Program-made: the position numbers and the translations under genes
The notes under the pieces: generated by a model
The model's input: the letters and a program-made list of their open reading frames with translations, nothing else
The model's database searches: none
Told to the model about the DNA's origin: nothing
Shown here: in pieces, positions 1 to 64,000 of the stretch
How positions within the stretch are numbered: position 1 is the first letter of the stretch
How the letters are laid out: each line of letters starts with the position of its first letter
NCBI RefSeq assembly: GCF_040760005.1
Contig: NZ_CP099760.1
Location: 3,219,501 to 3,283,500 of the forward strand
DNA length: 64,000 nt
DNA from: Pseudomonas sp. stari2
Lineage (GTDB): Bacteria; Pseudomonadota; Gammaproteobacteria; Pseudomonadales; Pseudomonadaceae
Direction of reading: 5' to 3'

Positions 1-940
1 AGTCCGCCGAGCGACCGACCACCAGCATGAACACCGCCGCCAGCAGATACGGAATCGCGCTCAACCAGCCGATCACCAGGTTGTCGCTGAAACCGAGGTT
101 CTTGATGATCGACGGCAGCCAGAAGTTGATCGCGTACACGCCGCTCTGAATGCAGAAGTAGATCAGGCCGAAGGCCCAGATCGCCGGGTTCTTGAACACG
201 GCGATCAGCGAATCGGAGGTGGTTTTCGGTTTGTTCGCCAGGTCTTCGGCCTGATCCGCTTCCAGCACCGAACGCTCGTGCGGGGTCAGCCATTTGGCAG
301 CGGCAAAGTTGTCGCTAAGCAGGAAGTAGGCGAGTGCGCCGAGGATTACAGTCGGAATGCCTTGCAGCAGGAACATCCACTGCCAACCGGCCAGACCACC
401 CTGGCCCGCAGCGAAGTGATTGAGGATCCAGCCGGAAAACGGGCTGCCGAGCAGACCAGATACCGGAATCGCCGACATGAACAGCGCCATGATCCGGCCA
501 CGGCGGAAGGTCGGGAACCACTGCGAGAGGTAGAGCACAACGCCAGGGAAGAACCCGGCCTCGGCCGCGCCGGTGAACAGGCGCAGGGTGTAGAACTGGG
601 TCGGTGTAGTGACGAACAGCAGGCAGGTCGATAACGTGCCCCAAGTGATCATCATCAGCGCGATCCAGCGCCGTGGGCCGAATTTGGTCAGCGCCAGGTT
701 GCTCGGTACGCCGCACAGCACGTAGCCGATGAAGAAGATACCGGCACCAAGGCCGTACACGGTTTCGCTGAATTTCAGCGCGTCGAGCATCTGCAGTTTG
801 GCGAATCCAACGTTGACCCGGTCGAGGTAGTTGAACAGGTAGCAGATGAAGATGAAGGGGATCAAACGCAGGGTAATGCGCTTGTAGACGGCATTTTTAT
901 CGTCAGCGATGGTCTGGGCGGCAGCGGCGCTCTGCGACAT
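1..940 (-). CDS. MFS transporter (anion:cation symporter type), C-terminus cut by window edge
   Basis: Reading leftwards from an ATG at 940 gives MSQSAAAAQTIADDKNAVYK and then more than 310 residues with no stop before the edge. The first membrane segment is followed by YLDRVNVGFAK, the signature after TM1 of the ACS family (phthalate, glucarate/galactarate and galactonate permeases). A loop near residue 225 (TPHERSVLEADQ) matches the central cytoplasmic loop of the same family. The gene is divergent from a sugar-diacid regulator and lies close to a glycerate kinase, so D-glycerate, glucarate or galactarate is the likely substrate. The family call is firm and the substrate is inferred from neighbours. 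The last third of the protein lies outside the window. Confidence 0.88.
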   Translation of the reverse strand, partial: MSQSAAAAQTIADDKNAVYKRITLRLIPFIFICYLFNYLDRVNVGFAKLQMLDALKFSETVYGLGAGIFFIGYVLCGVPSNLALTKFGPRRWIALMMITWGTLSTCLLFVTTPTQFYTLRLFTGAAEAGFFPGVVLYLSQWFPTFRRGRIMALFMSAIPVSGLLGSPFSGWILNHFAAGQGGLAGWQWMFLLQGIPTVILGALAYFLLSDNFAAAKWLTPHERSVLEADQAEDLANKPKTTSDSLIAVFKNPAIWAFGLIYFCIQSGVYAINFWLPSIIKNLGFSDNLVIGWLSAIPYLLAAVFMLVVGRSAD

Positions 941-1030
941 GGCGGCTCTCTCTTTATTATGATTTTTTGCGATGCAAAGGGTAACGTTGATCGCCCTGAG
1001 AGTCTCGGCCACCTTTGGCCGGATTGTCTT

Positions 1031-1044
1031 TGTGCCTGAGCACA
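1031..1044. promoter_or_regulatory. Short inverted repeat in the MFS/cdaR divergent intergenic region
   Basis: TGTGC-CTGA-GCACA lies 67 bases before the regulator start, in the 170-base gap between two divergent genes. Five-base arms are short, so this is only a weak candidate operator for the diacid regulator. Confidence 0.2.
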
Positions 1045-1110
1045 GGGTTTGCCGGCAGACCCTGTGCGGGTGAACAACCGTCCGCGCCTGTTTTCAAGGA
1101 TTTTCCCCTT

Positions 1111-2235
1111 ATGTTCGAACTCGATCACGACCTCGCCCAGGACATCGTCGACCGGGCCATGGCCATTTTGCCGTACAACGTCAACGTCATGGACAGCCAG
1201 GGCCTGATCCTCGGCAGCGGCGAACCGGAGCGGATCAACACCCGCCACGAAGGCGCGCAACTGGTGCTGGCCAACGGGCGGGTGGTGGAGATCGACGCGC
1301 AGACCGCCGTGCATCTGAAAGGCGTGCAGCCGGGGATCAATCTGCCGTTGCTGCTTGATCAGCGTTTGATCGGCGTACTCGGCATCACGGGCGAGCCCGA
1401 ACAACTGCGCACTTACGCCGAACTGGTGCGCATGACCGCTGAAATGCTGGTGGGGCAGCGCAATCAGCAATCGGAGCAGCAATGGCGGCGGCAGCGTTGC
1501 GATGACTTGCTTGCGCTGCTGTTGAGTGAAGCAGGGGATTCGCCGCGTTTGGTGGATGAAGCCCAGCAACTCGGGCTCAAACCGCAACTGACGCGGGTGC
1601 CGTATCTGTTTGAGCTGGGACTTGAACACGGACCGGGGCAAACCGTCGAGGCGCTGAGTGCGTGGCTTATGTCGCGCTATCCGGACAGTTGGTGCGTGAG
1701 TTCGGCCAATTCGTCGCTGCTCTGGTGCCGGCCGGCGAGTCAAAACGTCGAGCATGATCGCCTGCTGGAAAAACTCGATGGCCTGGGCTGGAACATCCTG
1801 CGCATCGCCGTCGGTGGACAGGCCGATGGACTGGCCGGGTTGCGCCGTTGCTATCGACGGGTCGGCGATTTGCTCGCCTATGGCCGCGAAGTACTGCCGC
1901 ACTCACGATTGCTGACCCTCAATCGCTATCGCTTGCCGGTGATGCTCTGGCGTCATCGCAATGATGATGCGCTGGACGAATTGCTCAAACCATTGCGCAA
2001 GGTCATCGCCAAGGACAGCAACGGCCAGTTGCTCGCGACTCTGCGCACTTGGTGCGATCACGACGGGCAGAGCCAGGCCTGCGCCGATGCGTTGGGCATT
2101 CACCGCAACAGCCTGCGTTACCGGATGGAGCGGATTGCCGAGCTGAGCGGGGTCGATCCGTTGAAGCTCGACGGCATGTTGGCGCTGTATCTCGGGGTGC
2201 AATTGCTACCGCAGACCGACGATTTGTCGAAATGA
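1111..2235 (+). CDS. cdaR: CdaR-type sugar diacid / glycerate regulator
   Basis: A 374-residue protein with an N-terminal sugar-diacid recognition domain (about residues 1-130; it starts MFELDHDLAQDIVDRAMAIL) and a C-terminal PucR-type helix-turn-helix around residues 315-370 (ALGIHRNSLRYRMERI). In enterobacteria CdaR activates garPLRXK, gud and related genes in response to glucarate, galactarate or glycerate. Here it lies between an ACS-family transporter and a glycerate kinase, which supports the same role. The reading frame is open back to 1015, but ATG 1111 is chosen because family homology begins there and AAGGA (1096-1100) lies ten bases upstream. The symbol is by family and context. 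Confidence 0.85.
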   Translation: MFELDHDLAQDIVDRAMAILPYNVNVMDSQGLILGSGEPERINTRHEGAQLVLANGRVVEIDAQTAVHLKGVQPGINLPLLLDQRLIGVLGITGEPEQLRTYAELVRMTAEMLVGQRNQQSEQQWRRQRCDDLLALLLSEAGDSPRLVDEAQQLGLKPQLTRVPYLFELGLEHGPGQTVEALSAWLMSRYPDSWCVSSANSSLLWCRPASQNVEHDRLLEKLDGLGWNILRIAVGGQADGLAGLRRCYRRVGDLLAYGREVLPHSRLLTLNRYRLPVMLWRHRNDDALDELLKPLRKVIAKDSNGQLLATLRTWCDHDGQSQACADALGIHRNSLRYRMERIAELSGVDPLKLDGMLALYLGVQLLPQTDDLSK

Positions 2236-2326
2236 ACAATAAACGCCTGCGCCACTTGTGCAGCGGACAGGCGTCAACGGGCAAGGCGACTGGCAGCATG
2301 AGGGGCATTGGAACTGGAGAATTCGC

Positions 2327-3466
2327 ATGAAAATCGTCATCGCCCCCGATTCGTTCAAGGACAGCCTGAGTGCCCAAGGCGTTGCAGAAGCCATCGCGCT
2401 GGGCCTGGCGCAGGTCTGGCCGCAGGCGACGCTGGTCAAATGCCCGATGGCCGACGGTGGCGAAGGGACGGTGGAGTCGATTCTCGATGCCTGCGAAGGC
2501 GAACTGCGCCGCACTCGTGTGCGTGGCCCGTTGGGCGCGGCGGTCGAAGCCGCGTGGGGGTGGTTGCCGCACAACCACACCGCAATCATCGAAATGGCCG
2601 AGGCCAGCGGCCTGCAACTGGTGCCGCCGGGGCAGCGTGACGCGTGTATCAGCAGCACGCTCGGCACCGGAGAATTGATCCGTGCGGCGCTCGATGCCGG
2701 CGCACAACGCGTGATTCTGGCCATCGGCGGCAGCGCTACCAACGACGGCGGCGCCGGCGCGATGCAGGCGCTGGGCTTGAAACTGCTGGATGCTCAAGGG
2801 CAATCACTGGTGCCGGGTGGTCTGGCGCTGGCGCAACTCGCACGACTGGACCTCAGCGAACTCGACCCGCGTCTGGCACAGGTGCGTTTCGACATCGCCG
2901 CCGACGTCAACAATCCGCTGTGCGGCCCTCATGGCGCCTCGGCGATTTTCGGCCCGCAGAAAGGCGCATCACCGGCGCAGGTGCAGCAACTGGATCAAGC
3001 CCTCGGTCACTTTGCCGAACTCTGCGCGCAAGCGTTGGGCAAGGATGTTCGGGACGAGCCGGGCAGCGGTGCGGCGGGTGGACTGGGCTTTGCGGCCAAG
3101 GCATTTCTCGGCGCACGGTTCCAGGCCGGGGTTGAAGTGGTCGCGGAACTGGTCGGGCTGGCCGACGCAGTAAACGGTGCTGATCTGGTGATCACCGGCG
3201 AAGGGCGCTTCGATGCCCAGACGCTGCGCGGCAAAACCCCGTTCGGCGTGGCGCGGATCGCCAAGCAATACGGCGTACCGGTGATCGTCATTGCCGGGAC
3301 TTTGGGCGAGGGCTATCAGGCTCTTTACGATCACGGTATCGATGCAGCATTCGCTGTCACCAGCGGCCCGATGACCCTCGAACAAGCCTGCGCCGAAGCA
3401 CCACGCCTGTTGCGTGAACGCGCCACCGATATTGCCCGCGTCTGGCGCATGGCGACTCCGGCCTGA
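2327..3466 (+). CDS. garK: Glycerate kinase (GarK/GlxK family)
   Basis: A 379-residue type 1 glycerate kinase that phosphorylates D-glycerate to 2-phosphoglycerate (or 3-phosphoglycerate, depending on the enzyme) at the end of glucarate, galactarate or glyoxylate assimilation. Visible family motifs are VIAPDSFKDSLSA at the N-terminus, ADGGEGTVES near residue 40, GGSATNDGGAGAMQALG near residue 130 and GEGRFDAQTLRGKTPFG near residue 290. ATG 2327 is preferred over upstream in-frame starts because GGAGA sits seven bases before it and the protein then starts MKIVIAPDSF like its homologues. It lies 91 bases after cdaR in the same direction, so the two may be co-transcribed. Confidence 0.93.
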   Translation: MKIVIAPDSFKDSLSAQGVAEAIALGLAQVWPQATLVKCPMADGGEGTVESILDACEGELRRTRVRGPLGAAVEAAWGWLPHNHTAIIEMAEASGLQLVPPGQRDACISSTLGTGELIRAALDAGAQRVILAIGGSATNDGGAGAMQALGLKLLDAQGQSLVPGGLALAQLARLDLSELDPRLAQVRFDIAADVNNPLCGPHGASAIFGPQKGASPAQVQQLDQALGHFAELCAQALGKDVRDEPGSGAAGGLGFAAKAFLGARFQAGVEVVAELVGLADAVNGADLVITGEGRFDAQTLRGKTPFGVARIAKQYGVPVIVIAGTLGEGYQALYDHGIDAAFAVTSGPMTLEQACAEAPRLLRERATDIARVWRMATPA

Positions 3467-3493
3467 CCTGTCACCCATCATCCAAAACGCCGG

Positions 3494-3513
3494 GTGTTTC
3501 AATCGCGAAACAC
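3494..3513. repeat. Inverted repeat after garK
   Basis: GTGTTTC-AATCGC-GAAACAC forms a perfect seven-base-pair stem 27 bases after the garK stop. There is no T-tract, so it may be a weak terminator, a stability hairpin or an operator. Confidence 0.35.
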
Positions 3514-3547
3514 TCGCAATCATTTGAAAAATATTTACTCTTGACCT

Positions 3548-3574
3548 GAAAAAATCCTCAAGCCTGGCCGATAT
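3548..3574 (+). promoter_or_regulatory. Candidate sigma-28 (FliA) promoter of the chemoreceptor gene
   Basis: GAAA, 15 bases, then GCCGATAT. The FliA consensus is TAAA-N15-GCCGATAA, so the -10 element matches seven of eight bases and the spacing is exact. Chemoreceptor genes are a standard FliA target. The predicted leader to the ATG at 3691 is about 110 bases. Confidence 0.55.
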
Positions 3575-3690
3575 AAGGATCAGGCGCGCACAAGACTTCA
3601 ACAAACTGTGGCGCCGGACTGTAGCCCGCCCTCGCGGGCCAGTGATTACGGCATGGATGCTCTTAGCTTCGACTTTCCGAGAGCCTTCCT

Positions 3691-5316
3691 ATGTCCTTGC
3701 GTAATCTGAATATCGCGCCCCGTGCCTTCCTCGGTTTTGCCTTTATTGCCCTGTTGGTGATCGTGCTCGGCGTGTTCGCCGTCAACCGCATGTCGGTCAT
3801 CCGCCAGGCGTCCATCGAGATGCAGACCAATCAGTTACCCAGCGTGGCTTATCTGGGGGTCGTGACGGAAAACGTCTTGCGTATGCGGATCCTGTCGTTC
3901 CGCGTTCTGGTTAACCGTGAGGCGGCCGGTCTGCAAGAGGCGCAAACCCGCATTGGCGTGTTAGTGGACAAGGTGCGCAGTGCTCAGGCCGCCTACGCCG
4001 CGTTGCCGGCAGAGAGCGAAGAGCGTGCGCAATATCAAGCGTTCGCCACGACGCTGGACAACTACCTGCAAGCCCAGAACCAGATGATGGAGCTGTCCCG
4101 TCAGGACAAGCTTGATGAAATGCGTACCCTGATCAACACAAAGATCAAGGACGGCACCGACCAGATGGGCGAACAGCTCAACAAACTGATTGCGATCAAC
4201 GCCGCCGGTGCAAAGGAAGCCTCCATTCAGGCCGGTGAACATTACGACAGCGCCATCACCGGCGTCGTCATCGTGTCGATCATCGCTGCGGTGGCCACGG
4301 TGCTGCTGGCCTTGATGCTGACCCGCAGCATCGTTACCCCGTTGAATCGCGCCGTGACAGCGGCACAAACCATTGCCGGCGGCAATCTGACCAAAACCAT
4401 TGAAGTCGACGGCAAGGACGAACCGGCGCGCCTGCTCGAAGCGCTGGCCGAGATGCAGGCCAACCTGCGCAAGACCATCGAACAGATTGCCGGCTCCGCC
4501 ACGCAACTGGGCGCCGCCGCCGAAGAACTCAGCGCCGTGACCGAAGAAGCGTCCCGTGGCCTGCAACAACAGAACGATGAAATCGAACAGGCCGCCACCG
4601 CCGTCAACGAAATGACCGCTGCGGTGGAAGAGGTGGCACGCAATGCGGTGTCGACCTCCGAAGCTTCGAACCAGTCGTCCCACGCCGCCCGAGAAGGTCG
4701 CGACCAAGTGGTGAAAACCGTTGACGCGATCCAGACCATGACCCACGACGTGCAGAACACCGCGCAAATGATCGAAGGCCTGGCTGCTCAGGGCCGTGAC
4801 ATCGGCAAGGTGCTGGACGTGATTCGCGCCATCGCCGAACAGACCAACCTGCTGGCGCTCAACGCCGCCATCGAAGCGGCCCGTGCCGGTGAAGCCGGGC
4901 GTGGTTTCGCCGTGGTGGCGGACGAAGTTCGTGCCCTGGCACATCGCACCGCGCAATCGACCCAGGAAATCGAAAAAATGGTTGCCGGTATTCAGAACGG
5001 TACTGGCGAAGCGGTGGAGTCGATGCAGCAAAGCAACCAGCGCACCCACACAACGCTGGAAATGGCCCGTGCCGCCGGCATCGCGCTGGAGCAAATCACG
5101 CAATCGATTCACCAGATCAACGAGCGCAATCTGGTGATTGCCAGCGCATCTGAAGAGCAGGCGCAGGTGTCTCGTGAGGTGGATCGTAATCTGGTGAACA
5201 TCCGCGATCTGGCCACACAATCGGCCGCCGGCGCCAACCAGACCAGCGCCGCGACTCACGAACTGTCGCGTCTGGCGGTGGATTTGAATGCGATGGTGGC
5301 GCGGTTTGTGATTTGA
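3691..5316 (+). CDS. Methyl-accepting chemotaxis protein
   Basis: A 541-residue inner-membrane chemoreceptor. There is a short cytoplasmic start, TM1 at about residues 11-32, a periplasmic four-helix-bundle ligand domain at about 33-188, TM2 at about 189-211, a HAMP domain to about 265, and a cytoplasmic signalling domain whose tip reads [19 protein letters not shown] near residue 390. The tip binds CheA/CheW. Gln/Glu-rich methylation helices flank it. There is no C-terminal CheR-docking pentapeptide; the protein ends in ARFVI. The ligand is not known from sequence. The next gene, 41 bases downstream on the same strand, is an AruH-like arginine transaminase, which makes an amino acid plausible. 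A sigma-28-like promoter lies upstream. Confidence 0.92.
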
Positions 5317-5357
5317 CCTAGGGTGAAGGCTGGAGACCGCGCAATCAGGAGACGTAC

Positions 5358-6545
5358 ATGCGCTATTCAGCCTTGACCCAACGAATCGCCGGGGAGGGAG
5401 CAGCGGCCTGGCGGATTCACGACCGAGCGCTGGAGTTACGCGCCGAGGGCATTGATGTCTTGCTGCTGTCCGTGGGTGATCCTGATTTCGATACGCCGCT
5501 GCCGATCATCCACGGCGCCATCGACAGCCTGCTGGCGGGCGATACCCATTATTCCGAAGTGCGCGGCCGGCTGGAGCTGCGCAAACGGATCGCCGAGCGC
5601 CATCGGCGAAAAAGCGGCCAGGACGTGGACGCTGACCATGTGATTGTTCTGCCCGGCGCGCAATGCGCCGTGTATTCGGTGGCGCAATGTCTGCTGGATC
5701 CGGGCGATGAAGTCATCGTCGCCGAGCCGATGTACGTGACTTATGAAGGCGTGTTCGGTGCTTGCGGCGCAACCGTGGTGCCGGTGCCGGTTCGCCCGGA
5801 AAACGGCTTTCGTGTCGATCCGGCGGATGTCGCAGCGCGAATCACCCCGAAGACTCGGGCCATGCTGCTCAACAGCCCCAACAATCCTTCCGGCGCCAGT
5901 CTGTCGCTGCTGATCTGGCAAGAGCTGGCAGCGCTGTGCATCCGTCATGACCTGTGGCTGATCAGCGATGAGGTCTACAGCGAATTGTTATACGAAGGCG
6001 AGCATGTCAGCCCGGCCAGCCTGCCGGGCATGGCCGAACGTACCGCGACTATCAACAGCCTGTCCAAATCCCACGCCATGACCGGTTGGCGAATCGGCTG
6101 GATGATCGGGCCCAAACCCTTGGCCGAACATTTGGTGAACCTGTCGCTGAGCATGTTGTTCGGTCTGCCGGATTTTGTGCAGAAAGCCGCGCAGGTGGCG
6201 CTGGAGAAGGATTTGCCGGAAGTGACGCAGATGCGCGAGGAATACCGTTTGCGCCGGGATCTGGTGTGCGAGCGGTTGCGCAGCTGTCCGGGGTTGTACC
6301 CGATCAAGCCGGATGGCGGGATGTTCGTGATGGTCGATGTGCGTCAGACCGGGATCGGCGCGCAGGACTTTGCCGAGCGGTTGCTGGAGGGGTATGGGGT
6401 TTCGGTGCTGGCCGGTGAGGCGTTCGGGCCGAGTGCGGCGGGGCATATTCGCATCGGACTGGTGCTGGATCGGGTGAAACTGGCGGATGCGTGTTCAAGG
6501 ATCGCGTTGTGCGCTGCGCAGCTTTTGCAAGTGCGCAGCGCCTGA
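5358..6545 (+). CDS. aruH: PLP-dependent aminotransferase, AruH-like (arginine:pyruvate transaminase)
   Basis: A 395-residue fold-type I aminotransferase. The start (MRYSALTQRIAGEGAAAW), LLSVGDPDFDTP, NSPNNPSGAS, ISDEVYSELLYEGEHVSP and the PLP lysine in SLSKSHAMTGWR (about residue 238) follow P. aeruginosa AruH closely as I remember it. AruH converts L-arginine and pyruvate to 2-ketoarginine and alanine. AGGAG lies just before the ATG. AruI, the 2-ketoarginine decarboxylase that partners AruH in P. aeruginosa, is not adjacent here. The downstream neighbour is the convergent kguD, six bases away. The aminotransferase class is certain; the arginine assignment rests on remembered similarity. Confidence 0.8.
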   Translation: MRYSALTQRIAGEGAAAWRIHDRALELRAEGIDVLLLSVGDPDFDTPLPIIHGAIDSLLAGDTHYSEVRGRLELRKRIAERHRRKSGQDVDADHVIVLPGAQCAVYSVAQCLLDPGDEVIVAEPMYVTYEGVFGACGATVVPVPVRPENGFRVDPADVAARITPKTRAMLLNSPNNPSGASLSLLIWQELAALCIRHDLWLISDEVYSELLYEGEHVSPASLPGMAERTATINSLSKSHAMTGWRIGWMIGPKPLAEHLVNLSLSMLFGLPDFVQKAAQVALEKDLPEVTQMREEYRLRRDLVCERLRSCPGLYPIKPDGGMFVMVDVRQTGIGAQDFAERLLEGYGVSVLAGEAFGPSAAGHIRIGLVLDRVKLADACSRIALCAAQLLQVRSA

Positions 6546-6551
6546 CCTCGA

Positions 6552-7520
6552 TCAGCGTGGGGGATTTACCAGGTTGGCGGGCCTTTCACCCGCCAACGCC
6601 GCCAACAGATTCTCCACCGCACACCGCGCCATCGCTTCGCGCGTTTCATGGGTTGCCGAGCCCATGTGCGGCGTCGCCACGACGTTGTTCAACTGCAGCA
6701 ACGGCGAATTGTGATTCAGCGGCTCGCGCTCGAACACATCCAGCCCCGCCGCGCGAATCCGGTTATGGCGCAAGGTTTCGATCATTGCCGCTTCGTCTAC
6801 TACTTTGCCTCGGGAAATGTTGATGAAGATGCTTTCCGGGCGCATCAACGCGAACTGTTCTGCGCCGATCAAACCTTCAGTCTGTGCGGTCAGCGGCAGG
6901 GTCAGGCAGACGAAGTCCGCCTGCTGCAACAAATCCTCAAGGCTGCGGTACTGCGCATCGAAACGCTCTTCGACCACAGGTTTGCGCGATTGGCTGTGAT
7001 AGATCACCGGCATCCCGAACCCGAAATGCCCACGCTGCGCCAGCGCCTCGCCGATCCGACCCATGCCGATGATGCCCAGCGTCTTGCCGTGCACATCGGT
7101 GCCGAAATGCGCCGGGCCGATGCTGCGATGCCAGTGGCCGCCGCGCACCATGTTCGCCAGTTCAACCACGCGCCGGGCGGTGGCCAGAATCAGCGCGAAT
7201 CCGGTGTCGGCCGTGGTTTCGGTGAGCACGTCCGGAGTGTTGGTCAGCAGGATCCGGCGCCGGGTCAGGTAGTCGATGTCATAGTTGTCGACGCCCACCG
7301 AGACGCTGGAAATCGCTTCGAGTTTCGGCGCCAGATCGAGCAGCACCGCGTCCAGTTTCAGACTCGCGCCGAGCAATCCGTGGGCACTTGGCAAAGCGTC
7401 GCGCAGTTTCATCAGACCGTCGGCGTCGAGACTGTCGATCAGCGTTACGTCGACCTTTTCCTCAAGTCGCGCCATCAACGCCGGCGAAAGCTTTTTGTAC
7501 AACACAACCTGCTTTTTCAT
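6552..7520 (-). CDS. kguD: 2-ketogluconate-6-phosphate reductase (D-2-hydroxyacid dehydrogenase family)
   Basis: A protein of about 322 residues with the NAD(P)-binding motif GIIGMGRIGEALA in the middle, ISRGKVVDEAAM, and the catalytic-histidine region TPHMGSATHETR near the C-terminus, all typical of D-isomer-specific 2-hydroxyacid dehydrogenases. It is the last gene of the kgu operon, where KguD reduces 2-keto-6-phosphogluconate to 6-phosphogluconate for entry into the Entner-Doudoroff pathway. Two in-frame ATGs exist, at 7529 and 7520. The sequence AGAGAG directly abuts the first and lies nine bases before the second, so 7520 (MKKQVVLYKK) is preferred. Twenty-one bases separate it from kguT. 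Confidence 0.9.
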   Translation of the reverse strand: MKKQVVLYKKLSPALMARLEEKVDVTLIDSLDADGLMKLRDALPSAHGLLGASLKLDAVLLDLAPKLEAISSVSVGVDNYDIDYLTRRRILLTNTPDVLTETTADTGFALILATARRVVELANMVRGGHWHRSIGPAHFGTDVHGKTLGIIGMGRIGEALAQRGHFGFGMPVIYHSQSRKPVVEERFDAQYRSLEDLLQQADFVCLTLPLTAQTEGLIGAEQFALMRPESIFINISRGKVVDEAAMIETLRHNRIRAAGLDVFEREPLNHNSPLLQLNNVVATPHMGSATHETREAMARCAVENLLAALAGERPANLVNPPR

Positions 7521-7541
7521 CGCAGTCATCTCTCTATCAAT

Positions 7542-8840
7542 TCAGGAATGAGCCGGCAGCGGAGGCGGTGCGACACGCTTGGCCGTCACCCGGTCGCTCG
7601 CGCCGGGCTTGAGAAAAATCGTCAGCACCACCGAGAGCATCAGTGCGCCGCTCATCAACAGGTACGAAGCGCCGGGCGAACCGGTTGAGCTGTTCAGGTA
7701 ACCGACCAGATACGAACCACCGAAAGAACCGAGGGCGCCCATGCTGTTGATCAGCGCCATGGCGCCACCGGCAACGTTGGCCGGCAGGATCTCCGGCACG
7801 ATGGCGAAGAACGGGCCGTAAGGTGCGTACATGCAGGCGCCGGCGATCACCAGCAACGTGTACGACCACCAGAAGTGTTCCGCGCCCAAGGCGTAGGAGC
7901 CATAGAAAGCCACCGAAGCAATCAACAGTGGCGGCCAGACGAAGCGTTTGCGCTTTTGCAGTTTGTCCGAGCCCCAGGACACCAGCAGCATGCCGATCAC
8001 TGCCGCGAGATAAGGCAACGCCGACAGCCAGCCGGCCTCGATCATGTCCATTTGCGCGCCGGCCTTGAGGATCGACGGCAGCCACAGCACGAAGCCGTAG
8101 ACGCCGATGCTCCAGCAGAAGAATTGCAGCGCCAGAATGATCACCTTCGGCGAACGGAAGGCTTCGGCGTAGTTCTTCACCGCTTTGATCCCGACCTGTT
8201 CGGCGGCGAGAACGCTCTCAAGATCATGCTTTTCCTGGTCGCTGAGCCACTTGGCCTGGGCCGGACGATCATCGGCGAGCTTCCACCAGATGAATGCCCA
8301 GAGCACCGCCGGCAAGCCTTCGATGATGAACATCCAGCGCCAGCTGAAATGCTGCACCAGATAACCCGAAACCACCGACATCCAGAGCATGGTCACCGGG
8401 TTGCCGAGGATCAGAAACGTGTTGGCCCTTGAGCGTTCGGCGCGGGTGAACCAGTGGCACAGGTACACCAGCATCGCCGGCATTACCGCCGCTTCGACCA
8501 CGCCGAGCATGAAGCGGATCACGATCAGCCAATAGGCGTTGGAGACCACACCGGTCAGCGTGGCGAGCCCGCCCCAGAGGATCAGGCTGACGAAGATCAG
8601 TTTCTTCACGCTGTGCTTTTGCGCGTAGATCGCTCCGGGCACCTGGAAGAAAAAGTACCCGAGGAAGAACAGCGCGCCGAGCAGCGAGGACAGGCCCGGG
8701 GTGATCATCAGGTCTGCGGCCATTCCGGAGGCGGCGGCGAAACCGTAATTGGCGCGGTCCAGGTACGCCAGGCTGTAGGTGATGAACACGATCGGCATGA
8801 TGTACCACCAGCGGCGGGTGGCGAGGGTTGCGGTTTTCAT
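7542..8840 (-). CDS. kguT: 2-ketogluconate transporter, MFS
   Basis: A 432-residue MFS permease of the ACS family: about twelve hydrophobic segments, YLDRANYGFAAA after TM1, and the characteristic central loop (WLSDQEKHDLESVL). It sits between the kguK kinase and kguD reductase genes in the same direction, the conserved position of the 2-ketogluconate transporter KguT. It imports periplasmic 2-ketogluconate, which pseudomonads make by oxidising glucose and gluconate outside the inner membrane. It is probably transcribed from the PtxS-controlled promoter upstream of kguE. Confidence 0.92.
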   Translation of the reverse strand: MKTATLATRRWWYIMPIVFITYSLAYLDRANYGFAAASGMAADLMITPGLSSLLGALFFLGYFFFQVPGAIYAQKHSVKKLIFVSLILWGGLATLTGVVSNAYWLIVIRFMLGVVEAAVMPAMLVYLCHWFTRAERSRANTFLILGNPVTMLWMSVVSGYLVQHFSWRWMFIIEGLPAVLWAFIWWKLADDRPAQAKWLSDQEKHDLESVLAAEQVGIKAVKNYAEAFRSPKVIILALQFFCWSIGVYGFVLWLPSILKAGAQMDMIEAGWLSALPYLAAVIGMLLVSWGSDKLQKRKRFVWPPLLIASVAFYGSYALGAEHFWWSYTLLVIAGACMYAPYGPFFAIVPEILPANVAGGAMALINSMGALGSFGGSYLVGYLNSSTGSPGASYLLMSGALMLSVVLTIFLKPGASDRVTAKRVAPPPLPAHS

Positions 8841-8904
8841 GGTCTTGCTCCTGAGCTTGTTGTTTTTGTCGCAGCAGGTTCAATGAATCGGTTGTCGCGT
8901 GTGC

Positions 8905-9855
8905 TCACGCGGCAGCGTGGGATGAATCAGCAGAAAGTTCGGATCGGGTCGGCAAACCCTCCATGTCACCACGGCTCTGCACCGCCCGGCTGCCGATCCA
9001 GTTGGCGCGTCTGACCGCCTCGGGAAAACTCTGATGCTCCAGCAGGGCGCTGATCATCCCCACCGCAAATCCATCGCCGGCGCCGACCGTATCGACCACG
9101 GTTTCGACCGGCACCCCGGCGACAAAACCCTGATCCAGATGTGTGCGGTAATACGCGCCTTGCGGCCCGAGCTTGATCGCCACGGCTTCGGCACCCTGAT
9201 CGAGATAGAACGCAGCGATATCCGCCGGGTCTTCAAACCCGGTCAGCAAGCGGCCTTCACTCAACCCCGGCAACACCCAGTGGGCGAGGGCGGCGAGGCG
9301 GTTGATCTCGGTGATCATCTCCCGCTCGCTGGCCCACAGGCTCGGGCGCAGGTTCGGGTCGAACGACACGCTGCGCCCGGCGTTGCGCATGCGGGTCATC
9401 AGTTCACGGGACATTTCCCGGGCGGATGCGGACAGCGCCGGGGGAATGCCGGTGGCGTGCAGATGTCGGGCGCTGAGCAGCGTCGGGGTGATCGACTGCG
9501 GCGACAGGTGACTGGCCGCCGAGCCGCGACGGAAATACTCGACCGTCGGGTCGCTGCCGTCATCGTTGCGCGACTTGAGCTGGAAACCGGTCGGGTGCGC
9601 GTTGTCGACTTCGACATGGCTGCAGTCCAGTCCTTCGCGAACCAGGGTCTCGACTACAAATCGTCCCAGCGAATCGGCACCGACCCGACTCAGCCACGCA
9701 ACGTTGAAACCCAACCGGGACAAACCGATGGCGACATTGCTGTCCGCCCCGGCAATGCGCCTGTGGAACTGATCGACGAAGGCCAGATCACCGCTCTGTT
9801 CGGCGACAAACATGGCCATGGTTTCGCCGAACGACAGAATATCGATCTCAGACAT
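8905..9855 (-). CDS. kguK: 2-ketogluconate kinase (PfkB family)
   Basis: A 316-residue PfkB/ribokinase-fold sugar kinase. GADSNVAIGLSRLG near residue 35 is the substrate-side glycine-rich motif and DTVGAGDGFAVG near residue 250 holds the catalytic aspartate and anion hole. It phosphorylates 2-ketogluconate to 2-keto-6-phosphogluconate in the cytoplasm, upstream of KguD. Its start overlaps the end of kguE by eight bases, which implies translational coupling. Without the operon it could equally be read as a 2-dehydro-3-deoxygluconokinase (KdgK); the kgu context decides. Confidence 0.9.
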   Translation of the reverse strand: MSEIDILSFGETMAMFVAEQSGDLAFVDQFHRRIAGADSNVAIGLSRLGFNVAWLSRVGADSLGRFVVETLVREGLDCSHVEVDNAHPTGFQLKSRNDDGSDPTVEYFRRGSAASHLSPQSITPTLLSARHLHATGIPPALSASAREMSRELMTRMRNAGRSVSFDPNLRPSLWASEREMITEINRLAALAHWVLPGLSEGRLLTGFEDPADIAAFYLDQGAEAVAIKLGPQGAYYRTHLDQGFVAGVPVETVVDTVGAGDGFAVGMISALLEHQSFPEAVRRANWIGSRAVQSRGDMEGLPTRSELSADSSHAAA

Positions 9856-10630
9856 GGGCAGGCTCCAGACGGGATTGGCCGAGGCGGGCGAGGGCGACGA
9901 CGTGTTCGGTGGTCAACTGCACCAGGTCCTCGCCCTGCAACGGGTATTCGGCGGCGCGCATAACGCCTTGGGCCATGTGCCGCAGCAGTTGTTCCCACAG
10001 ATGCAGGTCCGTCGCGGCCGGTGGCACGGCCACCAGTTTGCCGTCGGCACGGCGGGCTACGGTTTTGCAATGCACGTAGCCGACGTGGCGGCCCAGCAGT
10101 CGAGCGGCACTGGTGGCGGACTGGTCTTGCCACTGCCAGTTGCCGATGTCGAAGGTCATCTTGATCGGCAGGTTGTGCTGCTCGACGGCGGCGAAGAAGC
10201 GCTGGAACGGCTCGATGCGACCGCCGTGCAGGGTCTGGTCGTTTTCTACCAAAAGCTGAACAGGACTTTGCGCAAGGATTTGCGCCAAGGCTTGCAGATC
10301 ACCGTTGTCGGTGAAGAATCCAAGGGAAACCTTCAGCCACTTCGAACCGAACGCTTCGGCGTTTTGCAGCGCGGTGATGAGTTCGGGATTGGGCCGCGAC
10401 TGACCGGCCAGCCACAGCTCGGTGGGCGAGGAATAGATGCTTTGCAGGCCTTGAGCGTGGGCGGCAGCAGCAAGTTGTGCGGGTACTTCGTTGGTCAGCA
10501 GTTCTTCGCGCCATTCGATGCGATTGGCGCCGGCGGCGGCCAGCACTTCGATGAATGAGCCTTGGCCGCGACGACGAACAAGGTCGGCGCCGTAGCTGGA
10601 GAGGCTGATGGAAATGGCAGGTTTATTCAT
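9848..10630 (-). CDS. kguE: Sugar phosphate isomerase/epimerase family protein
   Basis: A 260-residue TIM-barrel protein of the xylose-isomerase-like / AP-endonuclease-2 superfamily: a short N-terminal strand, then acidic and histidine residues at strand ends (for example FDIGNWQWQD and GYVHCKTV). It is the first gene of the kgu operon. KguE has no firmly assigned reaction as far as I know; an isomerase or epimerase role in ketogluconate use is inferred. Its ATG lies 13 bases downstream of the PtxS operator. Confidence 0.85.
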   Translation of the reverse strand: MNKPAISISLSSYGADLVRRRGQGSFIEVLAAAGANRIEWREELLTNEVPAQLAAAAHAQGLQSIYSSPTELWLAGQSRPNPELITALQNAEAFGSKWLKVSLGFFTDNGDLQALAQILAQSPVQLLVENDQTLHGGRIEPFQRFFAAVEQHNLPIKMTFDIGNWQWQDQSATSAARLLGRHVGYVHCKTVARRADGKLVAVPPAATDLHLWEQLLRHMAQGVMRAAEYPLQGEDLVQLTTEHVVALARLGQSRLEPAHV

Positions 10631-10643
10631 TGTTATCTACCTC

Positions 10644-10657
10644 TGAAACCGGTTTCA
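10644..10657. promoter_or_regulatory. PtxS operator upstream of kguE
   Basis: TGAAACCGGTTTCA, a perfect 14-base palindrome identical to the published PtxS operator, in the 66-base gap between kguE and ptxS. PtxS leaves such sites when 2-ketogluconate binds, which would derepress kguEKTD. An identical copy lies at 11775-11788. Confidence 0.9.
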
Positions 10658-10696
10658 TTTTTGTTCAAAAAAATTTTTGGGTGGCCCCGTAGGGCC

Positions 10697-11722
10697 TTAT
10701 TCCGCCTTATTGCGCGTTGAGCCGCGCTCGATCAGCACCGGCGCAAAATCCAGCGTCCGCGTCACCTCGGTATCCCCACGCAACCGCTTGAGCAAACACT
10801 CAAACGCCCGCGCCCCAATCTCCTCTGTAGGCTGTGCAAGGGCAGTAATCCCGCTGCCCACCAATGGATACCAATCCAGGTCATCCAGCGCGATCAACCC
10901 GACATCCTCGAACAACCGGCAGCCAATCTCACGTAAAGCCAGGGTGCAGGCCAGCGCCGCCACGCCATTGGCGCAGAACAGGGCCTTCGGGCCGTTTTCA
11001 GGTGTGTTCAAAAAGGTTTGAAGATCGTTCGCAAGGCGTGGGCCGGTTTCCAGTACTGCGCCACGCATGTCTTCGCGCTGGCCAACCTGCTGCTGAAAGC
11101 TGCTGACCCGCTCGATCCGCGAACTGGTCCCGTCATAGGGTTCAGTCACCAGCAGCACATCGCGATAGCCACGTTGCTGAAGATGTTCGAGCGCCATCTC
11201 GATGGCTTGCGGGTTGTTCAATCCGACCATGTCGCTGTCCAGCCCGTCGACCTTGCGATCCACCAGCACCAGCGGCATTTCCCGCTTCAACTCATCCAGT
11301 TCATCCCGGTGATGGCCCAGGGTGTTCACGATCAGCCCTTCGATGTTGTACGAGCGCAGCAGCGCCAGATGCTGGCGTTCCTGTTCGTCATCGCGGTCGG
11401 TGTTGCACACCACCAGGCTGTAGCCGTGCCGGCGGCAGGCAGTTTCCACCCCGTGCATCACGGCAATCGAATAAGGGTTGCGGATATCGGCCACCAGCAT
11501 GCCGATCAGGCGCGTGCGGCCGCGTTTCAAACCACGGGCCATCTGATTGGGGCGATAGCCGAGTTCGGCGATCGCCTGCTCGATGCGCTGGGCAATGGCA
11601 TCGGAGAGCAGGGCACGGTCATCGCCGATGAAGCGCGAGACGCTGGCCTTGGACACGCCCGCGTGTTCGGCGACGTTGAGCATAGTCACGCGGCTGCGCT
11701 GGGCGGCGGAGAAGTCGTTCAC
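10697..11722 (-). CDS. ptxS: PtxS, LacI-family repressor of the kgu operon
   Basis: A 341-residue LacI/GalR regulator. The N-terminal helix-turn-helix (TMLNVAEHAGVSKASVSRFI, residues 13-32) and hinge helix (NQMARGLKRGRT) precede a periplasmic-binding-protein-like sensor domain (residues about 68-335). It is transcribed in the same direction as the kgu operon, immediately upstream. In Pseudomonas, PtxS responds to 2-ketogluconate and represses both itself and kgu. Identical palindromes in front of kguE and in front of ptxS fit that loop. Confidence 0.93.
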   Translation of the reverse strand: MNDFSAAQRSRVTMLNVAEHAGVSKASVSRFIGDDRALLSDAIAQRIEQAIAELGYRPNQMARGLKRGRTRLIGMLVADIRNPYSIAVMHGVETACRRHGYSLVVCNTDRDDEQERQHLALLRSYNIEGLIVNTLGHHRDELDELKREMPLVLVDRKVDGLDSDMVGLNNPQAIEMALEHLQQRGYRDVLLVTEPYDGTSSRIERVSSFQQQVGQREDMRGAVLETGPRLANDLQTFLNTPENGPKALFCANGVAALACTLALREIGCRLFEDVGLIALDDLDWYPLVGSGITALAQPTEEIGARAFECLLKRLRGDTEVTRTLDFAPVLIERGSTRNKAE

Positions 11723-11774
11723 GGTCTGAAACCTTGTTATTGGATTTGTCAGGTCAGATCGCTGTATCTGGATC

Positions 11775-11788
11775 TGAAACCGGTTTCA
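11775..11788. promoter_or_regulatory. PtxS operator upstream of ptxS (autoregulation)
   Basis: TGAAACCGGTTTCA, 52 bases upstream of the ptxS start, identical to the site before kguE at 10644-10657. It implies negative autoregulation. Confidence 0.88.
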
Positions 11789-11880
11789 GGAAACACCAGA
11801 AGAGAATCGATCGTCAAGAGAATGATCGGGAGAAATTCGTAAGTCGCCGACAAATGGCGTTTCGCAGGGAGCCGCTGACG

Positions 11881-12522
11881 TCAGCCGAACAACCCGGCGG
11901 CGATGTTGATCGAAAACCCGAGGATGGCGGTGTTGAATACAAACCCGATCAACGACTGCGCCAGCACAATCTTGCGTATCTCACGAGTCGCAACGCCCAC
12001 ATCCGCCGTCTGCACAGCCACGCCGATGGTGAACGAGAAGTACAGAAAGTCCCAGTAGTTGGGTGTCGTCAGGCCTTCGGCAAAACGCAGTGCCGGTTCC
12101 TTGCCATCCCAGGTGTAAAACAGCCGGGCGTAGTGGACGCAGAAAATCACCCCGATCAGCAGCCACGAACCGATGACGGTCAGTGCGGTAAAACCGTAGT
12201 GCAAGAGTTTGCGGGTGGTTTCCAGGTCCTTGCTGCCAGCCAGCTCGACGGTAATGGTCGCCAGGCTCGCCAACGCCGCGATGCAGACGACAAACAGCAC
12301 CAGCCCGGCATTTTCATCCTCGACTTCGGCAATGCGTTTGACGTCCGGCGCTTTGGCGCGGATGGTCAGCCAAAGCATCAGGATCAGGTAAGTCCAGACC
12401 CCGGCATTCCAGCCGATGAGGATCTTGCTGATGACGGAATCGACGGGTGCCAGCAGGCCGACGGCAAGGCCGAACAGGGCGGCGGCGGAGAGGCGAGGAT
12501 GGGTGCGAGCGAGGAAGCGCAT
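11881..12522 (-). CDS. DUF1345 family membrane protein
   Basis: A 213-residue integral membrane protein with about five hydrophobic segments. The conserved core [25 protein letters not shown] near residue 155 and the closing [23 protein letters not shown] identify the DUF1345 family. The YFSFTIG segment resembles the pore helix of two-TM potassium channels, so a channel-like role is possible but unproven. The frame is open to 12600, but [12 protein letters not shown] at 12522 is taken as the start because the preceding 26 residues look like non-coding translation. The RBS is weak. It follows the RND genes in the same direction. Confidence 0.75.
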
Positions 12523-12600
12523 GGGAACTCGATGGGCCAGGGTATGCAGACACCTTAGCCCAGCGCGGCGACCCGTGGCCACCGCGCCGGAAGCGGTCAA

Positions 12601-15600
12601 TCAATCAGGCTTGGCAAACCTGCGCACAAGCTTGATCACGACAACGAAAAACACCGGCACAAAGATCACCGCGAGCGTCGCCGTAATCATCCCGCCAATC
12701 ACCCCGGTACCAATCGCCTGCTGACTCGCCGAACTCGCGCCCGTGGCAATCGCCAGCGGTACCACGCCCAGAATGAACGCTAGCGAAGTCATGACAATCG
12801 GCCGCAACCGCAGACGCGCAGCTTGCAGCGTGGCGTCAATCAGATCGTGACCTTCGTCATACAGGCTCTTGGCAAACTCGATGATCAGGATCGCGTTTTT
12901 CGCCGACAATCCGATGATGGTGATCAGGCCGACCTTGAAGAACACGTCGTTGGGCATCCCACGCAAGGTCACTGCCAGCACTGCACCGAGTACACCCAGC
13001 GGCACAACGAGCAGCACCGAAGTCGGAATCGACCAGCTCTCGTACAAAGCCGCCAGACACAGGAACACGATCAACAGCGACAACCCGAGCAGGATTGGCG
13101 CCTGACTGCCGGACAAACGCTCCTGCAACGACAGCCCTGTCCATTCCTGACCCAGCCCTTTCGGCCCTTGGGCCACCAGCCGTTCGATCTCCGCCATGGC
13201 TTCGCCGGTGCTGTGACCGGGTTTCGGTTCGCCGGAAATCGAGATCGCCGGATAGCCGTTGTAGCGGGTCAGTTGCGCCGGGCCCTGAGTCCATGTGGCT
13301 CGGACGAACGCCGACAGTGGCACCATTTTTCCGGCGTCGTTGCGTACGTGCATTTTCAGCAAGTCATCGACCTGACTGCGGCGATCACCTTCAGCCTGCA
13401 CGACAACCCGTTGCATCCGACCCTGATTGGGGAAGTCGTTGACGTACGAGGAGCCGATGGCGGTGGACAGCACGTTACCGACGTCGGCGAACGAAACTCC
13501 CAAGGCGTTGGCCTGCTTGCGGTCCACTTCCAGTTGCACTTGCGGTGCTTCGGCCAGCGCGCTTTCACGCACGTTCATCAGGATCGGGCTTTTCTCGGCG
13601 GCTTCCAGAAGTTGGGTGCGTGCCTCCATCAAAGTCGCATGACCGAGGCCACCGCGATCCTGCAGGCGGAACTCGAAACCGCTGGACGTACCGAGACCGT
13701 CCACCGGCGGCGGCAGCACGGCGAAAGCCACGGCATCCTTGATCTGACTCAGGGCGATGTTCGCACGGTCGGCAATCGAGCTCGCTGAATCGTCGCCGCC
13801 ACGTTGCGACCAATCCTTGAGTGTGGTGAAGGCCAGCGCAGCGTTCTGCCCGCTGCCGGAGAAGCTGAAGCCGAGTATCACGGTGCTGTCGCCCACACCC
13901 GGTTCGCCGGCGTTGTGCGCTTCGATCTGCTCGACCACCTGCACCGTACGGTTCTTGCTCGCACCGGGTGGCAATTGAATGTCGGTGATGGTGTAACCCT
14001 GATCCTCGACCGGCAGGAACGAAGAGGGCAGGCGCGCGAAGCACAGGCCCAGACCCACCAGCAACACAACGTAGATCAGCAGATAACGACCGGTGCGTTT
14101 CAGCGCATAGCCGACCCAGTCCTGATAGCGATTCGTCAGCCACTCGAAGCGGCGGTTGAACCAGCCGAAGACCCCGTTTTTCTCGTGATGCTCACCTTTG
14201 GCGATTGGCTTGAGCAGCGTTGCGCACAACGCCGGGGTCAAGGTCAGGGCGAGGAACGCCGAGAACAGGATCGAAGTCGCCATCGACAGCGAGAACTGGC
14301 GATAGATGACGCCCACCGAGCCCTGCATGAATGCCATCGGAATGAACACGGCCACCAGCACCAGCGTGATGCCGATGATCGCGCCGGTAATCTGCCGCAT
14401 CGCTTTGCGAGTCGCCTCTTTGGGCGACAGGCCTTCGGTGGCCATGATCCGTTCGACGTTCTCCACCACCACAATGGCGTCGTCCACCAGAATGCCGATC
14501 GCCAGCACCATACCGAACATGGTCAGCACGTTGATCGAGAACCCCAGCGCGAGCATGGTCGCGAAGGTGCCCATCAACGCCACCGGCACCACCAGCGTCG
14601 GGATCAGTGTGTAGCGGATGTTCTGCAGGAACAGGAACATCACCGCGAACACCAGCAACATGGCTTCGCCGAGGGTGTAGACCACTTTGGTGATCGAGAC
14701 CTTCACGAATGGCGAAGTGTCGTAGGGAATCTTGTATTCCACGCCCGCCGGGAAATAACGCGACAGCTCATCCATCTTCGCCCGGATCAAAGTCGCGGTA
14801 CTGAGGGCATTGGCGCCCGGTGCCAGTTGCACGCCGACGGCGGTGGACGGCTTGCCGTTCAGACGGGTGCCGAACTGGTATTCCTGACTGCCGATCTCGA
14901 CCCGCGCCACATCCTTGATGCGCACGGTGGAACCGTCCGGATTGGCCTTGAGCACGATGTCGGCGAACTCTTCCGGCGTCGACAGTTGTCCCTTGACCAG
15001 AATCGTCGCGGTGATTTCCTGAGTGCTCGGGTTTGGCAGATCGCCAATGCTGCCCGCCGAGACCTGAGCGTTCTGCGCGACGATGGCGGCGTTGACATCA
15101 GCTGGCGTCAGGTTGAAACCGATCAGCTTCTGCGGGTCGACCCAGATCCGCATCGCCCGCTCGGCGCCATACAACTGGGCCTTGCCGACGCCGTCGATGC
15201 GTTTGATCTCGTTCATCACGTTGCGCGCCAGGTAATCGCTGAGCGCTACGTCGTCAAGTTTGCCGTCACTGGAGGTCAGGGTGATCAGCAGCAGGAAACC
15301 GGCGGAGACTTTCTCCACCTGCAAGCCTTGCTGATTGACCGCTTGCGGCAGGCGCGACTCGACCACTTTCAGGCGGTTTTGTACATCGACCTGCGCCAGT
15401 TCCGGGTTGGTGCCGGGCTGGAACGTCGCCTTGATCGTGGCGCTGCCGAGGCTGCTCTGCGATTCGAAATACAGCAGGTGATCGGCGCCGTTGAGCTCTT
15501 CCTCGATCAGGCTGACCACGCTCTCGTCGACGGTCTGCGCCGAGGCACCCGGGTACACGGCATAGATTTCGATCTGCGGCGGTGCGACATCGGGGTATTG

Positions 15601-15699
15601 CGCCACCGGCAATTGCGGGATGGCCAGCGCACCGGCCAACAGGATGAACAACGCGACGACCCAGGCGAACACCGGGCGGTCGATAAAGAACTGCGGCAT
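12601..15699 (-). CDS. RND multidrug efflux pump, inner-membrane transporter (HAE1 / AcrB-MexB family)
   Basis: A 1032-residue, twelve-TM resistance-nodulation-division transporter, full length for the family. The start MPQFFIDRPVFAWVVALFI, QLPVAQYPDVAPP and the TM4 proton-relay pair in GILVDDAIVVVENV (about residue 405) are AcrB/MexB hallmarks. Two large periplasmic loops (about 40-335 and 555-870) form the drug-binding porter domain. It exports hydrophobic or amphiphilic compounds by proton antiport together with the adaptor encoded 15 bases upstream. No outer-membrane factor gene follows, so it probably borrows an OprM/TolC-type channel made elsewhere. I cannot assign it to a named Mex system. 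Confidence 0.95.
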   Translation of the reverse strand: MPQFFIDRPVFAWVVALFILLAGALAIPQLPVAQYPDVAPPQIEIYAVYPGASAQTVDESVVSLIEEELNGADHLLYFESQSSLGSATIKATFQPGTNPELAQVDVQNRLKVVESRLPQAVNQQGLQVEKVSAGFLLLITLTSSDGKLDDVALSDYLARNVMNEIKRIDGVGKAQLYGAERAMRIWVDPQKLIGFNLTPADVNAAIVAQNAQVSAGSIGDLPNPSTQEITATILVKGQLSTPEEFADIVLKANPDGSTVRIKDVARVEIGSQEYQFGTRLNGKPSTAVGVQLAPGANALSTATLIRAKMDELSRYFPAGVEYKIPYDTSPFVKVSITKVVYTLGEAMLLVFAVMFLFLQNIRYTLIPTLVVPVALMGTFATMLALGFSINVLTMFGMVLAIGILVDDAIVVVENVERIMATEGLSPKEATRKAMRQITGAIIGITLVLVAVFIPMAFMQGSVGVIYRQFSLSMATSILFSAFLALTLTPALCATLLKPIAKGEHHEKNGVFGWFNRRFEWLTNRYQDWVGYALKRTGRYLLIYVVLLVGLGLCFARLPSSFLPVEDQGYTITDIQLPPGASKNRTVQVVEQIEAHNAGEPGVGDSTVILGFSFSGSGQNAALAFTTLKDWSQRGGDDSASSIADRANIALSQIKDAVAFAVLPPPVDGLGTSSGFEFRLQDRGGLGHATLMEARTQLLEAAEKSPILMNVRESALAEAPQVQLEVDRKQANALGVSFADVGNVLSTAIGSSYVNDFPNQGRMQRVVVQAEGDRRSQVDDLLKMHVRNDAGKMVPLSAFVRATWTQGPAQLTRYNGYPAISISGEPKPGHSTGEAMAEIERLVAQGPKGLGQEWTGLSLQERLSGSQAPILLGLSLLIVFLCLAALYESWSIPTSVLLVVPLGVLGAVLAVTLRGMPNDVFFKVGLITIIGLSAKNAILIIEFAKSLYDEGHDLIDATLQAARLRLRPIVMTSLAFILGVVPLAIATGASSASQQAIGTGVIGGMITATLAVIFVPVFFVVVIKLVRRFAKPD

Positions 15700-15714
15700 A
15701 GAAGAGCGTCCTGC

Positions 15715-16872
15715 TTACTGACCAGAGGTCTGGGCAAGTGGAAGAGGGGTGTCGTCGATCTGCACCACTTCACCCGGACGGGCGTGCTGCAGGCCTTCGA
15801 TGACAATGCGGTCGCCGGGCTTGAGACCGCCGGTGACGATCCAGCGGTCGTTCTGCACTGCGCCGAGTTGCACTGGCTGCTGGGCGACGCGCATCTGATC
15901 GTCGACGGTCAGCACCTGCGCCACACCGGCGCTGTCACGCTGTACCGCGCGTTGCGGCACGGTCAGACCGTGCTGGATCACGCCTTGCTCCAGACGCACG
16001 CGAACGTAGCTGCCGGGCAGCAGATCGAGATCCGGGTTGGGGAATTCGCTGCGCAGAATGATCTGCCCGGTGCCCGGATCGACCGTGATGTCGCTGAACA
16101 GCAATTTGCCCGGCAGCGGATAGAGGCTGCCGTCGTCCTGGATCAACGTGGCCTTGACCTGATCCTGGCCGACTTGTTGCAACTGGCCGGAACGGAAGGC
16201 CCGGCGCAGCTCATTCAGTTCACGGGTCGACTGGCTGAGGTCGGCATGGATCGGGTTCAGTTGCTGGATCAGCGCCATGGGCGTGGTTTCGTTCTGGCCG
16301 ACCAGCGCGCCTTCGGTGACCAGCGCACGGCCGACTCGCCCGGAAATCGGCGCAGTGACGGTTGCGTAACCTAAGTTCAGTTTCGCCCGTTCGACGGCAG
16401 CCTTGTTGGCGGCGACGTCGGCGGCGGTCTGCCGGGCGTTGGCGCGGGCGTTGTCGTAGTCCTGAGCGCTGATGGCCTTGTCATCGATCAACTGGGCGTA
16501 GCGCTGTTCCTGCAGTTTTGCCTGGAACGCGTTGGCTTCGGCCTTGCGCAGGGCGGCTTCGGCGCTGTCCAGGTCAGCCTTGAGCGGTGCCGGATCAATG
16601 CGGAACAACACGTCGCCCTTTTTCACGTCGCTGCCTTCGCGATAGGTGCGTTGCAGCACCACGCCGGCGACCCGGGCGCGGACTTCGGCGATGCGCGGTG
16701 CGGCAATGCGCCCGCTCAGCTCGCTGCTGATCGACAGGGGACGCGCCTCAAGGGTTTCGACCCGCACGGTGGCCGGTGGCGCCTGTTCCTCAGTGCTCGA
16801 GGATTTACCACAGGCACTCAGCGTCAGCGCCAATGCGATCAGGCCGAGCCCGGCCAGCAGATTCTTCGACAT
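15715..16872 (-). CDS. RND efflux periplasmic adaptor (membrane fusion lipoprotein)
   Basis: A 385-residue MexA/AcrA-type adaptor. The N-terminus MSKNLLAGLGLIALALTLSAC is a lipoprotein signal with lipobox LSAC (acylated Cys 21). A lipoyl half-motif (RVAGVVLQRTYREGSDVKKGD, two segments), an alpha-hairpin (about residues 95-165) and a beta-barrel region follow. It bridges the RND pump and the outer-membrane channel. The frame is open to 17088, but only the 16872 start gives a lipoprotein signal. It is divergent from the response-regulator gene, so the two-component system is the likely regulator. Confidence 0.93.
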   Translation of the reverse strand: MSKNLLAGLGLIALALTLSACGKSSSTEEQAPPATVRVETLEARPLSISSELSGRIAAPRIAEVRARVAGVVLQRTYREGSDVKKGDVLFRIDPAPLKADLDSAEAALRKAEANAFQAKLQEQRYAQLIDDKAISAQDYDNARANARQTAADVAANKAAVERAKLNLGYATVTAPISGRVGRALVTEGALVGQNETTPMALIQQLNPIHADLSQSTRELNELRRAFRSGQLQQVGQDQVKATLIQDDGSLYPLPGKLLFSDITVDPGTGQIILRSEFPNPDLDLLPGSYVRVRLEQGVIQHGLTVPQRAVQRDSAGVAQVLTVDDQMRVAQQPVQLGAVQNDRWIVTGGLKPGDRIVIEGLQHARPGEVVQIDDTPLPLAQTSGQ

Positions 16873-16943
16873 GTACGACCCCCAATATTGATGTGCGCAT
16901 CCTACGGACAGGCACCGAAGGTAGCGGTGAAGCTTTGTAGGTG

Positions 16944-16963
16944 CTGTGTGAAATTGTGTAAGG
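16944..16963 (+). promoter_or_regulatory. Tandem direct repeat, candidate response-regulator site
   Basis: CTGTGTGAAA is followed at once by TTGTGTAAGG in the 184-base divergent gap. The two ten-base units share TGTGT and a purine-rich tail. Head-to-tail half-sites at ten-base spacing are what OmpR-family regulators such as the adjacent one usually bind. Confidence 0.35.
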
Positions 16964-17056
16964 GTTTTGCTCTGGGACGAGTGAGGGCGTATATCCTTTA
17001 CGCCTTGAAATTTATTGCGACATGACTGTCGCCACCGCTCGCTCTGGATCACCTCA

Positions 17057-17758
17057 ATGCCCAACATCCTCCTGGTCGAAGACGACACCGCTCTCGCCGA
17101 ACTGATTTCCAGCTATCTGGAACGCAACGGTTACTCCGTCAGCGTGATCGGTCGTGGCGACCATGTGCGCGAACGGGCGCGTCTAAACCCGCCGGACCTG
17201 GTGATTCTCGACCTGATGCTGCCGGGCCTCGACGGATTGCAGGTGTGTCGCCTGTTGCGCGCCGACTCGGCGACGCTGCCGATCCTGATGCTCACTGCCC
17301 GTGATGACAGCCACGATCAGGTGCTGGGCCTGGAAATGGGCGCCGACGATTACGTCACCAAACCTTGCGAGCCGCGAGTCCTGCTGGCGCGGGTGCGCAC
17401 CTTGCTGCGGCGCAGCAGCCTCGGCGAGCCGATGACTGCCAACGACCGCATCCTGATGGGCAATCTGTGCATCGACCTGTCGGAACGCACTGTGACCTGG
17501 CGCGAACAACCGGTCGAGCTGTCCAGTGGCGAATACAACCTGCTGGTGGTGTTGGCCCGTCATGCCGGTGAAGTGTTGAGCCGCGACCAGATCCTGCAAC
17601 GCCTGCGCGGTATAGAGTTCAATGGCACCGACCGTTCGGTGGATGTGGCGATTTCCAAACTGCGACGCAAGTTCGACGACCACGCGGGCGAAGCGCGCAA
17701 GATCAAGACCGTGTGGGGCAAGGGTTATCTGTTCAGCCGTTCCGAGTGGGAATGCTGA
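17057..17758 (+). CDS. OmpR-family response regulator (RstA-like)
   Basis: A 233-residue regulator. The receiver domain (residues 1-115) shows the acidic pocket LLVEDD, the phosphoacceptor in DLVILDLMLPG (about Asp 52) and the conserved lysine in YVTKPCEP (about residue 101). The C-terminal winged helix (about 130-228) ends with DVAISKLRRKFDD and KGYLF. It is probably phosphorylated by the histidine kinase starting four bases downstream. Its position divergent from an RND efflux operon suggests control of efflux. ATG 17057 is used because the frame upstream lacks homology. Confidence 0.92.
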   Translation: MPNILLVEDDTALAELISSYLERNGYSVSVIGRGDHVRERARLNPPDLVILDLMLPGLDGLQVCRLLRADSATLPILMLTARDDSHDQVLGLEMGADDYVTKPCEPRVLLARVRTLLRRSSLGEPMTANDRILMGNLCIDLSERTVTWREQPVELSSGEYNLLVVLARHAGEVLSRDQILQRLRGIEFNGTDRSVDVAISKLRRKFDDHAGEARKIKTVWGKGYLFSRSEWEC

Positions 17759-17762
17759 GTCG

Positions 17763-19064
17763 ATGTTCAGAATCCTGTTTCGCCTGTATCTGGTGACGAT
17801 CGTTTCCTACAGTGCGGCGATCTATCTGGTGCCGGATCTGGTGGTGATGGCGTTCAGGGATCGGTTCGTCACCTACAACCTCGATTATTCCCGTGGCCTG
17901 CAATCGTTGATCACCAAGCAGTTTCGCGCGGTGCCGCAGGATCAATGGCCGGCGGTTGCGGCGTCGATGGACAAGGATTTTCAGCCGCTGCACATCGTCC
18001 TCGCCCGCATCGATAACGCCGACTTCACCCCGATCGAACAAGAGCGCCTGCGTCGCGGCGAAAACGTGGTACGCATCGGTGACTGGGGCTGGCGCACGCT
18101 GGCGGTGACGCCGCTGAACGACCAGGTGGCCGTACAAATGGTGGTGCCACCGGATCCGATGGACGTGAATTTGCTGTACTGGAGCATCAACGTCCTGATC
18201 GGTGCGAGTTTGCTGGCGTGCCTGCTGCTCTGGCTGCGGCCGCACTGGCGTGATCTTGAGCGCCTGAAAGGCACCGCCGAGCGCTTCGGCAAAGGCCATT
18301 TGAGCGAACGTACGCAAATCGGCTCGAGTTCGAACATCGGCAGTCTGGCCAATGTGTTCGACACCATGGCCGGCGACATTGAAAACCTGCTCAATCAGCA
18401 GCGTGATCTGCTCAACGCGGTGTCCCACGAACTGCGTACGCCACTGACCCGACTGGATTTCGGCCTGGCGCTGGCGCTGTCCGATGATCTGCCGCAAACC
18501 AGTCGTGAACGCCTGCAAGGTCTGGTGGCGCACATTCGTGAACTGGATGAGCTGGTGCTGGAGTTGCTGTCCTACAGCCGCCTGCAAAATCCGGCGCGTT
18601 TGCCGGAACAGGTAGAAGTGTCGCTGGACGAGTTCATCGACAGTATTCTGGGCAGCGTCGACGAAGAGCTGGAATCCCCGGAAATCGTCATCGATGTATT
18701 GCTGCACAACCAACTGGAACGCTTCTCGCTGGACCCGCGCCTGACGGCCCGCGCAATTCAGAACCTGTTACGCAACGCCATGCGCTACTGTGAAAGGCGC
18801 ATTCAGATCGGCGTGCAGGTTTGCCCGAAGGGCTGCGAGATCTGGGTGGATGACGATGGCATCGGTATTCCGGAAGATGAGCGGGAGCGGATTTTCGAAC
18901 CGTTCTATCGACTGGACCGCAGCCGCGATCGGGCTACGGGCGGGTTTGGCCTGGGGCTGGCGATCAGTCGTCGTGCGCTGGAGGCGCAGGGCGGGACGTT
19001 GACGGTGGAAAGTTCGCCGTTGGGTGGTGCGCGGTTCAGGCTCTGGTTGCCAACGCCGACGTGA
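17763..19064 (+). CDS. Sensor histidine kinase (RstB-like)
   Basis: A 433-residue membrane kinase. TM1 is at residues 4-24, a periplasmic sensor at about 30-137, TM2 at about 138-160, then HAMP. The H-box VSHELRTPL (about His 222) carries the phosphorylated histidine. The ATP-binding domain shows the N-box NLLRNAMRY, the D-box DDDGIGIPEDE and the G-box GFGLGLAIS. It pairs with the regulator four bases upstream. The signal is unknown; the small periplasmic domain resembles RstB. Frame homology starts at MFRILFRLYLV, so 17763 is taken. Confidence 0.92.
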   Translation: MFRILFRLYLVTIVSYSAAIYLVPDLVVMAFRDRFVTYNLDYSRGLQSLITKQFRAVPQDQWPAVAASMDKDFQPLHIVLARIDNADFTPIEQERLRRGENVVRIGDWGWRTLAVTPLNDQVAVQMVVPPDPMDVNLLYWSINVLIGASLLACLLLWLRPHWRDLERLKGTAERFGKGHLSERTQIGSSSNIGSLANVFDTMAGDIENLLNQQRDLLNAVSHELRTPLTRLDFGLALALSDDLPQTSRERLQGLVAHIRELDELVLELLSYSRLQNPARLPEQVEVSLDEFIDSILGSVDEELESPEIVIDVLLHNQLERFSLDPRLTARAIQNLLRNAMRYCERRIQIGVQVCPKGCEIWVDDDGIGIPEDERERIFEPFYRLDRSRDRATGGFGLGLAISRRALEAQGGTLTVESSPLGGARFRLWLPTPT

Positions 19065-19068
19065 TTTT

Positions 19069-19091
19069 GTTCCCACGCAGAGCGTGGGAAC
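19069..19091. repeat. Palindromic repeat GTTCCCACGC-AGA-GCGTGGGAAC
   Basis: A perfect ten-base-pair stem with a three-base loop between the convergent kinase and nicotinamidase genes. From memory this GTTCCCACGC element is widespread in P. fluorescens intergenic DNA. A related structure (core CCCACGC/GCGTGGG) occurs at 42729-42753, also between convergent genes. It could act as a bidirectional terminator or mRNA-end stabiliser. Confidence 0.65.
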
Positions 19092-19107
19092 GATCATATA
19101 GCCGCAG

Positions 19108-19734
19108 TCAGAGCAGTTCAGTGGAGTGGATCAGCCCGACCCCGGCCACCTGCATCCGCTCGATCGCCGTCGCCAGCGAGCCATTCAAATCAATCGCCCG
19201 GCATGCATCCAGCACCACAAATGTATTGAACCCTGCCGCCCGTGCATCCAGCGCGGAGAACATCACGCAGAAATCCAGCGCCAGGCCGACCATGTACACC
19301 GTGTCGATGCCGCGTTCCTTCAGATAACCCGCCAGCCCCGTAGTGGTCGCCCGGTCCGCCTCCAGAAACGCCGAATAGCTGTCGATGTCCGGGTTGCAGC
19401 CCTTGCGGATGATCAATTGCGCATGGGGCAGGTTCAATTCCGGGTGGAGTTCGGCACCCCGGGTGGCCTGCACGCAATGATCCGGCCAGAGGGTCTGTTC
19501 GCCGTAGGGTAGTTGAATCACGTCGTAGGGCTTGTGGCCGGGATGACTGGAGGCGAACGACGCATGGCCTGCAGGGTGCCAGTCCTGTGCGATCACGACC
19601 TGTTTGAACTGACGAGCGAGATCGTTGACCAACGGCACTATCCGATCTCCCTCGGGCACCGGCAGTTGGCCGCCGGGAATGAAGTCGTTCTGTACATCGA
19701 TGACCAGCAATGCACTACGAGGCGTGGTCGACAT
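19108..19734 (-). CDS. pncA: Nicotinamidase (bifunctional nicotinamidase/pyrazinamidase)
   Basis: A 208-residue isochorismatase-fold amidohydrolase that converts nicotinamide to nicotinate for NAD salvage. The catalytic triad is visible: Asp in VIDVQNDF (residue 14), Lys in IIRKGCNPD (near residue 110) and Cys in GLALDFCVMFSALDA (near residue 155). Metal ligands appear in QDWHPAGHASF. The length is usual for PncA. The gene is convergent with the sensor kinase and appears monocistronic. Confidence 0.94.
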   Translation of the reverse strand: MSTTPRSALLVIDVQNDFIPGGQLPVPEGDRIVPLVNDLARQFKQVVIAQDWHPAGHASFASSHPGHKPYDVIQLPYGEQTLWPDHCVQATRGAELHPELNLPHAQLIIRKGCNPDIDSYSAFLEADRATTTGLAGYLKERGIDTVYMVGLALDFCVMFSALDARAAGFNTFVVLDACRAIDLNGSLATAIERMQVAGVGLIHSTELL

Positions 19735-19944
19735 CGGTAATCCTTACTTGGAAAGTCACTGGTCCAGCATAGTACAGCGTGCTTCGTACGCTTGATCGGG
19801 CGCGCGCAATTCTTGATCATTTTCTTCGAGAAAACACCTGTCAGATATGACAGTTGTGGCCATCGCCGCAGAGGTATCTGATGTCGGCAACGCGATACTG
19901 CATTGATCAATCCCTTTCGATCTGCTGGCAAAGGACTGAAGACG

Positions 19945-22213
19945 ATGGCCGTCCCTACACTCGTTCAACCTCATATTCCCGGTATGAAACAGCCAGTGTT
20001 CACAACGCCACCAGCCGATGCAGGTTTGCCGTTGGCGCTGACTCATCTCTATCCAGAGGGGGTCAAGGTTTTCATCGTCCCTCCAGCGGGTATGGTTGTG
20101 GATGACAGGCTTGTCTTGCGACTTGACGGTGTTGTAGTGGCAACTAAACCGATTTCCGCCGGAGAGGAAAACCAACGAGCGGACCTGTATGTTCCGGTGA
20201 AATTTTTGAAGGATGGGCCTAACACGCTGGACTACGGCCTGGAACGAGGCGGCGTCGAGATTGAAACTTCATGCCCGTTGCAGGTCTGGTTCCACCGTAA
20301 CCGTCCGGGGCTGGTGGATCGTTTTCCCGAGGAGGAGGGGCATTCGGAGCTGAAGCTCAGCGTCGAGCCAGTGATACTCGATGAAGGCGTCAATCCCGAA
20401 CGGGCACGGGAAGGCGTTGCTGCCACGCTTTCCTATCCGCTGATGAGACCTTTCGACAACGTGCAACTTGATTGCAACGGCGAGATCCTGACGCGGCTTG
20501 TGACCCAGGCCGACGTCGATAGCGGAGAGCCTTTGGTAATCTTGATCGATGAAGCGACCTTTATCAAAGCGGGCGACGCGGCGGATTTTTCGTTGAAGTT
20601 CACGGTGTGGGATTGTGTTGGTAATGGTCCGGACACCAACAATCCGTACTCGGTCGCATTATCTTTGTACGTCAATCTTTCGGGGCAATGGTACGACCCG
20701 CCGATTGTCAGTGAAGACCCTGCCGACGCCGAAGATGACCCCGATACGATCGACCTCAAAAAGCTTGCCGGCAGGTCCGCGACTGCGCAGGTGTATGTGT
20801 CAGGCAACTGGATGAAAGGTGACGACATTCATCTGGACTGCCGCTTTCAGGATGCGACCGGTGACGTGCAGTCATTGACGTTGATCAAGACCGTCACGAT
20901 CAAGCCGTTCATGTACGCGTTCTCCATACCGAACGAGTCTCTGGTTGCTGCTTCGGGCGGCAAGGCGACATTTCGATACACCCGGGTAAGTGATGGTGTA
21001 CCGCTGGATCGTTCCGAGACGTTGACCGTCCGCATCATTGGCGCCGCCACCAGTGAACTGCTACCTCCAACCCTCGTCGGGACCGGCTACAAGATTCATC
21101 CATTCGACTTTTCCAACGGTGTGACCGCTCGTGTCGAGTTCCTTGATGCCCAGGACGGCGATCAGGCTCGTCTGGTGGTCAACGGGGCTCCTGGGCTTGG
21201 TTCACCGGTGTTCAAGGCGGTCAACTTCAACAACAATCACCGTGCCAATTTTGTACTCAAGCCTGAAGTGCTTGCGGCCAATCACGGCCGAACGATGACA
21301 CTGGGTTGGGAGTTGCTGCGGGCAGGAGGCTCGCAGCCATCGGGCGAGCGGGAGGTCACCGTCCACAGGATCGAAGACGCCGATTGGCGCTTGCCAACCC
21401 CGGGGTTGCCACAGGCTCTGGGTGATGAAATGCTCGATCTGGGCGCATTCAGCGGGCACGCTCAGGCATCCTGCAAATCGTGGCCGGCGATTGCTGTGGG
21501 GCAGCTACGCTGGTTTCGTCTATGCGGTGTCGGACACGATGACAAGGACTATGAGATCACGATCGCCGTGGGCGCTCCGGTCACGGAGCCTGAAACAACG
21601 GCCGGTCTGGACAATGCGCTGATGCGTGATCTGCTCCTGAATTTCAAACCGGGAACCCCCGCGATCCTGAAGCTGAGTGTGGCATTTGACGGTAAAAACG
21701 ACGAACGCTCCGCCGTGGTTTTCAAAACCCGCGAGTATCAGGTCCTGAACCTGCCGACCGATGTATTGGAGGACTTTGAGCTGGCGCGCGCGCAAGTGGT
21801 GTCGAAGGGGGGGCGTCATGGAAACCGCCAACCTGCGAATCAGTTTTGTGTCGGGCAGTGGCGAGTGCGCGATCATGCCACGGTCCGATATCGGCCAATC
21901 GTTCTCCGGGCGGGTTGAAGGACAGGTGTTGAGTATCGGTCGCAACAGTAATCCTCCGGAGCCGGTGGTCGTCGAGCTGGAGTTGAAAAAAGCCTGTTCC
22001 CGCGTCAGTTTCTGGCAATTAAGCGTCAACTATGAAGACAGTTTCGTGGAGTATCTGTCTGCGGACAGAACCCTGCTTGCGAGCAAGTTTCTCGGCACGT
22101 CCTACAGCACGCCACAAAGCCTGCTGCATGAGGCAGATGGGATAAAAATCATCCGGATTGTCTGTCCGAAACCAGACTGGTTCTCCCTCGACACGATCAA
22201 AGTTAAATATTGA
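19945..22213 (+). pseudogene. Large Pseudomonas hypothetical protein, broken by a +1 frameshift in a G7 tract
   Basis: From ATG 19945 (AAGGA nine bases upstream, start MAVPTLVQPHIPG) the frame runs to 21918. Its last 35 or so residues after VVSKGG lose resemblance to protein. The next frame (to 22213) carries a clear continuation, METANLRISFVSGSGECAIM to DTIKVKY. The switch falls in seven G residues at 21807-21813; with six Gs the two frames join as VVSKGGVMETANLRISF, giving about 755 residues. The protein looks like a chain of beta-rich Ig-like modules (recurrent VYVSGNWMKGDDI, LYVNLSGQWYDPP) with a small beta-sandwich end domain, and no signal peptide. I do not recognise its function. The shift could be a real mutation, phase variation or a base-calling error. 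Confidence 0.75.
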
Positions 22214-22952
22214 TCAGGGTTCGGGCGAGACCGTGAAGCTCGGATGTCGGGTTGTAGCCGATCAACATCCATGCATGTTCGCGAACGGTCCAGTACACCA
22301 CATTCATGTTGTGTCGACGTTCCTGCTCGACGGGAAGACTGCCACTGTTCGAGCGCGTCACGCATAGCGCAAGCGGTCCGTATCTGGCGTCCTGATAAAC
22401 GATCTGCGCAATGGGTACGCCGTCGTATTCGAGTATTTGTGCACGCTTGAACACGGCGCCGGGCAGTTTCAGTTTCGCGGGCGAGAGGCTCAGGCCCAGT
22501 CGCGCATCGACGGATCGCAATTGCGCCAGCTGCGAGGCCTCGTCGGTGGGCAAGTGTTCGAGGGTCTGCGGTACATACAGCGCCATGTAGTCGCCCACCC
22601 GCGCGCGCCAGTTGTGCGCTTGCTGGGTCTGCCAAGTCAGGAACAACCGGTCTGCCGCCACCCCGGCGAGCGCCGCGCCGGCAGCGGCTGCACCGAGGAA
22701 CCAGCGTCGGCTGAAACCGGGCTTCTGCGGTGATGGCGCGGCATCGAGCCGGGCCTGCAAGCGATCGAGCGGTGCCTGTTGCGCCAGTTCGTCGTAGGCA
22801 GCCTTGAACGGCAGGTTGCTGCGGCTCAGCCATTGCACCCGCAAACTCAGCAGCGGATCGTCGGCGATGAGGCTGTCGAGTTGGTCGCGCTGTTCGGGGG
22901 CCAGTTCATCGTCCAGATACGCCACCAGTTGCTCGTCGGAAGGCGTATTCAT
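22203..22952 (-). CDS. Anti-sigma factor, single-pass membrane protein
   Basis: A 249-residue protein. The N-terminus (NTPSDEQLVAYLDDELAPEQRDQL) is the short helical anti-sigma domain that binds ECF sigma factors. A membrane segment follows RRWFLGAAAAGAALAGVAAD (about residues 82-101). The C-terminal periplasmic domain (about 110-249) would sense the signal; it ends LHGLARTLINI. The start overlaps the sigma stop by four bases (ATGA), so the two are co-translated. There is no zinc-binding HXXXCXXC motif. The last 11 bases overlap the end of the convergent broken gene. The inducing signal is unknown. Confidence 0.85.
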   Translation of the reverse strand: MNTPSDEQLVAYLDDELAPEQRDQLDSLIADDPLLSLRVQWLSRSNLPFKAAYDELAQQAPLDRLQARLDAAPSPQKPGFSRRWFLGAAAAGAALAGVAADRLFLTWQTQQAHNWRARVGDYMALYVPQTLEHLPTDEASQLAQLRSVDARLGLSLSPAKLKLPGAVFKRAQILEYDGVPIAQIVYQDARYGPLALCVTRSNSGSLPVEQERRHNMNVVYWTVREHAWMLIGYNPTSELHGLARTLINI

Positions 22953-23563
22953 TGCCGGTCTCCTGCAGGGGTGTTCGGTACCGCTTGCAGCGGTGGGTAT
23001 TCGGCCAGTTTCAGGCGCGCGGTGGCGAGGCGACTCATGACCGTGCCGATCGGCACTTGCAGGATCTCGGCCACTTCGCGATAGGACAGGCCTTCGACAT
23101 AGGCGAGGTACACCGTTTCGCGCTGGGTTTCCGGCAGTGCATCGACGCGCCGGATCACCTGCGCCGCCATGACGTGGGTCTGCGCGGCGTATTCACCGTC
23201 GAACGTCAGTTGGCTGTCGGCGTCCACCACGCCCTGGCCCTGGCGCACCCGGCGGGCGCGCACTTCATTGAGCCAGATCGAATGCAGAATGCTCAGCAGC
23301 CAGCGATCCATGCGCGTGCCGGCCACGTACTGGCTCGAACGTTCAAGCGCCCGCACGCAAGTGGCTTGCACCAGATCCTCGGCCACATGCCGATTGCGCG
23401 ACAGCAGCAGGCCGTAGCGCCACAGGCGCGCCAGATGTTGTCCTAGTTCGGCTCTGAAGGCCTGATCGCTGAAAATGTTCGCCTCCGCGTGTCGTGTCAG
23501 GTTTTCGATGAATCGTTGATGGCTTCGGCCAGGTCCCGGTATTCCTCGCAGGTCGTGCCGCAA
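22949..23563 (-). CDS. ECF RNA polymerase sigma factor with no ATG start
   Basis: An ECF sigma factor. Region 2 is near LSRNRHVAEDLVQATCVRAL and TRMDRWLLSILHSIWLNE, and region 4 is the helix-turn-helix ALPETQRETVYLAYVEGLSYREVAEIL followed by VPIGTVMSRL (quoted in parts). The first in-frame ATG lies inside region 2/4. The coordinates use the longest frame, opening with TTG at 23563, which overlaps the upstream TPR gene by 67 bases. A shorter start is attractive: GGAGG followed after five bases by ATT at 23476, 20 bases past the TPR stop, would give about 176 residues. The CTG at the TPR stop is a third option. It is co-translated with its anti-sigma. Confidence 0.8.
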   Translation of the reverse strand: MRHDLRGIPGPGRSHQRFIENLTRHAEANIFSDQAFRAELGQHLARLWRYGLLLSRNRHVAEDLVQATCVRALERSSQYVAGTRMDRWLLSILHSIWLNEVRARRVRQGQGVVDADSQLTFDGEYAAQTHVMAAQVIRRVDALPETQRETVYLAYVEGLSYREVAEILQVPIGTVMSRLATARLKLAEYPPLQAVPNTPAGDRQ

Positions 23564-24030
23564 ATCTTCTGGATGTACTGCAACTGCTCCTGCGCCAGAT
23601 CCACGCGCCCCTTGATGACATAAGCTTCGCCCAGGTATTCGCGGACTTGCGCGTACTGCGGATCAAGCTTCACCGATTGCAGGTAATAACCGATGCCTTC
23701 GTCGGTGCGCCCCAGTTTGCGCGTGGCATAACCGCGATAGTTGAGGGCCTTGGCGGTGTTCGGCTGTTTCAGGGTGTCGAGCAAGGCGAGGGCTTCTTCA
23801 TAGCGACCGTCCTTGGCCAGGCGATAGGCGTAGTCGGTACGGTCGGCATCCGGCACCAGACTGCTGGTCTGCCGAACACATTTCTGCGACTTGCTGTCTA
23901 GCACCTGACCTTTCGGGCAGTTGGGTTTCTGCACCGGCTCGTCTTCATCGCCGTGAGCCAGGGCCAAAGGGCTGGAAAACATTGCGGCCATCAGCAACGG
24001 GGCGGCGAACATAACGGAACGGAAAGTCAT
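23497..24030 (-). CDS. Exported TPR-repeat protein
   Basis: A 177-residue protein with a Sec signal peptide (MTFRSVMFAAPLLMAAMFSS, cleavage probably after LALAHG or nearby). A small cysteine pair follows (NCPKGQVLDSKSQKCV), then about three TPR helices (YEEALALLDTL, AKALNYRGYATRKLGRTDEG, VREYLGEAYVIKGRVDLA) and a CGTTCEEYRDL end that may form a disulfide. It lies first in an operon with the ECF sigma and anti-sigma genes, so it may be part of the signal-sensing or stress-response module. Start 24030 is chosen because GGAG lies eight bases upstream and it yields the signal peptide. Confidence 0.8.
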   Translation of the reverse strand: MTFRSVMFAAPLLMAAMFSSPLALAHGDEDEPVQKPNCPKGQVLDSKSQKCVRQTSSLVPDADRTDYAYRLAKDGRYEEALALLDTLKQPNTAKALNYRGYATRKLGRTDEGIGYYLQSVKLDPQYAQVREYLGEAYVIKGRVDLAQEQLQYIQKICGTTCEEYRDLAEAINDSSKT

Positions 24031-24187
24031 GGGCAAGGCTCCATAGTGGGTCATGTCTGATGTTGAACACCGCAAGGTGAAGTTTTATTCATTGCTTTGT
24101 CAGATGCCATTCAAGGAAAGCTCAAACACGAGGGCTATGCTCGTGGCGTCTGTCGTCAATCCGCCGTTCTACCCTGGGAGTTGCGCC

Positions 24188-24961
24188 ATGAAAGATCAGG
24201 TTCACCACTCCGCTGCCGCCGGTTACAAGACCGCTGCCGAAACCTACGTCAAAGGACGGCCGGACTATCCGCCGGCGGTGACCGAATGGCTGACGACAAC
24301 CCTGGAGCTGAACGCCCGCAAGACCGTTATCGACCTCGGAGCCGGCACCGGCAAGTTCACCGGACGATTGGTGGCGACCGGTGCCCAGGTGATTGCCGTG
24401 GAGCCGGTGGCGCAGATGCTGGAGAAACTGTCTGCCAACTGGCCCGATGTCTTGGCCGTCAGCGCCATGGCGACGGATCTGCCGCTGCCCGACGCCTCGG
24501 TTGATGCGGTGGTCTGCGCTCAGGCCTTTCACTGGTTCGCCAGCACCGAGGCGCTGGACGAAATCGCCCGGGTGCTCAAGCCCGGCGGCAAACTCGGGCT
24601 GATCTGGAACCTGCGCGATACCAAGGTTGGCTGGGTGCCCAAGCTCGATGCGATCGTCAACGCTCTGGAAGGCGACACGCCGCGTTACTACACAGGCGCG
24701 TGGCGCAAGGTGTTCCCGCACCCGGCGTTCGGGCCGTTGCAGGCCGAGCATTTTTATCACGGCCATACGGGCTCGCCGGAAGATGTGATTTTCAATCGGG
24801 TGCGTTCCACCAGTTTCATCGCAGCGCTGCCAGATGCAGAGCGTGCACGGGTCGATGAACAGTTGCGGGCTTTGATCGCGTCCGATCCCGAACTGCGAGG
24901 CCGGGATGTGATGACCGTGCCCTACGAGACTGCCGCGTTCGTGGCGGTGAAGGGCGGCTAG
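24188..24961 (+). CDS. Class I SAM-dependent methyltransferase
   Basis: A 257-residue Rossmann methyltransferase. Motif I is VIDLGAGTGKFT (about residue 47), motif II has VEPVAQML, and the post-I acidic region is ATDLPLPDASVD. The opening (AAGYKTAAETYVKGRPDYPP) and CAQAFHWF match the subfamily of UbiE/YcgJ-like and trans-aconitate-type methyltransferases of unknown substrate. The gene stands alone in a short plus-strand run before a crotonase. The substrate cannot be told from sequence. Confidence 0.87.
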   Translation: MKDQVHHSAAAGYKTAAETYVKGRPDYPPAVTEWLTTTLELNARKTVIDLGAGTGKFTGRLVATGAQVIAVEPVAQMLEKLSANWPDVLAVSAMATDLPLPDASVDAVVCAQAFHWFASTEALDEIARVLKPGGKLGLIWNLRDTKVGWVPKLDAIVNALEGDTPRYYTGAWRKVFPHPAFGPLQAEHFYHGHTGSPEDVIFNRVRSTSFIAALPDAERARVDEQLRALIASDPELRGRDVMTVPYETAAFVAVKGG

Positions 24962-25043
24962 AGTCCTGCATTTGGCCGAACCGCCGTTCTGAGGCCTTGA
25001 TATAGTTCAGGCCTCATTTTCAGACCGGTAAAGGATTTCTGCC

Positions 25044-25856
25044 ATGACTCAATACACCGCCTTCAGCGTCGAACTGGCCGACAACATCGCCCATGTGCAG
25101 ATCAATCGTCCGGAAAAGATCAACTCGATGAACGCCGCGTTCTGGAGCGAAATTGTCGAGGTGTTCCAGTGGATCGACGAGACCGACGAAGTTCGGGTGG
25201 TGGTGCTCAGCGGTGCCGGCAAACACTTTTCCTCGGGTATCGACCTGATGATGCTGGCCGGCGTGGCCAATGAGCTGGGCAAGGACGTCGGCCGCAATGC
25301 GCGCCTGCTGCGCAAAAAGATTCTGACCCTGCAAGCCTCTTTCAATGCCGTCGACAAATGCCGCAAACCGGTGCTCGCCGCGATTCAGGGTTATTGCCTG
25401 GGCGGTGCCATCGACCTGATCGCCGCCTGCGACATGCGCTACGCTGCGGAGGATGCGCAATTCTCCATTAAAGAAATCGATATTGGCATGGCGGCTGACG
25501 TAGGCACTTTGCAACGGTTGCCACGGATCATCGGTGACGGCATGCTGCGGGAACTGGCTTACACCGGTCGTACCTTTGGCGCCGACGAAGCCCGCAGCAT
25601 TGGGCTGGTCAACCGCGTCTACAGCGATAAGGACAGCCTGATCGAAGGTGTGATGGACATTGCCCGGGACATCGCCGGCAAGTCGCCGATCGCGGTCACC
25701 GGCACCAAGGAAATGATCAGCTACATGCGCGACCACCGTATCGACGATGGTCTGGAGTACGTTGCCACCTGGAACGCCGCCATGTTGCAATCCACCGACT
25801 TGCGTGTGGCCATGGCCGCCCATATGAGCAAACAGAAACCCGAATTTCTGGATTGA
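25044..25856 (+). CDS. Crotonase-family enzyme, probable delta(3,5)-delta(2,4)-dienoyl-CoA isomerase
   Basis: A 270-residue crotonase. The oxyanion-hole segments are HFSSGIDLMML (about residue 63) and GYCLGGAIDLIAACDMR (about 118). In place of the hydratase glutamates it has Asp in GGAIDLI and the EIDIGMAADVGTLQRLP stretch (about residue 148), the pattern of ECH1-type dienoyl-CoA isomerases. Such enzymes shift double bonds during beta-oxidation of unsaturated fatty acids with odd-position bonds. The nudC gene follows after six bases. Confidence 0.85.
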   Translation: MTQYTAFSVELADNIAHVQINRPEKINSMNAAFWSEIVEVFQWIDETDEVRVVVLSGAGKHFSSGIDLMMLAGVANELGKDVGRNARLLRKKILTLQASFNAVDKCRKPVLAAIQGYCLGGAIDLIAACDMRYAAEDAQFSIKEIDIGMAADVGTLQRLPRIIGDGMLRELAYTGRTFGADEARSIGLVNRVYSDKDSLIEGVMDIARDIAGKSPIAVTGTKEMISYMRDHRIDDGLEYVATWNAAMLQSTDLRVAMAAHMSKQKPEFLD

Positions 25857-25862
25857 GAAACC

Positions 25863-26693
25863 ATGACATCTCGCTGGACCACCGCAGTACTGGACACCGA
25901 TCAACCGGGCGGCTGGGCCGTCGCGCGCAGCCCCGAAGGTTTTCTGTTCGATGACAACGGCGCGCTGTTCCCCCGGGAATGGCTCAAGCGCCAGGACTTG
26001 TCGATTCTCGCTGAACACGGCATTGGTCATCTTGATGGCGAGCCGGTCTACCTGTTGGAACTGCGCAGTACCAGCGAGGTGCCGGGTTGCAACTGGAAAG
26101 GTCTGCGGGCGTTCATGCTCGATGGCGATCACACCGTCTACAAAGTGCTGGGGTACGCTGCACAAATCGGCACCTGGGCCCGTGAACATCGGTTCTGCGG
26201 CAACTGCGGTCAGGCCATGACCCAGGTGCCAGGGGAGCGGGCGATGTATTGCCAGCCGTGCGACTTGCGCAGTTATCCGCGGATTTCGCCAAGCATGATC
26301 GTGCTGGTGACCCGTGGAGATGAAGTGCTGCTGGCGCGCTCACCGCGTTTCGTCACTGGGGTCTACAGCACACTGGCCGGGTTTGCCGAGCCTGGAGAGT
26401 CGGCCGAGGATTGCCTGATTCGCGAAGTGCGCGAAGAAGTCAGCATCGAAGTGAAGAACATCCAGTACATGGGCAGCCAGTGCTGGCCGTTCCCGCACTC
26501 GATGATGCTGGGTTTTCATGCCGAATACGCCGGTGGCGAGATTGTCTGCCAGGAGGACGAGATCGAAGACGCCCAGTGGTTCAACGTGCACGATCTGCCG
26601 CCCTTGCCGGCGTCCAAATCGATTGCACGTTACCTGATCGACGTCTACGTGGCGCGGCGCTTAGGCCACGCTGAACCAGTGCTGCCAGGCTAG
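25863..26693 (+). CDS. nudC: NADH pyrophosphatase / NAD-RNA decapping hydrolase
   Basis: A 276-residue Nudix hydrolase. The zinc ribbon is CGNCGQ and [11 protein letters not shown] (about residues 115-140). The Nudix box is [20 protein letters not shown] (about 180-199), followed by the NudC-specific [14 protein letters not shown]. It hydrolyses NADH and removes NAD caps from RNA 5' ends. It sits six bases after the crotonase gene, probably co-transcribed. Its last 33 bases overlap the 3' end of the opposite-strand permease gene. Confidence 0.95.
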
Positions 26694-27440
26694 ACGCACG
26701 GTCAACCCCAGCACCACGGTGATGAACACCGGACGAATGAACTTGGCGCCGCCGCTGATCGCGGTGCGCGCCCCGAAGAAGGCGCCGACCATCACCGACA
26801 GGCCCATGCTCAGGCCGATGATCCAGTCCACCTGCCCGGAAAACACGAACACCGACAGCGCCGCAATGTTGCTGACGAAGTTCATGCTGCGCGCTACGCC
26901 GCTGGCCTTGACCAGATCGATCGGGTAGAGCAGCAGGCTGCTGACGGTCCAGAACGCGCCAGTGCCCGGGCCTGCCACACCGTCATAGAAACCGAGGCCG
27001 AAGCCCTGGGCCGATTGCCACTTCTTCTTGATCGGTGCGTCGCTGTCCAACGGTGCCTTCGGCGTGCCGCCAAACAACAGGTACAAGCCACAGGCGAAGA
27101 CGATCACCGGCAGCATCTTGTTCAGCCACTCGGCTGGCAGATAGTGGGCGACGATGGCGCCGGTCAGCGCGCCGACCAGCGTGCCGACGATGGCGTGCAT
27201 CCACTGCCTGGGATGAAACAGCTTGCGCCGGTAGAAGGTGAAGCTGGCGGTGGCCGAACCGAAGGTCGAACTCAACTTGTTGGTGCCCAGCACCAGATGC
27301 GGCGGCAAACCGGCGGTGAGCAGCGCAGGCGTGGTCAACAGACCGCCACCGCCGGCGATGGCATCGATGAATCCGGCAATGAAAGCGACAAGGGCCAGAA
27401 CGGCCAGGGTGGTGAGGTCAACGCTGAGTTCGAAAGGCAT
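26661..27440 (-). CDS. TSUP-family (TauE/SafE) membrane permease
   Basis: A 259-residue protein with about eight hydrophobic segments and the TauE/SafE signatures [19 protein letters not shown] (about residue 22) and [16 protein letters not shown]-like [17 protein letters not shown] (about 150). The family moves sulfite, sulfoacetate or other small organosulfur anions. It is divergent from sfnG, a dimethylsulfone monooxygenase gene, which makes export of sulfite or sulfinate a reasonable guess. It overlaps nudC tail to tail by 33 bases. Confidence 0.9.
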
Positions 27441-27639
27441 GGAATCGGCTTATTCGGCAGGTTGCAGAGCTGGGCTGCGGGGAGGGCAGTCATGTTACTC
27501 ATTTCCAGGTGTTGCGGCGACCCATAAGGCCCGGCCACCGACTGCCCAACTGTTGCCCAGCCAACACGCACCCAACAAATCACCCTCGCACTGCGCATCC
27601 CGATTACCTGAAACCCTAATAAAACCGGGCTTCAGAGGC

Positions 27640-27655
27640 TGGCACGCTTGCTGCT
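27640..27655 (+). promoter_or_regulatory. Sigma-54 promoter of sfnG
   Basis: TGGCACG-CTTG-CTGCT matches the sigma-54 consensus TGGCACG-N4-TTGCT with one mismatch. GG and GC are exactly ten bases apart. It lies 41 bases before the sfnG ATG. In P. putida, sfnG is known to need RpoN and the enhancer-binding activator SfnR, so this is the expected promoter type. No sfnR gene lies in the window. Confidence 0.75.
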
Positions 27656-27696
27656 CTAGCTCTCTCACCTTCATCAACTGTCCCGAGGACACGCCA

Positions 27697-28791
27697 ATGA
27701 GTCAGCAAGCCGTGAAATTTGCCTACTGGGTGCCGAACGTCAGCGGTGGGCTGGTGGTCAGCAAGATCGAACAACGCACCGACTGGGGCATCGACTACAA
27801 CCGCAAACTGGCACAACTGGCCGAGGCGGCGGGCTTCGAATACGCCCTGACCCAGATCCGCTTCACCGCCGGCTACGGTGCCGAGTTCCAGCATGAGTCG
27901 GTTGCCTTCAGCCACGCGCTGCTCGCCGCCACCAGCAAACTCAAAGTCATTGCCGCCATTCTGCCCGGCCCGTGGCAACCGGCGCTGGCGGCCAAGCAAC
28001 TGGCGACCATCGATCAACTCACCAACGGGCGGATTGCGGTGAACATCGTCAGCGGCTGGTTCAAGGGTGAATTCCAGGCCATCGGCGAACATTGGCTGGA
28101 GCACGACGAGCGCTATCGTCGCTCGGAAGAGTTCATCCGTTCGCTGCGAGGGATCTGGAGTCAGGACAACTTTACCTTCCGGGGCGATTTCTATCGTTTC
28201 GACAACTACAGCCTCAAACCGAAACCGCTGGGCCGCCCGGAAATCTTCCAGGGCGGCAGCTCCCGTGCGGCGCGGGACATGGCGGCACGGGTGTCGGACT
28301 GGTATTTCACCAATGGCAACAGCGTGGAAGGCATCAAGGCCCAGGTCGACGATATTCGCGCCAAAGCGGCGGCGAACCATCATTCGGTGAAAATCGGGGT
28401 GAATGCGTTTGTCATTGCCCGTGATACCGAAGAGGAAGCCAAAGCGGTGCTGGCGCAGATCATCGATCAGGCTGACCCCGAGGCAGTGAACGCTTTTGGG
28501 GATGCGGCGAAACAGGCGGGCAGGGCATCGCCGGAGGGCGAGGGCAACTGGGCGAAATCGACCTTTGAAGATCTGGTGCAGTACAACGATGGCTTCAAGA
28601 CCAATCTGATCGGCACGCCGCAGCAGATTGCAGAGCGGATCGTGGCGTTGAAAGCGGTGGGTGTGGATCTGGTGTTGGCGGGGTTCCTGCACTTTCAGGA
28701 AGAGGTGGAGTATTTCGGCAAGCGAGTGTTGCCGTTGGTGCGGGAGCTGGAAGCCAAAACGCAATCGGTCCCGACTGCCGAAGTTGCCTGA
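27697..28791 (+). CDS. sfnG: Dimethylsulfone monooxygenase (FMNH2-dependent)
   Basis: A 364-residue bacterial-luciferase-like flavin monooxygenase. Typical segments are EAAGFEYALTQIRF, GRIAVNIVSGWFKGEF (about residue 112) and QGGSSRAARDMAA (about 190). SfnG oxidises dimethylsulfone to methanesulfinate, which SsuD-type enzymes then desulfurise for sulfur nutrition. The start MSQQAVKFAYWVPNVSGGLV and the length agree with SfnG. It carries a sigma-54 promoter and ends at a strong hairpin. It needs an FMN reductase encoded elsewhere. Confidence 0.92.
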   Translation: MSQQAVKFAYWVPNVSGGLVVSKIEQRTDWGIDYNRKLAQLAEAAGFEYALTQIRFTAGYGAEFQHESVAFSHALLAATSKLKVIAAILPGPWQPALAAKQLATIDQLTNGRIAVNIVSGWFKGEFQAIGEHWLEHDERYRRSEEFIRSLRGIWSQDNFTFRGDFYRFDNYSLKPKPLGRPEIFQGGSSRAARDMAARVSDWYFTNGNSVEGIKAQVDDIRAKAAANHHSVKIGVNAFVIARDTEEEAKAVLAQIIDQADPEAVNAFGDAAKQAGRASPEGEGNWAKSTFEDLVQYNDGFKTNLIGTPQQIAERIVALKAVGVDLVLAGFLHFQEEVEYFGKRVLPLVRELEAKTQSVPTAEVA

Positions 28792-28793
28792 GA

Positions 28794-28822
28794 ATCCCTC
28801 CTGCACTTTGTGCAGGAGGGAT
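28794..28822. terminator. Terminator hairpin between sfnG and the convergent DUF1348 gene
   Basis: ATCCCTCCTGCAC-TTT-GTGCAGGAGGGAT, a perfect 13-base-pair stem starting two bases after the sfnG stop. T-tracts are poor on both sides. Its position between converging genes suggests use in both directions. Confidence 0.75.
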
Positions 28823-28830
28823 CGGTTGAA

Positions 28831-29310
28831 TTACAGACCCAGTTCAGACAACCCCGGATGATCATCCGGGCGCCGGCCCAGCGGCCAGTGGAACTTGCGT
28901 TCGCTCTCCTTGATCGGCATGTCGTTGATGCAGGCATAACGCTGGAACATCAGGCCATGCTCGTCGAACTCCCAGTTTTCGTTGCCGTAGGAACGGAACC
29001 AGTTGCCCGAGTCGTCGTGCCATTCGTAGGCGTAGCGCACGGCGATGCGGGTGTCGGAGTAAGCCCAGAGTTCCTTGATCAGACGGTAATCCAGTTCCTT
29101 GGCCCATTTGCGGGTCAGGAAGGCCTTGGCTTCCTCGCGGTTGTTAGCGAATTCGGCGCGGTTGCGCCATTTAGTGTCCAGGGTGTAGGCCAGCGACACG
29201 CGCTGCGGGTCGCGAGAGTTCCAGCCATCCTCGGCCAGGCGAACTTTTTCAATGGCCGATTCACGGTTGAAGGGTGGCAATGGCGGACGCACTTCGGCTG
29301 CAGTAGACAT
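28831..29310 (-). CDS. DUF1348 / NTF2-like family protein
   Basis: A 159-residue protein with the DUF1348 pattern: [22 protein letters not shown], then [46 protein letters not shown] and [17 protein letters not shown] (each quoted in part). The fold is a SnoaL/NTF2-like cone. Substrate and reaction are unknown; pseudomonad copies are often near TetR regulators. Here it follows the TetR gene after 52 bases in the same direction, so it is probably its target. Confidence 0.85.
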
Positions 29311-29362
29311 GTTTGTCTCCCGATCAAATTAACGATTTAACAACTTGTCGCTTATTGAGGCT

Positions 29363-29929
29363 TTACAGGTCCAATAACTTTCGCGCCATGCATTGCGCAT
29401 TATCGGCGGCACTGTGATCACCCATCACAAGCGCTACGGTAATGGCGCCGTCAATCAGGATCAGCAACTGTCTGGCCAGCAGTTGCGGGTCCTCGGCACC
29501 ATGTTCGGTACACAGCTCGCACACGTAGTCGAGCAGCTTCTGTTTGTGGTCTTTGGCGACCTGGCGCACCGGATCCTGCGGATCGCCGGTCTCGCCGCTG
29601 GTATTGATGAAGGCACAGCCCCGGAAGCCTTCCGAGGCGAACCAGCCCTTGAGCACGGTAAACAGATTGAGCAGGCGATCAGCCGGGGTTTCGGCCTGAT
29701 CGACGGCGCTTCTGTACCAGTGCATCCAGCGCACGTCGCGGCGTTGCAGGGCGGCGACGGTCAACTCCTCCTTGCTGGCGAAGTAGCGGTAGATACTCTT
29801 TCTGGAAACACCGGCGGTTTTCACCAGAAGATCCATCCCGGTGGCAGCGATGCCACTTTTGTAGATCAACTTTTCGGTGACATCCAGAATGATGTCGCGG
29901 GTCGTGTCGTTGCTAGTGATTTCGTTCAT
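29363..29929 (-). CDS. TetR-family transcriptional regulator
   Basis: A 188-residue repressor. The N-terminal helix-turn-helix (LIYKSGIAATGMDLLVKTAGVS, then RKSIYRYFASKEEL, about residues 20-55) is classic TetR. The C-terminal part resembles regulators that sense small organic or electrophilic compounds (GCAFINTSGE near residue 105). ATG 29929 is preferred over the long upstream extension because the HTH then lies at the usual distance. A perfect palindrome (29942-29955) sits 13 bases before it, pointing to autorepression together with the DUF1348 gene. Confidence 0.9.
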   Translation of the reverse strand: MNEITSNDTTRDIILDVTEKLIYKSGIAATGMDLLVKTAGVSRKSIYRYFASKEELTVAALQRRDVRWMHWYRSAVDQAETPADRLLNLFTVLKGWFASEGFRGCAFINTSGETGDPQDPVRQVAKDHKQKLLDYVCELCTEHGAEDPQLLARQLLILIDGAITVALVMGDHSAADNAQCMARKLLDL

Positions 29930-29941
29930 GTGGCAAACAGT

Positions 29942-29955
29942 AGAACGATCGTTCT
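29942..29955. promoter_or_regulatory. Operator palindrome of the TetR/DUF1348 operon
   Basis: AGAACGATCGTTCT, a perfect 14-base palindrome 13 bases upstream of the tetR start. Its size and place match a TetR-type operator overlapping the promoter. I found no second copy in the window. Confidence 0.65.
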
Positions 29956-29983
29956 CCTTGGTCAAGCACTTATTTTGAAATGG

Positions 29984-30012
29984 CTTTCGCGAGCATGCTC
30001 GCTCCCACATTT
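29984..30012. repeat. REP-like repeat with GCGAGCATGCTCGC core
   Basis: The perfect palindrome GCGAGCATGCTCGC (29989-30002) followed by TCCCACATTT is the intergenic repeat pattern common in P. fluorescens genomes (GCGAGC..GCTCGCTCCCACA, from memory). It lies between divergent tetR and pssA. Confidence 0.65.
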
Positions 30013-30135
30013 GAAAGGCGACCCACTGTGAGAGCGACCCTGGGGGCGATGAAGTTATTACAGACACTCACAAGACCCGAGGGAGTTGATGGTGTAAGCT
30101 CTCGGGTTCTTCGGATTCGACCCATTGCGAGCCCT

Positions 30136-31479
30136 ATGCCGTTGCTTTTCAAACGCTCTCTGCTGCCCAAGTTGCGCAGCTTTCCGCTGACCGCCGAGGC
30201 CGTGACCATTCTGTCCGGCGCCGCCGAGTTCCGTCGTTGCCTGCTGGAGAAAATCGCCCAGGCGACCCAGCGCATCTACCTCGTCGCGCTCTATCTGCAA
30301 AACGACGAAGCCGGTCAGGAAATCCTCGATGCCTTGCACGCCGCCAAGCTCAAGCGCCCGGAGCTTGAAATCGTTGTGGTCGTCGACTGGTTGCGCGCCC
30401 AGCGCGGTTTGATCGGTGCCGGCAAGCAACCGGGCAACGCCGCCTGGTATCAGGAAATGACCCGCACCCACCAGAGCGTGGTGCCGGTCTACGGCGTGCC
30501 GGTGCAGACCCGTGAGCTGTTTGGTGTGCTGCACCTGAAAGGCTTCGTAATCGACGATTGCGTGGTCTACAGCGGCGCCAGCCTGAACAACGTCTACCTG
30601 CACAAGTTCGACAAGTACCGTTTCGACCGTTATCACGTGTTGCAGAGCCGTGAACTGGCGGACTCGATGCACCATCTGGTCAAGCACGGCCTGATCGAAT
30701 CCAAAGCGGTACATCGCCTCGACCTGCCGAACCTGCCGACCACCCGCAGCCTGCGCAACGACATCGGCGATCTGCGCAGCCGTCTCAAATACGCGGCGTA
30801 TGACACCAGCGCCGGCAGCACGGCGCATACCGGCCTGTCGGTCAGCCCGTTGCTCGGCGTGGGCAAGAACAATCCGCTGAACCGGGTGATTCTGGAGCTG
30901 ATCGCCAGCGCCCAGAAGCAACTGACCATCTGCACGCCGTACTTCAACCTGCCGCTGGGGGTGATCCGCGAGATCAACCGAGCGCTGGCACGCGGCGTGA
31001 AGATCGACATAGTGGTCGGCGACAAGACCGCCAACGACTTCTACATTCCGCCGACCGAGCCGTTCAAGGTAATCGCCGCGCTGCCGTACCTGTACGAGAT
31101 CAGCCTGCGCCGTTTCGCCAAGCGGCATCAGCGCAATATCGACAACGGTCAGTTGAACCTGCACCTGTGGCGTGAAGGCGACAACAGCTATCACCTCAAG
31201 GGCATGTGGATCGACCAGCGCTACACCTTGCTGACCGGCAACAACCTTAATCCGCGGGCGTTCCGTCTCGATCTGGAAAACGCCCTGCTGATCGACGACC
31301 CGAAAGGCGAGTGGCTGGAGCCGCGTCGTCTGGAGCTGGAAAACATCTTCGAACACACCACGCGGATCGGGCGATTCCAGGACTTGGAAGCCTTGCCGGA
31401 TTACCCGGCCGGGGTGGCCAAGTTCCTCAAGCGCGTGAGCCGGGTGCGGGTCGAGCGGTTGCTGTACCGGATTCTGTAA
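30136..31479 (+). CDS. pssA: CDP-diacylglycerol--serine O-phosphatidyltransferase (PLD-type)
   Basis: A 447-residue phospholipase-D-superfamily enzyme. The two HKD-like motifs are visible: HLKGFVIDDCVVYSGASLNN (about residue 135) and YHLKGMWIDQRYTLLTGNNL (about 350). ICTPYFNLP and VGDKTANDFYIPP match E. coli PssA closely, as does the C-terminal RVRVERLLYRIL. It makes phosphatidylserine, the precursor of phosphatidylethanolamine. The frame is open upstream, but ATG 30136 gives the family start. The leader contains ACCCGAG (30075-30081) and CTCGGGT (30101-30107), which could form a stem. An intrinsic terminator follows. Confidence 0.93.
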   Translation: MPLLFKRSLLPKLRSFPLTAEAVTILSGAAEFRRCLLEKIAQATQRIYLVALYLQNDEAGQEILDALHAAKLKRPELEIVVVVDWLRAQRGLIGAGKQPGNAAWYQEMTRTHQSVVPVYGVPVQTRELFGVLHLKGFVIDDCVVYSGASLNNVYLHKFDKYRFDRYHVLQSRELADSMHHLVKHGLIESKAVHRLDLPNLPTTRSLRNDIGDLRSRLKYAAYDTSAGSTAHTGLSVSPLLGVGKNNPLNRVILELIASAQKQLTICTPYFNLPLGVIREINRALARGVKIDIVVGDKTANDFYIPPTEPFKVIAALPYLYEISLRRFAKRHQRNIDNGQLNLHLWREGDNSYHLKGMWIDQRYTLLTGNNLNPRAFRLDLENALLIDDPKGEWLEPRRLELENIFEHTTRIGRFQDLEALPDYPAGVAKFLKRVSRVRVERLLYRIL

Positions 31480-31490
31480 CGGCGGAAAAC

Positions 31491-31531
31491 AAAAATCCCC
31501 CGAACGCGCCAAACGCGTCCGGGGGATTTTT
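31491..31531. terminator. Bidirectional intrinsic terminator between pssA and efeM
   Basis: AAAAATCCCCCGAACGCG, a five-base loop, then CGCGTCCGGGGGATTTTT. A GC-rich stem with one mismatch is flanked by A5 and T5, so it works for both converging genes. Confidence 0.9.
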
Positions 31532-31542
31532 ATGCGCAGAAC

Positions 31543-32367
31543 TCAGTTCAGGCCGAGCTTGCCACGCAAGGTCGACAGGTCTTCTGCCAGGGTATTGACT
31601 GGCCCAACCAGCGCCTTGCGGTCGTTTTCCTTCACTTTGTCATAGGTCTCGAAACCACCGTCCTTGGTCTTGTACTTGGCCAGGACCTTGTCCACGGTGG
31701 CGAAGTTCTTGTCGACTTTGACAACGAAGGCCTTGTCCTGCTTCTCTATCTGCGGACGGAACAGGTCGACGATTTTCTTCGCGCCATCGATGTTGCCCTG
31801 GAAGTCATAGAGATCGGTGTGGCTGTAGCGGTCTTCTTCACCGGAAATCTTGGTGGCGGCGACTTCTTCCAGCAGTGCGGCAGCACCGCCCACGACTTTC
31901 TCGGGCGGGAAGGTCAGGCCGGCGACGCGGGTCTGCAGGTCCTGCACGTCTTTATCCAGTTTGTCGGCCAGATCGTTCAGACCCTGGGTGCTCTTCTCCG
32001 AGAACAGCGAGTACTCGAGGCGGTGGAAACCGGTAAAGTCTTCAGCCTTCACGCCTTTTTCGTGGTCGTCGACGCGGGAGTCGATGGACGCATCGAGGTC
32101 ACTGAACAGCTCGGCAATCGGCTCGATCGACTCGTAGTAGACGCGGGTTGGTGCATAGAGCTTCTGCGCGGTCGACAGGTCGCCCTTTTTCACGGCGTCG
32201 GTGAATTGTTTGGTGTGGGTGCCCAGTTGGTCCAGTTGCTCGGTGACGTAGATCTTGTAGTCCGAAACCGGCCCGACCAGATCCAGCGGTGCAGTCGCCG
32301 CGAACGCCGACAGCGGGGTGTTGAGTAGACCAAGGGTCAGCAATAACGCGATGGGCGTCTTTTTCAT
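31543..32367 (-). CDS. efeM: EfeM-type periplasmic imelysin-like protein
   Basis: A 274-residue exported M75-family protein: signal peptide [23 protein letters not shown], then four-helix imelysin domain with the metal motif [10 protein letters not shown] (HxxE, about residue 114) and [17 protein letters not shown] (about 178). EfeM is a stand-alone version of the EfeO C-terminal domain and is thought to help bind iron in the periplasm. It is the last gene of efeUOBM, 21 bases after efeB, and ends at the shared terminator. It has no cupredoxin domain, unlike the adjacent EfeO. Confidence 0.9.
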
Positions 32368-32388
32368 GGGGGCGGCTCCTGTTGAATG

Positions 32389-33687
32389 CTATGCAGTTGT
32401 TTTTGGTTGGGTAGCGTTGAGCAGCGAGCGACCGATGAAATCCTTGTCGCCCGTAACACCCGGCAGGGTGAAGAAGTAACCGCCGCCGACCGGCTTGAGG
32501 TATTCCTCCAGCGGCTCGCCATTGAGGCGGGTTTGCACGGTGATGAAGCCTTTTTCCAGGTCGGCCTGGTAGCAGATGAACAGCAGGCCCATGTCGAGTT
32601 GGCCGTTCTTGTTCACGCCGTTGGAATAGTTGAACGGCCGGCGCAGGATCAAGTTGGCCTGGCTTTCAGCGGTGCGCGGGTTGGCCAGGCGGATGTGCGC
32701 GTCGAGCTTGGTCAGCTTGCCTTCCGGGTCCTTGCTGTAGTCCGGGACTTCGGTCTCATGGCTGGCGCCCATCGGTGCGCCGGTGGTTTTGACCCGGCCG
32801 ATGATGCTCTCCTGTTCCTGCAATGGCGTGCGGTCCCAGCGTTCGACGAAGTTGCGGATGATCCGCACCGCCTGATAGCTGCCGTGTGCCGCCCAGGCCG
32901 GCTCGTCGCTGCCCGGTTGCACCCAGACGATGCGATCCATGGCTTTGCCGTCGTTGGAATCCGGGTTGGCCGAACCGTCACGGAAACCCAGGAAGTTACG
33001 CGCCGATTGCGCCGGCACACCGGGTTTGGCCGGGGCTTGCGGCGGCACGCTGCCTTCCTGCTTCCAGCGCACCAGCAGCAGGTCCGGCAGGTTCTTCACG
33101 ATATCGCGCAGGGCGTGGATGTTGGTGTCGGCGGTGTTGGAGCAGAACTGCAGGCTCAAGTCGCCGTGGCAGCAGTCGGCTTCCAGCGCATCGTTGGGGA
33201 AGCCGACCATGCGGATCAGGCGCTTGGGCTTGGCGGCGGCGAGGCCGAAGCGCTCGTCGAACAGCGACTCGCCCACGGACACCGTGATAGTGAGGTTGTC
33301 CGGGGTGACCACCGGGCCGAGGATGCCGGAATCCGGCGGTGGCAATTTCGGGTCGATCTGCGCCACCGGGCCGCCCTTCATCAGGAACGCGATGCGCTCG
33401 TTGAGGGTGCGGAACAGGCGTTCGAGATCTTCACGGTCGCTGGCCAGCACATCGAACGACACCAGCATGCCGGACGCCGGGCGCGGGGTGACGATGCCGG
33501 TCTGGTGCACACCATGAAAATCATGGTGATCCTGGGTCTTGTCACTGCTCGGCGCTTCGGTCACCTGCGCAGGGGCGGCTGCCATGGCCGGGCAGCTCAG
33601 GGCGGTACCGGCCAGAGCGACGCCGGCGGCGCCCATGCCCATCAGTACGCGACGGCGTTGCAGGTTGAAGTGTTCGGAATCGTTCAT
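32389..33687 (-). CDS. efeB: Deferrochelatase / DyP-type peroxidase, Tat-exported
   Basis: A 432-residue dye-decolourising peroxidase. The N-terminus has a twin-arginine signal ([20 protein letters not shown]). The DyP signature [10 protein letters not shown] (GxxDG, about residue 222) is present, and a two-barrel ferredoxin-like fold is expected. EfeB takes electrons from or handles heme and ferrous iron in the periplasm and has been reported to release iron from heme. It sits between efeO and efeM in an unbroken operon (17 bases after efeO). Confidence 0.93.
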
Positions 33688-33704
33688 CGGTATTCGTCTT
33701 CTAC

Positions 33705-34904
33705 TTACAGGCCGGAGAGGCCGAGGGCGGGATCGATGGCGTCGAGGGCATCGGCCAGAGCCTTGGCCTTGTCGGCGATCTGTTTGCGTTGTTCACCGCT
33801 GACGGTGTCGTAACTCGCGTAGCCGTCCTTGACCTTGAAACCGTTCAGCGTGGTATCGAAATCAGTCAGCGCGCTGTCGATTTTCGGCAGCAGGTCGGCG
33901 GCGGATTTCGTCAGCAGTGGCCGCAGCAGCTCGACGACTTTGTGCGCCGTCTCCAGGTTCGCCGCAAAACCGTTGAGGTCGCCGTGGCTGTAGCGTTCCT
34001 CTTCGCCGCTCGCAGCGCGCACGTCGGCCAGGGTGTTGAGGTTGCGCACGAGGATTTCCACCAGTTGCTCCGGCGGCAGCGATTGGGCCAGCAACTGTTG
34101 TTTCAGCGTGGTGACGTCGCCCAGCAGGCGTTCGGCAATCGGCGACAAACCGTCGAGATCGCGTTGCTGGAACAGCGCGTACTCGATGCGATGGAAGCCG
34201 ACGAAGGCCGGGTCCTGTTCGCGTTTTTCAAAGTAATCGGCGCGGGCGTTGATGCTGTTGTCCAGTTCCGCCAGGCGTTGTGCGGCCGGGGCCAGACGCT
34301 GATACGCCGCGCGGGCCGGCAGGTACGCCGCTTGGGCCTGAGCCAGATCACCGCTGGTGATTGCCTGATTCAGCGCCGTGACGGCTCTGATCAGCGCGCT
34401 GCTCTGGGTGGCCAGATACACGCGGAATTCCGACAGCGGCCCGACGAAAGCGACCATCGATGGCTTGGCCTTGGCGGCAGCATCCGAGGCAGCGGTTGGC
34501 GTTACATGCAGCACGCCGCGCGGGTTGCTCAGCAGGCCGCAGGTGATGGCGTAGTCGCCGGGTTGCAGGTTGGCGTTGATTACCTGGCTAAGGCCCGGCG
34601 CGATGTTTTCGCGTTCTTCGATCACCAGCACGCCGTCGAGAATTTCCCATTCAACCGCCCGGTCGGAGCGGTTGACGATGCGGAAACTGGCGCGGCCCGC
34701 AGGTACGCTCAGCTCGTTCGGTTCGCAACTGCCGGGGTGGATGTTGACCACCACTTCGTCATGGTTGTGCTGACGCTTGGCCGCAGCCATTTTCGAGGCG
34801 TAGTAGAACAGGCCACCGGCGGCGATCATCACGACCACCGAACCGGCCACCGCCCAGCGCAAGGCGCGGGGAGGGGAGGCCTGAGGGATATTAGGCTTTG
34901 ACAT
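33705..34904 (-). CDS. efeO: EfeO, periplasmic cupredoxin-imelysin iron-binding protein
   Basis: A 399-residue protein anchored or exported by an N-terminal hydrophobic segment (residues about 17-36). A cupredoxin domain (about 45-135) includes [15 protein letters not shown] and [13 protein letters not shown]. The C-terminal M75 domain has [12 protein letters not shown] (HxxE, about residue 240) and [13 protein letters not shown]. EfeO is thought to collect and oxidise ferrous iron and pass it to the EfeU permease. It starts eight bases after the efeU stop. Confidence 0.93.
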
Positions 34905-34912
34905 GGAGGCCC

Positions 34913-35761
34913 TTATTGGCTGGAAACGGAATTCGAGGCGGCGGCTTTGGGCGCCGGGGTGGAGGACGGATAGAAGAACATCACCAGCGCCACCACCAGA
35001 TAGATCAGGTACGCGCCGAGGGTGCTGACGGTCGGTGCATCCTGATAACCGAACATGCCGGCCAGCACCGAGCCCAGCGGGCCGTCCATCGGCAGCGTCG
35101 CGCTGAAGTCGAAGAGCACGGTTTGCAGGTGATTCCAGACGCCGGCTTCATGCAGTGCCTGCACCGAGTTGGAGAGGATGCCGGCGGCGACCACTAGGAT
35201 GAACAGCCCGGTCCAGCGGAAGAACGCCGACAGATTCAGGCGCATGCTGCCGCTGTAGATCAGGAAGCCGACGACGATGGCCAGGATCAGGCCGAGCAGG
35301 GCGCCGATCGGCGCGCCCGGTCCTTCGCTTTGCTGGAACACGGCGAGCAGGAAGAACACCGTTTCCAGGCCTTCCCGGGCAACGGCGAAAAACACCATGG
35401 CGATCAGTGCGATGACCTGATGCTTCGATGCGGTCAGCGCATGATCGAGGGACGCCTGCAGCGAATGCTTGATTGAACGCGCGACCTTGCGCATCCAGAA
35501 CACCATGGAACTGAGAATCCCCACGGCCACAAGGCCGACCACGCCTTCGAACAGCTCCTGCTGTTTCTGCGGGAATTCGGCGCTGACCAGTTCCAGGCCA
35601 CCACCGACCAGCAACGCCAGCGCAGCAGCGAGAAACACGCCGATCCACACGGCCGGCATCCATTGGCCACGGCCGGTCTGTTGCAGGTAGCTGGCGATAA
35701 TGCCAACGATCAGCGCGGCTTCAATGCCTTCACGCAGCATGATCAGAAAGGGAACGAGCAT
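34913..35761 (-). CDS. efeU: FTR1-family iron permease EfeU
   Basis: A 282-residue, seven-TM iron permease. Both REGxE iron-binding motifs are present: LREGIEAALIV (about residue 9) and AREGLETVFFLL (about 127). It moves ferric iron made by periplasmic oxidation across the inner membrane. It is the first gene of efeUOBM, and a Fur box lies 42 bases upstream of its ATG, so iron repression is expected. Confidence 0.95.
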   Translation of the reverse strand: MLVPFLIMLREGIEAALIVGIIASYLQQTGRGQWMPAVWIGVFLAAALALLVGGGLELVSAEFPQKQQELFEGVVGLVAVGILSSMVFWMRKVARSIKHSLQASLDHALTASKHQVIALIAMVFFAVAREGLETVFFLLAVFQQSEGPGAPIGALLGLILAIVVGFLIYSGSMRLNLSAFFRWTGLFILVVAAGILSNSVQALHEAGVWNHLQTVLFDFSATLPMDGPLGSVLAGMFGYQDAPTVSTLGAYLIYLVVALVMFFYPSSTPAPKAAASNSVSSQ

Positions 35762-35788
35762 TCGGCATCCACTGTGTAACGAAATGAG

Positions 35789-35803
35789 GTTACAAGTTGT
35801 AAC
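35789..35803. promoter_or_regulatory. GTTACAA-G-TTGTAAC dyad in the efeU promoter region
   Basis: A perfect 15-base dyad adjoining the Fur box, with a further TGTAAC half-site at 35775-35780. It suggests a second regulator of efeU besides Fur; its identity is not clear from sequence. Confidence 0.45.
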
Positions 35804-35821
35804 ATAATGAAAGTCATTCTC
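35803..35821 (-). promoter_or_regulatory. Fur box of the efeUOBM operon
   Basis: CATAATGAAAGTCATTCTC matches the 19-base Fur consensus (GATAATGATAATCATTATC) at 15 positions. It lies 42 bases upstream of efeU, where Fur-Fe(II) would block transcription in iron-rich cells. Confidence 0.8.
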
Positions 35822-35981
35822 ACATGCTACTCATTGACATTTACCTGAACGGTAGCTGAACAGGCTTGAAGATCAACCATTCTCAAATACGCAACGGACA
35901 TTCCTGGATGGAGCGAGCCGTGCCAGGGCAGCTGCGTTAAGATGCCTGCCACCCGAACAACAACAGGATTTGCCTCGATCC

Positions 35982-36998
35982 ATGTCGGAAAAAGACACCA
36001 TCGCCATTCAACTGGTGCGTGAAGCACTGCAGCAAAGTTGTGCCCCGGGCGTGGCCACGGAAGAAGTCTTGAACAAGGTCGGCATCGATCCGGTGCTGCT
36101 GCTCACCGATGACGCCCGCGTCCCGGCCGGCCAGTACGCACGGTTGTGGCGACTGCTGGCGCGGCGCGGCGATGACGAGTTCTTTGGCATGGACCCGCGC
36201 AAGCTGAAGTCCGGCAGCCTGGAATTCCTCTGCCGCAGTGCGATGGCCCAGCCGAATCTGGCGGCGGGGCTGAGCGCGGGGTTGAGTTTCCTGTCGTTGA
36301 TGCTCGAACGCATGCCGGCGCAACTGGTGCACCAGCAGAGTCTGGCGGAGATCGTGCTTCTGGAAGAAGATCCGGAACCGCGCCGCGCCTTCACCTATTT
36401 CACTTACTGGATGATCGTCCACGGCGTGGCGTGCTGGCTGGCGGGGCGGCGGATTCCGATTCTCGCCATCGAACTGCGCTGCCCGGCGCCGGACTTCTGT
36501 GATGACTATCGGGTGATGTTTTCGGAGAACCTGCGCTTCGACCGGCCGCGTACGCGGATGATCTTCGCCGCCGACGTGCTGGATCTGCCGATCAAGCGCA
36601 GCGCCGAGGAGTTGAAACGCTTTCTGGCCCATGCGCCGGCCAACATTCTGGTGAAGTACCGCGATCCGGAAAGCCTCGCCAGCCGGATCAAGCAAGATCT
36701 GCGTCAGTTGCCCGCCGATCAATGGCCGGAAACCGAAGCCCTGGCCCAGCAACTGTGCATGTCGGCCTCGACCCTGCGCCGGCGTCTGTCCGAAGAAGGG
36801 CAGACCTATCAGGGTTTGAAGGACAGCGTACGCAAGGAACTGGCGATCACCTGGCTGGCGGAGCCTTCGATCAGTTTTGCCGAGATCGCCACGCGGCTGG
36901 GGTTTGCCGATGCGAGCTCGTTCTACAAGGCGTTTCGCAAGTGGTCGGGGACCAATCCGGGGCATTACCGCAGCCTGATCCTGAACGAAGCGGTCTGA
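35982..36998 (+). CDS. AraC-family regulator of the downstream acyl-CoA operon
   Basis: A 338-residue regulator. The N-terminal half (about residues 20-210) is the arabinose-binding-like domain of the OruR/ArgR-type AraC group. The C-terminal double helix-turn-helix spans about 235-335, with EALAQQLCMSASTLRRRLSEEG and FAEIATRLGFADASSFYKAF. It is 141 bases upstream of an acyl-CoA ligase gene in the same direction and is the obvious candidate activator of the five-gene catabolic operon. ATG 35982 is preferred to an upstream TTG at 35970. Confidence 0.9.
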   Translation: MSEKDTIAIQLVREALQQSCAPGVATEEVLNKVGIDPVLLLTDDARVPAGQYARLWRLLARRGDDEFFGMDPRKLKSGSLEFLCRSAMAQPNLAAGLSAGLSFLSLMLERMPAQLVHQQSLAEIVLLEEDPEPRRAFTYFTYWMIVHGVACWLAGRRIPILAIELRCPAPDFCDDYRVMFSENLRFDRPRTRMIFAADVLDLPIKRSAEELKRFLAHAPANILVKYRDPESLASRIKQDLRQLPADQWPETEALAQQLCMSASTLRRRLSEEGQTYQGLKDSVRKELAITWLAEPSISFAEIATRLGFADASSFYKAFRKWSGTNPGHYRSLILNEAV

Positions 36999-37086
36999 TC
37001 CTCGATTCGACACAAACCTTGGCCAAACCAGTCATCCATCTTGATGGCTTTGGCCATTGCCCCGCACCCCGCATGGCGCGAGTATT

Positions 37087-37129
37087 CCTCTGTTGTTTAC
37101 GGTTCCCCAACCTAATAAAAACACAGAGG
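37087..37129 (+). promoter_or_regulatory. Leader hairpin that could hide the ribosome binding site of the acyl-CoA ligase gene
   Basis: CCTCTGT-T-GTTT (37087-37098) pairs with AAAC-ACAGAGG (37119-37129), 11 base pairs with one bulge and a 20-base loop. The right arm contains the AGAGG of the Shine-Dalgarno (AGAGGG 37125-37130, nine bases before the ATG). It may act on translation, or as a DNA operator. Confidence 0.4.
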
Positions 37130-37139
37130 GATTCTGGCA

Positions 37140-38804
37140 ATGCGCGATTACTTGTCTGCCACCCAGCAGTTTGATTATCAGCACACCGTGGACGCCGCAC
37201 TCAGCGGCTCGCTCGAGGCGCTCAACGCTTGCGTCGAATGTTGTGACCGTCACGCCTTGCCGGGGCGCATCGCGCTGTTCTGGGAGGGGCGCGATGGCGC
37301 CAGTGCGACTTACACCTTCAGTGATCTGCAGGACAAGGCCGCGCGTTTCGCCAATTTCCTGCTTGCCCAAGGCGTGAAGAGGGGCGACAAAGTCGCCGGC
37401 CTGTTGCCGCGCAATATCGAATTGCTCATCACCGTATTCGCCACTTGGCGCATCGGTGCGGTGTATCAACCACTGTTCACCGCGTTCGGCCCCAAAGCCC
37501 TCGAACATCGCCTGAACAGCTCCGGTGCCAAAGTCGTGGTGACCGACGCTGTCAACCGGCCGAAGCTCAGCGAAGTCGCCGATTGCCCGACACTGGTTAC
37601 CGTCGGTGGCCCGAAAGGCCAGGGCATCGTCCGTGGCGACTTCAGTTTCTGGGCCGAGCTACCCAACCATTCCAATGTCTGCGAACCGGTGATGCTGACC
37701 GGCGAAGACCCGTTCCTGCTGATGTTCACCTCGGGCACCACCGGCCCGTCGAAAGCGCTGTCGGTGCCGCTCAAGGCAGTCGTGGCGTTTCAGAGCTACA
37801 CCCGTGATGCCGTGGATCTGCGCCCGGAAGATGCGTTCTGGAACGTCGCCGATCCAGGCTGGGCCTACGGCATTTATTTCGGTGTCACCGGCCCGTTGTC
37901 GATGGGCCACCCGATCACCTTCTACGATGGCCCGTTCACCCTCGAAAGCACGTGCCGGGTGATCAACAAGTACGGCATCACCAACCTCACCGGTTCGCCC
38001 ACGGCGTATCGCCTGCTGATTGCCGGCGGCGACGAGTTCGCCAAGTCGATCAAGGGCAAGCTGCGGATCGTCAGCAGCGCCGGCGAGCCGTTGAACCCGG
38101 AAGTGATCCGTTGGTTCGCCGACAACCTCGACGTGGTCATTCACGATCACTACGGCCAGACTGAACTGGGTATGGTCCTGTGCAACCACCACGGCCTCGA
38201 ACACCCGATCCACCTCGGCGCCGCCGGGTTTGCTTCGCCGGGCCATCGCATCGTGGTGCTCGACGATCAGTACAACGAACTCGGCGTCGGTCAGCCCGGG
38301 ATCCTCGCCATCGACCGCACACAGTCGCCGATGTGCTGGTTCGCCGGTTACGAAGGCGCGCCGACCAAGGCCTTCGTCGGCGATTACTACCTGAGCGGCG
38401 ACACCGTCGAGTGGAACCCGGACGGCAGCATCAGCTTCGTCGGTCGCAGCGATGATGTCATCACCACGTCCGGCTACCGGGTCGGCCCGTTCGACGTGGA
38501 AAGCGCCTTGATCGAACACCCGGCAGTGGTCGAAGCGGCGGTTGTCGGCAAACCCGATCCTGAGCGCACCGAACTGGTCAAAGCCTTCGTCGTGCTCAAC
38601 CCGCAATACCGCGCGGAACCTGCGCTGGCCGAAGAGTTGCGCCAACACGTGCGCAAGCGTCTGGCCGCGCATTCGTATCCCCGTGAAATCGAATTTGTCA
38701 GCGAGTTGCCGAAAACCCCGAGCGGCAAATTGCAGCGCTTTATCTTGCGCAACCAGGAAATCGCCAAGGCTCAAGAGGCCGCGGCGCACAACGTTTCAGC
38801 TTGA
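37140..38804 (+). CDS. AMP-forming acyl-CoA synthetase
   Basis: A 554-residue ANL-superfamily ligase. The phosphate loop is [12 protein letters not shown] (about residue 200), the A5 motif HYGQTELG (about 338), the A7/A8 region [13 protein letters not shown] and [16 protein letters not shown] (about 415-445), and the catalytic lysine lies in [11 protein letters not shown] (about 530). It activates a carboxylic acid, probably a short or branched chain, to its CoA ester. It heads an operon with SDR, thiolase, acyl-CoA dehydrogenase and enoyl-CoA hydratase genes, which I recall having the same order as P. putida PP_2213-PP_2217. Confidence 0.92.
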
Positions 38805-38820
38805 TTCCAAGGAAACAATC

Positions 38821-39582
38821 ATGCAGATCGAGAACAAGGTTTTTATCGTCACCGGCGGCGCATCCGGCCTGGGTGCCGCCACCGCTGAGTTACTGGTGAG
38901 CGCCGGCGCCAAAGTGATGCTGGTGGACATGAATGCCGACGCCGTTGCCGCCCAGGCCCAGCGCCTTGGTGCGCAGAGCGTGGTAGCCGATATCAGCAAC
39001 GAAGCCGCCGCCGAAGCCGCCGTGCAGGCGACCGTTAAAGCCTTTGGCAGCCTCAACGGGCTGGTGAACTGTGCCGGAATCGTTCGCGGCGAGAAGATCC
39101 TCGGCAAAAACGGCCCGCACACCTTGTCCAGTTTCGCTCAGGTGATCAACGTCAACCTGATCGGCAGCTTCAACATGCTGCGCCTCGCAGCGGCAGCGAT
39201 TGCCGAAAGCGAGGCCAACGCTGACGGCGAGCGTGGCGTGATTATCAACACTGCATCGGTCGCTGCGTTCGACGGCCAGATTGGCCAGGCCGCGTACTCC
39301 GCGTCCAAAGGCGCCATCGCCAGCCTGACCCTGCCTGCCGCCCGGGAACTGGCGCGCTTCGGCATCCGCGTGATGACCATTGCCCCGGGCATTTTCGAAA
39401 CCCCGATGATGGCTGGCATGACCCCGGAAGTGCGCGATTCGCTGGCCGCCGGTGTACCGTTCCCGCCGCGTCTGGGCAAGCCTGCCGAGTACGCTGCGCT
39501 GGTGCGGCATATCATTGAAAACAGCATGCTCAACGGCGAGGTGATCCGTCTCGACGGCGCCTTGCGCATGGCCGCCAAGTAA
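38821..39582 (+). CDS. SDR-type 3-hydroxyacyl-CoA dehydrogenase (HSD17B10-like)
   Basis: A 253-residue short-chain dehydrogenase. The NAD motif is TGGASGLG (residues 11-18), the NCAG motif is LVNCAGIV (about 82), and the catalytic Ser-Tyr-Lys lies in [21 protein letters not shown] (about 140-160, quoted in parts: [18 protein letters not shown]). It resembles type II 3-hydroxyacyl-CoA dehydrogenases, which oxidise 2-methyl-3-hydroxybutyryl-CoA in isoleucine breakdown. It begins 16 bases after the ligase gene. Confidence 0.9.
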
Positions 39583-39594
39583 GGAGGATTTCTC

Positions 39595-40785
39595 ATGACC
39601 ATCTCCAACGATCCGATTGTCATCGTCAGCGCCGTCCGCACCCCGATGGGCGGTTTTCAGGGCGAACTGAAAAGCCTGACCGCGCCGCAACTAGGCGCCG
39701 CTGCAATCAAGGCTGCGGTCGAACGCGCCGGTGTCGCCTCCGATGCAGTCGATGAAGTGTTGTTCGGCTGCGTGCTGCCGGCCGGTCTCGGCCAGGCGCC
39801 TGCGCGTCAGGCCGCACTGGGCGCCGGGCTGGACAAATCCACTCGCTGCACCACCGTCAACAAGATGTGCGGCTCGGGCATGGAAACCACCATCCTGGCC
39901 CACGACATGCTGCTGGCCGGCAGCGCCGATGTGGTGATCGCCGGCGGCATGGAAAGCATGTCCAACGCGCCGTACCTGCTGGACCGCGCCCGCGCCGGTT
40001 ACCGCATGGGCCACGGCCGGGTGCTGGACTCGATGTTCCTCGACGGCCTCGAAGACGCTTACGACAAGGGCCGGCTGATGGGCACCTTCGCCGAAGATTG
40101 CGCTGAAACCAACGACTTCAGTCGTGAGGCTCAAGACGCTTTCGCCATCGCCTCGACCACCCGCGCCCAACAGGCGATCAAGGACGGCAGCTTCAAGGAC
40201 GAAATCGTTCCGCTGACCGTGACCGTCGGCAAAGAACAAGTGGTCATCAGCAACGACGAGCAGCCGCCAAAAGCCAAACTGGACAAGATCGCTTCGCTGA
40301 AACCGGCGTTCCGCGAGGGCGGCACCGTAACCGCAGCCAACTCCAGCTCGATCTCCGACGGCGCCGCCGCGCTAGTGCTGATGCGCCAGTCGCAAGCGCA
40401 GAAACAGGGTCTGAAACCGCTGGCGGTGATTCATGGTCACGCGGCCTTCGCCGACACCCCGGGCCTGTTCCCGGTGGCACCGATTGGCGCGATCAAGAAA
40501 CTGATGAAGAAAACCGGCTGGTCGCTGGATCAGGTCGACTTGTTCGAAGTCAACGAAGCCTTCGCTGTGGTCGGCATGGCGGCGATGAAGCACCTGGACA
40601 TTCCACACGACAAACTCAACATCCACGGCGGTGCCTGCGCCCTGGGCCACCCGATCGGGGCCTCCGGCGCGCGCATTCTGGTGACCTTGCTCTCGGCCCT
40701 GCGCCAGAAAGGCCTGAAACGCGGCGTCGCGGCGATCTGCATCGGCGGCGGCGAAGCCACGGCGATGGCTGTCGAGTGCGTCTGA
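39595..40785 (+). CDS. fadAx: Thiolase (acetyl-CoA C-acyltransferase)
   Basis: A 396-residue thiolase. The nucleophilic cysteine is in [10 protein letters not shown] (about Cys 91), with the histidine in [16 protein letters not shown] (about 350) and the C-terminal cysteine in [14 protein letters not shown] (about 381). It would cleave 3-ketoacyl-CoA or 2-methylacetoacetyl-CoA to acetyl-CoA plus acetyl- or propionyl-CoA. AAGGAGG lies before the ATG. It follows the SDR gene by 12 bases. The symbol follows P. putida fadAx by gene order and is provisional. Confidence 0.9.
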
Positions 40786-40805
40786 ACCCGAGTTAAGGAT
40801 TTGCC

Positions 40806-41933
40806 ATGATTCCCAATGACGACCAACAACAAATCCGCGACATGGCTCGGCAATTTGCCGAGGAACGGCTGAAACCGTTCGCCGCCGAGTGGGATCGCGA
40901 ACACCGCTTTCCGAAAGAAGCCATCGGCGAAATGGCCGGGCTGGGCTTCTTCGGCATGCTGGTGCCGGAGCAGTGGGGCGGTTGCGACACCGGTTACCTG
41001 GCCTACGCCATGGCCCTGGAAGAGATCGCCGCCGGCGACGGCGCCTGCTCGACGATCATGAGCGTGCACAACTCGGTGGGTTGTGTGCCGATCCTCAAGT
41101 TTGGCAACGACGACCAGCGCGAACGTTTCCTCAAACCACTGGCCAGCGGCGAGATGCTCGGTGCATTTGCCCTGACCGAACCGCAGGCCGGTTCCGACGC
41201 CAGCAGCCTGAAAACCCGCGCACGCCTTGAAGGCGATCACTACGTGCTCAACGGCTGCAAACAGTTCATCACCTCCGGGCAGAACGCCGGAATCGTGATC
41301 GTGTTTGCGGTCACCGATCCAAGTGCCGGCAAGCGCGGGATCAGCGCGTTCATCGTGCCGACCGACTCGCCGGGCTACAAAGTCGCCCGGGTTGAAGACA
41401 AGCTCGGCCAGCACGCTTCGGACACCTGTCAGATTCTGTTCGAAGACGTGAAAGTGCCAGTGGCCAACCGTTTGGGCGAGGAGGGCGAGGGTTACAAAAT
41501 CGCCCTGGCCAACCTTGAAGGCGGCCGTGTCGGCATTGCTTCGCAATCGGTGGGCATGGCCCGCGCCGCGTTCGAAGCAGCTCGTGATTACGCCCGTGAA
41601 CGTGATACCTTCGGCAAGCCGATCATCGAGCATCAGGCCGTGGCTTTCCGCCTCGCGGACATGGCCACTCAGATCGCCGTGGCGCGGCAGATGGTGCATT
41701 ACGCCGCCGCTCTGCGCGACAGCGGCCAGCCGGCGCTGGTCGAGGCGTCGATGGCCAAATTGTTCGCCTCGGAAATGGCCGAGAAGGTCTGCTCCATGGC
41801 CTTGCAAACCCTCGGCGGTTACGGTTACCTCAACGACTTCCCGCTGGAGCGCATCTACCGCGACGTGCGGGTCTGCCAGATCTACGAAGGCACCAGCGAC
41901 ATTCAGCGCATGGTCATTTCGCGCAATCTTTGA
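40806..41933 (+). CDS. Acyl-CoA dehydrogenase (short/branched chain)
   Basis: A 375-residue FAD-dependent acyl-CoA dehydrogenase. [14 protein letters not shown] (about residue 122) and [18 protein letters not shown] line the flavin site, the C-terminal [16 protein letters not shown] carries the catalytic glutamate (about residue 361), and [17 protein letters not shown] is the second signature. It introduces the 2,3 double bond into the acyl-CoA formed by the ligase and passes electrons to ETF. It lies 20 bases after the thiolase gene. Confidence 0.93.
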
Positions 41934-41947
41934 GAAGGAATCTGCAC

Positions 41948-42721
41948 ATGAGTTACGAAACGATTTTGCTGGAAACCCATGGCCGCGTCGGCGTCATCAC
42001 CTTGAACCGTCCGCAGGCGCTGAATGCCCTCAACGCGCAACTGGTCAGCGAAGTGAACCGCGCCCTCGACGGCCTGGAAGCCGACGCGAACATCGGCTGC
42101 ATCGTCATCACCGGTTCCAAGAAAGCCTTCGCCGCCGGCGCTGACATCAAGGAAATGGCTGATCTGACCTACCCGCAGATCTACATGGACGACCTGTTCA
42201 GCGACAGCGACCGCGTGGCCAACCGCCGCAAGCCGATCATCGCTGCCGTCAACGGCTTTGCCCTCGGCGGCGGCTGTGAACTGGCGCTGATGTGCGACTT
42301 CATCCTGGCCGGTGACAACGCCAAATTCGGCCAACCGGAAATCAACCTTGGCGTGCTGCCGGGCATGGGCGGCACCCAGCGCCTGACCCGCGCCGTGGGC
42401 AAGGCCAAGGCCATGGAAATGTGCCTGAGCGGGCGTTTGATCGACGCGGTGGAGGCCGAGCGTTGTGGCATCGTTGCGCGGATCGTGCCGAGCGACGAGT
42501 TGCTGGATGAGGCGCTGAAAGTCGCGGCGGTGATCGCCAGCAAGTCGCTGCCGATTGCGATGATGGTCAAGGAAAGCGTCAATCGCGCGTTCGAAGTGAA
42601 CCTGACTGAAGGCGTGCGTTTCGAGCGCCGGGTGTTCCATGCGGCGTTTGCGACGCAGGATCAGAAGGAAGGGATGGCAGCGTTTGTGGCCAAGCGGTCG
42701 CCGGAGTTCCAAGGCAAGTAA
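41948..42721 (+). CDS. Enoyl-CoA hydratase
   Basis: A 257-residue crotonase. [11 protein letters not shown] (about residue 63) and [16 protein letters not shown] (about 105) form the oxyanion hole. Both catalytic glutamates are present, in GGGCELAL and [16 protein letters not shown] (about 115 and 135). It hydrates the 2-enoyl-CoA to 3-hydroxyacyl-CoA. AGAAGGAA lies just before ATG 41948, which is preferred to an in-frame upstream codon. It is the last gene of the plus-strand operon, ending at a hairpin. Confidence 0.93.
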
Positions 42722-42728
42722 TGGCGTT

Positions 42729-42753
42729 CGCCCCCACGCATTGCGTGGGGGCG
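42729..42753. terminator. Hairpin between converging acyl-CoA genes
   Basis: CGCCCCCACGC-ATT-GCGTGGGGGCG, a perfect 11-base-pair stem with a three-base loop. No T-tract on either side. Its CCCACGC/GCGTGGG core is shared with the repeat at 19069-19091, so it may be a variant of the same intergenic repeat used as an mRNA end. Confidence 0.65.
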
Positions 42754-42758
42754 CCCAA

Positions 42759-43910
42759 TCAGAGTTGGTAGTTCTTCAACTCCCGAGCAATCACCATCCG
42801 CTGTATCTCGCTCGACCCCTCATAGATCTGGGTAATCCGCGCATCCCGGTAGTATTTCTCCACCGGGTAATCCTCCAGATACCCATACCCGCCATGAATC
42901 TGAATCGCTGACGAGCACACCTTTTCAGCCATCTCCGAAGCAAACAGCTTGGCCTGCGAAGCCTCCGACAGACACGGTTTGCCCGCCGTGCGAAGCCGCG
43001 CCGCATGCAGGATCATCAGGCGCGCGGCGTTGATCTGCATCTGCATGTCGGCCAGCAGGTTGGCGATGCTCTGGTGCTCGACAATCGCCTTGCCGAACTG
43101 CACCCGATCACGGGCATAACCCAGCGCTGCTTCAAACGCCGCACGGGCGATGCCCAATGCTTGCGCCGCGATGCCGATGCGTCCGCCTTCAAGGTTGGAA
43201 AGGGCAATCGCCAAACCTTTACCGCGTTCACCCAACAGATTCGCTTCAGGAATGCTGCAATTGTTCAGCGTCACCGCGCAGGTGTCGGAGGCGCGAATGC
43301 CCATCTTGTGTTCGGTGCGGTCGACGATGAAACCCGGCGTATCGGTCGGCACCAGAAACGCCGAGATGCCGCGCTTGCCGAGATCCGGATCAGTCACCGC
43401 AAACACAATCGCCAGTTTCGCTCGCTTGCCGTTGCTGACAAATTGCTTGGCGCCGTTGATTACCCATTGCCCGTCGCGCAGTTCGGCGCGGGTGCGCAGG
43501 TTGTGCGCTTCGGAGCCGGCCTGGGGCTCGGTCAGGCAGAAGCAGCCGATCACCGCGCCACTGGCCAGATCCGCCAACCAGGTCTGTTTCTGTTCTTCGT
43601 TGCCGTAGTTGAGCACCGGCCCGCAGCCCACCGAGTTGTGGATGCTCATGAACGCGCCGGTAGCGCCGTCACCGGCAGAAATCTCTTCCACCGCCAGCGC
43701 ATAGGCCACGTAGTCGACGTAAGTGCCACCCCATTCTTCCGACACCACCATGCCCAGCAGGCCGAGTTCGCCCATCTTCGCCACCAGACCGTCATCAATC
43801 CAGCCGGCCTTTTCCCAGGCCTGGGCGTGAGGGGCGATTTCGCCACGGGCAAAGTCCCGGGCCATGTCGCGGATCATTACCTGGTCTTCAGTCAATTCGA
43901 GATCGTGCAT
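42759..43910 (-). CDS. Acyl-CoA dehydrogenase (probable isobutyryl-CoA type)
   Basis: A 383-residue acyl-CoA dehydrogenase: [15 protein letters not shown] (about residue 126), [37 protein letters not shown] (about 345) and the catalytic glutamate in [16 protein letters not shown] (about 367). It is a second family member next to the plus-strand copy and clearly diverged from it. It begins three bases after the 3-hydroxyisobutyryl-CoA hydrolase gene, which suggests isobutyryl-CoA dehydrogenation in valine breakdown. A methacrylyl-CoA hydratase could be the enzyme at 41948-42721. Confidence 0.9.
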
Positions 43911-43913
43911 GGC

Positions 43914-45020
43914 TCAGCTCCCGCTCTCTGCGAAACCGTGGAAGAAACTCGCGACGTGCTCGGCGTGCAACGCGGCAAGGGTCGGCGGGTTCCAGCGTGG
44001 TGATTTGTCTTTGTCGATCAGCAGGGCGCGCACGCCTTCGATCAGGTCGCCGCGTTCGAACCACTGGCGATCCAGATGCAGTTCGAGGGCGAAGCACTGT
44101 TCCAGGCTCAGGTGCCGGCCGCGACGCAGCATTTCCAGGGTCACGCCCATGGCCAGCGGCGAACGGGTTTCCAGCAGGTCGGCAGTGGTGGTTGCCCATT
44201 CATGGCTGTCGGCGACGGTCACGGCGCGCAGTTGCTCGACGATGCTCGGCACGTCAGGCAAGGCGAAGAAGTGGTCGATGGCCGGGCGCAAGGCTTCAAG
44301 CGGCGCATCCGGCAGGGTTTGCACGGCGTGGCGGGCCAGCAGGTTTTGCAGATCCTTCAACGGCGTATCGTGCCACTCCAGGTGATCGAGCTGTTCGTCG
44401 AGGATGCCGAGTTTGCTGCTGTCCAGATACCAGTCGGCGAGGCCGCAATACAGCGCATCCGCCGCACGGATCTGCACGCCGCTGACGCCCAGATAAATCC
44501 CCAGCTCGCCGGGAATCCGCGGCAGGAAATAACTGCCACCGACATCCGGGAAATAGCCGATCGCCACTTCCGGCATCGCCAGACGGCTCTTCTCTGTGAC
44601 CACCCGCAGATCGGCGCCTTGCACCAGGCCCATGCCGCCGCCGAGGACAAAACCGTCCATCAGCGCCAACACCGGTTTGCGGTAATGGTGGATCGTCAGG
44701 TCGAGGGCGTATTCCTCGACGAAGAAATCTTCGTGCAGCGTGTCGCCGCTTTTGTGGCTGTCGTACAGGGATCGAATGTCGCCACCGGCACAGAAAGCTT
44801 TCTCGCCGGCACCGCGCAGCACGACGGCGTGGATATCGGCATCGGCGGCCCAGGCGTCCAGGTGTTGCTGGAGCTGGCGCACCATGTCGAGGGTCAGGGC
44901 ATTGAGGCCGGCGGGGCGGTTGAGGGTCAGATGACCGATGTGATTGCGAACCTCGGCCAGCACTTCGTGTGGCGTGGCATCCATGGACGAAGTCCGCGGG
45001 GATGAAGCCTGAGCAGTCAT
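43914..45020 (-). CDS. 3-hydroxyisobutyryl-CoA hydrolase
   Basis: A 368-residue crotonase-fold hydrolase, longer than hydratases at the C-terminus as expected for HIBCH. KAFCAGGDIRSLY (about residue 75), DGFVLGGGMGLVQGADLRVV (about 118) and MPEVAIGYFPDVGGSYFLPR (about 145) are family signatures. It releases free 3-hydroxyisobutyrate from its CoA ester in valine catabolism. ATG 45020 is preferred to the preceding GTG because GGGAG lies six bases before it. It is transcribed with the acyl-CoA dehydrogenase gene downstream. Confidence 0.92.
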   Translation of the reverse strand: MTAQASSPRTSSMDATPHEVLAEVRNHIGHLTLNRPAGLNALTLDMVRQLQQHLDAWAADADIHAVVLRGAGEKAFCAGGDIRSLYDSHKSGDTLHEDFFVEEYALDLTIHHYRKPVLALMDGFVLGGGMGLVQGADLRVVTEKSRLAMPEVAIGYFPDVGGSYFLPRIPGELGIYLGVSGVQIRAADALYCGLADWYLDSSKLGILDEQLDHLEWHDTPLKDLQNLLARHAVQTLPDAPLEALRPAIDHFFALPDVPSIVEQLRAVTVADSHEWATTTADLLETRSPLAMGVTLEMLRRGRHLSLEQCFALELHLDRQWFERGDLIEGVRALLIDKDKSPRWNPPTLAALHAEHVASFFHGFAESGS

Positions 45021-45056
45021 CACTAACTCCCTGCTTTTATTGTCTTTATTCGAGAA

Positions 45057-45070
45057 GCCCGCGCGCGGGC
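45057..45070. promoter_or_regulatory. GC palindrome upstream of the HIBCH gene
   Basis: GCCCGCGCGCGGGC, a perfect 14-base palindrome 36 bases upstream of the HIBCH start. It could be an operator or the terminal hairpin of the neighbouring minus-strand operon. Confidence 0.25.
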
Positions 45071-45187
45071 GTTAGCGGATCGTAACAGTGCAAATTTGCC
45101 GTGTACAACGGGGATATGTGCATGGGGTGTCTGCATTTTTGCTTGGCCCGGAAGGCCGCTTGCGGACGTTGATTCCCGTCCCGGCCG

Positions 45188-46042
45188 TCATTTACCGCAG
45201 AACTGTGCCTGAAGGGTCCGGGCGCAAAACAGCAGGGCGCGTCTGGCTTCTTCATGGGCGGCGGGGTAGTTCATAAAGCCGTGGCGCATGCCCGAAAACT
45301 CTTTGTGTTTTACTGTGACACCTGCTTTGCGCAGTTGTGCAGCGTAGGCACGGCCTTCATCACGCAGAACGTCATGTCCGCAGGTGATGATCAGTGTCCG
45401 AGGCAATCCATGCAGCGACGCGCTGAGTAGAGGAGATAGCCGTGTATCCGTTCGAGATGTTCCGGGCGGTAGATAGTGACCGAGGTACCATTCGAGCATG
45501 TCTGTGGTCAGCCCACGCCCTTGCGCGAACTTTGTGTGGGAGCGTCGGCGCGTGTGGCAGTCGAGCAAAGGATAAAGCAACAACTGAAAGCAGATACGTG
45601 GTCTGTCACATTCAGTGTCGCGCTGGCTGATAACGGCGGCCATCCCGCCTCCTGAGCCACCTCCTGCGACTGCAATTGCTGAAGAGTCCAGTCCGGAACC
45701 GGCGCCTTGTCGCGTCACCCACTTGAAAGCTGTCCAGCAGTCTTCCAGAGCTGCCGGAAACACGTGTTCCGGAGGACGGGCGTAATCAACGGCAACCACT
45801 TTGCAACCGGCCCACTCACACATCAACCGACAGAACCCGTCATGGGTGTCCAGGTCTCCCGTGACCCAGCCACCGCCGTGGAAGAAAACCAGCACGGGAA
45901 ACGGCCCCTTGCCGGGTGGCGTGTATAGGCGCAGCGGCAGTGACCGGCCCTGGCTTTCAATCGCCAGATCATGAACGCAGGTCACTTGCGCCTGACGCAG
46001 CGCCGTTCTGGTGTCCTCTACAGTCAACGAGGTTTCATTCAT
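45188..46042 (-). CDS. Alpha/beta hydrolase, HSL (hormone-sensitive lipase) family
   Basis: A 284-residue esterase-like enzyme. The oxyanion motif is FFHGGGWVTGD (about residue 72). The nucleophile elbow reads VAGGGSGGGMAA (Ser about 148), which keeps GxSxG but replaces the usual GDSAGG of this family. The acid is in TCGHDVLRDEG and the histidine in GMRHGFMNYPAA near the C-terminus. It may hydrolyse an ester, lactone or thioester product of the P450 fusion enzyme. The start (46042) overlaps the RidA gene by eight bases; longer frames upstream are antisense-like. Third gene of the P450 operon. Confidence 0.87.
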   Translation of the reverse strand: MNETSLTVEDTRTALRQAQVTCVHDLAIESQGRSLPLRLYTPPGKGPFPVLVFFHGGGWVTGDLDTHDGFCRLMCEWAGCKVVAVDYARPPEHVFPAALEDCWTAFKWVTRQGAGSGLDSSAIAVAGGGSGGGMAAVISQRDTECDRPRICFQLLLYPLLDCHTRRRSHTKFAQGRGLTTDMLEWYLGHYLPPGTSRTDTRLSPLLSASLHGLPRTLIITCGHDVLRDEGRAYAAQLRKAGVTVKHKEFSGMRHGFMNYPAAHEEARRALLFCARTLQAQFCGK

Positions 46043-46439
46043 GGCCGCAACCCTTGCCCGAACGGGCCTCTGCCTCGATCTCGATAACGTATTCAGGGCT
46101 GACCAGTCGAGAGACTTCCAGCAGCATTGTCGTCGGTGGATACCCTTCGAAAAACGCTTTGTGCGCCCGCGCGATTTCTGGCAAGAGATCCATGTTGGTG
46201 GTGTACATGCGTGTGGCAATGATGCGGCTACGATCTTCACCCAGTTGTTTCAGCGCCTGTTCGATGATTTTCAGGCATCGCCGTGTCTGGGCATAGGCAT
46301 CACCGGGCTTGAAGGGCTTGCCGTTCTTGCGAAATGCCACCGTACCTCCGACCAGAATAGTGTTGCCGGCCTTCACGGCTCTGCAGTAACCGGCGAGGCG
46401 TTCCCAAGGTGCTCCGGAATAAACACGTTTGAATTTCAT
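46035..46439 (-). CDS. RidA (YjgF/UK114) family protein
   Basis: A 134-residue RidA-fold protein. The trimer-forming core is recognisable in GTVAFRKNGKPFKPGDAYAQ (about residue 32), RMYTTNMDLLPEIARAHKAFF (quoted in part; about 78) and TMLLEVSRLVSPEYVIEIEAEA (about 103), where the Arg of EVSRL matches the substrate-binding arginine of active RidA. RidA proteins hydrolyse reactive enamines and imines, and related proteins do specialised steps in biosynthesis. It starts two bases after the P450 fusion gene stop (GTCTTAACC leader) and is translationally coupled to the hydrolase. Confidence 0.9.
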   Translation of the reverse strand: MKFKRVYSGAPWERLAGYCRAVKAGNTILVGGTVAFRKNGKPFKPGDAYAQTRRCLKIIEQALKQLGEDRSRIIATRMYTTNMDLLPEIARAHKAFFEGYPPTTMLLEVSRLVSPEYVIEIEAEARSGKGCGHE

Positions 46440-46441
46440 GG

Positions 46442-49258
46442 TTAAGACTCCTGTCCCAGATCGACCGGAAGCGTCTTCAAACCCCGGAATTGCAGGTTGT
46501 TGTTTCGCCACGTGCCAGGCCGGCGTGCGATGAGGTGCAAGTGGGGAAAACGTTTCAACAGCGAGGTGAACACGATCTCGGCCTCAAGCCGGAACAGCGC
46601 CGTGCCCATGCAGAAGTGTTCACCTCTCCCGAACGTCAGGTGTTCGTTCCTTGGTCGACGTATATCGAAGTTATCGGGATCGGGGAATTTTGTCGGGTCA
46701 CGATTGGCGGCGGCCCGGACCAGATAAACCAGCTGTCCCTTTTTCATCGTGACGTCGCCGATGGTGACGTCCTCCATGAGCACCCTATGGCTCAGAGAAC
46801 CGGCAGGATCGAAGCGCAGCATTTCTTCAATGAATGAGCCAATCAATGTCGGGTCTGCCAACAGAGTCTTGAGTTGTCCGGGATGCTTCAGCAAATGCAA
46901 CAGGCCGAGGCTCAACTGGTCTGCGCTGGTGGTGTAGCCCGCCACCAGAATGAACACGATCTGTGCCAGCACTTCATCGAGACTGGCGGCGCTGTTCTGA
47001 CCACTCTCCAGTACCCGGCTCACGAGATCATCCCTGGGTTGCCTGCGCCGTTGTTCAATGAGAACAGCGAACCAGGCGTACATCTCCTTGATACCTTCCA
47101 TGGCCTGCTCCGGTCCTTGATCCGCGTCCTGGCTGCCGCCAAGGAACATCACGATGTCTCGTGTCCAGCGCCGAAGATTCAACGCCTCGTCATCTTCCAT
47201 GCCATACAGCCTGGCCAGAATCAGTGCCGGAATCCGGTCAAAAAACCCGGTTTTCAAATCGGTCTGCCCGTGTAAACCTGACAGTTCTCGATCAGTGATG
47301 TCTTGAATGACCGTCCGCAAGGACTCGATGGAGCGCGGTGTGAAGGCATTACCCAGTAACTGACGGCTGGCTTTGTGAAACTTGCCATCCTGGGAGTACA
47401 TCCATCCGGACGCCAGCTTGATGAATTCGGTTACGTGCATGCGTTTGTTTCCAGGCACCCGGGAATCAATCAGTTGTTGCATGCGGTCTGAAGAGAATCG
47501 CCGGGAATCGGCCTGTGCGGCGAAGACATCGCTATAGCGGGTCAGAAACCAGGCGTGCAAATGTTCGCACCAATAGACCGGCCGATTTTCCCGTAGCCAG
47601 GCGTAGGCCTTGTAAGGATTGCGAATCGTATTGCGGTTCGAGAAATTCGGCTCATTGTCGTACAGCGGTTTTGTGAAGCGCTTTACGTAATCCTTTTTGC
47701 CGATGGGGGCGCTCACCAGCTCTGACGGTGGTTTGAGCAGCTTGTTGATCAAGAGCAATTGAGCTTTGGTGGAGTGTCGCTCCAGCTCGGTGCCTACGAC
47801 GAGCCCCCAGTCATAAAGTTTCGAGGAAAAGACACCGACGATGTCCTGAAGTGTCTCGGCTGACACTAGCGAATGGCGTTTGCCTTCTTCGATTATCAGA
47901 TCCAGCGCGCGGGCGCAGGTGAGCGCAACCGCCTGGCGATGGGTGAACTCACCGGCATTGCGGCACTGATCGACAATCTGCGATTCAATCCGTTGGGCGA
48001 TGTTTTCGCTGGCAAACCGTGGCCGGTTTATGGCGTCCCGTGCAACCTGACAGCACAGGACGTTGTTATCGCCTGCGAAGGTCGTGCTGATCTCGTGATC
48101 CATGCACAAGGTGATGATTTGATTGTCATGGTGAAATCCCTGCGAACCACATAATTCTCTGCATGCCCTCATGACCTCAAGTCCCAGCCATGTGCCGGTG
48201 CTTTTGACGATGGCCGCGAGGATATGCAGCTCTGTTCTGCGGGACGGCTGATGCCAGCACGCTTCGAATCGCGCCAGCACTGCATGCTCCAGCAACCTCA
48301 AGGCCAAGACTTTGAGTTGCTCGACATAAAGTCGCTGTCGAAACAGAGGCCTGGTGAGGAGAGGTTGGTTGTTGTCGTCAGCCCTGACCAAACGATGGCA
48401 AGCGAAGCGGTACGTCAGATAAACACACATACCGGCGGCACCACGTGCGCCAGCGATAAGGAAAAGTCGCTCCTGAATGAAGGTCTGCATCGCACATGTC
48501 AGGCGTTCCTTTCGTGGAACCTCACTGGTGAAAACACCGTCGGGAGATAACCTGGCATAGCGTTGCATCATCGCGTCCGGCGATAGCTTCATTTCAGAAA
48601 AACGGATGCCGGCAACTTGATTGGCGTGAATGCCACCCTTGGGATCGCAGGAGGTAACGCTGACACCAGGCAGGAGTGGACCGTTCGCTTTCTCGCGAAT
48701 TCGTACCCGGAACCAATGCAACCCCTCGTCCACGTCATTGACGATCAGACGTCCCAGCACCATTACCACCCCTGCTGCGTGCAATGCGTTGCCGATCCAG
48801 AATTTGCAGGACTGCGGTGTGGGAGAGTTCAGAATCAGGCAATGGTTTTGCGGGTCATAGGTGATTGTGGTTTGCAGGTTGCCGACATCGGAGCCGCTGA
48901 CGATCTCCGTGCAGCCGAAAGCGTAGACCGCACCCAACTCGCAGATTTCTTGGTGGTACTGCGCGGTCTGAAGCTGACTGCCGTGGGCAAACAATGCATC
49001 GCCGGCAATGAAGTGGTCGACGATGCAGGCAAGCAATGAATAGTCCCAGGCGCCGATAAACGCTGCTCGCTCAAGCATCAACCTGAAAGCGGACTTATAG
49101 CGCTGGCCCAGCCACATGTCATTGGTCATGAGCCCATTGCCGATGATCGCGCGCATACGATCGATATTCAGATCCATGTATGCGCGCAGCGACAGGCGAT
49201 GACGCTTCCCGGGGTCGAAAAGGGGTGTTTGCAGTAAATGCAGTAGTGGGTCGCTCAT
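46442..49258 (-). CDS. Acyl-CoA oxidase-like flavoprotein fused to cytochrome P450
   Basis: A 938-residue fusion. Residues about 1-520 follow peroxisomal-type acyl-CoA oxidases: LFDPGKRHRLSLRAYMDL, FGCTEIVSGSDVGNLQTT (about 115-130), and a helical end with CGSQGFHHDN (about 370-379). Residues about 530-938 are a complete P450: I-helix VAGYTTSAD (772-780), ExxR as EMLR (812-815), and heme loop TFGRGEHFCMGTA with ligand Cys 883. No reductase or ferredoxin domain is present. The oxidase glutamate of the FEGEN motif aligns with Ala 395 (FAGDN), though Glu 263 (QERLFL) falls where isovaleryl-CoA dehydrogenase has its base. ATG 49258 has AGAGGA seven bases upstream. I recall an acyl-CoA dehydrogenase-P450 fusion in P. 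fluorescens named CYP221; the function is not known to me. Confidence 0.92.
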   Translation of the reverse strand: MSDPLLHLLQTPLFDPGKRHRLSLRAYMDLNIDRMRAIIGNGLMTNDMWLGQRYKSAFRLMLERAAFIGAWDYSLLACIVDHFIAGDALFAHGSQLQTAQYHQEICELGAVYAFGCTEIVSGSDVGNLQTTITYDPQNHCLILNSPTPQSCKFWIGNALHAAGVVMVLGRLIVNDVDEGLHWFRVRIREKANGPLLPGVSVTSCDPKGGIHANQVAGIRFSEMKLSPDAMMQRYARLSPDGVFTSEVPRKERLTCAMQTFIQERLFLIAGARGAAGMCVYLTYRFACHRLVRADDNNQPLLTRPLFRQRLYVEQLKVLALRLLEHAVLARFEACWHQPSRRTELHILAAIVKSTGTWLGLEVMRACRELCGSQGFHHDNQIITLCMDHEISTTFAGDNNVLCCQVARDAINRPRFASENIAQRIESQIVDQCRNAGEFTHRQAVALTCARALDLIIEEGKRHSLVSAETLQDIVGVFSSKLYDWGLVVGTELERHSTKAQLLLINKLLKPPSELVSAPIGKKDYVKRFTKPLYDNEPNFSNRNTIRNPYKAYAWLRENRPVYWCEHLHAWFLTRYSDVFAAQADSRRFSSDRMQQLIDSRVPGNKRMHVTEFIKLASGWMYSQDGKFHKASRQLLGNAFTPRSIESLRTVIQDITDRELSGLHGQTDLKTGFFDRIPALILARLYGMEDDEALNLRRWTRDIVMFLGGSQDADQGPEQAMEGIKEMYAWFAVLIEQRRRQPRDDLVSRVLESGQNSAASLDEVLAQIVFILVAGYTTSADQLSLGLLHLLKHPGQLKTLLADPTLIGSFIEEMLRFDPAGSLSHRVLMEDVTIGDVTMKKGQLVYLVRAAANRDPTKFPDPDNFDIRRPRNEHLTFGRGEHFCMGTALFRLEAEIVFTSLLKRFPHLHLIARRPGTWRNNNLQFRGLKTLPVDLGQES

Positions 49259-49615
49259 GAAACGTTCCTCTCGCAGATTTCGAAACCATGGATTCGAAAA
49301 CCACCAGATTCGCGGAGCTGGCGAAAAACACACTTGCCCGCCTGCTACAGGCGGGGCATTTGGGCGGACTGCTGATTACGCAGAAATGCGGTGTTTGAGG
49401 AAAATAACGGTTCAGTCAAAGCGCAAAGCCAGCTCGCTTCTCAACGGCATTGAGCGTTTTCCTATAGCCAGACTACCGATGTCATCGCTACTGGACATTA
49501 CAGCGGGCCAGACTTCAAAGTGAAAGGCAGACAGATCTGTGCGGTACAAAGTTGAAAGGTAGTCGTTGGTCATGTCTTGGCAAGGACGTTCGATAACCTT
49601 CGGTCGGATCACGTT
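49259..49615. other. 357-base intergenic region upstream of the P450 fusion operon
   Basis: This region must hold the promoter of the P450 operon. It is relatively AT-rich (29 G/C in the 60 bases from 49381). It contains an eight-base-pair stem, CCCGCCTG-CTA-CAGGCGGG (49337-49355). A minus-strand frame, 49412-49573, could encode 53 residues starting MTNDYLSTLYRTDLSAF, but it lacks a good ribosome binding site and I recognise no homologue. No clear -35/-10 pair or regulator site could be assigned by eye. Confidence 0.4.
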
Positions 49616-50311
49616 TTACCCGCGACCACTAAGCACTTCACTGATGCTCCGCCGCTTGGCATGCAACTCACTGGCATGAATCAACTGCTCCAGGTCCTCC
49701 GGCGTGACATCGATGAATGCTTCCATGTCGGCCAGCGCCCGTTTCAGGTCTTCGGCGGTGATGGCCTGATTGTCGACCGGCGCCACGGCCGGCGCAGGTT
49801 CGGCGGGGCGCTTCGGGTAGCGGATGCGGGTCAGGTTGTTGTAGGCCAAAGCGGCCAGCAGCATGCACGCGGCGCTGAGCATCACCGGTTCCAGGGCTTT
49901 CCAGTCCATGGCGATGGTCATCGGATCGGCCAGCACCATCGTCAATGCCACCGCGCCGGCCGGTGGATGCAGGCAGCGCAGCCAGCACATCAGGATCAGC
50001 GCCATGCCTGCCGCGAGGCACGCGCTGCCCAAGGTTCGTCCGAGGACGTGGGCCACCAGCAACGCGACGACGCCCGCACACAGGTAGCCGCCGATGATCG
50101 ACCACGGCTGGGCGAGGGCGCCGGAGGACACCGCGAACAACAGCACCGCCGAAGCACCCAGCGGACCGATCAGGTGGTAGGCCACTTCAATGCCGAACAC
50201 CTGACTGCATGCCCACACACTGAACAACGTGCCCAGGGCCATGCCGATCGCGGCGCGGCTCCATTCGGTGGGGCGGGTGTTGATGGCAGCGGGCAACCAG
50301 CGAGCGAGCAT
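49616..50311 (-). CDS. HPP-family integral membrane protein
   Basis: A 231-residue membrane protein with four to five TM segments and the family-defining CLHPPAGAVALTMVLA (about residue 113). GPLGASAVLLFAVSSG and AQPWSIIGGYL (about 48-72) are further HPP signatures; related proteins in plants and cyanobacteria carry nitrite. The C-terminal cytoplasmic tail (about 175-231) is acidic and helical. It lies beyond the terminator of the upstream operon, so it is probably expressed on its own. Confidence 0.88.
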   Translation of the reverse strand: MLARWLPAAINTRPTEWSRAAIGMALGTLFSVWACSQVFGIEVAYHLIGPLGASAVLLFAVSSGALAQPWSIIGGYLCAGVVALLVAHVLGRTLGSACLAAGMALILMCWLRCLHPPAGAVALTMVLADPMTIAMDWKALEPVMLSAACMLLAALAYNNLTRIRYPKRPAEPAPAVAPVDNQAITAEDLKRALADMEAFIDVTPEDLEQLIHASELHAKRRSISEVLSGRG

Positions 50312-50343
50312 GAAGAACCGATCCTCTTGGGGAAACCGAAGGC

Positions 50344-50380
50344 AAAAAAAAGGACTTGTCCGTCAACCCGGAAAGTCCTT
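50344..50380 (-). terminator. Intrinsic terminator of the argH-like/ABC/deacetylase/MmgE operon
   Basis: On the minus strand, AAGGACTT-TCCG, a six-base loop, CGGA and AAGTCCTT (one bulge) are followed by a run of eight T residues overlapping the stem. It lies 91 bases past the stop of the MFS gene, so it closes the eight-gene operon before the HPP gene. Confidence 0.88.
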
Positions 50381-50470
50381 CGAAGCGTTCCAACTATTGG
50401 GGGAGGAACGTGCACAGTGTGCCAAGCAATCATGATGCTGACAAATTCATATAAATGCATCTTCAGTGCA

Positions 50471-51649
50471 TTATTTGTGAAGTAAAGCCACCCGCTGCCC
50501 GCTCATGAAGCACAGAAACCCGCCCATCGCGGTCAGCGCGCTGAGCGCGTAGAACATGGTAGGCGCCGGCGTGTGCATCAACAGGAAGCCGCAAATCACC
50601 GGGCTCAACGCGCCGCCAAGCGCTGCGAGGTTCTGCGCGCCGTAATAGCTACCACGCAGTTCTTCCGGGGCCAGGGTGTCGACGAACAGGAACTCCGACG
50701 GATAAATGATCATCTCGCCAAGGGTGAAGATGAACATCGCGATGCACCACGTCACCAGGCTGTCGGCCAGGCTGAAGCCGATCAGGCCGAGGATGAACAG
50801 ACTGGTGCCGGCGGCGATCCAGTAGCGCAGTTTTTCCCGGTTGAGAAAGCGGCCGATCTGGTATTGCAACAGGATTACCGCGATGGCGTTGCAGGCGAGC
50901 AGGGCGGCCATGGTTTGCAACGCGCGTTGCGAGTCTTCGACCACCAGCAGGTATTGCGACAGGTACAGCGTGAAACGCCCGTGAACCACGGTGCTGAGCA
51001 AACAACCGAAGGTGAACATGATCAGCGTGCGGTCGTTTTTCAGGGTAATCAGGGTTTTCAGGAAGCTTTGCGGCTGGCTGATGGCGGCAACCGGGCTGGC
51101 GTCCCTGGGAATACCGATCATCAGGAAGATGCTGCCGAAGGCTATGCCGGCGGCAATCAGGAACGGCGCAATCGGGTATACACCGGCGATCACCACACCC
51201 AGCATCGGGCCGGTGGCGTAGCCGATGTTGGTCAGGGTGTAGCGCAGGGAAAACGCCTTGGCCCGCTGACCCATGGGCAGGTTTTCACTGAGGATCGCCT
51301 TGGACCCGATCAGGAACAGCGCCGAAGCGGTTTCGGTGATGACCAGGGTGGCGGTCGTCAGGTACAGGTCTTTGGCGAAGGTCAGCAGCACGAAGCCGAT
51401 GGCGCTGGAGAGCATCGCCAGAATCAGCAACCGACGCTTCTCGAGTCGATCGATGATGTAGCCGCCGTACAGCGCAAGCAGGGTGGCGATGAACACCGCG
51501 ATGCCCAACAACAACCCGACGTCCTGTTGGTTGAGGCCGAGCTTGTTGCTCAAAAACAGCGTGAGCAAAGGGCTGGTGATGGCACGGCTGACGACGATGG
51601 TCAACGAAACGATCATCAGACGGCGGATAACGAGCGAGTAGGTGGCCAC
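50471..51649 (-). CDS. MFS transporter, MdtH-like drug/metabolite exporter type
   Basis: A 392-residue, twelve-TM permease. The loop GGYIIDRLEKRRLLI (about residue 62) is the MFS A-motif between TM2 and TM3. The start RRLMIVSLTIVVSRAITSPLLTLFL resembles the DHA1/MdtH branch. It starts with GTG (51649), 16 bases after the MmgE/PrpD stop, and precedes the terminator, so it belongs to the operon. It could export a product or surplus substrate of the pathway, or import it alongside the ABC system. Confidence 0.85.
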   Translation of the reverse strand: MATYSLVIRRLMIVSLTIVVSRAITSPLLTLFLSNKLGLNQQDVGLLLGIAVFIATLLALYGGYIIDRLEKRRLLILAMLSSAIGFVLLTFAKDLYLTTATLVITETASALFLIGSKAILSENLPMGQRAKAFSLRYTLTNIGYATGPMLGVVIAGVYPIAPFLIAAGIAFGSIFLMIGIPRDASPVAAISQPQSFLKTLITLKNDRTLIMFTFGCLLSTVVHGRFTLYLSQYLLVVEDSQRALQTMAALLACNAIAVILLQYQIGRFLNREKLRYWIAAGTSLFILGLIGFSLADSLVTWCIAMFIFTLGEMIIYPSEFLFVDTLAPEELRGSYYGAQNLAALGGALSPVICGFLLMHTPAPTMFYALSALTAMGGFLCFMSGQRVALLHK

Positions 51650-51665
51650 GGAAAATCAAATGTCC

Positions 51666-53018
51666 TTATTCGGTTAACAGGTGCTCGAGATCGCGCACGG
51701 AATCCAGCGTTTGCAGTTGCCACAGCTGCGCCAAAAGCGGTTCGGCCTTGACCGGTGAAATCACTCGCAACGCCAGACTGAAAAACTTTTCCTCCAGCGC
51801 CGCCTCGCTCAGCGGATTGCCCGGCGCACCCAGCGGCACCTCGACGCACAGGCTCGCCTCACGCCCGTCGCGGGTTCGAACAATGACCACCGGCTCGCCA
51901 TCCTCCGACAGTCGCTCATCCACTTCAAGGCGAATGCGCGTCAGCCATTGAGCGATGCGCGGATCGTTGCGCGGCTGCTCATCGTAAGCCTCGAGTCGAC
52001 AGTGCCCGTGCACCAGTCGCGCGGCGAGGGCGTAGGGCAGGCTCATCTGCGCGGCGGCGAGGCTGCGGGTGTCGCGACCGCCACACATGTCGAGCAGAAA
52101 CCCGCACAGGTTCACCTGGACGTCTTCCACCTGATCGGCGCCGACCTGCAATTGCTCCAGCAACAAACCGAGCGCATCGATCGCCGAATGGGTGCCACGG
52201 CAGGCGGCGTAGGGTTTGATCGAACAGCGCGCGAGTTTCCAGACCTGTCCCAACCCGGCGTCCAATGCATCCGGTTGCGCGCTACCCGGCGCGAGAGTCT
52301 TGAGAAATCCCCCCCAGACATCATCGAACAACACCGACGGCCCGCTGACGCCTTCGCGAGCAAAACGCGCCGCGAGCAGACCACCTTCGGCAGCGCGTCC
52401 GCTGTGCAGTTTCTTGCTTTGCGAACCGTCGTGGATGAACGCCCACAACCCGCCGCTGAAACTGCCGGCGATGCCCAGCGCCGACACCGTTTGCCCGACA
52501 TCCAGCGCAAAGATCCGCGCACAGGCCGCGGCCGCGCCGAACACGCCGCAGGTGGCGGTGGAGTGCCAACCGGCGCTGTTGTGCGCCGCATAACTGCCGC
52601 AGGCTTCCAGCACCCGCCGGCCGATTTCATAGCCGATCACCACAGCAGTGATGAACTCGCGACCGTCCACCGGGCGATCCACCAGTGACAGCGCCGCCAT
52701 CACCGCCGGCAGCACCACCGCGCCGGAATGATCGCAACCGCCGGTGTCGTCCAGTTCCAGCGCATGGGCGGCGATACCGTTGAGCAATGCGGCGTGCCCC
52801 GCACCGACGCCCAGTGTTGTACCCCAGACCAGTGCGGTGCCCGGTTCGGCGCCGAACACCTGCCGAGCCTGGAGCGCCACCGCACTGTCGGCCCCGGCCA
52901 GCGCTGCGCCGAAGGTGTCGAGAATGTGTCGCTTGGCCTGTTCCACCAACGCTGGGGGCAGATCTTCAAACCGGGTCTCGGCGCAAAACTGTGCCAGCCG
53001 CTGCATGCGTTCGGTCAT
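51666..53018 (-). CDS. MmgE/PrpD family protein
   Basis: A 450-residue member of the family that includes 2-methylcitrate dehydratase, cis-aconitate decarboxylase and iminodisuccinate epimerase. Signatures include LDTFGAALAGADS (about residue 33), HALELDDTGGCDHSGAVVLPA (about 85; Asp-Asp and His typical of the active site), GWHSTATCGVFGAAAACARI (about 150) and IKPYAACRGTHSAIDA (about 268), each quoted in part. It is not beside prpB/prpC, so methylcitrate metabolism is unlikely. The start overlaps the deacetylase stop by four bases. An isomerase, epimerase or dehydratase step on a dicarboxylate-like compound is inferred. Confidence 0.88.
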   Translation of the reverse strand: MTERMQRLAQFCAETRFEDLPPALVEQAKRHILDTFGAALAGADSAVALQARQVFGAEPGTALVWGTTLGVGAGHAALLNGIAAHALELDDTGGCDHSGAVVLPAVMAALSLVDRPVDGREFITAVVIGYEIGRRVLEACGSYAAHNSAGWHSTATCGVFGAAAACARIFALDVGQTVSALGIAGSFSGGLWAFIHDGSQSKKLHSGRAAEGGLLAARFAREGVSGPSVLFDDVWGGFLKTLAPGSAQPDALDAGLGQVWKLARCSIKPYAACRGTHSAIDALGLLLEQLQVGADQVEDVQVNLCGFLLDMCGGRDTRSLAAAQMSLPYALAARLVHGHCRLEAYDEQPRNDPRIAQWLTRIRLEVDERLSEDGEPVVIVRTRDGREASLCVEVPLGAPGNPLSEAALEEKFFSLALRVISPVKAEPLLAQLWQLQTLDSVRDLEHLLTE

Positions 53019-53905
53019 ACGAGGTAGTCCCGATAGTGGCGTTCATACACTGACGCTGGGTGATCCTGCGCGACCGGCGCCGCCGTTTGCGCCCACCACT
53101 GCGCGACTTCGGCGCCGGTGGCGATCCACACGTCGTCATGCTGCTGAATGCCTTGCAGCAATTCGCGCAGCACGCCGATGCGCCCCGGCGTGGCAATGAT
53201 TTCCGGGTGCAGGCGCAGCACGTAGCACAGTCCGAAGCGGTGAAATCCGGCGAAGTCCATTTGCAGGTTGCCCAGGGTGTGGCTGTAGGAGGCGATCCGC
53301 GATTGCGCCGGCGGCACGGCCGGGCTCAGGTTGAAGGCGAAATAGGGTTCGTCTTCCAGTTCGTAATGCAGCGGCAACTCGACGACTTCAGGCGCGGTTG
53401 GATGAAGGAACGGCAGGTCATCGCCGCGCCATGAGGACGACCAGTGGATGCCGTGATCCTTCAAGGCTTCGATGAATCCCGGTGCGCCGTTACCCGCAGG
53501 AATCCGGAAACCGGTCGGACGCACGCCGGTCATTGCTTTCAGCGCTGCGCAGCCTTTGGCGATTTCCGCGCTTTGGGCTGCCAGATCCAGCGTGTCGTAA
53601 TCCTGATGGCGGTAGCCGGCGCAGGCGATTTCATGGCCGTCAGCCTGGATCGCGGCGATATGCTGCGGGTTTTCCTCGGCGACGATGCCGGGCACGAACC
53701 AGCTGCTGCGCACCCCGAGTTCCCTGAACAGGCCGAGCAATCGCTCTACACCCCGTTGTGTGCCGTAGCGCCACACCGACAACGTCTTGTCGCGCCCGGC
53801 AACTTCCGGGGCCTGGGTGAGAATGCCGTGGATGTCGTTGTAATCGACGGTCAGCACCACCGCGCAGCGTTTGCGGGCGGGCCAGAGATTGTCAGCGTCA
53901 GCCAT
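53015..53905 (-). CDS. Polysaccharide-deacetylase-fold protein B (PuuE-like), metal site degenerate
   Basis: A 296-residue NodB/PuuE-fold hydrolase homologue: CAVVLTVDYNDIHG (about residue 14), VRSSWFVPGIVAEENP (about 68), ACAGYRHQDYD (about 93), GFRIPAGNGAPGF (about 132) and WSSSWRGDDLPF (about 154). Compared with its neighbour, the second motif-1 aspartate reads as Asn and the first histidine of HxxxH as Ala (AGYRH). PuuE allantoinase is reported to work without metal, so activity is still possible. It may be the partner subunit of protein A. It overlaps the neighbours by eight and four bases. The substrate is probably an amide or imide, not a polysaccharide. Confidence 0.87.
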   Translation of the reverse strand: MADADNLWPARKRCAVVLTVDYNDIHGILTQAPEVAGRDKTLSVWRYGTQRGVERLLGLFRELGVRSSWFVPGIVAEENPQHIAAIQADGHEIACAGYRHQDYDTLDLAAQSAEIAKGCAALKAMTGVRPTGFRIPAGNGAPGFIEALKDHGIHWSSSWRGDDLPFLHPTAPEVVELPLHYELEDEPYFAFNLSPAVPPAQSRIASYSHTLGNLQMDFAGFHRFGLCYVLRLHPEIIATPGRIGVLRELLQGIQQHDDVWIATGAEVAQWWAQTAAPVAQDHPASVYERHYRDYLV

Positions 53906-54743
53906 GGTGATGCTCCTTCAGCCACCAGCGTGCTACGTCGCGACAGGTGGCGAACCACACGTCATCGCGCTGGCGCATGTGTTCGAAGAGTTTCTCCAAC
54001 AACAGGATGCGTCCCGGTTTGCCGGTGATTTTCGGGTGGAACAGGGTGGTCAGGCACAGGCCTTCGTCCATCGCGCCGTCGTACTCGCGCTGCCAGTTGT
54101 CGAGGGTCAGCTCGTAGCTGGCGGTGCGGTCGAGCCCGGAAGGAAAGTTCGGTGCGCGGGTGTAGGCGAGGGAGGCGTAGTCGTCCATTTCCCAGCGGCC
54201 GGGGATTTCCACCAAGGGCGTGTCGTGGCCGGGGACGTTGACCAGATACGGGCGATCATCGCCGCGCATGCTGCTGGAATAGATGACGCCGTTGTCCGCC
54301 AGCATCGCTGGCGTCTCGGCACGCCAGTCGCCGGACGGAGTGCGAAAGCCCTCGGCGCGGATGTGCAGGTATTGCCAGAAGACGTCGCGGGACTTGTTCA
54401 TCACGGCCTGCTGCTGGTCCAGCGTCAGGGCGTAGAAGGATTCGTGTTTGTAGCCGTGGTAGGCGACCTCATGGCCGCGCTCGACGACGGCCTGGCACTG
54501 TTTCGGCCAGTTTTCCACGACCCACGCGGGGACGAAGAAGGTGGTCGGGATCTTGAAGGTGTCGAGCAGATCCAGCAGGCGTGGCAATGCGCGGTAGGGT
54601 CCGTAGCCGCCGAAGCCGAAATACTCGGGTTTGTGCCAGATCGAGTTGTTGAGCATGGCATCGCCGGTCGGGCCGTCGAGGTCGAAGGCCAGGGCCAGGC
54701 AGGCTTTGTGCTGGTCGGGCCAGGTGGGTTGCAGGGAGGACAT
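53898..54743 (-). CDS. Polysaccharide-deacetylase-fold protein A (PuuE-like)
   Basis: A 281-residue NodB/PuuE-fold enzyme with intact metal-site motifs: LAFDLDGPTGD (motif 1, about residue 20), AYHGYKHESFY (HxxxH, about 95), GFRTPSGDWRAETP (about 134) and YSSSMRGDDRPY (about 156). No signal peptide, so it acts in the cytoplasm on a small molecule that the ABC importer could deliver. Cleavage of a linear or cyclic amide is the usual chemistry of this branch. ATG 54743 has GGGAGG upstream in the mRNA. It is paralogous to the following gene and overlaps it by eight bases. Confidence 0.88.
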   Translation of the reverse strand: MSSLQPTWPDQHKACLALAFDLDGPTGDAMLNNSIWHKPEYFGFGGYGPYRALPRLLDLLDTFKIPTTFFVPAWVVENWPKQCQAVVERGHEVAYHGYKHESFYALTLDQQQAVMNKSRDVFWQYLHIRAEGFRTPSGDWRAETPAMLADNGVIYSSSMRGDDRPYLVNVPGHDTPLVEIPGRWEMDDYASLAYTRAPNFPSGLDRTASYELTLDNWQREYDGAMDEGLCLTTLFHPKITGKPGRILLLEKLFEHMRQRDDVWFATCRDVARWWLKEHHHG

Positions 54744-54803
54744 CAAAGGCGCTCCGGCTGTTCATGAAAAAGGCGCCGACCGGTTGGGTCGGCGCAGACC
54801 GGT

Positions 54804-55628
54804 TTACTTGCCGGCGTTAATGGTCACTTCCTTGATCGCACCCAGTTCCAGATCCCACTTTTTCAGGATCGCGTTATAGCTGCCGTCATCCACCATGCTC
54901 TGCAGCGCGACTTTCACGGCTTCACTCAGCTCAGGCTTCTTCTTGCTCACACCCAGCCCGGTGAACTGCACGGAGATCGGCTGGCCGACCGTTTTGTACA
55001 TGTCCTTTTCCTGGGTCTTGAGGTACGACAGGGTTTCGCTGCCCTGCATCGCCGCATCGATCCGGCTCTGACGCAGTTGGGCACGGGCGTCGGCCGAGCC
55101 TTCGGTGCCAATCACGTTGATCGCAGGTTTGCCTGCGGCCTCACAGTGTTCCTTGCTCCACGCGGCGATTTCTGCCGGGAACGTGGTGCGGCGGCTGGTG
55201 CCGACTTTCTTGCCGCACAGGTCGATGATCTCGTTGGTCGCGGTGTTTTTCTGCAAGGTGTAGAACTGCGGGCCGCTGGTGAAGTAGTCGACGAAGGTCA
55301 CGCTGGCCTGACGCTCGGCGGTGTCGGTCATGCCCGACAGGACCATGTCCACGCGGTCGGTGGTCAGGGCGTTGATCATTTGCTCGAAGCCGGTTTCCTG
55401 CCACTTGATCTTGATCCCGAGGCGCTCGGCCAGGGCGTTGCCCAGGTCGTAGTCCAGACCGGTGAGCTTGTTGGTGGCCGGGTCCTTGAAGTCCATCGGC
55501 GGGTAGTTGGGCATGATCGCGACGACGATCTCGCCTTTCTCCTTGATGCTGGCCGGCAAGTCGGCGGCCACGGCGAAACCGCAAGACATGAGGGAGGTGA
55601 GTACTGCTGGGATAACGAAGTTCTTCAT
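54804..55628 (-). CDS. Amino-acid-type ABC transporter substrate-binding protein
   Basis: A 274-residue periplasmic binding protein: signal peptide MKNFVIPAVLTSLMSCGFAVAA, then a type II two-lobed fold. YPPMDFKDPATNKLTGLDYDLG (about residue 42, quoted in part: YPPMDFKDP, LTGLDYDLG) and DMVLSGMTDTAERQ (about 95) are family 3 (polar amino acid) signatures. Asp in LSGMTDTAERQ and the acidic-residue-accommodating arginines fit a ligand bearing an alpha-amino acid group. It lies between its ATPase gene and the deacetylase genes. Confidence 0.92.
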   Translation of the reverse strand: MKNFVIPAVLTSLMSCGFAVAADLPASIKEKGEIVVAIMPNYPPMDFKDPATNKLTGLDYDLGNALAERLGIKIKWQETGFEQMINALTTDRVDMVLSGMTDTAERQASVTFVDYFTSGPQFYTLQKNTATNEIIDLCGKKVGTSRRTTFPAEIAAWSKEHCEAAGKPAINVIGTEGSADARAQLRQSRIDAAMQGSETLSYLKTQEKDMYKTVGQPISVQFTGLGVSKKKPELSEAVKVALQSMVDDGSYNAILKKWDLELGAIKEVTINAGK

Positions 55629-55667
55629 GGACGTTCTCTTATGTGTGTTGTGAAGGCCAAAGGGGCC

Positions 55668-56432
55668 TCAGGTTCGAACGGCAGAAATGAAGCTTTGGGT
55701 GCGCGGGTTTTGCGGACTTATTAGTATTTCTTCGGGGCTTCCAGCCTCCACGATCTGCCCGCCGTCCATGAACACCATGCGGTTGGAAACCTCACGGGCG
55801 AAGCCCAGTTCATGGGTGACGACGATCATGGTCATGCCGGTCTGCGCCAGATCGCGCATCACCGACAGCACCTCACCGACCAGTTCCGGGTCGAGTGCCG
55901 AAGTGGGTTCATCGAACAGCATCAGCTTGGGTCGCATAGCCAGGGCGCGGGCAATCGCCACCCGTTGCTGCTGACCGCCCGACAGTTCAATCGGGTAGCT
56001 GTCGCGCTTATCGGCCAGGCCGACCCGGGCCAGCAGTTCCAGGGCTTCTTCGTGCGCCTCCTTGGGCGAACGCTTGAGGACCTGACACGGGCCTTCGATG
56101 ATGTTTTGCAGCACGGTCATGTGCGGAAACAGGTTGAAACGCTGGAACACCATGCCGGTGGCCAGGCGCTGGCGGGCGATCTGCGACTCGTTGAGTTCGT
56201 GCAGCTTGTGCCCGACGACGCGGTAGCCGACCAGTTCGCCGTCGACCCAGAGGCCGCCCTTGTCGATCTTTTCCAGCTGATTGACGCAGCGCAGCAGGGT
56301 GCTCTTGCCCGAGCCGGACGGGCCGATGATGCACAGCACTTCGCCTTGCTCGACCTCGATGTTGATGTCCTTGAGCGCGTGGTACTGGTCGTAATATTTG
56401 TTCAGGCTCACGGCCTTGACGATGCTTCTCAT
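55668..56432 (-). CDS. Polar amino acid ABC transporter ATP-binding protein
   Basis: A 254-residue ABC ATPase of the GlnQ/HisP type: Walker [10 protein letters not shown] (residues 38-46), Q-loop [11 protein letters not shown], signature [15 protein letters not shown] (about 160), Walker [15 protein letters not shown] (about 183) and switch histidine VVTHELGFA. It powers uptake through the adjacent permease. The 56432 start is used because it gives the usual family N-terminus, and the longer frame overlaps the permease gene. Confidence 0.94.
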
Positions 56433-56442
56433 GACGGATTCC

Positions 56443-57321
56443 TCAAGAACGCTTGCCGGCGCCGCGAGCGAAACGACGCTCCAGACGGCTTTGACCAAAG
56501 GACAGGACGGTGACGGTGGCCAGGTACCAGATACCGGCGACGATCAGCAGCTCCATGACTCGGGCGTTGGCGTAGTAGATGTTCTGGGCGTTGTAGAGCA
56601 GTTCCGAGTACTGGATGACGCTCGCCAGCGAGGTCATTTTCACCATGCCGATGAATTCGTTGCCGACCGGCGGAATGATGATCCGCATGGCCTGGGGCAA
56701 GATGATCCGGCGCAGTGCTTGCAGGCGCGGCATGCCGATCGACTTGGCCGCTTCGTACTGACCGGTGTCCACCGACAGCAGACCGGCACGCACCACTTCT
56801 GCGGTGTAGGCACCCTGGTTGATGCTCAAGCCGAGCAGGGCGGCCACGAAGGGCGTCATCAGGCTCACCGTGTCGAGTTGGAACAGGCCGGGAATGCCGA
56901 TGGTGGGGAAGATCAGCGCCAGGTTGAACCACAACAGCAGTTGCAGAATCAGCGGCGTACCGCGAAACAGCCAGGTGTAGGTCAGCGCCACGTAGCGCAG
57001 GATCGGGTTGGCCGACATGCGCATGATGGCGGTGATGACCCCGAACACGATGCCCAGCGCCATGGCCAGCACAGCCATGATGATCGTGTTGAACAGGCCC
57101 CACATGATTGCTTCGGAGGTGAGGAACTGGCCGATGTACGACCATTCGATCTTGCCTTCGGCGAAGGCCCGCACCAGGCCGATGATGGCGATGACGATCA
57201 CGGTGGCGAAGAAAATCCGCCCGTAATAGCGCCGTGGCACGTGCTGGTACTGGGTAATGTCGAACTGGTTTTCCGCCAGTTTACGCTCCGCCTGGAGTCG
57301 TTCTGCCTGAGTCTGGCTCAT
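56443..57321 (-). CDS. Polar amino acid ABC transporter permease
   Basis: A 292-residue HisM/GlnP-type permease with about five TM segments. The ATPase-contact EAA loop reads [22 protein letters not shown] (about residue 210, quoted in part: [16 protein letters not shown]). It has a long polar N-terminal arm (residues 1-48). Only one permease gene is present, so the channel is probably a homodimer. Ten bases separate it from the ATPase gene. Confidence 0.92.
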
Positions 57322-57354
57322 GGTGTTTCTCCGTACACTGTACTTTTCGATCAC

Positions 57355-57375
57355 CCCCCTCCCGGTGGGAGGGGG
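57355..57375. repeat. Hairpin between argH-like and permease genes
   Basis: CCCCCTCCC-GGT-GGGAGGGGG, a perfect nine-base-pair GC stem in the 61-base gap inside the operon. It could attenuate transcription or stabilise the upstream lyase message relative to the transporter message. Confidence 0.5.
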
Positions 57376-57382
57376 ACCCGGC

Positions 57383-58810
57383 TCAGAGGCGGAAGCCCTG
57401 GTAGTTTTCGGTCCACTGTTGCTGTGCGGCGAGGGCGGTTTTCAAGCGGCCGATCTGCTCGCGCACCTGTTGTGGCGCGGTGCCGCCCCAACCGCTGCGG
57501 GCAGCGATGGCGGCTTCCAGGGTCAGGCTGTCACGCACGTCTGCCGTGAGGCGCGGGTCGATCTCGGCCAGCAATGCCGGCGAGGCTTCCCACAATTCGA
57601 GGTCGTGTTTTTCGCAGGCTTGCACCAGCGCTCCGGTGATTTCGTGGGCTTCCTTGAACGGCACACCGCGCACCGCCAGCCAGTCGGCGACTTCGGTGGC
57701 GAGGGTGAAACCCAGCGGCGCCTGACGCCGCAGTTCCTCGACGTTGACGGTCATGGTCGCAACCATTCCGGCCATGGCCGGCAGCACCAGCAGCAGGGTG
57801 TCGACGCTGTCGAGCACGCCGTTCTTGTCTTCGCTCAGGTCGCGGTTGTACGACAGCGGCAGGGATTTGAGCGTCGAGAGCAGGCCGGTCAGGTTGCCGA
57901 TCAGGCGGCCAGCCTTGCCCCGCGCCAGTTCGGCGATGTCGGGGTTTTTCTTCTGCGGCATGATCGAACTGCCGGTAGCGTAGGCGTCGTCGAGATCGAC
58001 CCAGCGGAACTGGCGCGACGACCACAGGCAGAACTCTTCGGCCAGACGCGAGATGTTGATCCCGAGCATGCTGGCGATAAACAGGAACTCGGCGACGTGA
58101 TCACGGCTGGCCACGGCGTCGATGGAGTTTTCGCAAACCCCGGCGTAGCCCATTTCCTTGGCCGATTGCTGCGGCTGGCGAGCGATGGCGGAACCGGCCA
58201 TGGCCGCAGCACCGAGGGGCGACAGCGAAGTGCGAGCGTCCCAGTCCACCAGGCGCTGCACGTCGCGCAACATCGATTGCGCGTGGGCCAGCAGGTGATG
58301 GGCGAACACGATCGGTTGCGCCTGCTGCAAGTGGGTGAAGCCCGGGCAGATGCTTTCGACGTGCTGCTCGGCCTGATCCACCAGCGCCGTTTGCAGGGCC
58401 AGCACTTCCACAGCCAGGGTGCGCACGTGATCGCGCAGGAACAGGCGCAGGTCGTTGGCGGTCTGGTCGTTGCGCGAGCGGCCGGCGCGCAGCTTGCCAC
58501 CCAGTGCGCCGAGGCGCTCGGTCAGCAGGCGCTCGATGAAGGTGTGAACGTCTTCGTCGTCCATCGTCGGGGCGATGCGCCCGGCAGCGAAATCGGCACC
58601 GATGCCGTCCAGGGCTTCGATCATCGTGCGGGTTTCCTGCTCATCGAGCAGGCCGGCACGTTGCAGTTCCCCGGCGTGGGCTTTGGAACCGGCCAGGTCG
58701 TACGGCGTCAGGCGGAAATAGCGCTCGGGGCAACGGGACAGGGCCGCCAGGGCTGCGGAAGGGCCGCTTTTGAAACGGGCACCCCAGAGACGGTCGGTGG
58801 TTTGAGACAT
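57383..58810 (-). CDS. Argininosuccinate lyase-like enzyme (aspartase/fumarase superfamily)
   Basis: A 475-residue ArgH-family lyase: LWGARFKSGPS at the start, GRSRNDQTANDLRLF (about residue 110), ENSIDAVASRDHVAEFL (about 225) and the superfamily signature GSSIMPQKKNPDIAELARG (about 278) with its catalytic serine loop. These enzymes eliminate fumarate from N-substituted aspartates. The genomic context (importer, amide hydrolases, MmgE/PrpD protein, LysR regulator) and divergence from the housekeeping ArgH I remember for Pseudomonas point to a catabolic lyase. EDDS lyase, which splits ethylenediaminedisuccinate, is also ArgH-like. It is the first gene of the operon, divergent from lysR. Confidence 0.88.
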   Translation of the reverse strand: MSQTTDRLWGARFKSGPSAALAALSRCPERYFRLTPYDLAGSKAHAGELQRAGLLDEQETRTMIEALDGIGADFAAGRIAPTMDDEDVHTFIERLLTERLGALGGKLRAGRSRNDQTANDLRLFLRDHVRTLAVEVLALQTALVDQAEQHVESICPGFTHLQQAQPIVFAHHLLAHAQSMLRDVQRLVDWDARTSLSPLGAAAMAGSAIARQPQQSAKEMGYAGVCENSIDAVASRDHVAEFLFIASMLGINISRLAEEFCLWSSRQFRWVDLDDAYATGSSIMPQKKNPDIAELARGKAGRLIGNLTGLLSTLKSLPLSYNRDLSEDKNGVLDSVDTLLLVLPAMAGMVATMTVNVEELRRQAPLGFTLATEVADWLAVRGVPFKEAHEITGALVQACEKHDLELWEASPALLAEIDPRLTADVRDSLTLEAAIAARSGWGGTAPQQVREQIGRLKTALAAQQQWTENYQGFRL

Positions 58811-59118
58811 TTGTTGTTTTCCTCGTCGGTAACGCGAACTGAAATCGGTGTGCTGGGCCCTGAAAATCGCGCTGACTATTTAGCGGACAGCAGCGGACAG
58901 AATCAGGCCAAAGCAGTTTTCAAGAGGGCAGTTGCAAAGAGACAAGAGCTGATCGAAGTGTCAGCTTTTAATGTTTTGCGATCAGTGAGTTGGCACTGAT
59001 GTTCGGGATTTTTTGGCGGTTGCCAAGGCCTGTTTTCTGTGGTCATTATTATTAGTCGGCGATGTTTTTGTTGTTGGACACAGATTGTTGAACATTGCGC
59101 CAGAGGTAAATCAGCATT
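58811..59118. other. 308-base divergent promoter region between argH-like and lysR genes
   Basis: The stretch is more AT-rich than its neighbours and contains no gene. It should hold the promoters of both the eight-gene operon and lysR. The best dyad is at 58981-59000. A TTATTATTAG stretch at 59045-59055 may be part of the lysR promoter, but no confident -35/-10 pair was assigned. Confidence 0.5.
58981..59000. promoter_or_regulatory. Candidate LysR operator ATCAGTG-N6-CACTGAT
   Basis: A perfect seven-base inverted repeat with a six-base spacer, 171 bases upstream of the argH-like gene and 119 bases upstream of lysR. Size and place fit a LysR-type recognition site. Confidence 0.4.
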
Positions 59119-60084
59119 ATGGAAACCCCACTTTCCAATTCCGGAAACCCGCCGCTGAAAACGGCTCACCGAGCGCCACTGGCCCTCAGCGGACTGGATT
59201 TCAAACTGCTCAAGGTGTTCAAGGCCGTGGTCGAGGCGGGAGGCTTCAGCGCCGCGCAAAACGAGCTGAACGTGGGCCTTGCGGCCATCAGCAAGCAGAT
59301 CTCCGACCTGGAAATCCGCATCGGCATGCGCCTGTGTACCCGGGGGCGCGAGGGGTTTCACCTGACCGAGGAAGGGCGTCTGGTGTATCAGGCGTCGATT
59401 GATCTTTTCGCGTCGGTTGACAACTTTCGGGATCGGCTTAGTTCAGCGCAGAATGAACTTATCGGCGACCTTGGAGTGGGCGTTATTGATAATACGATCA
59501 GCGACCTTAATTCGCCGTTAGTTGCTGCGCTTAAAAAGATAAATGAAGAATCTCCGAAAGTAAGATTTCAACTTCAGGCCACCCAGCTGGATGAAGTGGA
59601 AAGAGGTGTGGTAGAAGGGCGCCTGGTAGCGGGAATAGTGCCGGTCTATCAAAAGCGCGAAGAGTTTGATTATTACCCGTTATATGAAGAACGTTCGGAG
59701 GTTTACTGCGCTGTGGGCCATCCGTTGTTCGACATGCCGGAAGCACAAATGAACAGCGACGTGCTGCAGGATTACGAGTGCATCAACCACCGCTACGCAA
59801 TCCATCGCGACAAGCTCAACTTTGCCCGCTACGACAGCTTTTCCGCCTCGGCGACCCAGGTCGAAGCTGTGGCGCTGCTGATCAAGACTGGGCGCTTCGT
59901 AGGTTTCCTGCCCCAGCATTACGCAGCCACACTGGTGGCGGCGGGGCAGTTTCGTGCGGTGCTGCCGGAGCGAATCAACATCGCCACGCCGTTCAATCTG
60001 ATCCTGCGTCACAACACCGTGCGCAGTCCGTTGGTGAAGGCATTCGCTCAGGCGTTGGGCGTTGATCTGAAGGCGCCGCTGTAA
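59119..60084 (+). CDS. LysR-family regulator of the argH-like/ABC operon
   Basis: A 321-residue LysR regulator. The winged helix-turn-helix (about residues 25-85: LKVFKAVVEAGGFSAAQNEL, then AAISKQISDLEIRIGMRL) is preceded by an unusual polar 24-residue N-terminal extension. The effector domain (about 110-321) has the two-lobe fold. It is divergent from the lyase gene and is the expected activator. Bases 59461-59720 within it are AT-rich (23 G/C of 60 at 59521-59580) and use codons unlike the flanks, a sign of patchy origin. Confidence 0.9.
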   Translation: METPLSNSGNPPLKTAHRAPLALSGLDFKLLKVFKAVVEAGGFSAAQNELNVGLAAISKQISDLEIRIGMRLCTRGREGFHLTEEGRLVYQASIDLFASVDNFRDRLSSAQNELIGDLGVGVIDNTISDLNSPLVAALKKINEESPKVRFQLQATQLDEVERGVVEGRLVAGIVPVYQKREEFDYYPLYEERSEVYCAVGHPLFDMPEAQMNSDVLQDYECINHRYAIHRDKLNFARYDSFSASATQVEAVALLIKTGRFVGFLPQHYAATLVAAGQFRAVLPERINIATPFNLILRHNTVRSPLVKAFAQALGVDLKAPL

Positions 60085-60085
60085 T

Positions 60086-60604
60086 TCAGCCGAGCATCAA
60101 TCGCATCGCGCAACGTCGCTCACCGGGCAAACCGTAGGCGATTTCGTCGTTGAGTACTTCGATCAAACGCGGTCCGGCGTCCACTTCGTTCAATGGGATA
60201 AAACCCATGCGTTGATAGAACGGCGCATTCCACGGCAGGTCGCGGAAAGTGGTCAGGGTGATTGCCTCAAGTTGCTGCCATCGCGCACGTTCAATCACGC
60301 CCAACAGCAACTTGCGACCGATGCCCCGGCCCTGAAAGTCTTGACTGACGGACAGTTCCTCGACGTGTAACTGGTTGTCGATTTCGACTGCCCTTAAAAA
60401 ACCTGCAAGTTGTCCGACAGTAGTGTCTGCAACCCATACATGTCCCTGCTCGATGGCCTGTAAATGCTGCGCGGCGTCGGGTACATCGCTGTCGGCCAGC
60501 CAGGCCAGGTTCGGGTCGAGACGAAACAGTTCGGCGGCCGAACGTTCGATGGCGGGGAGGGCGGCCGCGTCAGCGGGCCGGGCGAGGCGAATAATGAATG
60601 TCAT
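60086..60604 (-). CDS. GNAT-family N-acetyltransferase
   Basis: A 172-residue acetyltransferase. The acetyl-CoA motif A is VSQDFQGRGIGRKLLLGVIE (Q/RxxGxG/A, about residues 83-102), and motif B follows with TLTTFRDLPWNAPFYQRMGF (about 117-136). The substrate is unknown; the pattern resembles small-molecule or aminoglycoside-like GNATs of pseudomonads. It is convergent with lysR (one base apart) and stands 62 bases downstream of the GT39 gene, so it might be read from the arn operon. Confidence 0.88.
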   Translation of the reverse strand: MTFIIRLARPADAAALPAIERSAAELFRLDPNLAWLADSDVPDAAQHLQAIEQGHVWVADTTVGQLAGFLRAVEIDNQLHVEELSVSQDFQGRGIGRKLLLGVIERARWQQLEAITLTTFRDLPWNAPFYQRMGFIPLNEVDAGPRLIEVLNDEIAYGLPGERRCAMRLMLG

Positions 60605-60666
60605 GCGGGAACTGCCGAAGGCTGTGATCCTGGGAAAATCCGCAAGATCGCAGCCTTCAACGAGGT

Positions 60667-62265
60667 CTACAAGGGTTTCAGGTACAACAGTACGTAATCA
60701 TTCTTGTCGAAACGCCCGCTCAAGACCGGTTGCAGGCTGGCCAGCGGCGTACCTTGCAGCGATTGCAGGTCTTTGCTGTCCATGATCAGCCAGGCCGGGC
60801 CATCGAGCGCTTCCAGTTGCTGAACAGTTTCGGTGAACTGCGGTTGCAGGTCCTGTTCGACGTTGACCATGAACTTGATCGCCTTGGCGTCCTTGCCCAT
60901 GCCGTGCAGCACCAGTGGCGCCGGGTTCTGTTGAATCTGAGCGAACGCAGCACGACTGAAAGAACGGGTGTCATAAAGCGCGCGTTCCACCGGCTCGAAT
61001 ACGGCGGCATAGACCGTCCACAACGCCAGTACCGCGCTCAGGGCCAGCACCTCGGCGCGCCCGCGTGGCTTCCACAGTCGTGACAACGCCAGCAGTTGCA
61101 GCAGGCCCAGCACGATCAGCACCGGCATGACACCGGTCAACAGCTCCGGGAACTTGCGTCGCGCAACCAGCAGGGCAACGATCAACAACAGTGGCGTCAG
61201 CAGCCACAGGGCCTGAATGATCCCGCGCAGCCAAGCGAATATCCGTCCGTGAGCCACCTGGAACGGATACGCGGCGATGATCGCTGCCATCGGCAACATC
61301 GGCAGCAGGTAACGCGCCTTCTTCGCCTGTGGAATCGACAGGCCGACCATGACGATCAACCCGGCTGCCGCGCAATATTGCACCAGCCGCAAGGCCGGCC
61401 CGCGCTGATGCGGTTTGCTCAGCCATGCCGCCGCCAGCACCAGCAGCGCCAGTGGATAGGCCAGCGCGTAGTTGCCCAGTGAACTGGTGAAGTAATACAG
61501 CGAACCGCTGACGCCCTCACTGCCATCCATGCGCCCCATGAACTGCATGCGGATCACGTCTTGCAGAAAGGCCTCTCCACCGCTGAGCTTGGCCAGCAAC
61601 AACAGTAGACCGACGCAGGCGGCGAGCAGTATCGACGCCAGTGCACCGAACACCAACAGCCGTGTCCACTGACGGTTGAGCAGGTAGTAGCTGCAGAGCA
61701 TGCCGGTCGGCACCACAAGGCCGATCGGCCCGCGAATACCGAAACCCAGTAACAACAGGGCAAAGATCAACGGCCAGCGTCGGCCGGAACCGAAATGGTC
61801 GTGGGCATAGCCCAGGTAGAACACCGACAGCGCCACGGCGGCCAGCATCAGGTCTTGCGACACCGCGCGGACTTCAGTGATGAAGGTGCTGGTGAGCATC
61901 AGCAGCGCAATGCTGATCAATGCCCATCGCTGCGAATGCACCGCCAGCAAGCGGTACATCAAAGTCACGATCACCCCGCCGGCGATGGCGCTGGGCAGCC
62001 ACGCGGTCAGGGTATTGATCGCGCCGAAGGGCAGCGACAACAGCCAGATGAACAGCGTCGAAACGGCTGAGTAATCGGCGTACGGCTGGCCATACGTGGT
62101 CGGGAAAACCGTCGGCCCGTGTCTCAACATCTCCTGGGCAAACAGTACAAAGCGTGAATCAAAGCCAATGGGTGCCTGTCCGTAAACCCCGGCGACAAAC
62201 AACAGCAGTGCCAGCAGCCCTGCGATCAGGGACTGCCGGCGGATGGCAGGCGACAACGTAATCAA
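60667..62265 (-). CDS. Glycosyltransferase family 39 (ArnT-like) membrane protein
   Basis: A 532-residue protein with about eleven to twelve TM segments and a C-terminal soluble domain (about residues 425-532). The first periplasmic loop has FDSRFVLFAQEMLRHGPTVFP (quoted in part) with the acidic residue expected in GT39/PMT enzymes such as ArnT. It starts with TTG overlapping the ugd stop by four bases (TTGA), so it is translationally coupled to the arn operon. It may transfer a lipid-linked sugar to lipid A or another envelope acceptor. It is distinct from the real arnT, which should lie upstream outside the window. Confidence 0.82.
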   Translation of the reverse strand: MITLSPAIRRQSLIAGLLALLLFVAGVYGQAPIGFDSRFVLFAQEMLRHGPTVFPTTYGQPYADYSAVSTLFIWLLSLPFGAINTLTAWLPSAIAGGVIVTLMYRLLAVHSQRWALISIALLMLTSTFITEVRAVSQDLMLAAVALSVFYLGYAHDHFGSGRRWPLIFALLLLGFGIRGPIGLVVPTGMLCSYYLLNRQWTRLLVFGALASILLAACVGLLLLLAKLSGGEAFLQDVIRMQFMGRMDGSEGVSGSLYYFTSSLGNYALAYPLALLVLAAAWLSKPHQRGPALRLVQYCAAAGLIVMVGLSIPQAKKARYLLPMLPMAAIIAAYPFQVAHGRIFAWLRGIIQALWLLTPLLLIVALLVARRKFPELLTGVMPVLIVLGLLQLLALSRLWKPRGRAEVLALSAVLALWTVYAAVFEPVERALYDTRSFSRAAFAQIQQNPAPLVLHGMGKDAKAIKFMVNVEQDLQPQFTETVQQLEALDGPAWLIMDSKDLQSLQGTPLASLQPVLSGRFDKNDYVLLYLKPL

Positions 62266-63641
62266 GCGACGTCCGCGGAGTTAGGCCATTGTTGCAGCGG
62301 GATCGGCAGCTTGCGCGAATCCCCACGGCCGATCGGGAAGTACTTGAAGCCATTGCGCGCCAGACGTTCGGCGTCGTAAAGGTTACGGCCGTCGAAGATC
62401 ACCGGATCCTTGAGGCGTTGCTGGATCAGGTCGAAATCCGGCGCCTTGAACTGCTGCCATTCGGTGCAGATGATCAGCGCGTCGGAACCGGACAGCACCG
62501 ATTCAGGGGTGCCCATCAGCATCAGTTTTTCTTCGTTCGGGTACAGATGCTGGGTTTCCTGCATCGCTTCCGGGTCGAAGGCACGAACGCTGGCGCCGGC
62601 GGCGAACAGCGAATCAAGCAGAACGCGGCTTGGCGCATCGCGCATGTCGTCGGTGTTCGGCTTGAACGCCAGGCCCCACAGGGCGAAGGTCTTGCCGCGC
62701 AGATCACCTTTGTAGAACGCATTGATGCGGTCGAACAGTTTGTGCTTCTGGCGTTCGTTGATCGCTTCGACCGCTTGCAGCAGGTCGCTGGAGCAATGGG
62801 CCTGTTCGGCACTGTGGATCAGCGCGCGCATGTCTTTGGGGAAGCACGAGCCGCCGTAGCCGCAGCCCGGGTAGATGAAGTGGTAACCGATGCGCGTGTC
62901 GGCGCCGATGCCCTGGCGTACCGACTCGATGTCGGCGCCCAGGTGTTCGGCCAGTTCGGCGATCTGGTTGATGAAGCTGATCTTGGTCGCCAGCATGCAG
63001 TTGGCGGCGTACTTGGTCAGCTCGGCACTGCGCAGGTCCATGAACATGATGCGGTCATGGTTGCGGTTGAACGGCGAGTACAGGTCGCGCATCACGTCGC
63101 GCACTTCATCGCCTTCACAGCCGATGACGATGCGGTCCGGACGACGGCAGTCGGAGACCGCCGAACCTTCCTTGAGAAATTCCGGGTTGGAGACGATATC
63201 GAACTGCAGCGCGCGACCGGTCTTGTCCAGCGCGGCCTGAATATGGGCGCGCAGGGTGTCGCCAGTGCCGACCGGTACGGTGGATTTTTCCACCAGGATC
63301 AGCGGTTGCTCGCGATGACGGGCAACGGCGTCGCCTACCGACAGCACGTATTTCAGGTCGGCCGAGCCATCCTCGCTGGACGGTGTGCCCACGGCAATGA
63401 ACGCCACGCGACCGTGAAGTACGGCGGTCTTCTCATCGGAAGTGAAGTGCAGACGACCGGAATCCAGGCCTTCACGGACCAGGCTCGACAGGCCCGGTTC
63501 GAAGATGCTGACGTGACCCTGGCTGAGCAGCTCGACCTTCTTCTGATCGATATCCATGCACACGACATCATGGCCGACCTCGGCCAGAACCGCGGCTTGC
63601 ACCAGGCCGACGTAACCGCTTCCAAATACTGTGATTTTCAT
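62262..63641 (-). CDS. ugd: UDP-glucose 6-dehydrogenase
   Basis: A 459-residue enzyme that oxidises UDP-glucose to UDP-glucuronate, the first precursor of UDP-L-Ara4N. The Rossmann start is [20 protein letters not shown]; the catalytic cysteine is in [18 protein letters not shown] (about residue 260), and [13 protein letters not shown] (about 325) is the UDP-binding signature. Start 63641 overlaps the arnF stop (ATGA). It serves the arn pathway of polymyxin-resistant lipid A modification, and possibly exopolysaccharide synthesis. The longer frame upstream overlaps arnF and is rejected. Confidence 0.95.
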
Positions 63642-64000
63642 GGAGCACTCCTCAAATCGGGCGCTTGTGCCGGACGAGTGTTGATAGTGATGACACCGAG
63701 CATGACCAGTGCCACGCCCAGTGATTTGGTGAAACTGAAGGATTCGTTGAAGAGCGGCAGACTGGCCGCCAACAGGTACACCAGCGCATAGCTGATGCTC
63801 AGCAGCGAATAAGCACGGCCCAGCGGCAGGTCGCGCAGGGCGGCGAGCCAGCAGAGCATCGACAGTGCGTAGGCGAGAATGGCCGTGACGACCACCGCTA
63901 GCGCTGACAGATCGACGCTGCCGCCGCTCAGGGCTGACAACCATTGTTCAGGCTGCGGAAGGCGCGTCATGCTCCAGCGCATACCCAGTTGGGCGCCGCT
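63638..64000 (-). CDS. arnF: ArnF, undecaprenyl-phosphate-L-Ara4N flippase subunit (N-terminus outside window)
   Basis: The C-terminal 120 residues of a small EmrE-like membrane protein. The frame runs open to the edge ([15 protein letters not shown]) and continues with [29 protein letters not shown] and [18 protein letters not shown] (each quoted in part), matching ArnF. With ArnE it flips undecaprenyl-phosphate-L-Ara4N to the periplasm, where ArnT adds the sugar to lipid A. The ATGA overlap with ugd shows one operon. About ten N-terminal residues are missing. Confidence 0.85.

Follow-up and report, generated by a model that had tools for sequence, protein, structure and literature searches.

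The window, a 64,000-nucleotide stretch of Pseudomonas sp. stari2 (contig NZ_CP099760.1, positions 3,219,501 to 3,283,500), harbours on its minus strand one open frame of 938 codons that begins with an ATG at position 49258, contains no internal stop codons and encodes both an acyl-CoA-oxidase (ACOX)-like flavoprotein and a cytochrome P450 (Table 1). An alternative GTG start further upstream would give a protein of 963 instead of 938 aa. The sequence MSDPLL at the start is common to the window gene, to its two nearest unfused relatives (G016 and G074) and to a second fused gene, G910, described below.

A profile search of the frame identified both halves. Using Pfam, the p450 family was matched with 92.5 bits (cut-off 22.8), with the best stretch at residues 732–905, and a phmmer search against solved structures extended the P450 to residues 546–935 through its match to PksS. 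In the N-terminal half we found ACOX_C_alpha1 (PF22924; 56.3 bits, cut-off 27) and Acyl-CoA_dh_1 (48.3 bits, cut-off 22.4), while Acyl-CoA_dh_M (PF02770) scored 32.5 bits, slightly below its cut-off of 33.3. All these ACOX/ACAD domains are located within residues 113–408. Neither the ACOX N-terminal domain nor the last ACOX domain was matched by Pfam at E-values up to 1, nor was any further family, and residues ~410 to 535 were without a family match. The earlier note, made from the sequence of this region, had described a full acyl-CoA oxidase module; the ACOX-like part of this description holds, but the module is not full. In agreement with its statement that the frame contains no electron-transfer partner, Pfam gave no ferredoxin, flavodoxin or reductase domain in the fused frame, in the RidA-like gene or in the hydrolase that follow it.

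Table 1. Features of the oxidase-P450 locus, in positions of the window.
Feature	Position	Strand	Basis
Fused gene, ACOX-like flavoprotein and cytochrome P450, 938 aa	46442..49258	-	open frame, Pfam, same fusion in G910
ACOX-like half, residues 1-535	47654..49258	-	Pfam; PDB profile match to ACOX 1is2/7q84; separate gene in 13/15 carriers
P450 half, residues 541-938	46445..47638	-	Pfam and matches to solved P450s
Junction LYDNEPNFS	47636..47662	-	net loss of 23 nt vs seven relatives in which ACOX and P450 are two genes
Codon of Glu263, at the helix G position, putative relocated base	48470..48472	-	invariant in 17/17; ACAD alignment; HHalign for two
Ala395 codon, where ACOX enzymes have their catalytic Glu (TFAG instead of TFEG)	48074..48076	-	alignments
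I-helix VAGYTTSAD, with the alcohol but not the acid of the usual pair	46919..46945	-	P450 alignment
Heme-ligand Cys883	46610..46612	-	P450 alignment
RidA-family gene, 134 aa, without the catalytic Arg	46035..46439	-	PF01042 72.9 bits; alignments
HSL-type alpha/beta hydrolase, 284 aa	45188..46042	-	Abhydrolase_3 225.7 bits; LipP1 308 bits, below cut-off 350
HPP-type membrane protein gene, upstream flank	49616..50311	-	name read from the sequence; no NCBIfam match
3-hydroxyisobutyryl-CoA hydrolase, downstream flank	43914..45023	-	NF004127 418 bits, cut-off 274

The RidA-family gene lies on the same strand, 2 nt past the stop codon of the fused gene, and is in turn overlapped by 8 nt by the start of the hydrolase gene. 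The earlier note names neither of these two genes and gives no strand for the frame. The RidA-like protein has PPTT where the solved proteins 1x25 and 2dyy have PAR, the arginine of which we take to be the catalytic residue of the imine deaminase in RidA relatives; the best solved match, 3i7t, is also without this arginine. The G+C content of the cassette is about 55–59%, compared to about 60–67% in the flanks shown. The cassette includes no gene for an acyl-carrier, a CoA ligase or a regulator, and a CoA substrate is therefore an assumption. A promoter scan gave no sigma-70-like sites (2.5 expected) and three terminator-like sites (4.8 expected). A hairpin with a T-rich tail is located at 49336–49352 on the minus strand, ~80 nt upstream of the fusion start; such terminator-like sites are not above chance in this part of the window. 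Elsewhere in the window, the region 53015–54746 contains a tandem pair of adjoining polysaccharide-deacetylase/PuuE-type genes, beside an MmgE/PrpD-like gene and an amino-acid-type ABC transporter; 53015–53905 was scanned and matched, and the remaining names were read from the sequence.

We searched for the cassette in other genomes. Among 298 genomes of the genus, seven carry cassette genes (the window's included), and a second, overlapping draw gave 10 out of 398. A pattern scan of species genomes, which used two short peptide patterns and can miss divergent members, yielded 16 loci, 10 from Pseudomonas and six from actinobacteria (Nocardia, Lentzea and Saccharopolyspora; one of them a fragment), while a protein-only scan of the same species-genome set gave no matches. 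Once duplicates were merged, 15 distinct Pseudomonas carriers were obtained, including the window; two of these, L027 and L028, share 99% identity in their ACOX-like part. In 14 of the 15 (the window, 12 others and G910) all four genes lie side by side in one conserved order, and in the 15th, G895, only the ACOX-like and P450-RidA genes were covered. ACOX-like homologues were found in two of 349 genomes of the phylum and two of 244 genomes of the order, all within this genus. Of 898 plasmid records with a match, none reached 80% of the query, and the 15 matches listed out of these 898 concern the P450 half only. A P450 of G319 (32%) was not counted as a member.

The actinobacterial loci were not counted as carrying the same cassette; one P450 located nearby (L034:12767-13975) shows 34% over 151 residues. 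The ACOX-like members found there (L033:4769-12500, L034, L036 and L038) are 45–46% identical and lie beside a conserved 293-aa hydrolase, which in L033, the one scanned, is Abhydrolase_1. Also near the L033 locus are a zinc alcohol dehydrogenase, a salicylate synthase (TIGR03494, 351 bits, over the cut-off) and an IclR regulator. The Saccharopolyspora elongata locus (L037:2090-2224) aligns to the ACOX-like protein over residues 8–52 only and is apparently a truncated copy.

Among the 15 Pseudomonas carriers, oxidase and P450 are fused in two, the window and G910, and separate in 13, so the fusion is not required. The earlier note had regarded homologues that are always two separate genes as evidence against a natural fusion. 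This is nearly the pattern that we observed, and it is broken by G910, a second species in which a fused frame of 939 aa is 83% identical to the window protein over residues 1–935 and has the same junction. With an open frame of 938 codons in the window and its repetition in G910, the joining of oxidase-like and P450 modules is real. A fusion unique to the window genome, to which the first set of other distinct loci had pointed (0/12), was overturned by G910 in the wider draw. In six carriers (L020=G171, L029=G861, L030, L031, L032 and G895) P450 and RidA share one frame, with the RidA domain at the C-terminal end, and in seven (L019 and L023–L028) there is no fusion at all. The P450 is joined to one neighbour or the other in 8/15 carriers.

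The junction was compared with that of relatives. In the 11 relatives read, the ACOX stop codon is followed after 1–2 nt by the nearest in-frame ATG of the P450. The window gene shows a net gap of 23 nt with respect to L019, L023–L027 and L029, in all of which ACOX and P450 are separate; the other four aligned relatives are 1 nt shorter. As a result, the ACOX stop no longer lies in the reading frame and the P450 has lost its start codon, which makes the fusion obligate. The G910 junction LYDNEPDFSNRNT is in the same register as LYDNEPNFSNRNT of the window, and the deletion is therefore taken as common to both.

Between the window gene and G910, dN/dS was 0.217 for the ACOX-like half, 0.151 for the P450 half and 0.120 for residues 525–560, with dS of 0.46 to 0.59. 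These low values between two fused genes indicate that the fusion is maintained, and together with the common junction they rule out a sequencing error or a pseudogene. Compared to the unfused L023 (the same locus as G016), dN/dS was 0.171 (ACOX) and 0.113 (P450), rough values with dS near or above 1 (0.96 and 1.62, respectively). The trees of the ACOX-like protein and of the P450 have the same branching order for 12 Pseudomonas loci, a set without G910. In these trees, the window ACOX branch is about equal to that of its unfused sisters, whereas the window P450 branch measures 0.27 versus about 0.17–0.18 in the sisters (about 1.5–1.6x), suggesting that constraint on the P450 half may be partly relaxed.

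The cassette genes (45188–49258) lie at a site between 45023 and 49616. In six of 12 non-carriers checked, the HPP gene and the CoA hydrolase gene are direct neighbours, i.e. the site is empty; in the other six, HPP was not found in the stretch covered. In comparison with G016, dS is 0.19–0.34 for eight flanking genes, versus 0.91 for RidA and 1.07 for the HSL-type hydrolase. Protein identity to G910 is likewise 95–99.6% in the flanks versus 79–92% in the cassette. Because the site is empty in six of the 12 non-carriers and the divergence of the cassette is far above that of its flanks, the genes appear to form an accessory cassette that is exchanged at a single fixed site of the chromosome. 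The four-gene cassette, the alternative fusions, the junction common to two species under selection and the fixed site are all established.

The gene order in 14/15 carriers, the P450 fusions in 8/15 and the purifying selection in two species indirectly support a functional coupling of oxidase and P450. Moreover, the linkage across diverged carriers, the two P450-centred fusions and the selection on the fused form make it likely that the cassette enzymes share one pathway. We therefore favour, with a probability of about 0.5, the reading that two enzymes of one pathway are placed on one chain within an accessory four-enzyme cassette and that the P450 obtains its electrons in trans. A serious rival, even if we think it unlikely, is a neutral join of neighbouring genes, that is, a near-neutral accident of tight gene packing in which the chain works equally well fused or apart and its halves have consecutive or even unrelated jobs. 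Such a join would fit the spacing of 1–2 nt in the 11 relatives, the two different P450 fusions in different clades and the longer P450 branch in the window lineage. Unrelated jobs are opposed by the four-gene linkage across divergent carriers and by the dN/dS values of the two species with the fusion, which are low for each half as well as near the junction, but neither of these opposes a neutral join.

The P450 half is PksS/BioI/CYP107-like, with PksS (208 bits), BioI (205 bits) and P450eryF (188 bits) among its best solved relatives. It resembles these in the ExxR (EEMLR) and heme-cysteine (FGRGEHFCMG) signatures, which are present in 12/12 aligned P450s, and differs from them in being fused to a flavoprotein. 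These two motifs, named in the earlier note, were borne out; the I-helix, also named there, was found, but the usual acid is absent. Where PksS has AGLETT and BioI AGHETT, the family studied here has AGYTT (six of 12 aligned P450s), AGYNT (two) or AATTT (four). In all 12 the acid is replaced by Thr or Asn and the alcohol (Thr) is kept; in G910 the acid is absent too. A passage of PMC10750395 reports that CYP152 peroxygenases substitute the acid-alcohol pair.

These observations bear on a second alternative, proposed in the earlier note beside channelling of an acyl group from one site to the other, in which the ACOX-like half is a true oxidase and its H2O2 drives the P450 by the peroxide shunt, forming a self-contained peroxygenase without an electron-transfer partner. 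In its favour are an I-helix without the acid and the finding of no redox partner domain in either frame or cassette, and the N-terminal half does belong to an ACOX-like family. However, the I-helix threonine is retained, the two enzymes are apart in 13/15 carriers, and many bacterial P450s use partners encoded elsewhere. Peroxide supply would hardly account for the P450-RidA fusion of 6/15 carriers, which further weakens this reading, and we consider it improbable.

The best solved relatives of the ACOX-like half are the peroxisomal acyl-CoA oxidases 1is2 (rat-type; E 6e-33) and 7q84 (human ACOX1; E 3e-32), aligned over profile positions 88–407. Of the 12 solved sequences matched at E up to 1e-5, nine are ACOX (E 6e-33 to 5e-25) and three are glutaryl-CoA dehydrogenases (E about 1e-5). 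The ACOX-like part is about 538 aa long, compared to 659–709 aa in peroxisomal acyl-CoA oxidases. It differs from these enzymes also in its active site. The catalytic glutamate of the JK loop (TFEG or TWEG in ACOX) is Ala395 (TFAG) in 17/17 aligned family members, five of which are actinobacterial, and G910 has TFAG as well. Glu263, within QER, is invariant in the same 17 members and is a candidate base on helix G that may replace the lost glutamate. Neither of these two residues, nor the absent I-helix acid, is mentioned in the earlier note. The motifs CTE and CK.WIG, presumably those of the ACAD/ACOX flavin site, are both present.

To place Glu263, we used seven aligned sequences out of the 20 ACAD-type matches in the same genome. 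Glu263 aligns with a glutamate of L046 (FQSER), L048 (FQEER) and L049 (LDYER), in which the JK residues are Gly, Gly and Ala, respectively. In L043, L044 and L047 the helix-G residue is Gly and the JK residue Glu; in L050 the two are Gly and Asp. Judged from its GAGTSE motif, L049 is presumably an isovaleryl-CoA dehydrogenase (IVD). HHalign reproduced the Glu263 match for L046 and L048 with modest probabilities (37 and 82%), and its local alignments to the remaining four of six templates end before helix G. According to a passage of a 2024 paper on long-chain acyl-CoA dehydrogenase (LCAD), LCAD and IVD are the only known acyl-CoA dehydrogenases with their base on helix G, all others having it in the JK loop (PMC10925408); a passage of PMC12369846 likewise places the base of IVD on helix G. 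Glu263 and Ala395 show, by alignment only, this same combination of a helix-G glutamate with a non-acidic JK residue. Membership in the ACAD branch, however, was not found, as the half scores as ACOX in the profile matches to solved structures. Since the family scores as ACOX whereas IVD and LCAD belong to the ACAD branch, the helix-G-base arrangement looks independently evolved. The relocated base is established as a signature at the sequence level, and a dead ACOX half was not considered further, given the invariant Glu263 at the alternative base position.

A different flavoenzyme of the ACAD fold (a flavin monooxygenase or nitroalkane-oxidase-like) or a scaffold, no longer a thioester dehydrogenase, would fit the change of the catalytic Glu to Ala in 17/17, the cassette without a CoA-related gene and a RidA-like neighbour that may hint at nitrogen-containing intermediates, but it is very doubtful given the invariant Glu at the alternative base position and the retained CTE and CK.WIG motifs. 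We give equally little credence to a self-sufficient peroxygenase in which a helix-G-base oxidase of the ACOX branch would pass both its unsaturated product and H2O2 to the acid-less P450 on the same chain.

In the reading that we prefer, two enzymes of one pathway on one chain, the N-terminal half would be an FAD-dependent dehydrogenase or oxidase acting on an acyl thioester, with Glu263 on helix G as its putative base in place of the JK-loop glutamate. The C-terminal P450 would oxidise the same acyl skeleton, either after or before the first half, with electrons probably coming from a ferredoxin/reductase of another locus. Further conversion or release of the product may be the task of the RidA-like protein and the HSL-type hydrolase. 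Two neighbouring genes 1–2 nt apart would have been fused in a common ancestor by a deletion of net 23 nt, presumably in a single event, and the fusion would subsequently have been kept in at least two species.

Known P450 fusions mostly join the P450 to its electron donor. In the self-sufficient CYP102 and CYP116 fusions, a P450 and a flavoprotein are on one chain as in the window gene, and the partner is an NAD(P)H reductase. Unlike this reductase, the acyl-CoA-oxidase-like partner found here is not a known P450 electron donor. The CYP221 fusion of P. fluorescens, mentioned in the earlier note, is presumably an acyl-CoA-dehydrogenase-P450 fusion and a candidate for the same gene family. We found no description of it in the open-licence literature, where the one mention of CYP221A obtained is a count in a table of PMC7998510.

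At the locus studied here, a P450 is joined to an enzyme with which it is expected to share a substrate, rather than to an electron donor. The oxidase-fused, RidA-fused and fully separate forms provide a panel of natural sequences suited to tests of both channelling and peroxide supply. The cassette points to a new Pseudomonas pathway, one that appears to be exchanged horizontally.
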